Below, piece by piece: positions 1 through 45,483 of a stretch of DNA of 45,483 nt. Each line of letters starts with the position of its first letter. The stretch's first letter is position 1. The notes beneath the pieces were generated by a model. It saw only the letters and a list, made by a program, of their open reading frames with translations. It was not told the DNA's origin and did not search any database. Both the position numbers and the translations under genes were made by a program. The stretch is from a virus, in the IMG/VR virus record IMGVR_UViG_3300021559_000016, positions 1 through 45,483 of that record, one strand, 5' to 3'.

Positions 1-9
1 AGTAGCGTT

Positions 10-441
10 GTGATAGATAAGCTGCGTGAACTGGCCGAGCGGTGGAAAGAAGGCCCGCAGGGAGATGACTACTTGCAAAGCTGCTGCGGAGAAATTGCGG
101 CCGCCCGTGAACGTTGTGCCGATCAAATCCTAGCCATCCTCGACGCCGAGGGCGATGGCGGGGCGGCTCCGGTCGGGCTGCTGACTATCGAACTTGGCCG
201 GTGGTACGTAGAAGGGATTCGCATGGAAGTGGAATCGCTGAAATTCCCTGTTGGCATATACAACCTCTACACCCATCCCCAGCCGGCGCGATCTGGCGTG
301 GTGAGCGATGAGCAGGTTGAAGAGGCATCTAGAATTTATGTATCAAACGGCGGCGGTAGCGAAGTTAACGGACATGTTCGGGCAAATATGCGTTTAGCAC
401 TAGAACATTTTACCAAGTCGCAAGGAGAATCCCATGACTGA
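10..441 (+). CDS. Ea22-like modular phage early protein, possibly 5'-truncated
   Basis: A 143-residue protein if the GTG at position 10 is used. The frame is open to the window edge, so the true start may lie further left. The N-terminal 45 residues are charged and helical, with a Cys-Cys pair. The middle carries the LYTHPQP-type segment that marks Ea22/Ead-like accessory proteins of lambdoid and other phages. The last 40 residues look like a separate small helical module. Family members are of unknown function and recombine as mosaics. It overlaps the next gene by 8 bases, as first visible member of the early operon. The Ea22 relation is inferred from the motif only. Confidence 0.6.
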   Translation: MIDKLRELAERWKEGPQGDDYLQSCCGEIAAARERCADQILAILDAEGDGGAAPVGLLTIELGRWYVEGIRMEVESLKFPVGIYNLYTHPQPARSGVVSDEQVEEASRIYVSNGGGSEVNGHVRANMRLALEHFTKSQGESHD

Positions 442-736
442 CAAAATCCCCGAGGCGCTGGCGGTGTTGGATCGCGAACCAACCATGCAGATGCTTCATG
501 CAGGTTTAGCCCATTCGTATTGCCCACCCATCAGCGCAGAACGCCTTTCTAGAATATACGTCGCCATGCGAAGTCTTGAGCCAATACCAAAATTTGATGC
601 TTGGGCGAAAGAACAGGGCTACGACCTTAGCGTTTCATGCATTGGCCTAGGTTATGGCATGGACGACACGAGTGCAGCAAGGCATGGATGGGCCGCTGCC
701 ATCAAAGCCCTGGCCGTCGTAGAGGAACTGAAATGA
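434..736 (+). CDS. hypothetical protein
   Basis: A 100-residue soluble protein with no domain that I recognise. The ATG at 434 follows an AGGAG-like sequence (423-427) and lies inside the end of the preceding gene, a normal arrangement for this operon. It ends in an ATGA overlap with the next gene. There is no signal peptide or membrane segment. The middle is rich in aromatic and Gly residues, and the C-terminus is helical. Confidence 0.65.
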   Translation: MTDKIPEALAVLDREPTMQMLHAGLAHSYCPPISAERLSRIYVAMRSLEPIPKFDAWAKEQGYDLSVSCIGLGYGMDDTSAARHGWAAAIKALAVVEELK

Positions 737-903
737 ACCCCAATAAGACAATCGCCGATGAAATTTGGGGTGAGAATCCTGCTAGCGATGATGAACATTG
801 CATGCGCTGCGGATCTTCTTTTCTGGATGTTGGTTGGGAATGTAACGACTGCGGATTTGACAATATTGGCGCTTACGGACCTCCATCACAAAGGACAGTT
901 TGA
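733..903 (+). CDS. small zinc-ribbon protein
   Basis: A 56-residue protein starting at the ATG that overlaps the previous stop (ATGA at 733-736). It has two CxxC pairs (CMRC and CNDC) about 14 residues apart, the layout of a zinc ribbon. It is the first of four small Cys-rich early proteins in this operon. Such proteins often bind nucleic acid or host enzymes, but no target can be read from the sequence. A longer reading frame extends upstream, but the coupled ATG is the better start. Confidence 0.65.
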   Translation: MNPNKTIADEIWGENPASDDEHCMRCGSSFLDVGWECNDCGFDNIGAYGPPSQRTV

Positions 904-904
904 A

Positions 905-1348
905 ATGATCAAGCATGAGTATTCGGTGGAGGAAGTGCGGGCAATTGCAGATAACCCTGCACTGCTTTGGCAGGAGCGCTATCTAATCAATGAACTTGCC
1001 GACCTTCGTGAGCAGATCGAGCGGGCGAAGGCTGGGGTGACGGATGAAATCGTCGAGTCGTTCGTAGATCTAGCGTGCGCGTTTAAGAACGACGAGATTG
1101 AATCAGTGGATGACCTGTACGCCCCAATGCGTGAAAAAATTCAAGCCGTCGCGCACCTGTTGCCAAGTCAGGCAGACGCCCAGCCTCGCGTGCCGGATGG
1201 CCGTGTAGTGGATGAATGTGTGCGTGATCTACGCAACCATGCCAAGCAGGTCTACGACTTACCAAAACTGGCTGACGATTTAAGGCGTCTTGCGAACTGC
1301 ATCGAACGAAAACTCGCCGCCGACCCGCACTCGAACGCGTCGCGGTGA
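905..1348 (+). CDS. hypothetical protein with helical N-terminus
   Basis: A 147-residue protein. The ATG at 905 is preferred over upstream in-frame starts because it sits just after the preceding stop (TGA 901-903). The protein is acidic and predicted mostly helical, with a Leu-rich stretch at about residues 25-40 that could form a short coiled coil. No enzyme motif is visible. Its stop overlaps the next start (TGATG). Confidence 0.6.
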   Translation: MIKHEYSVEEVRAIADNPALLWQERYLINELADLREQIERAKAGVTDEIVESFVDLACAFKNDEIESVDDLYAPMREKIQAVAHLLPSQADAQPRVPDGRVVDECVRDLRNHAKQVYDLPKLADDLRRLANCIERKLAADPHSNASR

Positions 1349-1458
1349 TGGAAATCGCGTACTGGTGGCATTGGCTCTGGTGCGGCATACCCGAACAATT
1401 TAACGGTTACGGTTTCTCCCATTGGTGCAAAAAATGCAGGAAAGGAATACGTCGATGA
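1348..1458 (+). CDS. tiny Trp/Cys-rich protein
   Basis: A 36-residue reading frame filling the space between two coupled genes. It starts at an ATG that overlaps the preceding stop by one base and ends in an ATGA overlap with the next gene. That double coupling is the main reason to call it real. It has five Trp (WWHWLW near the N-terminus) and a C-terminal CxxC next to basic residues. Function unknown; the Cys could bind metal with a partner. Confidence 0.5.
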   Translation: MEIAYWWHWLWCGIPEQFNGYGFSHWCKKCRKGIRR

Positions 1459-1745
1459 CCAAAGATCTCAAGAAAGACTTGGCGGAGGTTGTGGATCTAA
1501 TCCCGGACGATTGGGATTGGTACAAGTGCAAGGAGTGTGGCGCGAAAACCAACGGCGATCCCTGGCCTGAGTTGACCAGATTCATCCGCATCCACCACGC
1601 CACCATCCAGAAGAACGCCGAAGGTGCGCTGCGGCTCAAGGCGTTGAAGCAGGCGATGGGTGCATATCCGAAAATGAAGCATTTCTTGCTAGGACGAGCC
1701 GACGAAATCCTGCGCGAGTGGAAGGAGAAGGGTGATGAAAGCTGA
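1455..1745 (+). CDS. hypothetical protein with single CxxC
   Basis: A 96-residue protein from the ATG at 1455 (ATGA overlap with the previous stop); a longer frame from 1422 is not needed. The N-terminal third is acidic and holds a YKCKECG CxxC motif followed by HH at about residues 41-42. This could make a half zinc finger, but full ligands are not obvious. The C-terminal part is helical and basic. Function unknown. Confidence 0.6.
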   Translation: MTKDLKKDLAEVVDLIPDDWDWYKCKECGAKTNGDPWPELTRFIRIHHATIQKNAEGALRLKALKQAMGAYPKMKHFLLGRADEILREWKEKGDES

Positions 1746-1905
1746 ATTTGAACTGTGGCAAAACGGTACTCGCGTAGCTGCCACAAGCGGGACGCGCGAA
1801 GACGCGTTGCGCGAGATCAAGCACTACGCTTTGGTCTACAGCCAAGACGGTCCTACGAAAGTCTTCGAGGTTATACGCACCGGGCGTAAGGAAATTAAAC
1901 TGTGA
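1735..1905 (+). CDS. small hypothetical protein
   Basis: A 56-residue protein whose ATG at 1735 overlaps the end of the previous gene by 11 bases. The sequence alternates short beta-like and helical segments (FELWQNG, then REDALREIKHYALVY). This resembles compact alpha-beta phage proteins of unknown role. It overlaps the following GTG start by four bases (GTGA). Confidence 0.6.
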   Translation: MKAEFELWQNGTRVAATSGTREDALREIKHYALVYSQDGPTKVFEVIRTGRKEIKL

Positions 1906-2219
1906 AGCCTAAACCTTACGATCGTGGCAAAGGCCGGTTCCGCAAGCACGACATTGTGGAGTGGTCAGGTACCAGGGATATCCATCGCGGTGAGATCGTC
2001 CAAGTAGTGAAGTATGGGCAGTACCCAATGGTGTGCCGTAAGGAGCACGAGATCCTGAAAACGAGGAAGCTGCGCAAGGAAGACATCGACTGGCCAAATC
2101 TCTACACAGCGGCCTACTACCGCGAGCACGAGAGCTACGTGGTGGAGGATGCCCAAGGCAAACGCTGGTGGCCGAGGGTGGGGTGTTTGAAGTTGTTGCG
2201 GGGAGCGAGTGATGGCTGA
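1902..2219 (+). CDS. hypothetical basic protein
   Basis: A 105-residue protein with a GTG start in a GTGA overlap. It is basic at the N-terminus (RGKGRFRKHD) and rich in Tyr and Trp later. The alternating hydrophobic pattern around residues 15-45 suggests a small beta-barrel fold, as in nucleic-acid-binding proteins, but this is only an impression. No catalytic motif is seen. Confidence 0.6.
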   Translation: MKPKPYDRGKGRFRKHDIVEWSGTRDIHRGEIVQVVKYGQYPMVCRKEHEILKTRKLRKEDIDWPNLYTAAYYREHESYVVEDAQGKRWWPRVGCLKLLRGASDG

Positions 2220-2370
2220 GAAGAAACCCACCAAAGAGGCTATGCGCGTGATGCTGTCGAACATATCCACGCTGCTTCGCGAAGGCCGTATTCGCCAGGC
2301 GCAGGGCGAGGCCAGGAAACTTTACGATGCCCTGTATCGCTTAGGGCTATTGCCGGAGTTGAGCGAATGA
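2212..2370 (+). CDS. small helical protein
   Basis: A 52-residue protein with ATG at 2212 inside the end of the previous gene and an ATGA overlap with the next. It is almost entirely helical and amphipathic, with many Arg, Lys, Leu and Ala. No family recognised. The coupling at both ends supports translation. Confidence 0.55.
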   Translation: MAEKKPTKEAMRVMLSNISTLLREGRIRQAQGEARKLYDALYRLGLLPELSE

Positions 2371-2597
2371 CTTACGAAGCTGGAGATTATGCCAAGTTCC
2401 ACAAGACGTCCAAGATGAAGAAGGAACGCGCCCAGCGTAATGCCAACCGGCGCGACTTCGAGAAGGCCGGACGCGTGAAGAAAGGCGACGGCAAAGAGAT
2501 CGACCACAAGAGCTCCGTTCGGACGGCTAAAGGGCTGAACAATGCCCCGTCGAACCTGCGGGTGGTAAAGGCCAAGACTAACAAGGTGAAGCAATGA
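2367..2597 (+). CDS. HNH-like small basic protein
   Basis: A 76-residue, very basic protein. The core KEIDHK followed by SNLRVV and TNK matches the central part of small phage HNH homing-type endonucleases, in which a DH pair is followed by an Asn and the NLRVV strand. The expected first His and zinc Cys knuckles are not visible, so it may be a minimal or inactive HNH fold or a DNA-binding derivative. It is placed in an ATGA-coupled chain. Confidence 0.55.
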   Translation: MTYEAGDYAKFHKTSKMKKERAQRNANRRDFEKAGRVKKGDGKEIDHKSSVRTAKGLNNAPSNLRVVKAKTNKVKQ

Positions 2598-2797
2598 AAC
2601 GTAAACTGCCCGAAGAGCCATCTGCACTGCGGGCTAAAAACCGGCTCCACGCAGTCCTACATTGGGACCGTAAGCAGGACCCTACTGTGCAGGACCCTAC
2701 TGTGCAGGGCGCTACTGATTACGAGAGCGATGGGCTGCAGTACAACGTTACTATCATCGATCGGTATTCTAAGCGTAAGAGCGCAGTGGCGCCATGA
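2594..2797 (+). CDS. hypothetical protein with internal tandem repeat
   Basis: A 67-residue protein coupled at both ends (ATGA at 2594 and 2794). It has a basic N-terminus, then a directly repeated QDPTV pentapeptide produced by an in-frame 15-base duplication, then a degenerate third copy. The C-terminal third looks like a beta strand followed by a basic tail. No known family. Confidence 0.55.
   Translation: MKRKLPEEPSALRAKNRLHAVLHWDRKQDPTVQDPTVQGATDYESDGLQYNVTIIDRYSKRKSAVAP
2675..2717 (+). repeat. 15-bp in-frame tandem repeat
   Basis: Two identical copies of CAGGACCCTACTGTG at 2675-2689 and 2690-2704, followed by a degenerate partial copy to 2717. The unit keeps the reading frame of the small gene that contains it. 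Confidence 0.85.
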
Positions 2798-3360
2798 TCT
2801 ACTGGCGCATCCAAGATCTCTACGACAACAACATCTGTCCCGAAGGGCGCGAAGACTGCGAAGCCTATATGGCGGAAACGGGCAAGACGGCCACGGACTG
2901 GCTAACGGCAGTTGAAGGGTTATTCGGTGGCGTCGCCGGCACGGTGTGGGGTCTGGGCTTCACCAAGAAGTCTAGCGAGGTGGCGGCGCGCGATGCCCTA
3001 TCGCGGTTCATCTTGAAAGTAGCAGAGCGCTATAGCAGTTACGCTTTCCTACCGCCCTATGTAGGGATGAAACTGGATGCGCTGCTTCGTGGGGCGACGA
3101 TCAACCTGGTGCCTATGCGGGAAGAGTTGCGGGCGATCAGCGTGGGAGAGAACTACTCGGCCTTTATCCGCGCTGTGAGCTTGCTGTTCTACGTTGCCCT
3201 GGACGAGCGAACCGCGTTGAATATACGTGCCGTGCGCGTGAGTGAGCAAGCGATGCTGGCAGCGACTTACCGAAGTGGGCATGCAGTTCCGTCGACAGAA
3301 GCGTACAAAGAAGAGTACCAACAGCAGTACGATGATTTGAAGCAAATACTGGAGCGCTAA
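2794..3360 (+). CDS. hypothetical protein
   Basis: A 188-residue protein, the largest of the first block of small genes. The N-terminus has Cys at about residues 15 and 22. Residues 45-60 are a Gly-rich hydrophobic segment, and a second hydrophobic run occurs near residues 125-138 (SAFIRAVSLLFYVAL). Membrane association is possible but not clear. The C-terminus is charged and helical. Its start is in an ATGA overlap. No family recognised. Confidence 0.65.
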   Translation: MIYWRIQDLYDNNICPEGREDCEAYMAETGKTATDWLTAVEGLFGGVAGTVWGLGFTKKSSEVAARDALSRFILKVAERYSSYAFLPPYVGMKLDALLRGATINLVPMREELRAISVGENYSAFIRAVSLLFYVALDERTALNIRAVRVSEQAMLAATYRSGHAVPSTEAYKEEYQQQYDDLKQILER

Positions 3361-3362
3361 GC

Positions 3363-3614
3363 ATGAGTCACAAAGACGCGAAGCCCAAGACCAACGAACA
3401 GCTCCGCATGGAAGATTTCTATACGGCGCGCCTTGCCCCACAGGGCATTACATTAGGCTGGGGTTTAGGCAAGAACGGCGAGTATTTAGCTGCCTATGCG
3501 CGAGACGCGTGGGCAGCTTGGCAAGAAGCGCAGACTGTAAAGGTCATTCAATCGATAGTGATTGAAAGTCGAGGCTCGGGGTGGGTCGAGGGCGCGGTCA
3601 CTCTAGCGAAATGA
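3363..3614 (+). CDS. hypothetical protein
   Basis: An 83-residue protein beginning two bases after the preceding stop. The central YLAAYARDAWAAWQEA helix resembles the segment found in many small phage proteins that list Trp-rich helices of unknown function. There is no signal peptide or metal motif. A short gap (3615-3649) with a Shine-Dalgarno sequence follows. Confidence 0.6.
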   Translation: MSHKDAKPKTNEQLRMEDFYTARLAPQGITLGWGLGKNGEYLAAYARDAWAAWQEAQTVKVIQSIVIESRGSGWVEGAVTLAK

Positions 3615-3649
3615 AGTTCGTTTGAAGGGTACTCATCAGGAGAAGCGCC

Positions 3650-3811
3650 ATGGCAACGAAGAAACGCGGTTTCAAAGCCGTCCAGAAGTCCATCAGTAAG
3701 AAAGAAGGCATCCCGATGAAGAATGCCGGGGCGATCCTCGCCTCATCGGCGCGCAAGGCATCGCCAGAAGCCAAGCGCAAGAACCCTGCCCTGAAGCGTG
3801 TCAAGGGCTAA
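3650..3811 (+). CDS. small basic conserved phage protein
   Basis: A 53-residue, strongly basic protein with a good ribosome site (AGGAGAAG) before the ATG. The pattern FKAVQKSIxKKEG, then AGAILASSARKASPEAKRKNP, is one I know from many unnamed small phage proteins. That family has no assigned function. The charge suggests nucleic-acid contact. It is one of the few early genes not overlapped by its neighbour. Confidence 0.7.
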   Translation: MATKKRGFKAVQKSISKKEGIPMKNAGAILASSARKASPEAKRKNPALKRVKG

Positions 3812-3824
3812 TCTGGAGAACGTC

Positions 3825-3983
3825 ATGAAGAAAATGATGCATGGCAAAGCCGAAGAGAAGGGCGAGCCCAAGTTGAAGGGCAAAGCTATGGCTCGTGAAG
3901 AGAAGGGCGAGAAAGCCCACCGTCCGCTGCCGTACCGCGGGGACCGGGCGAAGACTACTGCCACGAAGAAGGCAAAACGATGA
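3825..3983 (+). CDS. small Lys-rich low-complexity protein
   Basis: A 52-residue protein from the ATG at 3825, preceded by TGGAGAA. About half of its residues are charged. The EEKGE motif occurs twice within a DNA sequence that is itself partly repeated (GAAGAGAAGGGCGAG). It is probably disordered. Its position next to another small basic protein suggests a shared role, perhaps with nucleic acid, but there is no direct evidence. Confidence 0.55.
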   Translation: MKKMMHGKAEEKGEPKLKGKAMAREEKGEKAHRPLPYRGDRAKTTATKKAKR

Positions 3984-4237
3984 GCACCGGGAACGAGGCG
4001 GCGTTCCCCCAGTCCTACCCCGACGACCCGACGCAGCCGGTATGGGCAGACAATACGTTGTCGCGTGGGTTGACCAAGCGAGAGTGGTTCGCTGGGAAAG
4101 CGCTACAAGGTATGCTTACGGATGGCTTTGTTCCGACCGGCATACGCCCGGCGAACCACGCAGCCAATGGTATCTATGACTATCCGCAGTACGCCGTAGC
4201 CATAGCGGATAGGCTTTTAGCGGAGCTGGCGAAGTGA
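3980..4237 (+). CDS. conserved phage protein (GLTKREWFA family)
   Basis: An 85-residue protein starting in an ATGA overlap. It contains GLTKREWFAGKALQG near residues 30-44 and a C-terminal YAVAIADRLLAELAK helix. Both are the hallmarks of a widespread small phage and prophage family with no known function. The length is typical for that family. It ends in a GTGA overlap with the next gene. Confidence 0.7.
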   Translation: MSTGNEAAFPQSYPDDPTQPVWADNTLSRGLTKREWFAGKALQGMLTDGFVPTGIRPANHAANGIYDYPQYAVAIADRLLAELAK

Positions 4238-4464
4238 CCCTGTTACTCGGCCCGGCCAAGGACGGCCGTCTATCCTGGCAGCACGTCAGCAAGCTTGTGT
4301 GGCAGCTGATGGCGCTGGACGGCGGCACGACCGGGACGGTGGTTCTTATGCCGAAGGCGGGGCGGTATTCAGCGAGTACGCATCGCACGTACCTTGGGCA
4401 GTTTAGTTCGGAGCTGGAAGCGCGGACGGCGGTGGAGAACAAAGTGGCGGAGGAGTGCAAGTGA
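4234..4464 (+). CDS. hypothetical protein
   Basis: A 76-residue protein with a GTG start coupled to the preceding stop (GTGA). It has a central beta-rich segment (TTGTVVLMPKAGRY) and a helical C-terminus. No known domain. It ends in a second GTGA overlap. Confidence 0.6.
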   Translation: MTLLLGPAKDGRLSWQHVSKLVWQLMALDGGTTGTVVLMPKAGRYSASTHRTYLGQFSSELEARTAVENKVAEECK

Positions 4465-4685
4465 AGTTCATCATCGCAGGCAACTATAACCAAGCGAGCA
4501 GCTGGGCTGCGGAGCATCAGCTCCTTCCGCATACATGGAAGTATGTAGATAGCCCAGAAACTCTTTATGGTTCCCAGCGGGGCAGCCAGGTGCTCATCGT
4601 CGGTACATGGAGTGAGCACAACCAAATATCCCGTATCTTGGAAGTCATGATGGAGCGCGGCATAGCATGGAAGCACGCTAAATGA
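4461..4685 (+). CDS. conserved hypothetical protein upstream of DNA polymerase
   Basis: A 74-residue protein. GTG at 4461 is preferred over the in-frame GTG at 4455 because it overlaps the previous stop exactly (GTGA). The N-terminus KFIIAGNYNQA, the DSPETLYG segment and the VLIVGTW strand suggest a small Rossmann-like alpha-beta fold. Similar unnamed proteins occur in other phages. It is coupled by ATGA to the DNA polymerase gene. Confidence 0.6.
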   Translation: MKFIIAGNYNQASSWAAEHQLLPHTWKYVDSPETLYGSQRGSQVLIVGTWSEHNQISRILEVMMERGIAWKHAK

Positions 4686-6652
4686 AATTGATTGTTGGAG
4701 ACTTCGAAACGCGCTTCGGCACAGGCTACTCCCTGCGCGATAAGGGCATGACCCACCAAAAGTACATCATGGACGAGCGCTTCAAGGCGCATGGCTGTGG
4801 GCTGAAGATCGACGGCGCCCCCGCACGCTGGGTACCGGGCAAACATCTGGAAGCGGTGTTTGCCAAGATCGACTGGAACGACGTGTGCTTCATCGGCCAC
4901 AACTTAGGCTTTGACGCCTCGATCCTCGCATGGCGTTACGGAATCTACCCGAAGATGTACATCGACACGCTGGCGCTGGCACGCGCGCAGATCGGCAGCA
5001 ACGCCATCAAGCACGGCCTCGACGCGCTGGGGGAACTGCTACTGGGATCGGGTAAGCCTGAAGGCTTGAGTGCGACGTACAACCTCGTGGATCTGCCGCC
5101 GCATATTGAGGAGCAGCTGGGGCGTTACTGCGTTGATGACGTGAACAAGACTTTCAATCTGTTCAAGCTACTCGTCAAGGGCATAACCCCGACCGAGCTG
5201 AAGGCGATGGACTGGTGCACGCGCGTCTACCTCACGCCGAAGTTCATGCTGGATCAGGAAGTGCTGTCAGATTACTTGGAGGAGTTGGCGGTAAAGAAGG
5301 CTGAAGCCTTGGCCAGTGTGGGTATGGCGGATCGTTCGGCGTTGAACAGCGCGGAGATGTTTGCCGAGGCGTTACGCGCATGCGGCGTCGAGCCGCCCAC
5401 CAAGATGGGCAAGCCGTCCAAGAAGACTGGTGAGTCGAAGATCGGCTACGCGTTCGCCAAGACCGACCAAGCGCTGAAGGATCTGCTGGACCATTCCAAC
5501 CCGGCGGTGCAAGCGCTGGTCGCTGCGCGGCTGGAGATCAAATCTACCAACGAAGAGAACAAGGCACAGGCGTATTACGAGTCAGCGCAGCTTGGCGGCG
5601 CGTGGCCGGTGTCGATCAAGTATGCCGGAGCGATGAATACGCAGCGGTTTAGCGGGGATAAGCATGGCGGGGGTAACCCGCAAAATCTAGGACGCGGCTC
5701 GCGCGTGCGCGACGCCATCTGCGCGCCCGAAGGGTACAAGATCATGGCTTCCGACTTGAGCCAGATCGAAGCGCGTATCAGTTTGCAGCTTGGGGCTTAC
5801 CACTACTTGTGGAATCGCAGCATCAATGATCCTGAGCGCTGCCCTGAGATGGACGCGCTGGACAAGCTACGTAACAACGAGGACATCTATTGCTGGTTCG
5901 GCACCATGGTCTACGGCCGCACGATCACCAAGGCGGACGTGATGGAGCGTCGGCTGTCCAAGACCGCTGTGCTGGGTCTGTGCTTCGGCATGGGCTATAA
6001 GCGATTCTTCGAGACATGCCGTGAGCAGGGCCTGACCATCACGATCGAATTCGCCAAGATGATCGTTCGCTTGTACCGCAAGACGTTCCCGAACATTGTC
6101 AAAGCGTGGAAGTCCTCACTGCAGCAGCTGAGCTATCTCATGCAGGGGCTGAAGATTCCAGCGTTCCGTTTCCGCATCGATGCCACTGGCCCGGCGAATG
6201 ATGCCAACGCTTTCAATATCCTGACGCCAGAGCTTGACCCTATCTTCGGGCAGCCGGCGCTGCGCATGCCGAACGGCCAGTACCTCAAGTACCCGATGCT
6301 AACGTGCGAAACTAAAGGCACTAAGACCGAATGGAGCTACTGGAATAAGGGCAATAAGACGTACATGCACGCGCCCAAGAGCTTTGAAAATGCTGTGCAA
6401 AGTTTGGCCGGCGAACTCTGCCGCGAGATGCTGGTAGAGCTACAGGCGATCTTCCGCGCCGAAGACCCTGGCATGGGCATCGAGCTTCAGGTGCACGACG
6501 AACTGGTGGCACTTATCATCGACGATCCCGCATGGCGGGCGTGGGCTCGCGATCAATTCAACCGCGTGATGCAGTCGTCTCCCTGGTGGATGCCTGAGCT
6601 GCCCGTGGCCTGCGAAACCAAAGAGGGGTATCGGTATGGCGAATGTCATTGA
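4682..6652 (+). CDS. family A DNA polymerase with 3'-5' exonuclease
   Basis: A 656-residue replicative DNA polymerase. The N-terminal DEDDy proofreading exonuclease shows Exo I (D7-F-E9), Exo II (GHN with D78) and Exo III (Y149-x3-D153). The polymerase part has motif A (SDLSQIEAR, D358), motif B (RRLSK with R423 and K427, followed by FGMGY) and motif C (VHDE, H605-D606). All catalytic residues are present. It lacks a 5'-3' exonuclease domain and is slightly shorter than the T7 enzyme. It copies the phage genome, probably with the helicase-primase and ssDNA-binding protein encoded downstream. The ATG at 4682 overlaps the previous stop. Confidence 0.97.
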   Translation: MKLIVGDFETRFGTGYSLRDKGMTHQKYIMDERFKAHGCGLKIDGAPARWVPGKHLEAVFAKIDWNDVCFIGHNLGFDASILAWRYGIYPKMYIDTLALARAQIGSNAIKHGLDALGELLLGSGKPEGLSATYNLVDLPPHIEEQLGRYCVDDVNKTFNLFKLLVKGITPTELKAMDWCTRVYLTPKFMLDQEVLSDYLEELAVKKAEALASVGMADRSALNSAEMFAEALRACGVEPPTKMGKPSKKTGESKIGYAFAKTDQALKDLLDHSNPAVQALVAARLEIKSTNEENKAQAYYESAQLGGAWPVSIKYAGAMNTQRFSGDKHGGGNPQNLGRGSRVRDAICAPEGYKIMASDLSQIEARISLQLGAYHYLWNRSINDPERCPEMDALDKLRNNEDIYCWFGTMVYGRTITKADVMERRLSKTAVLGLCFGMGYKRFFETCREQGLTITIEFAKMIVRLYRKTFPNIVKAWKSSLQQLSYLMQGLKIPAFRFRIDATGPANDANAFNILTPELDPIFGQPALRMPNGQYLKYPMLTCETKGTKTEWSYWNKGNKTYMHAPKSFENAVQSLAGELCREMLVELQAIFRAEDPGMGIELQVHDELVALIIDDPAWRAWARDQFNRVMQSSPWWMPELPVACETKEGYRYGECH

Positions 6653-6947
6653 TTTCAGAGGCGCGCGGTCGTCTATGTGGGGCCACAGCATGCACGCGTG
6701 GACCATGCGGGAGATCACGCCCAAGGGGTGGTGGCAGAAGTTCAAAGACCGCCGGTGCGGCGCGTACCGCATGTCTGTGATGGTGCACCACTCGCCAGCC
6801 CCGCAAGTGGGCGATCTGCTCGCCTGGTCGAGAAAAGAAGGCGGCGAGATTGTTGCCCCGATTACGGCCGTGAAGCCCTGCGGTGACCCGCGAGACATGT
6901 TCACTCTCGAAGCGTATGTAACGCCAGACTGTAGGAAAACAGCATGA
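6636..6947 (+). CDS. hypothetical protein
   Basis: A 103-residue protein starting 17 bases before the polymerase stop. It is rich in Trp, His and Met in the first half (WGHSMHAWTMREI). The second half reads as a small beta-barrel (VGDLLAWSRKEGGEIVAPITAVKP) of the kind seen in ASCH/PUA-like domains, though the key motifs are not clear. Function unknown. Confidence 0.6.
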   Translation: MANVIDFRGARSSMWGHSMHAWTMREITPKGWWQKFKDRRCGAYRMSVMVHHSPAPQVGDLLAWSRKEGGEIVAPITAVKPCGDPRDMFTLEAYVTPDCRKTA

Positions 6948-7207
6948 CCACCACAGCCACTAAAACTTGGACGATGTTGGACGGCTTGATGGCTAGGCTC
7001 AATGATGTACTGTCAGAAGAAGTTCGGGTAGACGACGCAAACATACAGCCCGACTGGGACCATTACGTAGTGAAAGTTTTGCTTACTCGCGGGGTAAAGC
7101 ACGCCACTGCCGAAGCCATAATGCTAAGCAAAACGGTCGGAGATTGGCTCGACGTTACCGACACGCTACTCCACAAGATCGAAGCTATTCAGTGGAGCAA
7201 AGCATGA
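6944..7207 (+). CDS. hypothetical acidic protein
   Basis: An 87-residue protein, ATGA-coupled at both ends. It is acidic and mostly helical, with no recognisable domain or membrane segment. Context alone places it in the replication block. Confidence 0.6.
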   Translation: MTTTATKTWTMLDGLMARLNDVLSEEVRVDDANIQPDWDHYVVKVLLTRGVKHATAEAIMLSKTVGDWLDVTDTLLHKIEAIQWSKA

Positions 7208-7473
7208 CCGCCGCCACCAAAAAAGCCGAAGCCATCGCCGCGGCCCTCGGGCGCAAGTTCGCCCCGACGCACAGCTTCAAAGCCGGCCTGACCTACGGCA
7301 AAGCCGGCCTGACCTACGTCGAGATCGAAGTGTGGGCCAACGAGCCGCGGCAATACGTGGGCAGCGACCTGCGCAGTCTGGCGTTCTACGAGAGCATCAC
7401 GGCAGCGGAAGCGCAGCAGGTGGTGGACAGCGTGAAGGGGATCATCAAGAACAGCGGGAGTAAGCGGCGATGA
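7204..7473 (+). CDS. hypothetical protein with duplicated heptapeptide
   Basis: An 89-residue protein from the ATG at 7204 (ATGA overlap); a longer in-frame start at 7144 lies inside the previous gene. Residues 26-39 are a directly repeated seven-residue unit (KAGLTYG, then KAGLTYV), the result of a 21-base in-frame duplication. Around the repeat the protein looks like a short alpha-beta fold. Function unknown. Confidence 0.6.
   Translation: MTAATKKAEAIAAALGRKFAPTHSFKAGLTYGKAGLTYVEIEVWANEPRQYVGSDLRSLAFYESITAAEAQQVVDSVKGIIKNSGSKRR
7279..7320 (+). repeat. 21-bp in-frame tandem duplication
   Basis: The 21-base unit at 7279-7299 (starts AAAGCCGGCCTGACCTAC) is repeated at 7300-7320 with one changed base near its end. 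It doubles seven codons without breaking the frame. Confidence 0.9.
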
Positions 7474-7679
7474 CTGCATTGGGCGACAAAATGCTGAATG
7501 CCGCGGTTAAAGCGGACCTGCAAGAAGATCATCCGTTAGTAGTTGCAGCGTTAAAATTCAACGATGCCGCTGAGGGCTTTTACGGAACGCCGCAGACTGT
7601 CGATGTCAAGACGTTCATGGGCTGCTGGGCGCGAGCGCGCCGTTTATGGTCGGAGTATTCCAAGGAGCCGCTGCTTTGA
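7470..7679 (+). CDS. small hypothetical protein
   Basis: A 69-residue protein, ATGA-coupled to the gene before. It looks helical at the N-terminus, with a Cys-Trp and Arg-rich C-terminal helix (CWARARRLW). No family recognised. Its stop lies in a TTGA overlap with the nuclease gene. Confidence 0.6.
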   Translation: MTALGDKMLNAAVKADLQEDHPLVVAALKFNDAAEGFYGTPQTVDVKTFMGCWARARRLWSEYSKEPLL

Positions 7680-8419
7680 AAGCCCCTCAAGTCATCCCCG
7701 CCAGCTACAGCTCGATCAGTGCCTACGAGACCTGCCCCAAGCAGTTCTATCATCTGCGCATCGCCAAGGACGTGAAACAGGAGGAGAGCAAAGAGATGGC
7801 GTGGGGTAACCTCGTGCACAAGGCGTTGGAGAACAACATCAAATACCGGCACCCCTTGCCGGAGAACATGGCGATGTACCAGTGGGGGCTGGACGTGGTA
7901 GCAAAACGACAGCCAGACACGGCGCTGTATGCGGAGTTGGATGCCGCAATCACGGAGGGTTTCGAAGCAACAGGATTCTGGGATAGCAACTGCTGGGTCC
8001 GTGGTAAAATCGACGTACTGGCGCTGAACGAGGCGCAGACCGTGGCCATGAACGGCGACTGGAAAACAGGCAAGACCAAACCCAACAGTCAGCAGCTCAC
8101 ATTGTCGACGCTGCTGTGCTTCCACAGTTACCCAGCACTAGAGAAAGTACGCACCGTTTTCTTCTGGCTACCAGAGTCCGATCCTCGCAAGCGCACCACG
8201 CAGAAGCTATTTATCCGCCGCGACGATGGCGCACTGCAGACCACCGACGAGAAAGGTAAACAGACGTGGCTGAGCTTCGAGGAAGCCTGGGAGCCCTTCA
8301 TCGACACGATTGACCAGATGAAGTGGAGCTTGCAGCACGACTCCTGGCCAGCCAAACCTTCGGGCCTGTGCAAGGCATGGTGCCCGGTCCTGAGTTGCGC
8401 GCACAATGGGAAACGATGA
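7676..8419 (+). CDS. Cas4/RecB-like PD-(D/E)XK iron-sulfur nuclease
   Basis: A 247-residue nuclease of the RecB/Cas4/AddB superfamily. It shows the GxxxH box (G44, H48), the GKID strand with D113, the DWK motif (D128, K130) and a QL-type helix. Cys20 plus the C-terminal trio C232, C236 and C241 match the four ligands of the 4Fe-4S cluster in Cas4 and AddB. Such enzymes resect DNA ends, and in phages act in recombination or replication. I chose the TTG at 7676: it overlaps the previous stop and has AAGGAG about nine bases upstream. An ATG at 7646 would add ten residues. There is no CRISPR locus nearby, so a Cas role is not implied. Confidence 0.88.
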   Translation: MKAPQVIPASYSSISAYETCPKQFYHLRIAKDVKQEESKEMAWGNLVHKALENNIKYRHPLPENMAMYQWGLDVVAKRQPDTALYAELDAAITEGFEATGFWDSNCWVRGKIDVLALNEAQTVAMNGDWKTGKTKPNSQQLTLSTLLCFHSYPALEKVRTVFFWLPESDPRKRTTQKLFIRRDDGALQTTDEKGKQTWLSFEEAWEPFIDTIDQMKWSLQHDSWPAKPSGLCKAWCPVLSCAHNGKR

Positions 8420-8616
8420 TGAGCAACGGCTACAAGAAACTGCCCTGCATTTGGTGTTTGGCAAAAACCTACACTGCTCCAAAAGAGCGGCCATGCTGCG
8501 CGGACTGCAAGTACATCGAAAACGTCATCATAGGCCAGCCCAACATGGTTCTACGTATGGTGCAGGAGTTCGTCCCCATGATGACCGACATTACTGAAGT
8601 GAGGGCCATTCGATGA
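8416..8616 (+). CDS. small Cys-rich zinc-finger-like protein
   Basis: A 66-residue protein starting in the ATGA overlap at 8416 (a second ATG follows at 8419). It carries CIWC and CCADC, a four- to five-Cys set fitting a zinc ribbon, followed by a hydrophobic helical C-terminus. Its place right after the iron-sulfur nuclease suggests a helper or DNA-binding role, which is inference only. Confidence 0.6.
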   Translation: MMSNGYKKLPCIWCLAKTYTAPKERPCCADCKYIENVIIGQPNMVLRMVQEFVPMMTDITEVRAIR

Positions 8617-8864
8617 TCACCCTCGCCCAGATCCAAGCCACCGGCACTGCCGCGCTCCAAACCGAAGGCTACACCGGCAACCTGTTCGGCACGCGCTTGA
8701 ATGGCAACGGCTCGACGAGTTTCGTTTGGTCGCTGAGCAAGGACGGTAAGAACTACTTGATGGAGAACGCGGTGTTTCTTGGCAGCGTCACGGTGGTGGA
8801 TCTGCCTGTGTTTGCTGAGGTGCTCAAAGGTGATTTGAAGAACGCAGTGGAGGTAAAGAAATGA
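8613..8864 (+). CDS. hypothetical protein
   Basis: An 83-residue protein coupled by ATGA at both ends. The middle is a beta hairpin-like stretch rich in Gly, Asn and Ser, and the C-terminus is helical. No family recognised. Confidence 0.6.
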   Translation: MITLAQIQATGTAALQTEGYTGNLFGTRLNGNGSTSFVWSLSKDGKNYLMENAVFLGSVTVVDLPVFAEVLKGDLKNAVEVKK

Positions 8865-9289
8865 GCACGATTACGCGAGAAACGACGTTTACAATTGTGG
8901 ATTGCCCAAGGTGTGGCATGCCGTTTGGCATTACTAAAGACTACGAGAGTCGGCGCCGACAGGATAAAAGGGACTTTGTTTGCCCATCAGGGCACACCAT
9001 GAGCTACGGCGGCGAGTCCGATAAAGATAAGGCCCAACGCCTCGCCGGTCAGCTGGATCTGGAACGTTCGCGGTTGCAACAAGAGCGTCAAGCGCGTATC
9101 TCTGCCGAGCATGCCAAAGACTACGCAATCCGTTCCCGCAAGGCCGTCAGCACCCGGCTGAAGAAGGTCAAGCATCGCGTCGCCAACGGCGTCTGCCCTT
9201 GCTGTAACCGCACCTTCAAACAGCTCGCCGCGCATATGGCGGGTCAACATCCTGAATACGATACACAGCACGAGCCGGTGACGCCGTGA
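8861..9289 (+). CDS. C2H2 zinc-finger phage protein with coiled coil
   Basis: A 142-residue protein with three parts. Residues 14-45 hold a CPRC and a later Cys/His pair that could bind one zinc ion. Residues 55-105 form a charged coiled coil rich in Gln, Arg and Ala. Residues 111-130 form a clear C2H2-like finger (CPCC, then HMAGQH). This layout is shared by an unnamed phage family. It is likely to bind nucleic acid. It is ATGA-coupled upstream and GTGA-coupled downstream. Confidence 0.75.
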   Translation: MSTITRETTFTIVDCPRCGMPFGITKDYESRRRQDKRDFVCPSGHTMSYGGESDKDKAQRLAGQLDLERSRLQQERQARISAEHAKDYAIRSRKAVSTRLKKVKHRVANGVCPCCNRTFKQLAAHMAGQHPEYDTQHEPVTP

Positions 9290-9486
9290 AAGCCGTCGAT
9301 GATCTGATCGAAGCCAAGGTGTTGGCGATCGTGGAGAGTGACGGCCGCTACATCGGCAAGCTGGGCTGTGTGCTGTGCCTACCGCTGCGTAACGCGGCGG
9401 CGCGGCTGGTGGGTAAAGGGGCGCTGAAGTTCCTGGGCGCATTCGATGGGAAGGCGGTGTGGGTTAAGGCGGGGGACGGGATATGA
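9286..9486 (+). CDS. small hypothetical protein
   Basis: A 66-residue protein with GTG start in a GTGA overlap. It contains a hydrophobic segment with two Cys (KLGCVLCLPL), followed by a basic helix and a short beta-rich tail. Function unknown. Confidence 0.55.
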   Translation: MKAVDDLIEAKVLAIVESDGRYIGKLGCVLCLPLRNAAARLVGKGALKFLGAFDGKAVWVKAGDGI

Positions 9487-9680
9487 GCAACGCTTGGGAC
9501 GAAGTAAGAAACGCACTCAGTGAGGCGCGTAGCGTCATGCGCGCAGCAGACGAGAACGCCAACGATATGGCCGAGATTTTGAAAGGGAGATTGCGTCATG
9601 TGCATCCTTACAAACTCGCTGTGCTGAAGCGAGAGCTGCGTGATTTCGACTTGCGAGTCAAGGAATGGAAAAAGCCATGA
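9483..9680 (+). CDS. small helical conserved phage protein
   Basis: A 65-residue protein, entirely helical, that starts WDEVRNALSEARSVMRAAD and ends with a basic KRELRDFDLRVKEWKK helix. This two-helix layout is one I recognise from many unnamed phage proteins. It is probably a small coiled-coil protein. Coupled at both ends by ATGA overlaps. Confidence 0.65.
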   Translation: MSNAWDEVRNALSEARSVMRAADENANDMAEILKGRLRHVHPYKLAVLKRELRDFDLRVKEWKKP

Positions 9681-10234
9681 TCTGGAACCTCATCGCTCGG
9701 GTGGTCTCACGTAATCCCATCGCCGACTGGCTCATCCGCCAAGCTCAGAATACGCCCTACGTCCACATCGACGGCTACATGAATCGGTGGTGGCTGTTCA
9801 ATGGCTACCGTCGTGGTTTGGACGGCCAAATGCACAAGCCATTCGAGTGGCTGCCGTCGGTGCGGGTGCATCACATCCTGCGCAAGGACTTCGATCGGGT
9901 GCCGCACGATCACCCGTGGGATGCGCGGACGATCATCTTGAAGGGTTGGTACAAAGAAGTGCGCCTGTTCAAATTCCCTACATTTACTGGCCTCCAAAAG
10001 GGAGCCGATGGCTCTTTGGCATCTAGCTTCAGGATTCGTGAGGAGGGGCTACTTTACTCGCGTAAAGTGGGCGATACCGCGACCCTCAAATTCAACGAGT
10101 ACCATACCGTGACCGAGGTCTCGCCGGGCGGCGTGTGGACACTTTTCTTCACCTGGAAATACCAAGGCGGCTGGGGGTTCTGGGTCGATGGGAAGAAGGT
10201 GCCGTATCGCGAGTATCTGGAGAAGAAGCTGTGA
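9677..10234 (+). CDS. cupin-like metal-binding protein
   Basis: A 185-residue protein. The ATG at 9677 overlaps the previous stop (ATGA), so I prefer it to the ATG at 9665. The centre carries HHILR, then DRVPHDHPWD, then a GWY strand, and a later NEYHTV His. This is the spacing of His ligands in a cupin barrel. Similar cupin-fold proteins occur in phages and are related to small-molecule dioxygenases and isomerases, but no substrate is known. The Trp-rich C-terminus is unusual. Its place among nuclease and helicase genes gives no clear clue. Confidence 0.65.
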   Translation: MIWNLIARVVSRNPIADWLIRQAQNTPYVHIDGYMNRWWLFNGYRRGLDGQMHKPFEWLPSVRVHHILRKDFDRVPHDHPWDARTIILKGWYKEVRLFKFPTFTGLQKGADGSLASSFRIREEGLLYSRKVGDTATLKFNEYHTVTEVSPGGVWTLFFTWKYQGGWGFWVDGKKVPYREYLEKKL

Positions 10235-10560
10235 ACGAAGACAAGAACTTCACTGCATGGGCGGCCAGCGTCGAGCAAGAGAAGTGGGCCAAAGCGGATC
10301 TGCAAGCAGCGCGACTGGCGTGGGATGCGCGAGGGCAACAGCCGATAGACATGGTTTTGTTTTGCCCAGCTTGCGGAGTGCAGCACATTGATACGCCCGA
10401 CGTAGCCCCGGTAACTCATGAAGACGGTAGCGCATCACTTTGGGACAACCCGCCACATCGCTCGCACCTCTGTCACAACTGCGGATTAATTTGGCGGCCA
10501 GCTGACGTACCGACGAATGGCGTAGCGGCGATCAAAACGAAAGGGCAGAAAGACTCATGA
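10231..10560 (+). CDS. conserved phage zinc-binding protein (two CxxC pairs)
   Basis: A 109-residue protein from the GTG at 10231, which overlaps the previous stop (GTGA). A CPACGVQHID motif, an NPPHRSH segment and CHNCGLIWRPADVPTNGVA form a signature that is highly conserved in unnamed phage proteins of Proteobacteria. The two CxxC pairs and nearby His point to a zinc-binding fold. No activity has been assigned as far as I know. Confidence 0.75.
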   Translation: MNEDKNFTAWAASVEQEKWAKADLQAARLAWDARGQQPIDMVLFCPACGVQHIDTPDVAPVTHEDGSASLWDNPPHRSHLCHNCGLIWRPADVPTNGVAAIKTKGQKDS

Positions 10561-10892
10561 GCGCCAGCACCCCCGAAGGCAAAGTCAAAGCCAAGATCGA
10601 CGCGATCCTGAAACCCTACAAGGCTAGCGGTCGGCTGTGGTACACCAAGACAGCGGGCAGCATGTTCGGCACTAACGGCGTGCCAGATTATGTGTGCAAC
10701 TTGCGCGATGAATCAGCCTTCATCGATCCAGGCAGTTACTTTTTCACCATCGAATCCAAGGCCGGCAAGGGCAAGCCCTCCGATCTGCAGACCGCGCAAA
10801 TGGAAGCGATCGAGAAGTCCGGCGGTATCTGTCTGGTCATCAACGAAAAGAACTTAGACGTTCTTGAGGCGTGGCTCCGTGCTCATTCGTAA
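10557..10892 (+). CDS. VRR-NUC domain nuclease
   Basis: A 111-residue single-domain nuclease of the VRR-NUC branch of the PD-(D/E)XK superfamily. The active site reads GVPDYV (D44), FFTIESKAG (E66, K68) and a later Gln (Q78). Lone VRR-NUC proteins of phages act on branched DNA such as Holliday junctions, and this one lies directly before a SNF2-like helicase, a pairing common in phage genomes. The two genes overlap, so they are likely made together. The length is typical. Confidence 0.9.
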   Translation: MSASTPEGKVKAKIDAILKPYKASGRLWYTKTAGSMFGTNGVPDYVCNLRDESAFIDPGSYFFTIESKAGKGKPSDLQTAQMEAIEKSGGICLVINEKNLDVLEAWLRAHS

Positions 10893-12429
10893 CGGCGCGA
10901 TGCTGATGCAGGTTAACGACGCCGCGCCCATCACCGGCGTGATCCCGCGCAGCAAAGCCATGCGCTTTAAGGGCAAACTGCTGGTGGCGGTCAAGCATGC
11001 GCTGGATGAGGTCTGTGTGCTGCGGAACATGGGGCTGGATGCGCCGAGCCCGATGCTCTATGACGGCTTTACGTTCGCCGGTCGCTACACACCGATGAGC
11101 CACCAGGTGGAGACAGCGGAGTTCCTGACGCTGAACCGCCGGGCGTTTGTACTGTCTGAGATGGGGGTCGGCAAGTCCTCAGCAGCGCTATGGGCACTGG
11201 ACTATCTGCGCCAGCGCGGCTTCGTGGGACGGACACTTATCATCTGCCCACTCAGCGTCACTAAGGTCTGGGTCGATGAAGGCTTTACCACCACACCGCA
11301 TCTCTCTATCGGGGTGATGACGGGTACGCGCGCTAAGCGGCTAAACGTGTTGGGCAGCGGCGACCCGATCGTGCTGATCAACTTCGACGGCCTCACCGGG
11401 CTCAAAGATGCACTGAAAGACAAGTTCGATCTCATCATCGTGGACGAAGCCAGCACCTATCGCAACGCCTCGACGCAACGCTACAAGGCCCTCAAAGGGC
11501 TGATCAAGGCAGAGACGCGCTTGTGGATGCTGACGGGCACACCAACACCAAATGCCCCCACCGATGCATGGGCCATGGTGCGACTGGTGTCGCCACAGAA
11601 CGTGCCAGGGAGTTTCAAACTCTTCCAGATGACGGTGATGCGCCCGGCTGGTCCGTATAAGTGGGTTCCGAAGGATGGGCACAAGGAAATCGTGCATGCT
11701 GCGATGCAGCCAGCAGTGCGCTTCAAGAAAGCTGACTGCCTGGACTTGCCGGCGGTGACACACATGAACCGCTACTGCGAGCTGAGTGCGGAGCAGCACA
11801 AGATGTTCGAGACCATGCGCAAATCCATGCGTCACGAGGACAACGACGTGACAGTGACCGCGGCCAACGCCGCCGTGCGCGTGCTGAAGCTACAGCAGAT
11901 CTGCTGCGGGATCGTGAAGGACGACATGGGCGATCCGGTGGTGCTGGACGACAAGCCGCGCATCGAGCTGCTGATGGAGCTATTGGAGGAGATCGAGGGT
12001 AAGGTGATCGTCTTCGCCCCCTTCATCTTCACGATGCAGCGCTTGCTGCAGGTCATCGGCGAAAAGTACAGCGTCGCCCTGGTCAACGGCTCGGTGAGCG
12101 CTCACGACCGATCCGCCATTTTCCACGCTTTCCAGAACGACCCCAGTGGTCCACGTGTACTGCTGGCGCACCCGGCAACCACCGCCCATGGGCTGACGCT
12201 TACGGCAGCGAGCAACATCATTTGGTACGCGCCGATCTACTCCATCGAGCAGTATGAACAGGCCAACGCGCGTATCGACCGCAAGGGCCAGACTGAACCA
12301 TGCACCGTAACGCACATCGGTGCGCATCCGTTCGAGTGGGCCATCTACAAGGTGTTGCAGACCAAAGCCTCGCTGCAGAGCGAGTTGCTGTCGCTTTATC
12401 ACAAACTGCTTGACGGGCACGTTTCTTAA
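10879..12429 (+). CDS. SNF2-like superfamily 2 helicase
   Basis: A 516-residue SF2 ATPase. RecA-like lobe 1 has the P-loop SEMGVGKS (residues 93-100), the DEAS box (D189) and motif III LTGTPTPN. Lobe 2 ends with motifs V and VI (GLTLTAA, then EQANARIDRKGQ) containing the arginine finger. These enzymes remodel or translocate along double-stranded DNA; with the neighbouring VRR-NUC nuclease it likely handles recombination or replication intermediates. I chose the GTG at 10879, with GAGG nine bases upstream. A TTG at 10864 and an ATG at 10900 are alternatives. Confidence 0.92.
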   Translation: MLIRNGAMLMQVNDAAPITGVIPRSKAMRFKGKLLVAVKHALDEVCVLRNMGLDAPSPMLYDGFTFAGRYTPMSHQVETAEFLTLNRRAFVLSEMGVGKSSAALWALDYLRQRGFVGRTLIICPLSVTKVWVDEGFTTTPHLSIGVMTGTRAKRLNVLGSGDPIVLINFDGLTGLKDALKDKFDLIIVDEASTYRNASTQRYKALKGLIKAETRLWMLTGTPTPNAPTDAWAMVRLVSPQNVPGSFKLFQMTVMRPAGPYKWVPKDGHKEIVHAAMQPAVRFKKADCLDLPAVTHMNRYCELSAEQHKMFETMRKSMRHEDNDVTVTAANAAVRVLKLQQICCGIVKDDMGDPVVLDDKPRIELLMELLEEIEGKVIVFAPFIFTMQRLLQVIGEKYSVALVNGSVSAHDRSAIFHAFQNDPSGPRVLLAHPATTAHGLTLTAASNIIWYAPIYSIEQYEQANARIDRKGQTEPCTVTHIGAHPFEWAIYKVLQTKASLQSELLSLYHKLLDGHVS

Positions 12430-12431
12430 CT

Positions 12432-12468
12432 GTAGCATATGCTACGCATTGTCGGTGACGGGCCGACA
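12432..12468. promoter_or_regulatory. palindrome and hairpin in the only early intergenic gap
   Basis: The gap 12430-12487 contains a perfect 14-bp palindrome, GTAGCATATGCTAC (12432-12445), followed by an inverted repeat TGTCGG (12450-12455) and CCGACA (12463-12468) with a seven-base loop. No T-run follows, so it is not a simple terminator. It could be an operator, an RNA-processing site or a translational control hairpin for the next two genes. A convincing sigma-70 promoter is not visible. Confidence 0.45.
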
Positions 12469-12487
12469 CTTAACTGGGAGTCAAACC

Positions 12488-12871
12488 ATGGCTACGGCCG
12501 ATCAAGTCATTGAAGGGTACGTCACCCTGCGCGACAAGCGCAGCGAACTGAAGAAAGCCTACGACGCCGAAGACGGCATGCTGAAAGAGAAACAGGCCAA
12601 GCTCGAAGCTTGGCTACTAGGCAAGTTCGAGGAGGTCGGTAGCGACTCCTTCAAGTCCTCCGCGGGCACCGCGTTTCGGCAAGTGGATACGAAAGTGTCG
12701 TGCGGTGACTGGCTCGCCTTCTGGCCGTTCATGGCCGAAACTGGCCGCTATGACTTCATGGAGAAGCGCCTCTCCAGCAAAGCCATCAAGGATTACATCG
12801 CCGAGGGCAATGACCCGCCGCCGGCCGTGACGCTATTCAACGAGTTCAAAGTTGTAGTTCGCCGCTCTTAA
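12488..12871 (+). CDS. hypothetical protein with N-terminal coiled coil
   Basis: A 127-residue protein whose ATG at 12488 is preceded by GGGAG. The first 50 residues form a charged coiled coil, and the rest is alpha-beta with a C-terminal basic strand. The layout recalls Gp157-type phage proteins, which are found near ssDNA-binding genes, but I cannot prove kinship. It is the first gene after the palindrome-hairpin gap and lies directly before the probable ssDNA-binding gene. Confidence 0.65.
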   Translation: MATADQVIEGYVTLRDKRSELKKAYDAEDGMLKEKQAKLEAWLLGKFEEVGSDSFKSSAGTAFRQVDTKVSCGDWLAFWPFMAETGRYDFMEKRLSSKAIKDYIAEGNDPPPAVTLFNEFKVVVRRS

Positions 12872-12889
12872 TCAATCGAGGAAACACCC

Positions 12890-13954
12890 GTGGCCAAAGA
12901 ATTGTCATTGTTCGACCAAGCACAGACCCAGCTACCCGCGCATCTGCAGGGCTACGACTCGGGCCTGAGTAAAACGCTCATGGAAGCGGTGGGGCAGAGC
13001 CTCAACCGCATCGGCACCAAGGGCTCGCGTTTCCGTCAGGTCGTACGCGGCGTCGAGGAGGGCGTGTGGCAGGAGAACTACCTGGACGTCATCATCGTTG
13101 GCGCCGTGGAGACTGTCTCACGCCGCTACTACCCGAAGACTTACCAGCAGGGCGGAGACAACGCACCGCCGAGTTGCTACAGCGTCGACGGTATCGTGCC
13201 GGCAGCGGACGTCAAGCTCAAGCAGGCAGACAAGTGCCAGCAGTGCCCGCAGAACATTAAGGGCAGCAAGACCGGTGAGGGCGGTGTCAAAGCGAAAGCA
13301 TGCTCCTATTTCCGGCGCTTGGTAGTCATGCTAGCGGGCGACCCCGAGGGCATCATCTATCGCCTGGACGTAACTGCGATGGGCCTGTTCGGTGAGTCGC
13401 ACGAGAAAGACCAGCGTTACGCTCTGAACGACTACAGCAAGGCCCTGGCCAACCGCCACATGGACGCCGGTGCGGTGGTCACCCGGCTTAGCTTCGATAC
13501 CGACCAGTCCGTCCCCAAGCTGCTTTTCCAGCCGCTACGCTACATCAGCGAAGGCGACGTCGATGCCATCAATGCGATCCACGCCACCGGCGAACTGCCG
13601 CAGTACCTCGACGTGTCCATGAAGACCGTGGACATCAGTGGCGAAGTGTCTGAAGAAGACGCTGCTCCGCCGCCAGCGGCGGCCCCGAAAGCACAGGCAC
13701 CCAAACCGAAGGCAGCTCCGAAACCTGCACCGGTCGTGGAGCAGGAAGAGGAGATTGAGGAAGAGACTCCGCCTGTCGTGCAGAAGCCCGCGCCCAAGCC
13801 CGTTGCTAAGCCGGCTCCACAGAAGCCCGCGCCCGTCGTCGCGCAGCGTGCGGCACCTTCCCAGCCTGCAGCTGCATCAAAGCCAGCGCCGGTGGTGCAC
13901 GAGGTCGGCAATGATTCGGAACTAGACGATCTGCTTGCTGGCTTGGATCTGTGA
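12890..13954 (+). CDS. probable ssDNA-binding protein
   Basis: A 354-residue protein with GTG start after GAGGAAACACCC. Residues 1-240 form a conserved globular domain with KGSRFRQVV near the start and a Cys cluster (CQQCPQN, later a C before SYFRR) that likely binds zinc. Residues 250-335 are a Pro/Ala/Lys-rich, flexible linker with an acidic island. The last residues (DSELDDLLAGLDL) form the acidic-hydrophobic tip typical of ssDNA-binding proteins, where it recruits partners. Phage genes of this kind sit beside polymerase and helicase. The role is inferred from tail, zinc motif and context. Confidence 0.65.
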   Translation: MAKELSLFDQAQTQLPAHLQGYDSGLSKTLMEAVGQSLNRIGTKGSRFRQVVRGVEEGVWQENYLDVIIVGAVETVSRRYYPKTYQQGGDNAPPSCYSVDGIVPAADVKLKQADKCQQCPQNIKGSKTGEGGVKAKACSYFRRLVVMLAGDPEGIIYRLDVTAMGLFGESHEKDQRYALNDYSKALANRHMDAGAVVTRLSFDTDQSVPKLLFQPLRYISEGDVDAINAIHATGELPQYLDVSMKTVDISGEVSEEDAAPPPAAAPKAQAPKPKAAPKPAPVVEQEEEIEEETPPVVQKPAPKPVAKPAPQKPAPVVAQRAAPSQPAAASKPAPVVHEVGNDSELDDLLAGLDL

Positions 13955-14478
13955 TGAAATTAACCCAATATCACCGCGATGCGATCGCGGAATCAGTCCT
14001 CAATGACATGCCAAAACTGCAAGATCGCAATGCAGCAGCTTTGGAGCTAGCAACGAAATACGTCACCAGCAAACTCCCTTCGGAGCTTCGGGCTATCGTG
14101 ACTAAATATCCCGAGTGGACCAACAAGGGCTACTACAGTGCCCCGCATGGGCTCAGTTCCATGTACTTGCCTTGCTCGTCAAGCGACCATCGTGACCTGA
14201 AGAAGGAGCCGAAGTTATGGGCACAGCTAACTGCGTTGGCTACGGCGCAACGAAGCATGCAAGAGGAACGCAGCGCGATCAGGATCAAGGTGCGGGCAGC
14301 GCTTAATTCAGTTCGCACGTTGGCCCAGGCCAAAGAAACTTTTCCTGAGTTCGCTAAATATTTTCCCGAAGAAACCGACCCCGGTAAAACGTCGCGCAAT
14401 CTTCCTGCCGTTATCGGCCTCGTAGACGATTTGAAGAGAGCTGGCTGGCCCGTGAAGACAAAGAAGAAAACGTCATGA
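13954..14478 (+). CDS. hypothetical protein, possibly Nmad5-like
   Basis: A 174-residue protein. The ATG at 13954 overlaps the preceding stop by one base; the GTG at 13951 is an alternative. It begins MKLTQYHRDAIAESVLND, the type of opening I associate with nucleotide-modification-associated (Nmad5-like) phage proteins, and ends with a DLKRAGWPV segment. A central helix-rich region is likely coiled. The family link is tentative, no catalytic residues are certain, and function should be treated as unknown. Confidence 0.6.
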   Translation: MKLTQYHRDAIAESVLNDMPKLQDRNAAALELATKYVTSKLPSELRAIVTKYPEWTNKGYYSAPHGLSSMYLPCSSSDHRDLKKEPKLWAQLTALATAQRSMQEERSAIRIKVRAALNSVRTLAQAKETFPEFAKYFPEETDPGKTSRNLPAVIGLVDDLKRAGWPVKTKKKTS

Positions 14479-14744
14479 CCATCAGCGAGCGCATGGCCAC
14501 CGGACTGCGGACTGCGCATCTTTCTGCCCGCCAGTTCGCCGCGGTGACAGGGTGCCACTTCACGACCATCGCTCGCCTGCTGCGCGAGGATGACTCCAAC
14601 CCCCTCGGCATGACACGCACCATGCTGGAAGAACGGCTCGATCGCCTGGAGGAGCTGATCGCACAAGGTCAGCTCCCCTTCGATCGCGGCACGCCGCGCA
14701 AAGACAAAGCGGCGCTCCTGAAAAGGCTGTTCACCACCATCTGA
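14475..14744 (+). CDS. small helix-turn-helix DNA-binding protein
   Basis: An 89-residue protein. Residues 16-37 (LSARQFAAVTGCHFTTIARLL) read as a helix-turn-helix of the XRE/Cro type: a first helix, a Gly turn and a recognition helix. A second helical part follows (LEERLDRLEELI). It may regulate the operon or act as an origin-binding helper for the primase-helicase downstream. ATGA-coupled to the gene before; an 11-base gap separates it from the primase gene. Confidence 0.65.
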   Translation: MTISERMATGLRTAHLSARQFAAVTGCHFTTIARLLREDDSNPLGMTRTMLEERLDRLEELIAQGQLPFDRGTPRKDKAALLKRLFTTI

Positions 14745-14755
14745 GGGGGCGGGGC

Positions 14756-16726
14756 GTGGATCACACCCAGCGGCAATTCTTTCACGCGGTGCTCGCGCAC
14801 AGCGGTCTTCCCTGTCTCGGCACGAAACGTCCGGGGTCAGCGGGAGGCGTGCGTCACCAGGTCACCGACGATGTGGATGCCTTCTGCGATTTGCTGGAGA
14901 CCACGAACTTCGCGCATCTGGACGGCTATTTCTGTATCTCTACGCTCGTACAAGCGAAGGTAGTAGAGCGCGACGCTATCAAGACACGGACGCAGAGCAA
15001 CGCGTCGCACACCCGCTGCTTCGTGCTGGACATCGACATCCACGCGCCCGGCGACAAGGACCACAACCCGGCCCGGTACTACGAGACGCAGGACGAAGGC
15101 CGCGCCGGTCTGGCTGCCATGGTCGACGCGTTCCAGATGCCCCAGCCGATCGTGGTCAACTCAGGCTACGGGCTGCATGTCTACTGGCCAATGGTGGAGG
15201 GTGTACCTAGCGCTGAGTGGAAGTCGGTGGCGGATCGGTTCAAGCGAGCGCTGCAGATACCTTTCCCCCAGCTCGTGGGCGATGGCAGCCGCGTCGCGGA
15301 TAGCGCGGGTCTACTGCGCATACCAGGCACGTTCAACCTCAAGCACGGCAAGAGCGTGCCGGTAACCATTGAGCAATGGTCGGACGAAGTGCTGGACTTT
15401 GGCGAGTTCGCTGAACAGATGCGTCGACAAGGGGGCGCGGCGCTCGGGCCGTCCAGTCCAAAGATGGCCTCACTGGTGCCCAGCATCACGCTGGAGCTGG
15501 CCCGCGAAGAGATGGAGCCCGTAGCGCTCACCGCGCTGGTCAAGAACTGCAACTGGGTCGCCCGCTATCTGAAGGGCATGGACAGCGCTGACGAGCCCGC
15601 GTGGTACGCGATGCTGGGGCTGGCACCGTTCGTGACTCACACGGCGCAAGGCAAGACGATCAATGGCGCACAGGTCGCTCATCTCTTCTCGCGCAAGCAC
15701 CCGGCATATACCCCATTCGATACTGAGCGCAAATACCAGCAAGCCTCCGTCGGCCAGACCGGCCCCACTACTTGCATCCGCTTTCAAGGCATCGACCGTA
15801 CCGGCTGCGAGGGCTGCCCCTTCCTGGGCGACGTCAAGTCACCGGCTGCGGCGGCGCGCTTATCACGCCCCATCACCGAGCCCAAAGCCGTCGAGACCTC
15901 GGTACGTGATGAAGCCGGTGTGGTCACGCAAGCGACGGTACATATCCCCGTGCCGCCAGCACCGTACTTCCGCGGGGAAGATGGTGGCGTGTTTGTCCGC
16001 AGCAAAAAGCAGGAAGAGGATGGCAGCTGGACCAGCTTCATTCAGAAGGTCTATGACTACGACATCTATCCGACCCGGCGCTACCGCACCGAGAACATTG
16101 AAACCGAGTCGCTGGAGATCCAGCTGCACTTGCCGCGCGATGGTATGCGCACCTTCAAGATGCCAACCGAGCTGCTGGCCGAGCAGAAGAAACTCAGTAC
16201 CTATCTGACCGGCCACGGCGTTGTCGCCGAGCATGGCAGCGGCGTCCTCATTGCCAAATACATGGTGACCTATGTGCGAGACATGCAGATGAACCGAGCC
16301 GCTGAAATCGAATTCTCCCGCTTCGGATGGCGCGACATTCTCTCCGACCATCCGAAGTTCATCGTGGGCAACGGCTATATCAGCAAGGACGCCCCACTCA
16401 ACGCGGGAACTTTCGCGCCCTACTTGCGGCAGGCAGCGACCTCCGTGGCCTGCGCCGGTGACCTGGAGGAGTGGAAGAAGGCATTCAACGTCTACCAGGG
16501 GATGACCGGTAGCGAGCCGTTCCAGATGTGCATTCTCCTGGGCTTCGCCGCCCCCCTGCTGGCGCTCACCGAGTACCGTGGCGTACTGTTCAACATGGTT
16601 GGCCATGGTGGCTCGGGCAAGTCCACGGCGCTGAAGATCATGGCCTCGGTATGGGGGCAGCCCAACGAGGCGCGCGTCTCCATCAAGGATACCGAGATCG
16701 CCGTGGAGAACATGATGGGTACCTGA
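14756..16726 (+). CDS. AEP primase-DUF927 helicase, N-terminal part (frameshifted)
   Basis: A 656-residue product with GTG start. Residues 85-200 match archaeo-eukaryotic-type primases: LDIDIH (D92, D94), SGYGLHVYW (136-144) and LLRIPGTFNLKHG. A Cys cluster (C, then CEGC) near residue 340 may bind zinc. A DUF927 domain follows, ending in the P-loop GHGGSGKST (616-624). The frame then stops at a TGA (16724-16726), just before the expected Walker B. The C-terminal part continues in another frame. If the break is real, this product could still make primers but would lack a complete ATPase. Confidence 0.85.
   Translation: MDHTQRQFFHAVLAHSGLPCLGTKRPGSAGGVRHQVTDDVDAFCDLLETTNFAHLDGYFCISTLVQAKVVERDAIKTRTQSNASHTRCFVLDIDIHAPGDKDHNPARYYETQDEGRAGLAAMVDAFQMPQPIVVNSGYGLHVYWPMVEGVPSAEWKSVADRFKRALQIPFPQLVGDGSRVADSAGLLRIPGTFNLKHGKSVPVTIEQWSDEVLDFGEFAEQMRRQGGAALGPSSPKMASLVPSITLELAREEMEPVALTALVKNCNWVARYLKGMDSADEPAWYAMLGLAPFVTHTAQGKTINGAQVAHLFSRKHPAYTPFDTERKYQQASVGQTGPTTCIRFQGIDRTGCEGCPFLGDVKSPAAAARLSRPITEPKAVETSVRDEAGVVTQATVHIPVPPAPYFRGEDGGVFVRSKKQEEDGSWTSFIQKVYDYDIYPTRRYRTENIETESLEIQLHLPRDGMRTFKMPTELLAEQKKLSTYLTGHGVVAEHGSGVLIAKYMVTYVRDMQMNRAAEIEFSRFGWRDILSDHPKFIVGNGYISKDAPLNAGTFAPYLRQAATSVACAGDLEEWKKAFNVYQGMTGSEPFQMCILLGFAAPLLALTEYRGVLFNMVGHGGSGKSTALKIMASVWGQPNEARVSIKDTEIAVENMMGT
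16720..16726 (+). other. one-base frameshift splitting the primase-helicase
   Basis: Reading GGT ACC TGA here gives a stop. Re-reading the last C of ACC (16723) yields CTG AAC TGC ATC, which continues the protein as MGT-LNCIPVAFDE, the expected path into Walker B. The simplest explanation is loss of one C from a CCC run, as a true mutation or a sequencing/assembly error. No canonical X-XXY-YYZ slippery sequence or clear downstream pseudoknot was seen, so programmed frameshifting is less likely. Confidence 0.75.
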
Positions 16727-17682
16727 ACTGCATCCCCGTCGCCTTCGATGAGTTGACCAAGTGGGACCCGGACAAGCTGGGCAAGTTCGTGCTCAACCTC
16801 ACCGGCGGCCGGGGCAAGATGCGCGCCGGACGTAATGGCGCCAACATCACCAACAACACCGAGTGGGACACCATCGTTGCCTGCTCGTCCAACACCAGCG
16901 TCTATACGCGCCTGGCTGAAGCGCGCACCGGCTACACCGCCGAGGCCATGCGTGTTTACGAGGTTAGCGTCGAGAAGGGTGATCCCCAGCACAAGCCACG
17001 CATGGACGCTGCCTCTGCCATCCTGCTGAAGAACTACGGCTTAGCCGGGCGCAAGTACATGGAGTGGTTGATTAAGAATCTCCTACCCGTACAGCAGGCG
17101 GTAGAGAAGGCCATGGCCCAGCTGGACGCTGCAGGACGTGCTACTGATGAGCGCTTCTGGGTGGCTCTGCTAGCGGCGCTGCGGGTCAGTGGGAAGATCA
17201 CCAAGCAGATGGGCCTGCACGACTATGATATTGATCACCTGATCGCATGGGCCACGGGGCAGACTGTCGAGGCACGCGTCGAGATCCAAGCCTCCCACTC
17301 CTCTCCGCTCGCGGTGCTGGCCGACTACTTCAACGATACGCTGGACGGCACGCTATACTTCCGCGAAGGCGCTGTCAACCTCGATGGGCCGTCGACCTTC
17401 GTGCGAAGTGTAAAGAACCGCATTGAGGCCACCGGCGGCGTAATCCACACGGCCTACATTTCCGTCGCATCCATCCGCGCCTATTGCGCACCCAAGAACA
17501 TCGACATGGCCTGGCTCAAGCGTGGCTTGATGGATTCCGGCGTGATGGCTAGCGGCGAGATTACTAAACGACTGGCGACCGGGACGTCGCTGCCCAATAC
17601 CCCCACACGAGCCTGGACGATCGATATGGGGCATGCGCTACTGAACGACGTGGCGGTATTGCCGCCGGAGGAGGGAGCGTGA
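16723..17682 (+). CDS. AEP primase-DUF927 helicase, C-terminal part
   Basis: A 319-residue continuation of the primase-helicase in the -1 frame. It begins with the Walker B strand (VAFDE at 16738-16752) and continues through DUF927-type conserved stretches such as GRGKMRAGRNG and the sensor-like VACSSN segment. A C-terminal helical region (17280-17682) probably binds DNA or partners. There is no convincing start codon or ribosome site at the junction, which argues for one ancestral gene of about 975 codons. It ends in a GTGA overlap with the next gene. Confidence 0.8.
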   Translation: MNCIPVAFDELTKWDPDKLGKFVLNLTGGRGKMRAGRNGANITNNTEWDTIVACSSNTSVYTRLAEARTGYTAEAMRVYEVSVEKGDPQHKPRMDAASAILLKNYGLAGRKYMEWLIKNLLPVQQAVEKAMAQLDAAGRATDERFWVALLAALRVSGKITKQMGLHDYDIDHLIAWATGQTVEARVEIQASHSSPLAVLADYFNDTLDGTLYFREGAVNLDGPSTFVRSVKNRIEATGGVIHTAYISVASIRAYCAPKNIDMAWLKRGLMDSGVMASGEITKRLATGTSLPNTPTRAWTIDMGHALLNDVAVLPPEEGA

Positions 17683-18005
17683 GCATCCTACGAGTTTTAT
17701 TGCAGGTACATCAGGCATTCGAGCAGCACAACATGAAGCCTCCATCCATGCTGATGCTAGCTGATCGGAATGCTAGCAAGGAATTAGCACGCGAGATTAG
17801 CGCACTTTCCCTAACGGACCTCATGTCCGACCCACCCGGTTTGGAAGTCCGTATGACTGAAGGTACGATGCCTATCCTTTTCGTCGAAGTGGAATGCGTA
17901 GGTATTCGGCTACGTTGCCCCGTTGCTCTGTCTGACGTGCATAACGGGCACGTTTATTTACAGAGCCTTCTATTCGCTTCGGAGGGGCATGAACTTTCTT
18001 ATTAG
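17679..18005 (+). CDS. hypothetical protein
   Basis: A 108-residue protein with GTG start coupled to the helicase stop. It looks alpha-beta, with a helical N-terminal half and a beta-rich C-terminal half (PILFVEVECVGIRLRCPVAL). No known family. Its 3' end overlaps the next gene by 17 bases. Confidence 0.6.
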   Translation: MSILRVLLQVHQAFEQHNMKPPSMLMLADRNASKELAREISALSLTDLMSDPPGLEVRMTEGTMPILFVEVECVGIRLRCPVALSDVHNGHVYLQSLLFASEGHELSY

Positions 18006-18162
18006 AGCACTTATCGTGACATCCGTTTCTCTGGCCATAGCGTTCGGGTTCCAGCGGCTTAGTGCTATCCCGTTCCAGCGATCTTTTGAGGAAGCCATGT
18101 ACTTATTCTTTGCGCTTTCTGTGGCTGCTCTAATACTCCTCTTGGGAGAATATCCTCGATGA
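17989..18162 (+). CDS. small membrane protein
   Basis: A 57-residue protein whose ATG at 17989 follows a strong GGAGGGG. It has two hydrophobic segments (residues 4-22 and 37-53) separated by a polar stretch, so it probably spans the inner membrane twice. Early phage membrane proteins of this size often alter host physiology or block superinfection, but nothing here proves that. Confidence 0.6.
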   Translation: MNFLIRALIVTSVSLAIAFGFQRLSAIPFQRSFEEAMYLFFALSVAALILLLGEYPR

Positions 18163-18389
18163 CCACCATTCGCCTTCCCAGCGCCAGCCCACCCGATCAA
18201 GTCTTGCGGGCACAGGCTTCCCATCGTTTCACCCTCGCGCGCATCAGCGGCGAAGGGCACAGTATCTCCACGGTCGCGGAGGCGGTGGCGAAGACCGAGG
18301 ATCAAGTCAGGGCAGCGATAAGGAAGATCAGGAAACAGGGTGACGGATCGGTGTCGTGGGCACAACTTTATGAGGCGTTGGGGGTATGA
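18159..18389 (+). CDS. hypothetical protein with possible helix-turn-helix
   Basis: A 76-residue protein, ATGA-coupled at both ends. The segment at residues 34-60 (SISTVAEAVAKTEDQVRAAIRKIRK) reads as a winged-helix or helix-turn-helix element: helix, short turn, recognition-like helix, basic end. It could be a regulator acting late in early transcription. This is inference from pattern only. Confidence 0.55.
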   Translation: MTTIRLPSASPPDQVLRAQASHRFTLARISGEGHSISTVAEAVAKTEDQVRAAIRKIRKQGDGSVSWAQLYEALGV

Positions 18390-18682
18390 AAGCAGAATCA
18401 AGTCCTGGCTACGACGACCTTTGGCTTTACTTTGGCCTATCTCGGGCGAGTTGGCTAACAATGCCGCGGGCCTTCATGCACGAGATGCCTGACGAATGGC
18501 AAGCGAAGATGGCCGCGCTACTTTGGGAGTGGCAGAAAACATGGAAGTGGCCCGATGAATTAGGCACTCCCTATGTTTCGCAACGAGTAAACGGGCGGTT
18601 CACTTCGTTCCCCGAATATGTATTGAACTACCGGCACCCAAAAATAAAATACATCGACTCGTGCCGAGTACCTACCGAATAG
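18386..18682 (+). CDS. conserved phage protein, last gene of the early operon
   Basis: A 98-residue protein. DLWLYFGLSRASWLTMPR followed by MHEMPDEWQAKMA is a signature I recognise from small phage and prophage proteins, which have no assigned function and are often found near morphogenesis or DnaB-type genes. Its 3' end overlaps the 3' end of the giant late gene on the opposite strand by 11 bases. Confidence 0.7.
   Translation: MKAESSPGYDDLWLYFGLSRASWLTMPRAFMHEMPDEWQAKMAALLWEWQKTWKWPDELGTPYVSQRVNGRFTSFPEYVLNYRHPKIKYIDSCRVPTE
18639..18669 (-). terminator. candidate terminator of the late operon
   Basis: Immediately after the stop of the giant gene (minus strand), ACTCG-GCA-CGAGT forms a 5-bp stem with a 3-base loop (18657-18669). 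It is followed five bases later by a T-rich tract (complement of 18639-18651). The stem is short, so this is a weak candidate. Confidence 0.35.
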
Positions 18683-21600
18683 TTTTCTCCGCCGCATCCG
18701 TCGCCGTACGCAACGCCGAGTCGAGCTGCTTGCGTACGTACTGTTTTCTCTCCGGCCCATCCTTGGAAGCGACTAGTGCCTTGAGCCCGGCCTGGTAGGT
18801 CTTTTTCGCCGCCTCGATCTGGTTCAAGGCCACGAGCTTCTGCTGGGCATCGGGGTTGGTGGATAGCCACTGCTGGCCAGCGGCAGCATACTCGGGTGAA
18901 CCCTTGGGGCCAGCCTGCAGCCGCACATGGTTGAGCTGCTGCAGCGAAGGGGTCAGCTCGTCGATCACCTTGTACATGTGGCTGGAGTCGTAATACGGCG
19001 CGCCCTGGTAGGTCAGCCGCAGCTCGGCGCTGAGGGCATTGTTCGGAAGCCCTTGCGCTTCGCGGCTACTCTGCCCCAGTGTCGCACGCATGAGGTCAGT
19101 AGGCGCCGTACCCATGTAGCTTTCGGACATGAACTTCAGCGTCTCGGGGAAGAAGTCCGCGCCGGTGTGCTCGTTCAGCGACTTGGCCAGATCCTTCCAC
19201 ATCTCCGGCGTATTGGTCTTGCCCTGGTCGGAGGCGAACTCCTGAGTGTTGGGATGCGTCGTAGTGATCGACTGACCGAAGTCGTTGACGTTGTGTGCGA
19301 TGTCCGCCGCTGGCTGCAGCACGGTCGGGGTAACGGCCCCCATGCCGATGCCCAATAGGTGTGCAAGTAACCCCGAGTGCTCCGGCGTCGCCAAGGGCTC
19401 CATCAGCGGGATGTTCCGCCCCAGCACTTTGCCGTAGGCGGCTGCCGCGTCAGAAGCACTGATATCACCCGCCATGACCGCCGCCATCAGCGTACCGGGA
19501 CCGGTGAGTATCTGATGCGCGCCTAAGCCCGCAGGGTAGACGTACGGTGTGCCGGTGTTGTACCCAATGAAGCCTTTGGTCACCAGGTCCTCGGGGTTAC
19601 CCTCGGCGATACTGGCCATGTTGTAGTGGCCGCTCTCGTCCTTGCCCAGCATCTCGCGATCGAAGTAGTACCGCAGGAAGGCGTAGCCGGACATGGACCC
19701 GACCAGCATACCCACCTTGCCCCAGTCCACGGAGGTATGCACCGTGCGTCCCAAGATATTCACCGGCCGCAGCCCTTCGGGATGGCGGAACGCGCGTATA
19801 AGGTTGTCGGTCGCTGTTGCGCCGATGCGGAAGAAGCTGTGGTAGCCGTTGAACGCCCGCCCCGCCGTACCCCGCTGCTGCAGGTCGAAAGCTTGCTTGG
19901 TCAGGGCTGCGGCATCGGCATCACTCATGCCCTTCTTGACCAGTGCGCGGAAGAGGCCCACGCTGGGGATGTTCTCTGCGACGTCCGCCAGACCACGCTC
20001 ATAGCGCAGCACCGCTCGGCCGCCTTTGACCAGCGGGTTAGACTGTTCACGCCGGGCTGCCGAGACAAGGGCGTTCTTGCTCTCGTGCATGGTCAGCTCT
20101 TGCGTGAAGGCGGTGGAGGCACCGGCCTCGTTCATGCGCTTGACCCAGCCAGCCATGCTGTCGGGGTTGGCCTTGGCCAGAGCGCGCACGCCCTCGGTAT
20201 CATGTTGGATCGTCTTCGCCAGCCACGCACCCGTACCCTCGTGAAAGACGCCGCTGAAGGTATTGGCATATGCCTCGACCATGTGTCCGGCGAAGTCCAG
20301 CGGGGTGCGCGAGTTCTGCAGCGCGTACATGATCGGCTTCTCCAGCATCAGACGTGGCAGTAGCGTAGCCGCTGTCCAGACCGGGTTGGCGATGGTGCGT
20401 GCTTGGGAGAGAAAATTGGTGGCGTGAGTGATGTAGCGTGTCGGCTCGCCCAGGCCCACGGCGCGTGTCAGAGGATGCGTCAAGGTCTCGACACCTGAAG
20501 CGATAGCATCGACCCACGGAATGTCCCGCAGATCCCAGTTCGTGCCGATCGCCCGCATACCGTTATACACGTCGCTGGTCTCGGGGAAGTTCATGACGTA
20601 GTGCATGCGCCCTTCGTGGTGCACGACGTTACGCCCACCGGTGGGTAGCTGGTCGACATGCTTGCCGGTGCGCACGTTGTCGTAGCCCTCACGCGGCGTA
20701 CCCGTCCACGACTCGACCGTGGTATTCATGATCTCGTGCTTGGCGACAGTCGGTGCCATCTCGGGACGGGCTTTGGCCAGCGCCTGCAGAGCCTTCTTGT
20801 TGGCCGAGTGAGCTTCCAGCACACTGTTGGTGAACTCGTGCCGGGCGACGTTACGCGCCGCGGCCTCCATCTGCTGGAAAGGCGAGAGCAGTCCATTCGC
20901 TGCCATCGTCGCACGGCCTTCTGCCGTGTTGAGCTGCTTGGCGTTGGCCGAGGCCATAAGCTTGGCACCTCGATCAGATAGCTCGGTGACCAGGGGGTCG
21001 ATCTCATTCTTGCCGTCGGAGGCGTAGCCGGTTAGCGTGCTCCACGTATTGTTGTCGAACGCCTGGGCGAACGGGTCGTCTGCTGCCACGTCGCCGCTCT
21101 GCAGCCGGCGCTGATAGATATTCTTGTTCAACTCGCCGTACAGTGGGTCAAACCGCTTGGAGGCTTCGGCTGTGCCGTTCTTGGCGTATTCCGTCAGCTT
21201 GCGCACGCGACGGTCGTACTGAGTCTCGCCCGTGTCGGAGTGGGCGATGCCCTTGGTGGAGCGAGCCCACTCGGCGAATGGCTGGCTCGCATGCTGTTTG
21301 ACCAGCGCGGTCAGCTGCGCCTCACCCTCCTTGCTCGGTAGCTCGCGGCGCGTGATCTTGCCGAGGATTTTCTGGCGGATAGCCTCCTGACCGTTCTCCA
21401 GCGCCACGTTGCGACGATACTCACTTGGCCACTGATGCGTCATCTCCGATCGCACGATGCGGTATTCGCCCAACTTCTGCATGGCCTTGAGCGGGTCCAT
21501 GTCCACCTCGTGACTGAACTGCACGAAGGCGTTGACGATGGGCTTCATGAACTTGTCGGCGTCCTGCTGTACTAGCTCACCGGCCGTGCCGATCATGCGC

Positions 21601-24600
21601 CGCGCCTGCAGGGTCAGGTTGTGCTTGACGTCGGTAGCCAGACCGAAATTGCGCAGTAACCCCTCACGCAGGTCGTCGAACGAGGCATGGCTAGCCACCA
21701 GTACCTCACGAGCTTTACGCAGCACGGTGCGCGTGCGCTGCACGCCATCGGACTCGGGGCCATCCAACACGAAGTTGTGCAGCCGCTCTGCCTCCATGAC
21801 AGGAGAGAACCCCTCAGGCTGGCCGGCATACCGCTCCTTAGTCAACTCGTAGTCACGTAAGAAGCGCTGTGTACCGGACTCCTGCGTACCCATGATGTGC
21901 TGCAAGCCGTCGATGATGGCCTGTTTGTTAGGGTTCGCACCGAACAGCGAACGGATCTGGTCGATGAATCCCTTGAGCCACTGGTGCGCCTGCGCGAGCA
22001 GGCCTTTGCCCTTGAACCCATGCTCCAGCATATCCGTGGCGTGCACCGCCCAGTATTCGCTCGGATTGACCAGCGAGTAGAGTTCGCCGATGCGCTTGGA
22101 GGCTACAGCCTTGGTGTCACGCAAGTGCAGTAGTTCTTCTTTGGCGCCTTGGGCATATAGGGCTCTTTCGCTGGCAGTCTTGGCCTTGAGCCCGTTCTGC
22201 AGGTACTCGAACATGCCCTGTTCCGACGGGGCAGCACCGGCAGCCAGACGACTGATCTCCGCCTCTCTCGCCTTGAGGATGGCATCGCGAATCGGGGGCG
22301 GCATCAGCGACTCGGCCGCATGCATCAGTTCGTGCACCGCCGTGGAGGATGTCATGTCCTTGCGATCGACTAGCTCCAGCACGCGGGACACTGCACCAAA
22401 CCGGCCGCCGTAGTTCACCCCTTCCGTCAGCGGGGTCTTGGACACGTCGTTAATGGTTCGGATTAGCGCCGGGTTCTTGCCCAGCACCCATGCAAGAAAG
22501 TCGGTCGCCTTCTGGTGCGGCTCGCTATCAGGGAACAGCTTCCTCAGCTTGGCAATGGTCTCGGCCGCGCGCGCTCGATCACTCTTGAGCCCTGTGGGCA
22601 TTTCGTCTGCCGCGCGCGCGATAGCTTCCGCCGAACGGCCTAGCTCTGTCGTGGGAGCTTCGCCGCGGGAGACGTCCAGCAGATCTTCCTTCCCCGCATC
22701 GACGGCTTTGGTTGCCTCGGTATCGCGCCCTGCCGCTTCGCGCGGGGTCTCACGCCCGGCTTGGCGCAGCGTTTTAGCCTCTTCGAGCGTGATGGTGTCG
22801 TCGCTACGCATCTCCTTGATGCGAGCGTGCAGGTCTTCCGGCATGCCATTCTGGGCACGCTCCACCAAAGTGCGCACATCCGCCAGATCGGCAGGCGTAA
22901 CTTTGCCCTCAAGCGTCTGGCCTACAACATCAGCGTTTGCGCTTGAGGCGGTTGGCTCCAGCGGGTTTGCTTCCACTGGAGCCGGGGCTTTTTTTGCCGC
23001 GACACCTTCTTTGGAAAGCGGCGAGACTTTCCCCTCCAGTGGCTTGGTATCCCCGAGGTCCACGTTGGGCTGACTGTCCAGGTCCGAAGGGATGTCTGCG
23101 TTGGGATGCCGGCCAGCGATACCCGCCTTCTTGATTGCCGCCTTCAGGGCGTCCTGATATTTGATCGGGTCGACGTCGTACTTCTGCCGGATGAAGTGGT
23201 TCTCCGCCGCCGTGGCCGCGTCGTGCGCATCGTGGTAGACCGCGCCCATCTCCTTCATCAGGGGCCACTCGACCCGCTCGTGAAGGGCAACGGCTTCATG
23301 GACGTTGATGCGCCGGCCATCCACGTTGACGTACTTCGGCATGCGCTGGTCGATGTAGATCGTATTACCGTCCTGACTCACGCCGCCAGCCAGGTGTACA
23401 TCCTTGGTCGTAACCACGGGGGTCTTGCTATTGAGCGGTTCGCCCGGCGAGCGCGGCTGACCTAGATCGTTGACCTTATTGACGCCTGGCGCTTCCACTT
23501 TCGCCGTGGCAGCCTGTACGTCGCCTGGTACTGTCTCACTCTTGGTCGCGCTCGGTATCGAAGCCACCTCCCTCTGGTAGGCGTGGTATTTCTCTTCCAA
23601 GGTCATCTTGGCGAGTTTCGCCGCCGGATAGGCGCTACGCACGCCCTTGCGAACCTTAGTCAGGGCCTCATCCATTGCCGTATGCAGCTGCCTACTCTGC
23701 AGATCGCCGGACTGTTCTGCCGTCTGGTCAAGCGGGTCTTTCGGCGTGTTGTCCACCGGGCTACCAGCCTGCTCACCACCCATGGCTTCGCCTGCCAGGG
23801 TCTGCGCCAGCTCAGGGTTAAGCGGCGTGCCTGATTCTTGCCCCGGCACTTCGGCTACAGGGGCCGCTGACTCGCCCTGCGGTGCCGCCTGCGGTGCTTC
23901 CCCGGGTACGCTGGGAGCTTGCCCTTGGACATCGGGCTGTCCCGTCTCGGCGATGGCCGGAGCGGGCGTAGCAGTAGCCGCCTGTCGCCCATGGGCTAGC
24001 AGCTCGGGCAGACCTTCTTGCGGGGCCACCGTGTGTAGCCGGGTAGCCACTGCCTCGATCGCATCGTGTTGCTGTACCGGGGACATTTTGGACCAGTCAG
24101 CACCAGATTCACTAGCTGCGTTCTGCGCGACTGCGGTCGCCTGCTGCAGCAATTCCTGTGGAGACTTCGCAGCCTTGGCTGCTTGGATGTAGTCACGATC
24201 GGCCCCAGCTGCCGCTGCCGCTTCTTTCACTTGGGCATGCTGAGCCTCAGGGATGCCAGCGCCGGTAGAGACAGTGGGCAGCTGCACATCGCTAGGGGCA
24301 TTGATCGGATTACCTGCGGCATCAGTCAGGGGCTTACCTGCCACATCGACCGCTTGGACTGGTGGATTTGCGCCGGCAGGGGTAGCGGCGGTTGGAGCAC
24401 CAGATTCGGCCGCCGCCCGCGCGGCTACTCGTGCATTTACTTGATGGCCCAGCTCACCTAGCGCCGTTCCCAGCACGGTCTGCAATCCTACGTCCTTCAG
24501 GGATAGCGGATTGTTCTTCGCGTCGACCACGTTGCTGCCGATATTCTGGCCCGCGCCGATAGCAGCGTTTGCAAGACCGGACTTGAGCAGGCGCTTGCCC

Positions 24601-25475
24601 ACTGTGCCTGCGACTCCACCCCCCACACCAAGACCTGCGAGATTCGCTGCCGTATTGATACCCAGGATGCCTTCTTGTTGGGCAACTGACCCACCCGCGT
24701 CACGTTCATTACCCACCGCGCTCATGGTTGGCAGCACGCCGAGCGAGGCGACCGCGCCAGGCAATTGACCTACGAAGGCAGCAGTGGGAGATCGAGAAGC
24801 GGCTTCTTCCTGTAGCTTCTTGCCCTGCGCCGTCATAGCGTTAACGGTAGGGTCTGTCGCCCGGAAGTAGGCATCGGCCATGTTGCTCTGCGGCGTGCCG
24901 GGGATGAGATTATTGTTGATCGCATCGCCCAGTACAGCGACGCCACCGCCGACATAGCGCGCTGCTTCGCCTAGACCTTGCTCTGTCGCGCCCAGCGCGG
25001 ATTTGCCAAGATCTGCCAAGCTCTCCCCGAAACCGCCTTTGCTCGCCGTCTCTGCGGCTTGCTTGTTATACTGCGCGGCGAAGGGCGCGAAGTTGGCGTC
25101 GTCGGCTGCTTTCCACGAAGCCTCGATGCCTTTGCTGTAGGCTCCCTTTCGCGTATACGCCTCACGCATGGCCGGTAGGTGCTGCGTAAACGAGGTGTCC
25201 TTGAGCTGCTGTAGCTGCTCCGGTGTCAGATGCTTTCCGCCATTGGCCTTCTCGGCAGCAGCTACAGCATCGGGGAATGCAGGAAGTGCAGGCTCGGCGG
25301 TAGAAGCCACTGGCGGCATGGGACGCAGCGCAGTAGGAACTGTCGCCGGAGCAGCACTTGCCCCTTCGCCTGGAAATTGCCCGGTGCGTAGGTAGCGCTC
25401 ATAGAGACTTTCCCCACCCGGCGGGGCTGCAGTACCGGGGTCCATGACTGAGCCAGTGTTGGGCGTATCCATCAT
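18672..25475 (-). CDS. giant polyvalent virion/ejection-type protein with zincin domain
   Basis: A 2267-residue protein in an ATGA overlap with the gene before. Residues 1-700 are Ala/Pro/Gln-rich, with a Gly-rich hydrophobic stretch near 230-330. A domain around 690-800 contains IYIDQRMPKYV and HEAVALHERVE (H726). At 1048-1052 lies HELMH, followed by NPSEYWAVH (E1140); together they fit a gluzincin-type zinc metallopeptidase. The C-terminal half is mainly helical and ends in a charged segment like the large polyvalent-protein modules of podovirus ejection proteins. I infer that it is packaged in the head and sent into the host. The size excludes an ordinary tape measure reading given the other genes. 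Confidence 0.8.
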   Translation of the reverse strand: MMDTPNTGSVMDPGTAAPPGGESLYERYLRTGQFPGEGASAAPATVPTALRPMPPVASTAEPALPAFPDAVAAAEKANGGKHLTPEQLQQLKDTSFTQHLPAMREAYTRKGAYSKGIEASWKAADDANFAPFAAQYNKQAAETASKGGFGESLADLGKSALGATEQGLGEAARYVGGGVAVLGDAINNNLIPGTPQSNMADAYFRATDPTVNAMTAQGKKLQEEAASRSPTAAFVGQLPGAVASLGVLPTMSAVGNERDAGGSVAQQEGILGINTAANLAGLGVGGGVAGTVGKRLLKSGLANAAIGAGQNIGSNVVDAKNNPLSLKDVGLQTVLGTALGELGHQVNARVAARAAAESGAPTAATPAGANPPVQAVDVAGKPLTDAAGNPINAPSDVQLPTVSTGAGIPEAQHAQVKEAAAAAGADRDYIQAAKAAKSPQELLQQATAVAQNAASESGADWSKMSPVQQHDAIEAVATRLHTVAPQEGLPELLAHGRQAATATPAPAIAETGQPDVQGQAPSVPGEAPQAAPQGESAAPVAEVPGQESGTPLNPELAQTLAGEAMGGEQAGSPVDNTPKDPLDQTAEQSGDLQSRQLHTAMDEALTKVRKGVRSAYPAAKLAKMTLEEKYHAYQREVASIPSATKSETVPGDVQAATAKVEAPGVNKVNDLGQPRSPGEPLNSKTPVVTTKDVHLAGGVSQDGNTIYIDQRMPKYVNVDGRRINVHEAVALHERVEWPLMKEMGAVYHDAHDAATAAENHFIRQKYDVDPIKYQDALKAAIKKAGIAGRHPNADIPSDLDSQPNVDLGDTKPLEGKVSPLSKEGVAAKKAPAPVEANPLEPTASSANADVVGQTLEGKVTPADLADVRTLVERAQNGMPEDLHARIKEMRSDDTITLEEAKTLRQAGRETPREAAGRDTEATKAVDAGKEDLLDVSRGEAPTTELGRSAEAIARAADEMPTGLKSDRARAAETIAKLRKLFPDSEPHQKATDFLAWVLGKNPALIRTINDVSKTPLTEGVNYGGRFGAVSRVLELVDRKDMTSSTAVHELMHAAESLMPPPIRDAILKAREAEISRLAAGAAPSEQGMFEYLQNGLKAKTASERALYAQGAKEELLHLRDTKAVASKRIGELYSLVNPSEYWAVHATDMLEHGFKGKGLLAQAHQWLKGFIDQIRSLFGANPNKQAIIDGLQHIMGTQESGTQRFLRDYELTKERYAGQPEGFSPVMEAERLHNFVLDGPESDGVQRTRTVLRKAREVLVASHASFDDLREGLLRNFGLATDVKHNLTLQARRMIGTAGELVQQDADKFMKPIVNAFVQFSHEVDMDPLKAMQKLGEYRIVRSEMTHQWPSEYRRNVALENGQEAIRQKILGKITRRELPSKEGEAQLTALVKQHASQPFAEWARSTKGIAHSDTGETQYDRRVRKLTEYAKNGTAEASKRFDPLYGELNKNIYQRRLQSGDVAADDPFAQAFDNNTWSTLTGYASDGKNEIDPLVTELSDRGAKLMASANAKQLNTAEGRATMAANGLLSPFQQMEAAARNVARHEFTNSVLEAHSANKKALQALAKARPEMAPTVAKHEIMNTTVESWTGTPREGYDNVRTGKHVDQLPTGGRNVVHHEGRMHYVMNFPETSDVYNGMRAIGTNWDLRDIPWVDAIASGVETLTHPLTRAVGLGEPTRYITHATNFLSQARTIANPVWTAATLLPRLMLEKPIMYALQNSRTPLDFAGHMVEAYANTFSGVFHEGTGAWLAKTIQHDTEGVRALAKANPDSMAGWVKRMNEAGASTAFTQELTMHESKNALVSAARREQSNPLVKGGRAVLRYERGLADVAENIPSVGLFRALVKKGMSDADAAALTKQAFDLQQRGTAGRAFNGYHSFFRIGATATDNLIRAFRHPEGLRPVNILGRTVHTSVDWGKVGMLVGSMSGYAFLRYYFDREMLGKDESGHYNMASIAEGNPEDLVTKGFIGYNTGTPYVYPAGLGAHQILTGPGTLMAAVMAGDISASDAAAAYGKVLGRNIPLMEPLATPEHSGLLAHLLGIGMGAVTPTVLQPAADIAHNVNDFGQSITTTHPNTQEFASDQGKTNTPEMWKDLAKSLNEHTGADFFPETLKFMSESYMGTAPTDLMRATLGQSSREAQGLPNNALSAELRLTYQGAPYYDSSHMYKVIDELTPSLQQLNHVRLQAGPKGSPEYAAAGQQWLSTNPDAQQKLVALNQIEAAKKTYQAGLKALVASKDGPERKQYVRKQLDSALRTATDAAEKTIR
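18705..18753 (+). terminator. candidate terminator of the early operon
   Basis: CGTACGCAA (18705-18713) and TTGCGTACG (18730-18738) form a perfect 9-bp stem with a 16-base loop, about 20 bases past the last early gene. TACTGTTTTCTC follows and could serve as the U-tract. The site lies inside the 3' end of the opposing giant gene. The long loop and imperfect T-run keep confidence moderate. Confidence 0.4.
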
Positions 25476-25819
25476 GCGTTGTCCAGGAGGGTGCCGAGGG
25501 CTTTACGCAGGGCGCTCTTAGGCAAGGACGCCAGCGTATTGGGGATCACTTTGCGCGCGATGAGGCTGAAAGACTCAATCGGGTTGTCCGGCGCGACGAT
25601 GTACAGCGAGCGGTGCTGATCTGCCGCCTGTCGTAGCGAGCCAGGAAAAGTCATCTCGATCTGCTCGCTGCCGCCGTAGTACGTGAGGAAGGGGTTGTCC
25701 TCCGTCACTGTCTCGACCGCCTCATCGTAGGCGACGTTGTACTTCAGCAGCTCGTTGACCAGCGAGTTACCGCTATCCTTGGGATTGACTCTGGCCAGAG
25801 TAGTGTCGGAGGTACGCAT
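25472..25819 (-). CDS. hypothetical virion-associated protein
   Basis: A 115-residue protein between the lysozyme-like gene and the giant gene. Its start overlaps the upstream gene by 47 bases and its stop is in an ATGA overlap with the giant gene, so production of the three is probably linked. It has a helical N-terminus, an acidic middle and a basic C-terminal part. No family recognised. A virion or chaperone role is inferred from position. Confidence 0.6.
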   Translation of the reverse strand: MRTSDTTLARVNPKDSGNSLVNELLKYNVAYDEAVETVTEDNPFLTYYGGSEQIEMTFPGSLRQAADQHRSLYIVAPDNPIESFSLIARKVIPNTLASLPKSALRKALGTLLDNA

Positions 25820-26528
25820 CGAGTTGCCCCTGCAGTGGTGTGTTGGCGACCGTGGCCTTGACGTAATCGGCTACCGGTGCGACGGTTTGCCCGTTGGGTA
25901 GTTTATAGGGTTGCGACCACGAAGCGGGGTTGTTCGCCGCCGCGGGGAGGTAATGATGCGCGATCGCTTTGAACGCGTCACCGCCGTAATGCTGCAGGCT
26001 GCGTGCTATGTCTTCCTGCGCCCTTTGATCCTGTATAGCCCGAGGTGCGAGAGCGGCACTACGGTAGCCACCATAGCCAGCCCACGTCGGATCAGTGTAC
26101 TGATATGCACCCGACGCCGTGTTACCTGGCCGGTCATGGTTGACTGCCGCATAGTTACCTCCAGACTCATGGTGACGGATCAAGCTGGCCACCGTCGACG
26201 CATCAATCGGGGGCGCTGAAGAGGCTTGCGGTTCAGGTGCGGTGGCCTGGGCAACGGTTGAGCCAATAGCTCCAATAGCGCCCGGCGCGCTGGCAGCGAC
26301 TTTCGCTCCCGCGTGAATACTGCTCTTGGCCTGTTCCCCTAGCTGTTTAGCATAGGCCACAGCTTGCCGAAGATTACCCATGGGGTCTTGCCCCTGCGCA
26401 GGATCGACAGGAGCCGTGCCTGGCGGGGGCGTGCTCTGGGCGCCCAGATTATCCTGTGCTATCGCCCCGCCGGCGGTAGGTGTACCTAAACCATACTGCC
26501 TCAGGATCTGGTCGATGGAGGAGTCCAT
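25773..26528 (-). CDS. virion-associated lysozyme/transglycosylase-like protein
   Basis: A 251-residue protein. Residues 1-105 are Pro/Ala/Gln-rich and flexible. From about 112, LIRHHESGGNY places E121 as the likely catalytic Glu, followed by ASGAYQYTDPTW (the G-x-x-Q-type strand) and a later AIAHHY helix, the order seen in lysozyme-fold transglycosylases. Such virion enzymes cut peptidoglycan locally when DNA is ejected. It sits among internal protein genes rather than in the lysis cassette, which supports that role. Its start overlaps the previous stop by one base. Confidence 0.82.
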   Translation of the reverse strand: MDSSIDQILRQYGLGTPTAGGAIAQDNLGAQSTPPPGTAPVDPAQGQDPMGNLRQAVAYAKQLGEQAKSSIHAGAKVAASAPGAIGAIGSTVAQATAPEPQASSAPPIDASTVASLIRHHESGGNYAAVNHDRPGNTASGAYQYTDPTWAGYGGYRSAALAPRAIQDQRAQEDIARSLQHYGGDAFKAIAHHYLPAAANNPASWSQPYKLPNGQTVAPVADYVKATVANTPLQGQLDAYLRHYSGQSQSQG

Positions 26529-27337
26529 CAGGCTGCCTGCGTATCGGTGCTGAAGTTAGCTCCACCGCCCTGCCCTTGCTGGTAAGCAGGATGCTGCTGG
26601 GCGACATGTTGCGCCACGGCTTCGACGGGGTGTCCGGTCAATTGGCTGGTGTAGTGCAGGATGTGTGCCTGGTGGATAGGGTCCAGTTCGTGAAATGGCT
26701 TCATAACGGAGCCTTGGGGATTGATACCCTGATCCGAGGCCCCTTCAGCCGCTGGCGGCGCAGCGGGGGTAGTCCCTGCGGCGGGTGCTGCCGCGGCCGG
26801 AGCCGTACCATAGCGATTGGGGAAGGCTGGCGGTGGAGCGACAGCCGCAGCTCTGGCACCGGCGGCCACCTGCGCTGCTTGCCCTCGCTCCATAGACCCT
26901 TGTCCTAAAGCTTGCCGATAGGCGTTCAACCCCGTATCGCTGTACAGCTTTTCCTCACGGGCGAAGTTTAATCGACGCGCTTGGTCTTGCGCGGATGGAG
27001 GGGCGTACAGAGGGTTGAGCTGCGATGCCACACTGTTGACTGCGGATGTATCGCCCGTGTCCCCGTAAACACCTTCGCCTAGTCCAAGGTGCCCTTCTAG
27101 ATACTTGTCGCGGATCTGCCCTGCAGCATAGGGATCAGCGTAGTCCTCGTAGGGCTCTCGCGAGAGGTCTCGACGCGTCTCGTATTGCGCCTGCTGCGCC
27201 TTCTCAGGGTTGAGATACTTGGCTTCCCAGTCGGCTTGGCGAGCTGCACGGGCATCCTGCTGCAGCTTGTTCTCCAGCTCCGAACCCTGCGTGTAACCCT
27301 GGGCATAGCCACCGAAAGGATTGACGTAATCAGCCAT
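26528..27337 (-). CDS. probable internal virion protein, Ala/Pro/Gln-rich
   Basis: A 269-residue protein. The N-terminal half is charged and helical (many Gln, Arg and Asp). Residues 155-205 are an Ala/Pro-rich linker, and the C-terminal 60 residues contain a His-rich helix (HELDPIHQAHILHYTS) and a Gln/Gly-rich end. No catalytic signature is visible. By position between other internal virion genes and the muramidase it is likely a component of the ejected core. Confidence 0.6.
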   Translation of the reverse strand: MADYVNPFGGYAQGYTQGSELENKLQQDARAARQADWEAKYLNPEKAQQAQYETRRDLSREPYEDYADPYAAGQIRDKYLEGHLGLGEGVYGDTGDTSAVNSVASQLNPLYAPPSAQDQARRLNFAREEKLYSDTGLNAYRQALGQGSMERGQAAQVAAGARAAAVAPPPAFPNRYGTAPAAAAPAAGTTPAAPPAAEGASDQGINPQGSVMKPFHELDPIHQAHILHYTSQLTGHPVEAVAQHVAQQHPAYQQGQGGGANFSTDTQAA

Positions 27338-27340
27338 GGC

Positions 27341-28063
27341 TTAGTGTCCTGTGAGCTGCTTGTAGGTCGACTGCACATCAGCCTGACCCTGTTTCTGACC
27401 GATGGACCCCGATAGTCCACTGGCGATCGAGCCGAACTGATTCCCGAGCTGAGTATAAGCGCTATTGAGCCCACTGGCGGCAGAGGCCAATCCGCGCGCG
27501 ACCTCATTGCCTGCTCCAATGCCGATATTGACGACCATCACCTGACGATTGAACTGACGCTCATTATGGTCCTGCGCATAGGTCAGCTCACTGCGGTAGC
27601 CCATGTACCAGTTTGCAGCCATCTGCTGCACGCGGTGCTTAGCGTACTCATAGTCCAGCCGCTGTCCAGCACCGAGTGCGTAGCGAGACAAACTCTTGCG
27701 CGCCATGAGCCACTGCCGATCCATCTCAGCCACGCGAGCGGCGGCGGCCGGCACAGAGGCATAAAGATCCTGCGTGTAAGTAGGGTTACCTGTAGGACTG
27801 AAAGCTTCTGCTGCGGAAGCGCCCATCGGCGCTTGGTGCACATGTTGGAAGAAGTCGAAGTCCTGCTTGTTGGTATTGTAGTAGTCCTTCGACAGACTGA
27901 GCGCTTTGTTGTTGAGGATGATCTGCCCGATAACGAAAGCGATGAGGCCGATGCCACGCATGCCGCCCGCCGACTTACCTCCTGACATATCCGCAACGGC
28001 TTGGGAGTCAGCGCCCCACTGCGTCTGGTTGCCGCCGGTATACGTTTTGTTGTCGACGGCCAT
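27341..28063 (-). CDS. internal virion protein, paralogue of the next upstream gene
   Basis: A 240-residue protein beginning three bases after the preceding stop. A hydrophobic segment at about residues 37-52 (GLIAFVIGQIIL) is followed by SKDYYNTNKQDFDFFQ, long amphipathic helices with many Arg and Gln, and a Gly/Ser-rich tail. The YYN-x-Q-F pattern and the later helices resemble those of the gene at 28067-28876. T7-type internal core proteins have similar helical, amphipathic composition, but sequence identity is not evident. Confidence 0.6.
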   Translation of the reverse strand: MAVDNKTYTGGNQTQWGADSQAVADMSGGKSAGGMRGIGLIAFVIGQIILNNKALSLSKDYYNTNKQDFDFFQHVHQAPMGASAAEAFSPTGNPTYTQDLYASVPAAAARVAEMDRQWLMARKSLSRYALGAGQRLDYEYAKHRVQQMAANWYMGYRSELTYAQDHNERQFNRQVMVVNIGIGAGNEVARGLASAASGLNSAYTQLGNQFGSIASGLSGSIGQKQGQADVQSTYKQLTGH

Positions 28064-28066
28064 GGC

Positions 28067-28876
28067 TTACCTCGACCCTGGAAATAGCGCTTGTCCACCA
28101 GTCACTGCGGCGGGACTGTCCAGGGCGTACGTCGAAGCGCTATAGGGCGCCGCACTCGCCAAGCCACTTCGCACTGCGCCCGCCGGTGGCTGGTACTTTG
28201 GGCTGGAGGAATTGGCCAGTGCCGCATACCTGGCCTGCACATCTTTATGCCCCTGCACGAGACCGCGGCGTTGCGCCAAGCTGTTAGACATGTCAGCGAA
28301 ATTAGATGCTCGTGATGTCATGTTGTCCTCGCGCAACTCAACGGCCGAAGCCAGACCACCGAGCACGGTACTCATCTGCTTCAAGGCGACGTTGTGCAGC
28401 TTCATGCGGTGATCCCAGCGCTGCTCGCTCAGCAAATCGAAGTTGACCTCGGAGAAGCGAAACATCACATTGGTCCACTGGCTTTCGGTGAGCAGTTGAT
28501 CCTGGGTCAATTCGTCATTCAAGATAGCCGCCGCCGGTATCGTTCCGAACATGAGGCTATGCCGGATATACCACGGTGTGGGAGAGTTCCCCATCGCGTC
28601 GCCAAAGACCCCGGTCGGGCTATAGAGCTGTGCTGCTGTCGCCGCGTACTGCATAGTGACTAGCGGAGTATTGTAGACCGCTACGGCGAGCGGGGCTTCT
28701 GCACCTTGCTGAAACGTTGAATAGTAAAACTGCCGCTGTGCGTGGTAGAGATTGTAGTAACTACGCGCGAGGTCTACCACGCCAAAACTGCTCCACAGGG
28801 AGCCGACCATCGCTGCCCCTTCGAGGGCTTGCGTGATGATCTCAGTCAGGTCGGTTTCAAAGACCGCGGCGGCCAT
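28067..28876 (-). CDS. internal virion protein, paralogue of the next downstream gene
   Basis: A 269-residue protein. An N-terminal hydrophobic region (about 15-35) leads into RSYYNLYHAQRQFYYSTFQQ, which lines up with the YYN segment of the neighbouring protein. Long helices follow, and the C-terminus is a disordered Ser/Ala/Pro tail. The two proteins are probably derived by tandem duplication and may assemble together in the core or tail channel. No enzyme motif. Confidence 0.6.
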   Translation of the reverse strand: MAAAVFETDLTEIITQALEGAAMVGSLWSSFGVVDLARSYYNLYHAQRQFYYSTFQQGAEAPLAVAVYNTPLVTMQYAATAAQLYSPTGVFGDAMGNSPTPWYIRHSLMFGTIPAAAILNDELTQDQLLTESQWTNVMFRFSEVNFDLLSEQRWDHRMKLHNVALKQMSTVLGGLASAVELREDNMTSRASNFADMSNSLAQRRGLVQGHKDVQARYAALANSSSPKYQPPAGAVRSGLASAAPYSASTYALDSPAAVTGGQALFPGSR

Positions 28877-28879
28877 AGG

Positions 28880-29401
28880 TCACTTCATCAGGAGGGGCAT
28901 GAGTTCTTTCTTGAGCTGCACCGAACCGGCCATCTGCAACGCGGGACCGCCCACCAAAAACAGGATCTGTGAAAACGGCGCTAGGCTAGAAGCCTCAGCG
29001 CCCATGATCAGTTTATCCCATGGGCTGATTTTCGTCTCTCCCCGCTCGATCTGCATGCCTACCGAGTCAAGATGGTCCATGAGAACGGTGTGCACTAAGG
29101 GCATGATAGCCGGTGCATGCTGCCCCCAGAAAGCGTTGCTGTTGAGCCCGACTACCATGTCGAAGAACAAACGGACGTATCGCGCTTCCGTCGGCCGGCG
29201 CAATCCCACGAACGCGTTAGCCAAGGATACCGCGACTTCCATAGCAAGAAGAGCGATCGCCATATGTGCGTGAGAGCCCGGATCGTCCTTACCCTTGTGC
29301 TCGTCCAGCTGCAGCGCGCGGTGCATTGCTGCGCGCACATCCTCATCGAACTGCTTGTTCCCTTTGAACGCTTCCGTGACCCGCTGCTCCAGCTCATTCA
29401 T
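28880..29401 (-). CDS. hypothetical helical virion-region protein
   Basis: A 173-residue protein. The N-terminal 45 residues are charged. The rest contains three hydrophobic helical stretches (AIALLAMEVAVSLANAFVGL; IMPLVHTVLM; FSQILFLVGGPALQMAG) that could insert into a membrane or pack inside a helical bundle. It overlaps the upstream gene by eight bases. It probably belongs to the internal core/ejection group by position. Confidence 0.55.
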   Translation of the reverse strand: MNELEQRVTEAFKGNKQFDEDVRAAMHRALQLDEHKGKDDPGSHAHMAIALLAMEVAVSLANAFVGLRRPTEARYVRLFFDMVVGLNSNAFWGQHAPAIMPLVHTVLMDHLDSVGMQIERGETKISPWDKLIMGAEASSLAPFSQILFLVGGPALQMAGSVQLKKELMPLLMK

Positions 29402-29945
29402 CGCCCATCAACTCCCGTATGGAGGAGGCCACGCGCACTTCCGTCACGCGCGAGCACCCTGCTATTTCGATCTCAGCCGTAATGCCCCGTATGTTTGGCG
29501 GCAAACGGAACGGCACACACCCTCGTACAACTACATCATAGACGCAACAGTCGTCCACATACAGCCTGAAGTGCACGCCTCCTCCTTGGCACGAGTGCAC
29601 TACTTTGGCCGCGGCGAACGTCGTCTGGCCGGGGAACACGAACTTCTTGGAGCGCCACACAAAGCGTTGCTTGGTGGAGGCCTCGTATGCCAGTAGCCCC
29701 ACGTCTTCAGGTAGCTGCATGGAGTAGACCGGGCTGTTCTGATAGAACACTACTGCAGCCCCCCATGGGGCGCGAACGTACGAGGCACTGCCGCCCACAA
29801 TATTACTCAATGGAGGAAGCAGGCAGGTAACCAAGGTACCTGGTCCGCTAGAAGGGCTGAGCGAGTCCCCCGTAGCCAGCATGAAACCTGGCCCAGGGAC
29901 AGGCACGGAGAACATCTGAGGGGTAAATTGAATGATCGTACTCAA
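29394..29945 (-). CDS. hypothetical beta-rich virion protein
   Basis: A 183-residue protein if the TTG at 29945 is used. That start overlaps the preceding stop exactly (TTGA) and has GGGGA seven bases upstream. A longer frame from 30020 would overlap the previous gene by 79 bases without a clear ribosome site. It is beta-rich with several Cys, including YVDDCCVYD, which is unusual for a virion protein. Likely part of the tail or a fibre attachment; no family recognised. Confidence 0.55.
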   Translation of the reverse strand: MSTIIQFTPQMFSVPVPGPGFMLATGDSLSPSSGPGTLVTCLLPPLSNIVGGSASYVRAPWGAAVVFYQNSPVYSMQLPEDVGLLAYEASTKQRFVWRSKKFVFPGQTTFAAAKVVHSCQGGGVHFRLYVDDCCVYDVVVRGCVPFRLPPNIRGITAEIEIAGCSRVTEVRVASSIRELMGDE

Positions 29946-30385
29946 AAGGCTATCCCCATGAATACTGACCAATAAACCTGATTGGGTAGGTCGGTAATAA
30001 CAGCAGGGTCCGGCGACCACGTTACTCGATCCGAAGAGGTTAAACGGACTGGAGTACTGACATCTGACGCCTTAGTACTAGCATTCGCAGTGACCCCCTG
30101 TGGCATTGATATGCCCGCTACTTGAATGGCTCGGGGCAGTAAGTAACTAGGGGTTACCGTTACGGTATACCCTGTTGCTGGACCACTACCAGAAAGCCAA
30201 ACTAAGGATACTGCTCCTGACGCATCAACGGAAACTTGTAGGTGCTCGTTGCTAAAATATCCGTTAAATATTGATGATGCCCCGCTCTTACCCAGAACCC
30301 CGGAATAGTAAACATGTCTTGGGTTATTAGCATTCAGCACTGAAATAGTGCACGAACCAAGATCAAAGGCGTTGGTCCAGCTCAT
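29942..30385 (-). CDS. hypothetical beta-rich virion protein
   Basis: A 147-residue protein in an ATGA overlap with the gene before. It is beta-rich, with many Ser, Thr, Val and Gly and no catalytic motif. The base composition looks more AT-rich than that of the neighbours, which may point to recent acquisition. A virion surface or tail role is inferred from position. Confidence 0.55.
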   Translation of the reverse strand: MSWTNAFDLGSCTISVLNANNPRHVYYSGVLGKSGASSIFNGYFSNEHLQVSVDASGAVSLVWLSGSGPATGYTVTVTPSYLLPRAIQVAGISMPQGVTANASTKASDVSTPVRLTSSDRVTWSPDPAVITDLPNQVYWSVFMGIAF

Positions 30386-31569
30386 GCCGACTGCCCTCCG
30401 CCGCCAAACGCGTAATAGCGACCATTGTGGTAGAAGGCTTGGTCGACCTGGCTAAACAATACTTCAGCACCTACAGCTGGTAGCCGACCTGCCTTCCCCC
30501 TCGCCATGTCTTTGGATAGCATCTGTGCCTGCGCCCCAGAAAGCGAAACCACGCCCTGGGCACAAGTGTAAATCGCTCCATCAGGAGACGCCACCATGGA
30601 GTTAGGGATACAGGCATAAGTCCCGAGAACAGGAGTGATAGATAGCACCACCCCACCAGAATCTGTCGTATGCGCCTCCGCCATGAAGCAACCCAACTGC
30701 GTACCCACATAGAGTCGATCACCGACAGATACCGCTCCGGTAACCACAAGACCGGGAGCGCTGGCCAGGTTGTACCCATTCTCCACAGGCCATATGCCCC
30801 AAGTGAAGCGCTCAGACATCGCGATTTGACCCTCAGCAGATACCAACCAGACGTACCCACTCTCCAGCACGCCCATAGCTACAGCACTGAACGGCGCTGT
30901 TAGCGGTCCGCGATAGAGGTACGTATCGAAAGGGTTAGACACTGCGGAGCCGCCGTCGACAAAGACTCCGCCATTAGGCAGCTGATCCACAACAAGCTGC
31001 CAGTTGGCCGTAACGGCGCCGTTAGTGCCGGCGCCTGTCGTAACGTCCGACGTGCTGCGATACACACGGGCGTAAGCTCCTGAGCACGCCACAGTCATAT
31101 GCGCTACGTCCCCTTCGTACATCAATCCGTCTGGGTGAGATCCCGACAGGATAGACAGGGCAGACTCGTAAGCTACCCCGCCTAAGATATTGATGGAGGT
31201 GACGCCGTAGATGCGATTGACCGCTTTGGTAGATAGCCCAGCTGAAGTAAGGGAGATCGTCCCGCTCGCGCTACTATTGGCGCTCGGCTGCAAGAACCCT
31301 GCGTCATCGAGATAGATGGTCTGAATGCCAAAGGGCGGCCCGCCGAAGGCAATGCCATAGGTCCCGGCGAAGGTGGTGTACGCGCTATTGCCTTGCCCTG
31401 GCCCGATACTGATACTGGCTGCATCCATCTGTACCCACTGCGGAAGCGCACGCAACGAGCCATCAGTGAGTAGGCAGTTGTGCGCGATCTGCGCTTCGCT
31501 ATTGTCCAGCAAGCGCGCATCGACGCCAGGACGTAGACCAGCAAAACGGTTGATGCGGATACTGCTCAT
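30382..31569 (-). CDS. tail protein of the tubular-protein/stabilisation type
   Basis: A 395-residue beta-rich protein. Its beginning (INRFAGLRPGVDARLLDNSEAQ, then an NCLLTDGSLRAL segment) matches the opening of many podovirus tail proteins that describe all positions as strand-rich blades, often labelled tail tubular protein B or packaged-DNA stabilisation-like. The remainder reads as repeated beta blades (for example VGDRLYVGTQLGCFMAEA and SPDGAIYTCAQGVVSL), in line with a beta-propeller-like nozzle. ATGA-coupled on both sides. Confidence 0.65.
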   Translation of the reverse strand: MSSIRINRFAGLRPGVDARLLDNSEAQIAHNCLLTDGSLRALPQWVQMDAASISIGPGQGNSAYTTFAGTYGIAFGGPPFGIQTIYLDDAGFLQPSANSSASGTISLTSAGLSTKAVNRIYGVTSINILGGVAYESALSILSGSHPDGLMYEGDVAHMTVACSGAYARVYRSTSDVTTGAGTNGAVTANWQLVVDQLPNGGVFVDGGSAVSNPFDTYLYRGPLTAPFSAVAMGVLESGYVWLVSAEGQIAMSERFTWGIWPVENGYNLASAPGLVVTGAVSVGDRLYVGTQLGCFMAEAHTTDSGGVVLSITPVLGTYACIPNSMVASPDGAIYTCAQGVVSLSGAQAQMLSKDMARGKAGRLPAVGAEVLFSQVDQAFYHNGRYYAFGGGGQSA

Positions 31570-32960
31570 CCTGGCGCCAAGGCCACGAGGCCATAACTAA
31601 GCACCGCTGACCCACTTGGCACAGCCGTGGTAAGCAGGGCCAGGCTCGTCGTTAGCGGCCCAGCGATAATGATGCTCATCGACTGCTGCGACTGCGTGAT
31701 CGACTGATCCCCTTGGATGATCGTACCCGAGCCGGCGGTGTTGAAGATCGCCATGCCGAACTGCACTGGCGTACCTGGCGTTGTCGTATTGACCATGGTG
31801 ACATGGGCATGCACCAGCAAAGATTGCCCCGAAGGAATAGCTACAGCCAGTATGGCGCCGGAAATGATGTTGGTATACAGCCCTGTCGAGACGGCCGTGT
31901 ACGTCGATACCCCGGAGACTGACGTAGCCGCAAGAGATGAAATGACGGAAGCCAGCAGGGCCGGGTTGACCGCTGTGGCATGATCTAGAGGGTTGAGTGG
32001 GCTACTGGCATCAGCAAGAGCTACGACACCCACCACACCTTCTGCTGCAGGTGTCGCTGTCAGCGTCTGCGTATTACCCACCCGCGCCGATGTGATCGCC
32101 GCGCTGCCACTGTTGATGATGCTAGGCGGATTGAACGCCGAGTCGACTGCAGTAAGCTGTCCTTGTGCGTTGACCGTCAGCCCACCGTATGTCCCCGCTG
32201 TAACCCCCGTTGCTGTGAGATTGACCACGGGCGCTATGGAGGGAATTCCTGTAACGGTAATTCCCGTACCCGAGGTAACAGAAGTAACTGTGCCCGCCGA
32301 CGAAGCAGCAGCGGAAAAGTCAAGCGTTGGCCAATGGCCGGTTATCGTAACGGAATTATCCGCGCTCGTGAATGCTGGGACGGGCACCGTCAAAGTAACA
32401 ACGGACCCTGCTTGAGTAGCTGCTACCAAGCCTGCACCGAAAATGCTGGTGATACCCGAGGACCCACTGCCACCCGTACCGCCACAGCAGCTCGTGTCGT
32501 CTGCGACCTGGGTAAAGGTGAGATTGGGCCAAGTGCCCGTGATGGTAATGCCGCTACCCACGAAGGCCGGCTCAGGGACATCAACAGTGACCGTAGTCCC
32601 TACCGTGGTCGCCGTAACAAGATCCGTACCAATGACAGTCATGGGCACCGGGGTTACTTCGGCCGCTACGGCTAGCGCGGTTAGCTCGAAGACCGCAGGA
32701 TCGCCCGATACATGAGCATTGAGCAGACTACCGTCTTGCTGGCGCGTAATCGGGAAGTTGGTCGAGGCACTGTAGAACACCTGGACAACTTCGGCGGTGC
32801 CGCCTGCACCTAGACGCATAAACGTCCAGTCTGCCGAACCAAGTAAGGTTTTGAGCTGCGCCGCACTACTAGCATCAAGCTGCATCGTCGTAGCAGTCAA
32901 TGAGGCGGGCAGGGGCTGGGTCAGATACCCGGTGATCCCATAAGCGTTCTTGTAGGCCAC
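31566..32960 (-). CDS. tail appendage or fibre protein with beta repeats
   Basis: A 464-residue protein. Residues 20-100 resemble the N-terminal part of the protein at 32976-33485. The middle has three variations of a strand motif (GSGITITGTWPNLTF; NSVTITGHWPTLDF; GTGITVTG) separated by Gly/Ser linkers, one with a DDTSCCGG turn. A YGGLTVNAQGQLTAV segment is typical of phage fibre shafts. The C-terminal 150 residues form a beta-rich head. Probably a trimeric appendage. Confidence 0.65.
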   Translation of the reverse strand: MAYKNAYGITGYLTQPLPASLTATTMQLDASSAAQLKTLLGSADWTFMRLGAGGTAEVVQVFYSASTNFPITRQQDGSLLNAHVSGDPAVFELTALAVAAEVTPVPMTVIGTDLVTATTVGTTVTVDVPEPAFVGSGITITGTWPNLTFTQVADDTSCCGGTGGSGSSGITSIFGAGLVAATQAGSVVTLTVPVPAFTSADNSVTITGHWPTLDFSAAASSAGTVTSVTSGTGITVTGIPSIAPVVNLTATGVTAGTYGGLTVNAQGQLTAVDSAFNPPSIINSGSAAITSARVGNTQTLTATPAAEGVVGVVALADASSPLNPLDHATAVNPALLASVISSLAATSVSGVSTYTAVSTGLYTNIISGAILAVAIPSGQSLLVHAHVTMVNTTTPGTPVQFGMAIFNTAGSGTIIQGDQSITQSQQSMSIIIAGPLTTSLALLTTAVPSGSAVLSYGLVALAPG

Positions 32961-32975
32961 TGCATGCTCCTGAAA

Positions 32976-33485
32976 TTACGCGGACGGGCAGTAGCCGATC
33001 GCGGTGGTGTTGATGGCCAGGTCAAACTGCGAGGGACCCGAAGAAGTCACCAGGAGCGAAGCATTGTTGCTGGTGACGGCGGGAACGGGTACATGAAGAT
33101 TGAAGTTATTGGTACTGCTGCTGGTGATCGTCACGGAGCTATCGGTACTCGTCAACACCAGAGCGGGGGCAAGCGCGGCAGCCGCGATCAGATCAGCCAC
33201 GGCCGAGGCTCCCATCACAAACGTCAGCAGCGCTCCAGCGGCAAACGAGAGTGCAAGAGTGTTGTCCTCTCCACGCGTGACCGTAATGACCTGCCCTGTG
33301 ATGCCGGTGATCTTGATCACTTCCGCGCTATTGCCCACGTAGGCAATGACGTAGGTCCACGCCCCGCCCACGAGCAGCGAAGTCAAATAGGCGGCGTAGG
33401 CGCTATCGACCGTCATCACCAAGGCGGAAGTTGGCGCGCTCGACTGCAGCACACCAACGACTCCGGGGGTAGCTACCATCGTCAT
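32976..33485 (-). CDS. small appendage protein related to the next gene
   Basis: A 169-residue protein starting in an ATGA overlap. Residues 25-95 (WTYV, SAEVIKITGITGQVITVTRGEDNTLAL) align by eye with residues 27-100 of the 464-residue protein. The C-terminal part has one DSSVTITSSSTNNFNL strand unit like those repeated in that protein. It looks like a shortened relative: attachment domain plus a single repeat, no distal head. Confidence 0.6.
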   Translation of the reverse strand: MTMVATPGVVGVLQSSAPTSALVMTVDSAYAAYLTSLLVGGAWTYVIAYVGNSAEVIKITGITGQVITVTRGEDNTLALSFAAGALLTFVMGASAVADLIAAAALAPALVLTSTDSSVTITSSSTNNFNLHVPVPAVTSNNASLLVTSSGPSQFDLAINTTAIGYCPSA

Positions 33486-34114
33486 GACACCACCGTCTGA
33501 GTCCGTACATCAACCCATTGCCCACCAAAAGAATAGGCTAGTCCGCCCCCAAGGTCCGCATGTACGACCAACACGCCATTAGTCGGTGGGGCTAAGGGTA
33601 GTTTCCCCGCAGCGTAAACGGTCACGGCGAAAGGCGCGAATACCATACCTGTTTCTGTCGCGTTGACTGAGGCCGTCTGACCTGCGGCCCCGGCGTATGT
33701 CTTGGGGCAGTCCTTGAGACCGATGAACGTACCCGGGCCGCCTATCCCTGTGCCACTCCAATTCGGATCGGCGAAGGTCGTCGTGACTTGATACGGCCCC
33801 GTCGTCGACAGCTGCAGCGCCGGGTTGATCGACACATCCGGCACGAACTGGAACTGCAGCGAAGCGTAGGGATTGCCAAGATAGGACAGGGTGCCGGCGT
33901 AGCGCCCGTAGAGTCCATCGAACAGCAGCGCATCAAACTGGAACTGCAGCACACTGCCCACGATGTTGATCGGGGTGTAGGAGGCGAAATCGGCCGCATC
34001 GCCCACGCGTCGAATGAGCAGCAGCACATTAGCTAGCACGACATCCGAGCGCGGCGGCGTCTGCACGCTAAGCCGCGGGCAGGTCGTTGATACCGATCCG
34101 ATCCTCAGGTCCAT
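33482..34114 (-). CDS. hypothetical virion protein
   Basis: A 210-residue beta-rich protein. Its C-terminal segment (APPTNGVLVVHADLGGGLAYSFGGQWVDV) resembles short fibre-type ends that present a strand-turn-strand motif. It overlaps the upstream adaptor gene by ten bases. Position between adaptors and appendages suggests a connector or tail component. Confidence 0.55.
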   Translation of the reverse strand: MDLRIGSVSTTCPRLSVQTPPRSDVVLANVLLLIRRVGDAADFASYTPINIVGSVLQFQFDALLFDGLYGRYAGTLSYLGNPYASLQFQFVPDVSINPALQLSTTGPYQVTTTFADPNWSGTGIGGPGTFIGLKDCPKTYAGAAGQTASVNATETGMVFAPFAVTVYAAGKLPLAPPTNGVLVVHADLGGGLAYSFGGQWVDVRTQTVVS

Positions 34115-34761
34115 CGACGCGTCCTCATGTAGGCCACGCCTAGCTTACCGCGTTCAGCGTTGGCGCGGGCATCAGTGATCGCCTGGTAGAATAGCTTCAT
34201 GACGCGCACGCTATTACCCGGGTCATACCAGGGCTTGCCACGGATATTCATCGCCTCGCCGGCGACGCCCGCGGCGATCGCGTCTCCATACATCGCCGCC
34301 ATGTCCGCCGGCATGTCCTGCACGTCGGCATTGGGCACCAGCTGCACATGCACCTGGATGGGGTGTTCCTCGTCCTGCTTGGGCTCGATCTCCAGCACCA
34401 GCGCGTTGGTCTCGTCCAGGTGGTATCGCTGGCTGCGATAGAGACCGTTCCACCCACGCCAGTAGTCAGGCAGGCTCAGTCGAAAGCCGTCGCGCCGACC
34501 AAAAGAGATGGCCCGAACGGAGTGCAGGAAATAGCCGCAGGGGATCGGCAGGGGGTAGCGGTGCACGCCTTTCTGCACGTAGATCGGCAAGCGCATGCGG
34601 ACGTTGCCCACCTTGCGTGCGAACTCGTTGTACTTGACCCGCAGCATCTGCACGGCCAGCTCGTAGGGGATGGCCGACACGCGCATCAGTACCGAAGGCA
34701 GCAGTGAGTCCAGCGGCACGATCTCGTTGCCCTGCTCGTCATAGTCCTGATCGAAGCTCAT
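34105..34761 (-). CDS. probable head-tail adaptor / tubular protein
   Basis: A 218-residue protein. An acidic start is followed by helices (ELAVQMLRVKYNEFARKVG), then a YVQKGVHRYPLPIPCGY strand region and a C-terminal helix with many Arg. The layout, an N-terminal helical bundle, a central beta sandwich and a helical end, is that of gp11/tubular-A-like adaptors, which form a ring under the portal. No clear motif exists; assignment rests on layout and neighbours. Confidence 0.55.
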   Translation of the reverse strand: MSFDQDYDEQGNEIVPLDSLLPSVLMRVSAIPYELAVQMLRVKYNEFARKVGNVRMRLPIYVQKGVHRYPLPIPCGYFLHSVRAISFGRRDGFRLSLPDYWRGWNGLYRSQRYHLDETNALVLEIEPKQDEEHPIQVHVQLVPNADVQDMPADMAAMYGDAIAAGVAGEAMNIRGKPWYDPGNSVRVMKLFYQAITDARANAERGKLGVAYMRTRRWT

Positions 34762-35477
34762 CGCGCCCCCGTGATGGCTGCATTACCTGCCGCCGTATTG
34801 CCACCGTAGTTGCTGGACTGGAACGCGCTGGTCTGTTTGTAGTTCAGGCCGAAGAACTGGTAAAACTGTTGGAAGTGCTTGACGCTGTTGCTCTTGGACT
34901 CGGCCGATTCGCTGTCGATCTCGTAGGCCCGGCCAAGCATGTAGTCCTGGGCCAAGTTGAAAATGCCCGGCGCGACATCGACCGTCTCGCTCAAGTTCTG
35001 TACCGAGTAGACCCACGGGTTGTTCACGAACGAAGCCTGCACTTGCACGGTCACGCCGAGCGGCACCGGCGGGCTGATGTAGTAGGTCTTGGGGTCTGTT
35101 GAGTCGATCGAGTACGACCGCACGTTGAAGACCACGTTTCCATCAGCATCGTACTTCAACCGCACCAGCTTGGGCGGCGTCGTACCCATCGCTTTCAACA
35201 ACTCCGTGTCCCCTTCGTAGGCCATCGTGCCATCGGGGTTCTGCTCGATCTTGACGAACGCCATCGTGCCGTCGGGCACCGTCTGGATATACCCAGGCAC
35301 CAGCGTGACCCACTGCCGCAGCGCAAACGCCTCAGGCCGAATGCTGGAGATCTCCGCCATCGCGTCGTTGAGGTACTGCACCAGCATTGCCTGTGTCCAA
35401 CGCGTGTACTCCTGCCGCGGCCGTTGGTCGGCCAGCTGCACAGAAGCGGCGTAGATCACTTGCTGGACGGTTCTCAT
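34758..35477 (-). CDS. head-tail adaptor protein (DUF6682-like)
   Basis: A 239-residue protein. The opening MRTVQQVIYAASVQLAD, followed by YTRWTQAMLVQYLNDAM and an EISSIRPEA segment, is the hallmark of a phage adaptor family known as DUF6682-like, which forms a ring between portal and tail. The central part is a beta sandwich (LKYDADGNVVFNVRSY), and the C-terminal part returns as a long helix with FFGLNYKQ. Coupled by ATGA to its neighbours on both sides. Confidence 0.7.
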   Translation of the reverse strand: MRTVQQVIYAASVQLADQRPRQEYTRWTQAMLVQYLNDAMAEISSIRPEAFALRQWVTLVPGYIQTVPDGTMAFVKIEQNPDGTMAYEGDTELLKAMGTTPPKLVRLKYDADGNVVFNVRSYSIDSTDPKTYYISPPVPLGVTVQVQASFVNNPWVYSVQNLSETVDVAPGIFNLAQDYMLGRAYEIDSESAESKSNSVKHFQQFYQFFGLNYKQTSAFQSSNYGGNTAAGNAAITGAR

Positions 35478-35809
35478 GCGTCGCTCTGCTCGCTAGCGGT
35501 GAGGTTGACAGCGGGGATCGTCGCTGATCCCGAAGCGGTGGGGACTTCGACCGTATTGCCTTGGGTTGGAGCCGGAGGTGCTTCTGCAGCCACATACTTC
35601 ACCGTCTTGGCGCGGGCCGGCTTCGCCTTAGCCACCGGGGCCTCAGGTGCTGCTTCACCGACCAGCAGCATAGAGGTATTGAACTCACCATCGCGCGGCG
35701 CCGTAAACAGGGTCAGTCCTTTGACTTTCTCCAAGTCGGGACTCCACGGGTACAATGCCCCGTACGCGTTGTTGTAGTAATACCGATGCCCTGCCTTCAC
35801 AACTGCCAT
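35474..35809 (-). CDS. hypothetical structural-region protein
   Basis: A 111-residue protein starting at the ATG at 35809, with GGGAGA six bases upstream. The first 55 residues form a small domain (RYYYNNAYGALYPW, then a KGLTLFTAP strand). The rest is an Ala/Pro-rich tail. A longer frame to 35860 would begin inside the terminator hairpin and is rejected. It may sit between the capsid and adaptor modules as a small capsid or portal-interface protein. Confidence 0.6.
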   Translation of the reverse strand: MAVVKAGHRYYYNNAYGALYPWSPDLEKVKGLTLFTAPRDGEFNTSMLLVGEAAPEAPVAKAKPARAKTVKYVAAEAPPAPTQGNTVEVPTASGSATIPAVNLTASEQSDA

Positions 35810-35821
35810 GATGCTTCTCCC

Positions 35822-35853
35822 AAGAAAAGAGGGGGCGATAGGCGCCCCCTCTT
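35822..35853 (-). terminator. strong intrinsic terminator after the capsid genes
   Basis: A perfect 10-bp inverted repeat AAGAGGGGGC (35827-35836) / GCCCCCTCTT (35844-35853) with a seven-base loop. On the minus strand the GC-rich stem is followed by TTTTCTT. It lies 30 bases after the capsid-associated gene and directly before the next gene. It should end part of the transcripts and so favour capsid gene expression. Confidence 0.85.
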
Positions 35854-35883
35854 GGTTCACTGCCGTGCGATCAGTTTACTCGC

Positions 35884-36930
35884 TCAGTGCTGGCCAGTGG
35901 GGAAACTCATCAGCTTGGGAGCGATGGTCAATCGCAGGTTTCCGAAGTTGGTCGTCGGAAGCGCCGTCACCGTCAGCTCCAGGATATCCGGGGCATTGTT
36001 GAACGTCGCATTGGCGATCACCGCCGTCTGCGTCGCTGCAGTCAACACCGCTGTGCCTGCTGCTGCCGAGCCGCCACCGCCCGAGAAGCCAACCGTCGGG
36101 GCCGAGGTATAGCCCGCACCCGGATTCGTCACCGTAACGCTGGCAACCGCACTGGCGATAACCAACGCCGTACCAGCACCACCGGTGCCGCCGCCACCCG
36201 ACAAACCGATCGTCGGTGGCGAGGTATAGCCTGAACCTGCAGCAGTCACCGTGAAGCCCGTGATGGCGCCACCGGAAACAGTAGCCGTGGCCGTAGCGCC
36301 CGTGCCGCCGCCGCCAGTGATAGCCACCGTCGGGGCCGTCGAGTAACCGGAGCCAGCTGCAGCCACCGAGATGGTATTGACGCCAGCACCTACCAGATGT
36401 GCCGTCGCTGTCGCACCCGTGCCGCCACCGCCCGTCAAAGCTACCGCCGGAGCAGTGGTATAGCCGGAACCGGCAGTCGTCAGGGTAACCGAAGCGACTT
36501 CAGCACCAGGACCACCAGTAACCCATACCGTTGAGCCCGGCGAGGCGAACTGACCAAGCTGAGCGGCACTGCAGTTGATCGCCGGGAAAGTCAGCAAGCC
36601 GTTGCGGGTGCTTGGGGTCAGAATCAGGCCGACCTGGGGGTTGCTGATCGTCACCATGATGCCCATGAACAAGACGTTCGGGGGCAGCAAGGCAACGCCG
36701 AGGATATCGGCGGCAGCGATCGGCGTGCCTGCCTGCGACTGCTCCAGCACGTACTTCTTGAGCGAAGAATCGAACGCGAAGTCCAGTACACGGGTCACCC
36801 CGTTCTGGGACGAGGACGTGAGCGCCAGCATGTTCGGGTCCGTTGCGCTAAACGCCGCGCGCGGGAACATCTCCATGCCAGGAAAGTTCTGGGCGGGGCC
36901 ACCACCGATGTAAAGTTCACGAGTGCTCAT
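35884..36930 (-). CDS. capsid-associated protein with four GSGY-type repeats
   Basis: A 348-residue protein directly downstream of the major capsid gene. Residues 1-143 form a structured N-terminal domain. Residues 147-305 are four repeats of about 38-40 residues, each with a [10 protein letters not shown]-like strand, a GGGGTGATAT loop and a connecting strand. The last 43 residues look like the closing strands of the N-terminal domain. Similar GSGY repeats are common in phage and bacterial surface proteins. A decoration or head fibre role is inferred. Expression is likely high because of the neighbouring terminator. Confidence 0.7.
36016..36492 (-). repeat. four tandem [14 protein letters not shown] protein repeats
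   Basis: The central part of the capsid-associated gene encodes four similar units. They share AGSGYTxAPTV and GGGGTGATATA; the third and fourth units have drifted (GGGGTGGAGTA and [11 protein letters not shown]). DNA similarity between units is also visible, which suggests growth by duplication. Confidence 0.85.
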
Positions 36931-36974
36931 GATGCTCTTGTCCTGTCAGGAAAGGGGTTATGTCGCGCGTCCGC

Positions 36975-37910
36975 TTACGAGAACGTGCAGTAGAGATGGA
37001 CCAGCGCGTCCGGGTACAGCACCTTGAAGCCATATACGGTCAGACCCTGGTAGTAGCGATCCCAGTCATCCTTGTCTTCGATGACGCGGGTCTGTTCGAT
37101 CTGCGCGGCAAAGGCCGTGGCGTTCTTCACGCCGGCCACGATGTGGTAGGCCAGCAGACTGACGCTTGGATCGATCGCCTGCGGGATCAGGTTCGACTTC
37201 ATGATGGTCCAACCCATCACTTCGTCCGGCAGCTTGCCGTTGGTCAGCGGCGACCAGCTCAAGCCAGTCAAGTATGCGGCGCGAAGGTCGCTATTGCGCA
37301 GTGCAGTGATGCCGGCCGGCGGCAGAGTGATGAAGCGGTTGTCGGTCGGGGCATTCTGCTCATCCAGCACCTGATGCGCCTGGGCAAACACCTGTGTGAT
37401 ATTGGCACTGGTGATCGAGACCGGAGCGCCGACCGTACCCATGTTGAGATTCTGCGACTTGACGCCTGCGGTGGGGCCTTGGTTGAAGGGGTCAACCGAG
37501 GTGTACATCTGGGTCATCAACGGGCCATCAATCGCAATGGCCAGCTCACGGCCGGCGGACTGCAGGAACCGTTCCTTCCAGGTCGGGAAGTTCTGGATCT
37601 GGAACTCATCCACCTGCGACATGGCGATCGAGAAGTCTTTCGACTGGTCAATGGTCATGGTGATCGGGTCGGACTCGATCGTGTCGTGCTGGATCGGCTG
37701 GCCCTTGATCGCGTCACGGACCCGCACACGCGGCTCACGCCAGAAGGTAATCTGATCGCCGCCCTTCTCCAGCTCACCGGTGTATTCGGTCGAGGAGATT
37801 TCACCGTAGATGGTGCTGGCGTAGAAGCGCTCCAGCAAATCCATCGAGAACAACGGGGTAATGAGATTGCCAGAATACTGCGGGTAACCTGCGGCGGCTG
37901 GGATGGCCAT
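36975..37910 (-). CDS. major capsid protein
   Basis: A 311-residue protein, taken as the major capsid protein. It follows the scaffold-like gene and precedes the repeat protein and terminator, the usual order. Features include an N-terminal helix (PLFSMDLLERFYAS), a central segment with strands and helices (for example QSKDFSIAMSQVDEFQ), a helix-forming NITQVFAQAHQVLDEQNAP followed by RFITLPP, a pattern seen in P22/N4-like coats, and a C-terminal beta end (GLTVYGFKVLYPDALVHLYC). The fold is presumably HK97-type. Length is normal for the group. Confidence 0.85.
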   Translation of the reverse strand: MAIPAAAGYPQYSGNLITPLFSMDLLERFYASTIYGEISSTEYTGELEKGGDQITFWREPRVRVRDAIKGQPIQHDTIESDPITMTIDQSKDFSIAMSQVDEFQIQNFPTWKERFLQSAGRELAIAIDGPLMTQMYTSVDPFNQGPTAGVKSQNLNMGTVGAPVSITSANITQVFAQAHQVLDEQNAPTDNRFITLPPAGITALRNSDLRAAYLTGLSWSPLTNGKLPDEVMGWTIMKSNLIPQAIDPSVSLLAYHIVAGVKNATAFAAQIEQTRVIEDKDDWDRYYQGLTVYGFKVLYPDALVHLYCTFS

Positions 37911-37931
37911 GGACTTCTTCCTCGTTGACTA

Positions 37932-37945
37932 GCCCCAACCGGGGC
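37932..37945 (-). other. short hairpin between scaffold and capsid genes
   Basis: GCCCC-AACC-GGGGC forms a 5-bp GC stem with a four-base loop in the 43-base gap between the scaffold start region and the capsid gene. There is no U-tract. It may stabilise or help process the mRNA. Low certainty. Confidence 0.3.
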
Positions 37946-37953
37946 ATGTGGGT

Positions 37954-38904
37954 TTACGGGTCGACGCGGCCTTCTTCATTCGCCTTGTCAAACTCTGCCT
38001 TGTACTTGTCGAACTCTTGCTGCGAAATCTGCTTCTTGCGCAACTGCTCACTTTTCTTTTTGCGCTCGGTCATGGTGAAGCGTTCACCCGATGCGGCCGC
38101 TGCTGGCTCTACCAAGGCGGCCGATCCTGCGGCGCCGGCGTAACCTGCGGTACTTGGCTTGGCCAGCCCGACCTTCTTTCGGAACACGTCGAAAATATCG
38201 ATGACAGCCTGAAGGTTCTCCGCTTGATGGGCCTCGGCCAACGCCTGGTCAAACGTGGTACTGGTCATGGGCACGTACTCCTTCATCCAGCTCTTGAAGT
38301 TCGCGTGACCCACCAGCTGCGCTACATCGGTGATCTTCTCCTGTACCCGCGCCATGAAATTCTTTTCAGCGGCCCGCTGCACCGTTACGGTAGCGGTGGT
38401 TGCCGCCTTCTCAATACCGGCCAACCGACCGTCCAAGTGGAGTCCGTACTTCTGGAACGCTGCTGCCAACTCGCGCCGAACCACCTTGACCACAAACGCT
38501 TCAGAAAGCTCATCGAACGTTTCCCGTTCTGCAGGTGTGAATTCAGTGGCTGATGCGTCGAACCCTAAGTCCAGTGGCGCGATAACTTGTGATTGTTCAT
38601 TACGCGCGCGTTCGGCGTCTGTCAAGCGGGCTTTCGCCTCACTTGCTTCCAATACAGCGATCTCAGCAGCGCGGCGCGCATTGACTACATCTGCTGCCGC
38701 AGCGCGCAACTCAGCTGCCTCTGCCTGGGTCATAGTGACCGGTGCTTCAGCCGCAGGCACTACCGGGTCAACTACGGGATCAGCTGTTGGAACCGCTGCT
38801 ACTACGGGGTCGACAACAACCGCCGGGTCGCCATGCAGGGAAACGATGGTCTCGCGGCGACGCTGCTGCGCGGCCGGCAATGCGGATGGTTTGGCCAGTG
38901 CCAT
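37954..38904 (-). CDS. probable scaffold protein
   Basis: A 316-residue protein. The N-terminal third is disordered (repeated DPVV and Ala/Pro). The middle is a long, charged coiled coil (AAELRAAAADVVNARRAAEIAVLEASEAKARL region), and the C-terminus is a Lys/Arg- and Glu-rich helix (ERKKKSEQLRKKQISQQEF). That composition and the position directly upstream of the major capsid gene are typical of phage scaffold proteins, which guide head assembly and then leave. No protease is recognised nearby. Confidence 0.75.
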   Translation of the reverse strand: MALAKPSALPAAQQRRRETIVSLHGDPAVVVDPVVAAVPTADPVVDPVVPAAEAPVTMTQAEAAELRAAAADVVNARRAAEIAVLEASEAKARLTDAERARNEQSQVIAPLDLGFDASATEFTPAERETFDELSEAFVVKVVRRELAAAFQKYGLHLDGRLAGIEKAATTATVTVQRAAEKNFMARVQEKITDVAQLVGHANFKSWMKEYVPMTSTTFDQALAEAHQAENLQAVIDIFDVFRKKVGLAKPSTAGYAGAAGSAALVEPAAAASGERFTMTERKKKSEQLRKKQISQQEFDKYKAEFDKANEEGRVDP

Positions 38905-38909
38905 GATGT

Positions 38910-39116
38910 CTACTCCCTACCCTTGGTGATTTTGGACAGCAAAAGGGTATAGGCCGCCGCCTTCCCCTGGAGCTGCTGGACACGTTCAATCGGCGCGCTA
39001 ACGAGCGCCGTCTTGATCTGCTCCAGCTCATCGCTGAGCCAGTCTTGCAACACAGCGCCGCCATTCCCAGCCACTAAGCTGGTGAGGCGGCGCTGCACGT
39101 CGGCGTTCAAAGCCAT
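38910..39116 (-). CDS. small helical protein
   Basis: A 68-residue helical protein. Its start overlaps the previous stop by one base, and it ends six bases before the scaffold start. Two helices (ALNADVQRRLTSLV; SDELEQIKTALVSAP) and a short basic C-terminus are visible. Unknown function; small proteins here are often head-assembly helpers. Confidence 0.55.
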   Translation of the reverse strand: MALNADVQRRLTSLVAGNGGAVLQDWLSDELEQIKTALVSAPIERVQQLQGKAAAYTLLLSKITKGRE

Positions 39117-39436
39117 CAGTACGACTTTTTCTTGCCAGCGATCTTCTTGATGGTCGCCACGTTCTTCGACTGCGGCATGCCTACCTTACCCTTGCTGCCC
39201 CCACGCATCGGCACCTGTGCCGGTCGAGTCTTACCGGCCGTCTTGATGCTGGCTGGCTGCATGGGCTTCTGGATCGGCGAGCCACCCTCGGACTTGACGT
39301 TGGTCTTGTACGGGGAAAAGCTGTTGCCGAACTGGTTCGGCTGCGAGGGCATGTTGCGATTAATGCTGCTACCACGCCCGAAACCCTTGTCGCTGGCCGG
39401 GACCGTGCTCTTTTTCTTGTCGTTGAACGCGACCAT
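39116..39436 (-). CDS. basic low-complexity protein
   Basis: A 106-residue, strongly basic protein rich in Lys, Ser, Pro and Gln, with no predicted hydrophobic core, so it is probably disordered. AGGAGA upstream supports the ATG at 39436. The base-rich, Pro/Gly-rich make-up suggests contact with DNA inside the head or with acidic capsid surfaces. A small head protein is a guess. Confidence 0.6.
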   Translation of the reverse strand: MVAFNDKKKSTVPASDKGFGRGSSINRNMPSQPNQFGNSFSPYKTNVKSEGGSPIQKPMQPASIKTAGKTRPAQVPMRGGSKGKVGMPQSKNVATIKKIAGKKKSY

Positions 39437-39508
39437 GGGATGGTCTCCTGAAAGGGATGGGCGGGTATGTGGGGATAAACCGTACGCTAAAACCTTAACC
39501 TTTGCTAG

Positions 39509-39805
39509 CTATACCTCACCAGCGTCCTTTAGTGCGATATCGCAGTGGTTCGCCTGGAACCAGTTAAGCATCCTGCACAGCAGGCACCCCCATTCCTTGC
39601 CTGCATTGTGCGCCCGTGCCGCTCGCGCGCTGATCGTGGTATTTGGCTTGCCATTAGCACCGACATTTGCCATCTCATCCAGCATGTATGCGATCTGCCA
39701 CGCCTTCGCGGGGTTAGTGCCGATCGACCATAGATAGCGCCACATCGACCAGAAACATCCGAGAATCAGGAAAGGCAGCAAGAGCAGTAAAGCGAGCCGT
39801 TTCAT
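39509..39805 (-). CDS. small membrane-anchored or lipoprotein-like protein
   Basis: A 98-residue protein starting in an ATGA overlap with the i-spanin. The N-terminus KRLALLLLLPFLILGCFW is a strong hydrophobic signal with an LILGC lipobox-like end, followed by Trp/Tyr and a helical tail with CLLC. It could be a lipoprotein or a single-pass membrane protein. As part of the lysis cassette it may be an accessory to spanins or holin. Confidence 0.6.
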   Translation of the reverse strand: MKRLALLLLLPFLILGCFWSMWRYLWSIGTNPAKAWQIAYMLDEMANVGANGKPNTTISARAARAHNAGKEWGCLLCRMLNWFQANHCDIALKDAGEV

Positions 39806-40326
39806 GGCGTGTCCTTTTGTCGTTCAGCGATGAGGATACCCTGCAAGGCCGTTACTTTAGCGTCGAGCTGGCGCTCGCGGGCGTCAGCGGCATCGCCGAC
39901 TCGAACAGCAGTGATTGAATTTGCGACGCGGTCTGCAAGGGCTTGGGTGGCGGCTGCATCAGCGGCGCGGGAACGGGCGGTAGCGGCGGTGACGTTGCTA
40001 CTACTTGGGCACACGGGGTTGTCGCGCAACCGGAAAATACCGCTAGTGACGCCAGCAGCAACAGTGTCAGCCACAGCAGGGACTTTTTCATGGAGGATCG
40101 CCTCATAGTGCGCGTTGAGCGCGTTGTAGGAGTTTCGCATGATCTCGGCGTGCAGATCGTTATCGGCCTGGGCTTTAGCCACGGCTGCCTGTTGAACCAC
40201 CTTCGCAGCGTCCCACTTCGCTTGGACCCGTGCAGCGCCATGATGGTCGCTCCACAAGAACAAACTGCCGAGCAGAACCAGGATGAGCCCAGCACCTGCC
40301 AGTTTCATGTAGATCGAGGCCATCAT
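39802..40326 (-). CDS. inner-membrane spanin (Rz-like)
   Basis: A 174-residue protein with an N-terminal transmembrane helix (about residues 9-25) and a long, charged periplasmic coiled coil, the layout of Rz-type i-spanins. It contains an embedded o-spanin in another frame. It overlaps the endolysin stop (ATGA). After the endolysin has cut the wall, the pair fuses inner and outer membranes. Length and order (holin, endolysin, Rz) are canonical. Confidence 0.88.
   Translation of the reverse strand: MMASIYMKLAGAGLILVLLGSLFLWSDHHGAARVQAKWDAAKVVQQAAVAKAQADNDLHAEIMRNSYNALNAHYEAILHEKVPAVADTVAAGVTSGIFRLRDNPVCPSSSNVTAATARSRAADAAATQALADRVANSITAVRVGDAADARERQLDAKVTALQGILIAERQKDTP
39852..40091 (-). CDS. 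outer-membrane spanin lipoprotein (Rz1-like), nested in Rz
   Basis: A 79-residue lipoprotein entirely inside the i-spanin gene in another frame. The ATG at 40091 follows GAGG nine bases upstream. A signal peptide ends in a VFSGC lipobox with Cys22 as the lipidated residue. The mature part is Pro-rich (SPPLPPVPAP, PPPKPL), as usual for Rz1 proteins. Full nesting is a known form of spanin gene pair. Confidence 0.85.
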   Translation of the reverse strand: MKKSLLWLTLLLLASLAVFSGCATTPCAQVVATSPPLPPVPAPLMQPPPKPLQTASQIQSLLFESAMPLTPASASSTLK

Positions 40327-40862
40327 GAGGCTACTCCCAGTGCTTTCTGTGCCCGTTGCCAGAGGTCTAATCGGTCGCTATAACCGTTGAGGCCGCCGTT
40401 GATCTTGCGTGTGATGCCCGGGAAATCACCCGTATCCGCCAATGCATTGAGATTTCGCGATGACCAGAACCAGGCCGCCGAGCGCGCCGCGGCCGGCGAC
40501 TCTTCCAAAGCCACGGGATTGGCTATGAAGTCGACCCCCAGCGCACCCCCCACGGCTTTGTAGTTGCTTCGCCCTGTGATCTGGATCAGACCACGGCCTC
40601 GAAACAGGGAACCATCCCCAAGCTGCGTATTACCAAGATCGGTGCGGCCTTCATACCGCAATTGCGCCGCTGTCGGCCCCCATAGCTCGGCGGTGTAGGA
40701 GAGCCCTGCTGACTCGTGCCCGATCTGCGCCAGAAACGCCGCTTGGCGCAACGGCGTATCGATGCCGAACTCATCCATGGCGTCGGTAATCGGGTCGAGC
40801 CAGAACGCGGCCTTAGTCGCGTTGGCTCCGGTGCACGCCTGAAGCTGTGAAGCGTCCATCAC
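40323..40862 (-). CDS. GH19-type endolysin
   Basis: A 179-residue glycoside hydrolase family 19 (chitinase/lysozyme-like) endolysin. E50 in GHESAG and E59 in TAELW are the likely catalytic acid and base. The FRGRGLIQITGRSNY segment and the later SAAWFW helix are conserved family motifs. No signal peptide or binding domain is present, so it depends on the holin for release. It is coupled to the holin by an ATGA overlap and cuts the glycan strands of peptidoglycan. Confidence 0.93.
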   Translation of the reverse strand: MMDASQLQACTGANATKAAFWLDPITDAMDEFGIDTPLRQAAFLAQIGHESAGLSYTAELWGPTAAQLRYEGRTDLGNTQLGDGSLFRGRGLIQITGRSNYKAVGGALGVDFIANPVALEESPAAARSAAWFWSSRNLNALADTGDFPGITRKINGGLNGYSDRLDLWQRAQKALGVAS

Positions 40863-41131
40863 GCCTGCTCCGAATTGTCGTTAGTCGCCACCTTTGCCCT
40901 CAGGTCAGCAAGGCTCTGTTGCTTAACGACTGGTGCCACGGTTGCGAGCGCCGGTAGCAACATGCCGATACCAGCCATGATGACCTGCTCCGTATGCGTG
41001 AGCGTCGGCTTCCAGTCAGGCGGCAAGACCAGCCACGCCCCTGCGGCGGACGTGTAGAGCGTCGTCAGTGCCGACAAGCGCACCGACCAGAGCCGATGCC
41101 ACAAGATACCAGCATCATCGATCAGCTTCAT
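40859..41131 (-). CDS. holin
   Basis: A 90-residue protein with two hydrophobic segments (about residues 20-38 and 48-68) and a charged C-terminal tail. It is encoded directly upstream of the endolysin in an ATGA overlap. This is the size and layout of a class II holin. It would form pores in the inner membrane and set the lysis time. Family is not certain. Confidence 0.8.
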   Translation of the reverse strand: MKLIDDAGILWHRLWSVRLSALTTLYTSAAGAWLVLPPDWKPTLTHTEQVIMAGIGMLLPALATVAPVVKQQSLADLRAKVATNDNSEQA

Positions 41132-41298
41132 GGCGCGATTTCCAGCGCTTGTGCCGCCTTGCGCAGAAGGTGTGCCGCTTCGGACCTCGTCCAGCCATCG
41201 GGAATCTGCACCGATGGGCCCGTCTTGATGGTATCGGCCACTACCGCATGCGTCGGCGGGTTGAGGATGATAATCACGGTGCCGTCGTCGTTTTGCAT
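41128..41298 (-). CDS. small cytosolic protein before the holin
   Basis: A 56-residue protein whose stop overlaps the holin start (ATGA). It opens with an acidic-to-hydrophobic strand segment (DDGTVIIILNPPTH) and has a DGWTRSEAAHLLRKAAQALE helix. Not recognised as a known holin partner. It may be a regulator or antiholin-like cytosolic factor, by position only. The reading frame was found by direct translation between its two neighbours. Confidence 0.6.
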   Translation of the reverse strand: MQNDDGTVIIILNPPTHAVVADTIKTGPSVQIPDGWTRSEAAHLLRKAAQALEIAP

Positions 41299-41301
41299 GG
41301 C

Positions 41302-41634
41302 TTACTCCTTGTCTTTGGTGGATTTCGGTTTGAGTTGTGGGGCTTGCACGTATATGGCGGAAAGGTACGCAGACATCTTGCTATTTTCGTCTTTCCTCGC
41401 CTGCATTTCCTGATCGAATCGGGCCATTTCCCGCGTTGCCCACAAGCTACCGATGACGATACAGGAAAGCATGACGCAGCAGCACGTCACGGCAATCCAT
41501 ATGCCTACGCCGCCAGCATTCACGCTGGCATTGATCGTGGCATTACCGATGGATCGATTCTGATGCATAAGCTTCTGCAAATCCCTTGCAGTTTGTTCGA
41601 GCCTGTCAAGCTGGTCTGTCGTTTCATCCGTCAT
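41302..41634 (-). CDS. small membrane protein with CCC motif
   Basis: A 110-residue protein. The ATG at 41634 has AAGGA seven bases upstream; a GTG at 41652 is an alternative. An N-terminal coiled coil (residues 3-27) leads to one hydrophobic segment (IWIAVTCCCVMLSCIVIGSLW), Cys-rich, and a charged C-terminus. It overlaps the preceding gene by 11 bases. It could be a second holin or antiholin; nothing proves that. Confidence 0.6.
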   Translation of the reverse strand: MTDETTDQLDRLEQTARDLQKLMHQNRSIGNATINASVNAGGVGIWIAVTCCCVMLSCIVIGSLWATREMARFDQEMQARKDENSKMSAYLSAIYVQAPQLKPKSTKDKE

Positions 41635-41884
41635 GGTGCTGTCCTTGTGCACGTCCCTTTAGTTGATAAACGATCTTGACGATATCCTGTAGCGCGGTGT
41701 CGATCCGAGTATATTTTGAATCTAGATCCGTCATATCGGCCCGCTGAATGTAGAGCGCAAACGTTTTAGCCACTTCCACTTTGTGGTTCATGTGGGACAA
41801 CCACAAAACCCATACCCAGACGATCAGACCGACGATCGCCGCGCCTGTAATGTACTCGGTCAGATGCGTGAAGAAGTCGGTCAT
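41624..41884 (-). CDS. small membrane protein upstream of the lysis cassette
   Basis: An 86-residue protein from the ATG at 41884 (AGGAG seven bases upstream and an overlapped preceding stop). It has one hydrophobic segment (residues 12-30, ending LWLS) and a helical, charged C-terminus. With the next gene it forms a pair of single-pass proteins with matching topology, possibly a lysis or exclusion module. Confidence 0.6.
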   Translation of the reverse strand: MTDFFTHLTEYITGAAIVGLIVWVWVLWLSHMNHKVEVAKTFALYIQRADMTDLDSKYTRIDTALQDIVKIVYQLKGRAQGQHHDG

Positions 41885-42306
41885 GCAGTGGCTCCTGGCT
41901 GATGGGATACCCATCCGAATGTTGTGGGCTGCGGCAATTGGTCGATGACCTGCGCAGACGTCGGAAACGTTGCCGGCGGATTGGCACTTGCTGACTGCTG
42001 CCACTGGAAACAGGCTTGCCACACTGCATCGCGCCACGCTATTGCCGCAGTAGCATCCGCAGCCCACTGCGTGATGGCGCTGTTCTTGTAGGAAATGCAC
42101 GAGGCGATGGAGTCGTAACCGTTTTGGCTTGCGGTCGCGTCGAGCCATGCCTGAACGTCCTGCATGAGCGTCGAAGCTACATCAGGCATCGTCGGTGAGG
42201 GAACGACCGTGGACAACGATTCTCCGGGCAACAGATCGCTTTCTGAGGCGATTTCTCGCCAGCTGGTGCATCCGTTAGGTAGGATCGAGACGGCGTACAT
42301 GGTCAT
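41881..42306 (-). CDS. tail fibre assembly chaperone-like protein
   Basis: A 141-residue protein from the ATG at 42306, which overlaps the fibre gene stop (ATGA). The helical middle and end (WLDATASQNGYDSI, then AWRDAVWQACFQW) and its place directly after the fibre tip gene match small proteins commonly labelled tail fibre assembly chaperone. These help fibre subunits fold and trimerise and are usually not in the virion. The function is inferred from motif and context. Confidence 0.65.
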   Translation of the reverse strand: MTMYAVSILPNGCTSWREIASESDLLPGESLSTVVPSPTMPDVASTLMQDVQAWLDATASQNGYDSIASCISYKNSAITQWAADATAAIAWRDAVWQACFQWQQSASANPPATFPTSAQVIDQLPQPTTFGWVSHQPGATA

Positions 42307-43103
42307 CGCTCGTAGAGGTAGCCAAAGACATCCATATTTGCAGATCCCGTAGAGGGAGATGACACGTACCAATAAACAAGTGATTGATCAGATGCCATGG
42401 GAGCATCGAAATAGGGCGTTAAATTGGGACCGATAGGAATAATTGCGTACGTACCCGACCCTGAATCTCCCACCGCACTACCGAAATCTTTATTAGACAG
42501 TCGCATCGCTGTCGTCGTATCAGTATTGATGACTCGCATAATCACGTGGCGTGCCGTTACAGGACACACGGATGAAACGGAAACTACGGTCCCGGTTGTC
42601 GCGGTACCGCCCGATAGAAATCTCCATGGTGCAGCACCAGTGTTATTCGCGTAGTAGGAGATTTTTAGCCCGTTCTGGATGAACTGAGTTACTGCGTTCG
42701 TGGCTGCGGCATAGAGGCTTCCTAGATACCTTCGCGACGTATCGCCCGTCTTCGAGCGAGCCGTGCCGCTATAAGCTGCTGCTGGCGCCGTAGTGACGAT
42801 TTCGATGGCCGGAACCCCGGCGTTTAGATAGGCATACACATGGTAGAGAGTAGCCGCCGTAAGCGTGAGGCTAGACAGCGTCAGTGTCGATGGAAACGAA
42901 ATGACAGCGCTCGATCCTTGGATGTAACAGGCGCCATTCGTCACGCTAATCGAGGTCGCGCTGTTCCACACCATCTTCAATCCGCCGATATAGTCAGCGA
43001 AAGGGCTGGTATCGACGAAATTCAATCCGATCAAATCGCCCGAACGAAGCTCCGAAGGGAGGTTCGTCGTCGCGTCTCGAATGAGCGGTGTCCGGTTAGT
43101 CAT
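42303..43103 (-). CDS. probable tail fibre tip / receptor-binding protein
   Basis: A 266-residue beta-rich protein. The first 45 residues include a GLNFVDTSPFADYIGGLKM stretch, then strand-rich blocks with many Thr, Ser and Ala, and a C-terminal domain ending in VYWYVSSPSTGSANMDVFGYLYER. The composition is typical of receptor-binding ends. The region looks more AT-rich than the shaft genes. Placement just before the chaperone-like gene supports a distal fibre role. Confidence 0.65.
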   Translation of the reverse strand: MTNRTPLIRDATTNLPSELRSGDLIGLNFVDTSPFADYIGGLKMVWNSATSISVTNGACYIQGSSAVISFPSTLTLSSLTLTAATLYHVYAYLNAGVPAIEIVTTAPAAAYSGTARSKTGDTSRRYLGSLYAAATNAVTQFIQNGLKISYYANNTGAAPWRFLSGGTATTGTVVSVSSVCPVTARHVIMRVINTDTTTAMRLSNKDFGSAVGDSGSGTYAIIPIGPNLTPYFDAPMASDQSLVYWYVSSPSTGSANMDVFGYLYER

Positions 43104-43106
43104 GCA

Positions 43107-43631
43107 TCACCCATGAATGATGCCGGACATCGGGAAGAACAGAAGCTCGGTTGCGCTCATCGCAGTACCTACCTGCTGTACCAAGTTTCCTGCCGCTGAC
43201 GGTGCTGTGCTTGTCGCACCTCCCGGAGTGCTGGCTGACAGGAAAACTGGCGCACCGATCGTCAATCCCGACAGTCCGGTGATTAGAGCACCAGGGAAAT
43301 AAACGGTGTTGGCTGCCGGCGAGGTACTTGATGCGATCACGACACCCTGCGCTGGCTTGGTCGCGTCGGTTGCATTCGCGTTGCGCGCCGTCGGCGTCCC
43401 GGTGGAATTGAAGATATTCACCAGTGCACCGGCCGCCAGATTCTCCGAGGTGGGGAAGGACTGTGCATTCACCGCAACGCCTGGCGGCATCATGGTCGCA
43501 TCGATGACGCCGGAGCCATTCAGCGCTGGGATAGACCCGGCGCTACCTACGCCCGCGCTGGTCTGCAGGCTAGCGATCTCCTTGGGGAGACTGGTAGTGG
43601 AGTCAAGCGCAAGATACTTGTTGCCGGCCAT
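43107..43631 (-). CDS. small fibre or decoration protein
   Basis: A 174-residue beta-rich protein, ATG at 43631 with GAGG eight bases upstream. A run such as FPTSENLAAGALVNIF followed by ARNANATDATKPAQGVV and a GLTIGAPVFLSASTPGG segment is the kind of short beta-roll used in phage capsid decoration and fibre proteins. Its location between two fibre genes suggests a fibre part. Confidence 0.55.
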   Translation of the reverse strand: MAGNKYLALDSTTSLPKEIASLQTSAGVGSAGSIPALNGSGVIDATMMPPGVAVNAQSFPTSENLAAGALVNIFNSTGTPTARNANATDATKPAQGVVIASSTSPAANTVYFPGALITGLSGLTIGAPVFLSASTPGGATSTAPSAAGNLVQQVGTAMSATELLFFPMSGIIHG

Positions 43632-43636
43632 GGTCG

Positions 43637-44746
43637 TTACCTCAAGATAGCTGTTTGGACATTGAAGGCGATAGTCGTCGGCGAGATAACCCGACCCACC
43701 TCAAGAATGGCACCGACCGAAGGATCGGGGGTCTGTGTAAGCTGCCCGGGTGTGAGCGATAGATAGACGCGCCCTGGCACCCAGCTCCATGCGGGCTCCG
43801 TATGCTGCCAGATCGCGTTGACATTAACGCTAGCCCCTAGGATAGAAGCCTGCGTCGTGATGGCGATCTCCGAGGCCATGTCTGCGTCATTTGTGGGGTC
43901 CGCTGGATGCGCCACACTACCGTCGATCGCCACGACCACCGGGTAGGTCATGCTGGCACCCGCCGTGACGTTGTAGGCCGCATCGCCACCGGCTGGCCCG
44001 GGTACGCCTTGCGGCCCTTGCGGAATGTAGGGGTCGATGAAGACGATGGGGTTCTCGTTGCCGACCAGCAACACACCGGTCGGATCGCCAGCGATCTCGA
44101 AGCGATACGTTCCCGCGATCTCCAGCACAAGCGTGGTATTGCTATCGGTCAGTTCGACCACGGCACCCTCGCGGGCATAGACCTCGTCGATCTCCACCCC
44201 ATCTGCTTGGGTCACGTTGAGTACGGTGATCGTCGCGCTGCCCAACCCGTAAGCACGGAAGGCCCACGGCTTGCTGGTGATCTGCACCTTCTGGCTGGTG
44301 GCCCCCACGATACCTGGCCCGAAGTAGAGATTGGGTCGAGCCAGCTGGCTAAGCAGTGAGGCCCCGTCGATGTCCTCCGCTCGACCACTCAGCGTCGTCG
44401 CCGTGACCAGCACGTTGCCCAGCTGCGCTCCTGAGAACACCAGCCGATAGTTGCCTGTGATAGGCAATAGCGCCGTGCTCAACTCGTTGGTCAAGACGAT
44501 GGGGTAACCCTTGTAGCTATAGACGGCCATCGCCCCCGTCGGTACGTAGACATTGTTGACTGTCACAGTCTCGCCAGGTAGCAGGCCGTACGCCTTCAGC
44601 ACCATAGGCGCCGCGCCCACCTGCAACATGGCGCTCACGGGACTGGTCGCATACCGCCCAAACAGCTCCAGCTCGTCGGTGCCCCCACGCGCAATGGTGG
44701 GTACGCCGACGAGCCTCACTCCCGTAGAGAGGTTGGCGTTCTGCAT
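43637..44746 (-). CDS. tail fibre protein with duplicated domain and collagen-like linker
   Basis: A 369-residue protein whose ATG at 44746 overlaps the stop of the fibre shaft gene (TAATG). Two related beta domains occur: residues about 20-140 (AAPMVLKAYGLLPGETVTVNNVY ... GNYRLVFSG) and 165-250 (SKPWAFRAYGLGSATITVLN ... GTYRFEIAGDPTGVLLVG). A short collagen-like GPQGVPGPAGG linker follows, and then a C-terminal beta domain of about 120 residues. This build, repeated domain plus triple-helical linker, is usual in trimeric fibres. Confidence 0.7.
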   Translation of the reverse strand: MQNANLSTGVRLVGVPTIARGGTDELELFGRYATSPVSAMLQVGAAPMVLKAYGLLPGETVTVNNVYVPTGAMAVYSYKGYPIVLTNELSTALLPITGNYRLVFSGAQLGNVLVTATTLSGRAEDIDGASLLSQLARPNLYFGPGIVGATSQKVQITSKPWAFRAYGLGSATITVLNVTQADGVEIDEVYAREGAVVELTDSNTTLVLEIAGTYRFEIAGDPTGVLLVGNENPIVFIDPYIPQGPQGVPGPAGGDAAYNVTAGASMTYPVVVAIDGSVAHPADPTNDADMASEIAITTQASILGASVNVNAIWQHTEPAWSWVPGRVYLSLTPGQLTQTPDPSVGAILEVGRVISPTTIAFNVQTAILR

Positions 44747-45483
44747 TACGCCAGTACCGCCTGTGGATACAGCGTCACGGTGCCAGCCGGCACTATCGTG
44801 AGGCAAAGCCACTGCACCGCATTGGCCGTACCCGATACCGTCCATGCGCCACCCGCCGTGTGACCGGAAGTCGCCGGAGACACGCAGGTTTTCGCTGAGG
44901 CTGCCTGCTGCAGAACGATGCTGATCTTAACATCGAAGCCCGAAGCGGGCGGATTGTTGAATACCCAACTCGTGACGTTCTCCGTCAGCGTCAGATAGTA
45001 GTCCTCCACCGAAGAAGCCAAGTTAATGGTAACCACTCCCGCTGACGAGCTGATCGCCAAGGAGCCATGCTGCCGCGGAGCGTTGGCCGCTGCGGTCGCG
45101 ATAGCCGCTTGACTGGTAGCCGTCGATGCGCTGGAGGCCGCACCACTGGCACTGGAGGCTGCACCACTCGCGCTGGACGCCGCTGCTGTTGCCGAAGTGG
45201 ATGCGTTACCCGCCTGTGTCGTGGCTACGCCCGCCTGTGTGGTAGCCGTCGTAGCGCTCGCTGCCGAATTCGTCGCTTGAGTTCCCGCCGTCGTAGCGCT
45301 GCCGGCCGCTGCCGTCGCTGACGCCGCCGCGTTAGTAGCCTGAGTCGTGGCTATGCCAGCCTGGGTGGTAGCTGTCGTAGCGCTGCCGGCCGCTGCCGTC
45401 GCTGATGCCGCCGCGTTAGTAGCCTGAGTCGTGGCTATGCCAGCCTGGGTGGTAGCCGTCGTAGCGCTGCCGGCCGCTGCCGT
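44746..45483 (-). CDS. tail fibre shaft protein, 5'-truncated at the window edge
   Basis: An open frame of at least 245 residues that continues beyond the right edge. The N-terminal part seen here is a long Ala/Thr/Gln helix-forming region made of 28-residue repeats ([21 protein letters not shown] type, four heptads each). The C-terminal 105 residues form a beta domain ([21 protein letters not shown]). A TTG at 45060 could be mistaken for a start but the upstream coding run is clear. Such Ala-rich heptads build the rod of trimeric fibres. Attachment domain is outside the window. Confidence 0.75.
45301..45483 (-). repeat. 84-bp tandem repeat in fibre gene
   Basis: A unit of 84 bp (28 codons) begins at 45301, 45385 and 45469, the last cut by the window edge. 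Copies are nearly identical (single-base changes). A more diverged relative lies at 45217-45300. The unit encodes four heptads of a helical rod. Confidence 0.9.

Follow-up and report, generated by a model that had tools for sequence, protein, structure and literature searches.

A single missing base divides the primase-helicase gene of an uncultivated phage record between Walker A and Walker B

The IMG/VR virus record analysed here (the window, 45,483 bases in its whole length) holds a primase-helicase gene which, according to the open reading frame list and the translation, is cut by one missing base between Walker A and Walker B. The question raised by this locus is whether the base was lost during the reading of the DNA, was lost by the phage itself, or whether the break belongs to an unusual way of producing the protein. 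We hold with high confidence that this is an ordinary AEP-primase/DUF927-helicase gene carrying a one-base deletion in the deposited sequence, which would be either a consensus error or a very recent lesion. The parts of the locus are the following:

14756-16726, plus strand: 5' part, AEP-type primase domain and then the DUF927 ATPase to just past Walker A (ORF, Pfam and phrog matches)
16712-16720, plus strand: interval of the one-base deletion, which is best assigned to the G run (DNA comparison with the relatives L002 and L007)
16720-17682, plus strand: 3' part (-1 frame) with Walker B (VAFDE) and the remaining helicase (ORF, Pfam, phrog, relatives)

The ORF at 14756-16726 (+) carries the primase-part motif strings FVLDIDIH, SGYGLHVYWP and RIPGTFNLK as well as the P-loop GHGGSGKST, and it ends with ...AVENMMGT, where a premature TGA at 16724-16726 closes the primase/Walker A frame. 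The -1-frame ORF was listed as 16528-17682 and is open for 384 codons; the frame itself is open from 16513 (the preceding stop is at 16510-16512) to 17682, and the two frames overlap by 214 bases (16513-16726). The conserved sequence of the 3' part starts at the Y encoded at 16720, from where the -1 frame reads YLNCIPVAFDELTKWD..., and what precedes it in the listed ORF (16528-16719) is an out-of-frame shadow. The Pfam profile DUF927 (PF06048) was matched from position 3 to 235 at the end of the first ORF and from 242 to 278 in the second, and the same was obtained at genome level; one DUF927 domain is split over two ORFs, the window copy being cut between profile positions 235 and 242. Likewise, consecutive stretches of phrog_25314 and phrog_8841 (DNA primase/helicase) were matched in both halves, with a gap of a few positions. 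The codon-position base composition changes frame between about 16580 and 16880. Since the continuity of the DUF927 and phrog matches and the switch of the composition fall at the same place, the break truly exists in the record and does not result from a chance resemblance. Walker A and Walker B do not stand in one open frame in the window copy, which we take as error or lesion. The initial annotation had put the P-loop in the first frame and the VAFDE Walker B strand in the next one, as the ORF translations and the divided DUF927 domain indeed confirm. Its claim of a one-base split between the two motifs also stands on the ORFs, the DUF927 continuity and the composition switch, while the position and the base that it gave do not.

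At the break the closest relative, 3300030737_000018, reads ATGATGGGGTATCTC and the window reads ATGATGGGTACCTG. The break-point alignment (AACATGATGGGGTATCTCAACTGC in the relative, AACATGATGGGTACCTGAACTGC in the window) contains a single gap, which lies in the G run: directly after ATGAT the window has GGG at 16717-16719, and the nearest relative GGGG. The second relative (L007) reads AACATGCTTGGGTACTTGAAC at this point. Judged by these alignments, the missing base lies within 16712-16720 and is most simply one G of the four-G run. It had been proposed earlier that the frame is restored by re-reading a single C at 16723; the alignment gap falls in the G run instead. A C restored at 16723 was considered and rejected, as it would give MMGTLN with a T, yet the two close relatives have a Y here (MMGYLN and MLGYLN).

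The gene encodes an ordinary primase-helicase of a phage, about 970 residues long, in which an AEP-type primase is fused to a DUF927 helicase domain. The DUF927 match scored 80 bits in the first half against the Pfam cut-off of 22.6, with the remainder of the domain in the second half, and the N-terminal region matched phrog_2478, DNA polymerase/primase, with an E value of 3.9e-10 over residues 115-235. The AEP motifs DxD, SGxGLHVYW and RIPGTxNLK are present in the N-terminal primase part, and of their residues D94, S132, G133, G135, H137, Y139, W140, L183, R184, T188 and N190 are invariant in the 31 aligned sequences. The DUF927-type ATPase core could be aligned with PDB 5DGK (a staphylococcal mobile-element helicase, 'Active helicase') and PDB 8TCH (a pathogenicity island protein) with both Walker motifs within one chain; the relationship is only distant, and neither structure matches the primase part of the window protein. 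The C-terminal part weakly matches an NCBIfam model for the SCCmec cassette replicative helicase. The primase-DUF927 domain arrangement resembles that of the AEP primases fused to DUF927 putative helicases of mobile elements; such fused DUF927 domains have been predicted to be mobile-element helicases, and a DUF927 member from a S. aureus island has been reported as a helicase (PMC5862659).

In the relatives the frame is intact. The record 3300030737_000018 (L002/L006, 58,749 bp) has the same gene in a collinear neighbourhood and differs from the window by one more base at the break point and by the unbroken frame, which runs for 987 codons from stop to stop and about 969 from a GTG start; the proteins are 82% identical before the break and 89% after it. 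The record 3300009709_000005 (L007, 60,276 bp) shares the gene and the gene order, its protein being about 60-62% identical, and unlike in the window its frame is uninterrupted. The same was found in a further relative of 28% identity, and distant homologues are annotated as a single CDS in Pseudomonas phage Rollin, a Rhizobium phage and an E. coli plasmid. The homologue of the Rhizobium phage (L010:1779-4862, MN988472.1) carries the annotation 'putative integrase protein', apparently a misannotation. The profile scans brought in 80 viral and 46 genome loci; among all examined loci with a match covering both motifs, a stop between Walker A and Walker B was present in 0 of 97, among them the two nearest relatives; these loci had been picked by protein similarity, a selection that may favour intact genes. 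Only two close relatives were found (89% and 62%). An exact search of the viral contigs with the broken 22-mer, in collections that may lack records very close to the window, gave no record with the same break, the degenerate DNA patterns over Walker B matched just the two relatives already known, and a nucleotide search of phage records gave no match. Thus the comparison with related phages, which had been suggested as a check, gave a uniform answer: the break is seen in none of the relatives.

Purifying selection acts on both halves. Compared with the nearest relative, the first half (646 codons) gave dN 0.123, dS 0.968 and dN/dS 0.127, and the second half (319 codons) dN 0.072, dS 0.778 and dN/dS 0.092. 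The substitutions fell mostly on third positions in both (95/55/268 by codon position in the first half, 32/18/113 in the second). Since the dN/dS is low and the third-position bias is retained in the second half, the downstream frame is not decayed: up to a very recent time this half evolved, in its own frame, as translated protein does.

It is very unlikely that anything functional stands behind the break. A programmed -1 ribosomal frameshift, or slippage during transcription, at this site would yield a short and a full product, and the overlap of the frames together with the conservation of the downstream one would suit such a process. We nevertheless consider it highly improbable, since no X XXY YYZ heptamer occurs in the whole overlap 16513-16726, as had been noticed earlier, and the folding of the 101 bases of RNA that begin at the site is no better than that of shuffled sequence (z +1.19, pseudoknot-free folding), i.e. 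no stimulatory downstream structure was detected there. Moreover, just three Gs are left for slippage, the frame of the nearest relatives is intact so that no frameshift is needed, and the break is not conserved at any of the 97 loci. More improbable still is that the base is really absent and a non-canonical -1 recoding, with no slippery heptamer, takes place at ATG GGT ACC TGA and makes the primase alone and the primase-helicase in a set ratio. If recoding were true, it would be a new way of setting the primase to helicase ratio; nothing here points to it. The least credible is a split subunit, in which the second ORF, being open for 384 codons, would be translated alone and would join the first product to rebuild the ATPase. 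Translation from GTG 16528 or ATG 16651, both ahead of Walker B, would extend the product by residues of the out-of-frame shadow; translation from TTG 16753, GTG 16789 or ATG 16819, which follow next and lie at or beyond Walker B, would leave this motif out. In addition, no homologous locus is split. The suggestion of an undescribed recoding or split-subunit arrangement thus finds neither a relative with the break, nor a slippery site or structure, nor a usable second start, and the break is almost certainly no new way of making the protein.

There remain the error and the fresh mutation, on which the genome around the gene has some bearing. The neighbourhood contains the following genes:

4682-6652: family A DNA polymerase
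7646-8419: PD-(D/E)XK nuclease
10864-12429: SNF2-type helicase

The window and the two relatives have only one DUF927 gene each, and no DnaB-type helicase was found in these three records, which may be incomplete. Since neither a second DUF927 gene nor a DnaB-type helicase was seen, the loss of the primase-helicase would probably be harmful; replication probably depends on this gene, an argument against a natural break that the phage tolerates. Two integrase/recombinase families were looked for in the same records and neither was found, therefore prophage decay has no support. Among the about 45 window genes with matches in the two relatives no other frame change was detected, and one lesion in 45 kb is as expected if one consensus error, or one fresh mutation, had occurred.

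With the frame break, its place, the intact relatives and the purifying selection on both halves directly observed, we infer that the missing base is most likely an error and not a real mutation. The base was probably dropped in sequencing or assembly, in which case the phage itself would make one intact protein from one frame. Against an error, a run of four Gs is not long, and deep short-read assemblies seldom contain indels of this kind. In its favour, homopolymer frameshift errors from sequencing, found only at annotation, have been described in phage DNA polymerase and tail fibre genes from short-read assemblies (PMC10438801). A real, very recent deletion that would inactivate the helicase in the sampled phage population, leaving it helicase-defective or complemented by another phage or by the host, is a less likely form of the same reading, doubtful to our mind but deserving some weight: the downstream half is still conserved, as a recent loss predicts, and the sequence itself offers nothing to exclude it. 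Against it, an inactivated replication gene should not dominate the population consensus, the record shows no substitute helicase of the two kinds mentioned, and there is no sign of a decaying prophage from the two integrase families tried. The weights given to the error, to the lesion and to a functional arrangement are our judgement and were not computed. The initial annotation had itself named a sequence error or a recent mutation, and this is supported by the intact relatives, by the purifying selection on both halves and by the fact that no second break was seen in the window. The case is also a warning, as one missing base in an uncultivated phage record makes two false genes from one replication gene; comparison with one relative resolves such a false pair.

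Some further observations were made on the neighbouring genes. In 3300030737_000018 the family A DNA polymerase (L011:10643-13585, minus strand), the relative of window 4682-6652, has an in-frame insert of about 310 residues, which starts with CLLPSCEVLTPTGWKRF and ends with VAVTFN before CQN. In the window polymerase the site is empty (GGGNPQNLGRG), and no insert appears in the alignment of the second relative. The insert looks like an intein; it gave no match with the intein models. In 3300009709_000005 the PD-(D/E)XK nuclease (L020:8345-10015, minus strand), the relative of window 7646-8419, contains an in-frame interruption of about 945 bases, which follows the position of residue 140 of the window protein. 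For this insert there is a weak match to an RNA polymerase A'' model, within what may be the intein part of the model, and the insert is probably a second intein.

Upstream of the primase-helicase, the window encodes at 13951-14478 a domain of the nucleotide modification associated family Nmad5 (PF18757, E 6e-17), and this domain may point to modified DNA or counter-defence. The two relatives have nothing that matches it at this position. On the other side, 18672-25475 on the minus strand is a single gene of 2267 codons with no NCBIfam match, which is conserved in the two relatives with about 56% and 42% identity.

Follow-up and report, generated by a model that had tools for sequence, protein, structure and literature searches.

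A zincin-like metallopeptidase domain of a clade new to Pfam, NCBIfam and PHROG in a giant phage-type polyvalent protein

Introduction

Zincins are the commonest domain of the polyvalent proteins of phages and plasmids, and Iyer et al. (2017, PMC5512222) distinguish 12 clades of these MPTases, in a text that does not mention Erwinia phages. They argue for a role of such domains mainly in freeing parts of the polyvalent protein in which they reside, and cleavage of host proteins is also proposed (PMC5512222). P1 DdrB carries an MPTase at its C-terminus and undergoes processing before it is packaged, whereas the N4 virion RNA polymerase (vRNAP) is packaged unprocessed (PMC5512222), which counts against self-processing. 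Furthermore, the plasmid protein ArdC kept its antirestriction function in the metal-ligand mutant E229A (PMC7213743), which counts against a role based on peptidase activity.

Here we describe a giant protein of an uncultivated phage, encoded in a stretch of viral DNA of 45,483 nucleotides (IMG/VR record IMGVR_UViG_3300021559_000016, positions 1 to 45,483), which we call the window. The sequence-only reading of this DNA had proposed a gluzincin-like metalloprotease within the protein and had named it the best candidate for an undescribed activity. The second part of this proposal is not upheld, because an activity of this kind is already known: the domain type is the commonest one in polyvalent proteins, and both self-processing and host cleavage have been proposed for it (PMC5512222).

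Results

Position and relatives of the giant gene

The giant gene lies at the end of a minus-strand gene block spanning about 45 kb to 18.7 kb, and its ATG start overlaps the upstream stop codon by 4 nt. The features of this region are:

18672..25475, minus strand: giant polyvalent-type protein gene, 2267 aa, closing the late minus-strand block, with the relatives L006 and L007 and an LPD38 domain
19077..19397, minus strand: LPD38 domain (Pfam: PF18857), residues 2027-2133, E 2.3e-9, above the Pfam cut-off
25472..25819, minus strand: 115-aa ORF directly upstream of the giant gene with the 4-nt overlap, no family match
25773..26528, minus strand: 251-aa neighbour protein with a transglycosylase-like domain (Pfam: PF06737), from a family match

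The order of genes on this one strand is capsid, structural and internal virion protein families, the transglycosylase-domain protein and the giant protein. The 251-aa neighbour is a probable co-ejected wall hydrolase. Two full-length relatives of the giant protein come from viral contigs, with 56% (L006) and 42% (L007) identity, and the ORFs of L006 have closely similar sizes and the same order as those of the window. LPD38 is the sole Pfam match of the giant protein, as it is in both of these relatives. Scanning six related giant proteins, we found LPD38 in all six as well as in the window; four of the six also have ddrB-ParB, ART-PolyVal or a strawberry-notch (SNO)-type helicase. Iyer et al. 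(2017, PMC5512222) list LPD38 and ddrB-ParB as polyvalent domains confined to phages.

With a length of 2267 aa, an LPD domain and a minus-strand position that has the late virion genes upstream, the giant gene product is a phage-type polyvalent protein of the class of Iyer et al. 2017. Judged by gene order and relatives, it is probably a virion component that enters the host along with the DNA. In podovirus JC1, 51 unique peptides of the DarB-like giant protein gp69, whose gene has a comparable position, were detected in purified virions (PMC9144972).

Elsewhere in the window, the major capsid protein (36975-37910, minus strand) is similar, at 24-29% identity, to its counterparts in Rhizobium phages RHph_TM and in HMO-2011-like marine podoviruses. 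Two plus-strand ORFs (14756-16726 and 16528-17682) overlap in different frames and match residues 67-661 and 664-855 of PHROG 25314, which is primase/helicase-like; the split indicates a frameshift, either programmed or a sequencing error.

A conserved, predicted metal-site motif within the giant protein

The features of the putative metallopeptidase region are:

21840..22586, minus strand: zincin-like metallopeptidase domain, residues 964-1212, from profile, alignment and family model
22320..22334, minus strand: HELMH, residues 1048-1052, with predicted zinc ligands H1048 and H1052 and predicted general base E1049
22311..22313, minus strand: E1055, invariant, third residue past the second His
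22077..22079, minus strand: Y1133, invariant, seven residues ahead of E1140, candidate transition-state residue
22041..22067, minus strand: NPSEYWAVH, residues 1137-1145
22056-22058, minus strand: E1140, predicted third zinc ligand, in NPSEYWAVH

The positions that the sequence-only reading had given for HELMH (1048-1052) and for E1140 within NPSEYWAVH (1137-1145) of a 2267-aa protein are correct, and they lie on the minus strand, which that reading had not named. HELMH is the only HExxH of the giant protein. Taken alone it is weak evidence, because 0.09 such motifs are expected from the amino-acid composition, and this figure is also what can be said for a motif that arose by chance.

We scanned 2.9 million viral contigs with a six-sequence alignment of the domain and the patterns SEYWAV[NH] and W.L..NP, with no HExxH seed. 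This first scan yielded 78 loci, and HExxH is kept in 77 of the 77 loci that reach the site. Over the whole set, HExxH is followed by the S/T-E-[FY]-[WF] motif at a spacing of 74-110 residues. Seven residues (H1048, E1049, H1052, E1055, Y1133, E1140 and A1143) are invariant over 99 aligned family members. Moreover, a held-out profile was built from 96 sequences with the window and its relatives L006 and L007 left out. It detects residues 967-1211 of the window protein with 135 bits and an E-value of 4.6e-41, whereas the top score among 300 shuffles is 3 bits. Given this family conservation and the held-out match we rejected a chance motif, to which we assign a negligible probability. A real domain had thus been picked out by a reading, made with no tools, of one HExxH in a 2267-residue frame.

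Distribution of the zincin clade

In a second scan, with a larger alignment, the zincin clade was found to be encoded in at least 245 viral-contig stretches, and 80 of the 245 were kept. Since one of the two patterns used was HExxH, this set lends the motif no independent support. It contains four members that fall outside the search pattern for the second motif, yet have both HExxH and [ST]E[FY]W.

Among 50,697 GenBank phage records the only carriers are the Erwinia phages Pavtok, PEp14 and Stean, whose clade proteins are annotated as DarB-like antirestriction protein, methylase or transglycosylase; JC1 is not among the clade matches in this set. Wider relatives with the same zincin have LPD38 alongside ddrB-ParB, ART-PolyVal or a strawberry-notch-type helicase. 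One of them (L054:1995-11561) combines the zincin, ART-PolyVal and LPD38 in a single protein, which also has weak GNAT and L,D-transpeptidase-like matches. In Pasteurella phage Pmp11 (L004, 25867-32838), a 2343-residue frame whose sole annotation is misc_feature is similar to the window protein over 1796-2120; it carries a different HExxH of its own (WHELAHRG).

Searches of Pfam, NCBIfam and PHROG with the zincin domain returned no credible family. PF18818 (MPTase-PolyVal) had no match in the window domain or protein in the Pfam scans, nor in 15 related records, the latter in a search without a positive control. The whole giant protein matched no sequence of a solved structure, and the domain profile found only ribosomal and chemoreceptor chains there, with E-values of 0.04 or worse. 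What is defined here is a large zincin clade that is absent from all three of the searched catalogues, though at least 245 viral-contig stretches encode it.

Predicted fold of the domain

We predicted the structure with AlphaFold for the window's own domain and for L128, a central family member. The model of the window domain, from 58 alignment rows, has a pLDDT of 84.4 and a pTM of 0.81 (pLDDT 73.5-84.4 across five models). Ahead of the HExxH helix it is all-helical and is least sure at residues 54-65; the invariant Glu lies in helix 178-193. Compared with solved structures, it matched no zincin. The L128 model, from 99 rows, reaches a pLDDT of 93.0 and a pTM of 0.90, with all five models at 91-93. 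It consists of a helix (32-44), three strands (53-57, 68-71 and 76-80), the HExxH helix (88-100) and a helix (169-186) with Glu 171. The helix and three strands before the HExxH helix, which are absent from the window's own model, give the L128 model the order of the polyvalent MPTase core in Iyer et al. (PMC5512222), in which a helix and three strands are followed by the helix with HExxH and then by the helix with the Glu.

Foldseek against the PDB gave no match below E 0.001 for either model. When the Foldseek candidates for the L128 model were aligned with VIA-align, the first 21 rows were all the catalytic domain of anthrax lethal factor, with Z 6.0-7.9, where Z under 8 is suggestive only; these alignments cover 143-155 residues at 4.1-4.7 A. 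They are followed by IrrE with Z 5.5 and by Spartan, PepO and M1 peptidases with Z 4-4.6. In a library of predicted virus structures the L128 model is matched best, at TM 0.82, by a phage protein that is uncharacterised; further down, several matches are annotated as large polyvalent proteins.

The window model, all-helical at pLDDT 84 and with no zincin among its structure matches, could be read as an all-helical metal-binding or structural domain that has HExxH in a helix and is not a zincin. We regard this as very improbable. Over its whole length the window domain can be aligned with family members that are modelled with three strands (pLDDT 93), and its own model is weakest at 54-65, where the strands should lie. 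Because of this end-to-end alignment we take the L128 model as the better guide. HExxH with its catalytic Glu is present in the sequence, and E1140, or its equivalent Glu 171 in L128, lies on a downstream helix in the respective model. We conclude that residues ~964-1212 very probably have a zincin fold. Structure prediction and a search against zincin folds, which had been suggested for the gluzincin-like site, thus gave a divided answer. Invariance over 99 sequences, the zincin core of the L128 model and its lethal-factor match favour the site, whereas the window's own model, all-helical and matching no zincin, does not. Given the fold, an active peptidase is likely.

The HExVE module

The giant protein holds a further conserved segment:

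23031..23402, minus strand: hyperconserved HExVE module, residues 692-815, with an uncharacterised solo homologue encoded on bacterial chromosomes

Identity to L007 is 82-87% over residues 661-780 and 73% over 781-840, compared with mostly 27-57% in the remaining protein. The module (692-815) is homologous to a solo bacterial protein (E 1.3e-19) of roughly 180-320 aa, found at 54 genome loci, chiefly in Dyella and Rhodanobacter and also in Hyphomicrobiales and others. Sampling 78 genomes from that bacterial family, we found the solo protein in 24. In Dyella dinghuensis the solo gene is chromosomal and lies near pheST and a chemoreceptor gene.

Pfam, NCBIfam and PHROG gave no match to the HExVE module, and a search of GenBank phages and of viral contigs recovered nothing beyond the two near relatives and a single solo protein. 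The module may be more novel than the zincin domain. Its conserved residues, HExVEK...AH...E, might make up a metal site. One could then picture two candidate metal-dependent modules in the protein, namely the zincin and a captured bacterial protein whose metal site would have the second His and the distal Glu exchanged relative to a zincin. In this picture the phage brings in both a host-protein mimic and the protease that releases it; we consider this combined scheme unlikely.

Discussion

Proposed role of the zincin domain

Our best explanation, with a probability of roughly 0.6, is that the giant gene encodes a virion-delivered polyvalent protein whose zincin metallopeptidase would mainly process the giant protein itself. 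H1048, H1052 and E1140 would bind zinc, E1049 would activate water and Y1133 would probably stabilise the transition state. A copy could cut itself (in cis) or another copy, at the packaging stage or when the phage enters the cell. The cuts would detach the C-terminal part with LPD38 from the N-terminal ejection part and from the HExVE module. For an active zincin, we favour the giant protein as substrate over a host target, though by no means firmly.

The zincin might instead act in trans, as a delivered protease that cuts a host defence or regulatory protein early in infection. The closest solved fold is that of an effector protease that cuts host proteins, the same protein holds a module homologous to a host chromosomal protein, and Iyer et al. 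(PMC5512222) keep this option open. However, a trans-acting zincin has no known target, and the domain is common to giant proteins with very different partners, which fits general processing better. We consider action in trans a possible but clearly less probable alternative.

It is rather unlikely, though somewhat less so than the remaining objections to the fold itself, that the zincin fold is kept only for structure, metal-dependent folding or binding of DNA or protein, with peptidase activity absent or dispensable. Such a role would accord with the functional ArdC E229A mutant (PMC7213743) and with N4 vRNAP, which requires its MPTase region for packaging, yet is uncleaved (PMC5512222). Against it, the catalytic base and the Tyr, besides the metal ligands, are invariant in 99 diverged sequences.

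We therefore rank self-processing first, host cleavage second and a silent fold third, because DdrB is processed, N4 vRNAP is uncut and the ArdC mutant is functional. Since three cultured Erwinia phages carry the clade, whether the zincin cuts its own protein, a host protein or nothing is testable with an isolate.

Comparison with known systems

The closest solved fold is the catalytic domain of anthrax lethal factor, an ATLF-like zincin (Z 6.0-7.9). In lethal factor the Tyr and the third Glu ligand are seven residues apart, as in the window domain. Unlike the giant protein, lethal factor is a toxin and not a virion protein, and at ~10% identity there is no sequence homology.

N4 vRNAP is likewise a giant virion protein, and its MPTase has HELVH with a Glu 82 residues on in NEFMAWG, compared with 92 residues in the window; in contrast to the window protein, the MPTase is fused to an RNA polymerase. 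As a sequence relative N4 vRNAP was rejected: BLASTP gave no match and the profile similarity is weak, with hhalign probabilities of 20% and 12% and only HExxH in register. P1 DdrB, which is processed and packaged, likewise has an HExxH domain, located at its C-terminus and followed further on by a Glu within TEVFS. It differs in its length of 996 aa, its ParB-like N-terminus and its different clade, and its profile match is weak (E 0.025 in a small set). ArdC of plasmid R388 is also a polyvalent-type protein with a zincin domain, but its spacing from H201 to E229 is short compared with the 92 residues in the window, it has an ssDNA-binding ArdC-N domain, and its peptidase site is dispensable in antirestriction (PMC7213743).

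The giant 'DarB-like antirestriction' proteins of Pavtok, PEp14 and Stean belong to the same clade as the window domain and have the same invariant residues. Their domains are 27-29% identical to the window domain and 46-47% to L128. These proteins have ~5000 aa with methylase and helicase regions, which the window protein lacks.

With the polyvalent MPTases of Iyer et al. (2017, PMC5512222), the window protein and its relatives share the giant late multidomain phage protein, HExxH with a Glu on the next conserved helix, LPD38 and, in the L128 model, the three-stranded core and, in relatives, the ddrB-ParB, ART or helicase partners. Among these polyvalent MPTase domains, the clade may be set apart by its signature HExxHxxE...Yx6E and by a helical insert between both motifs.
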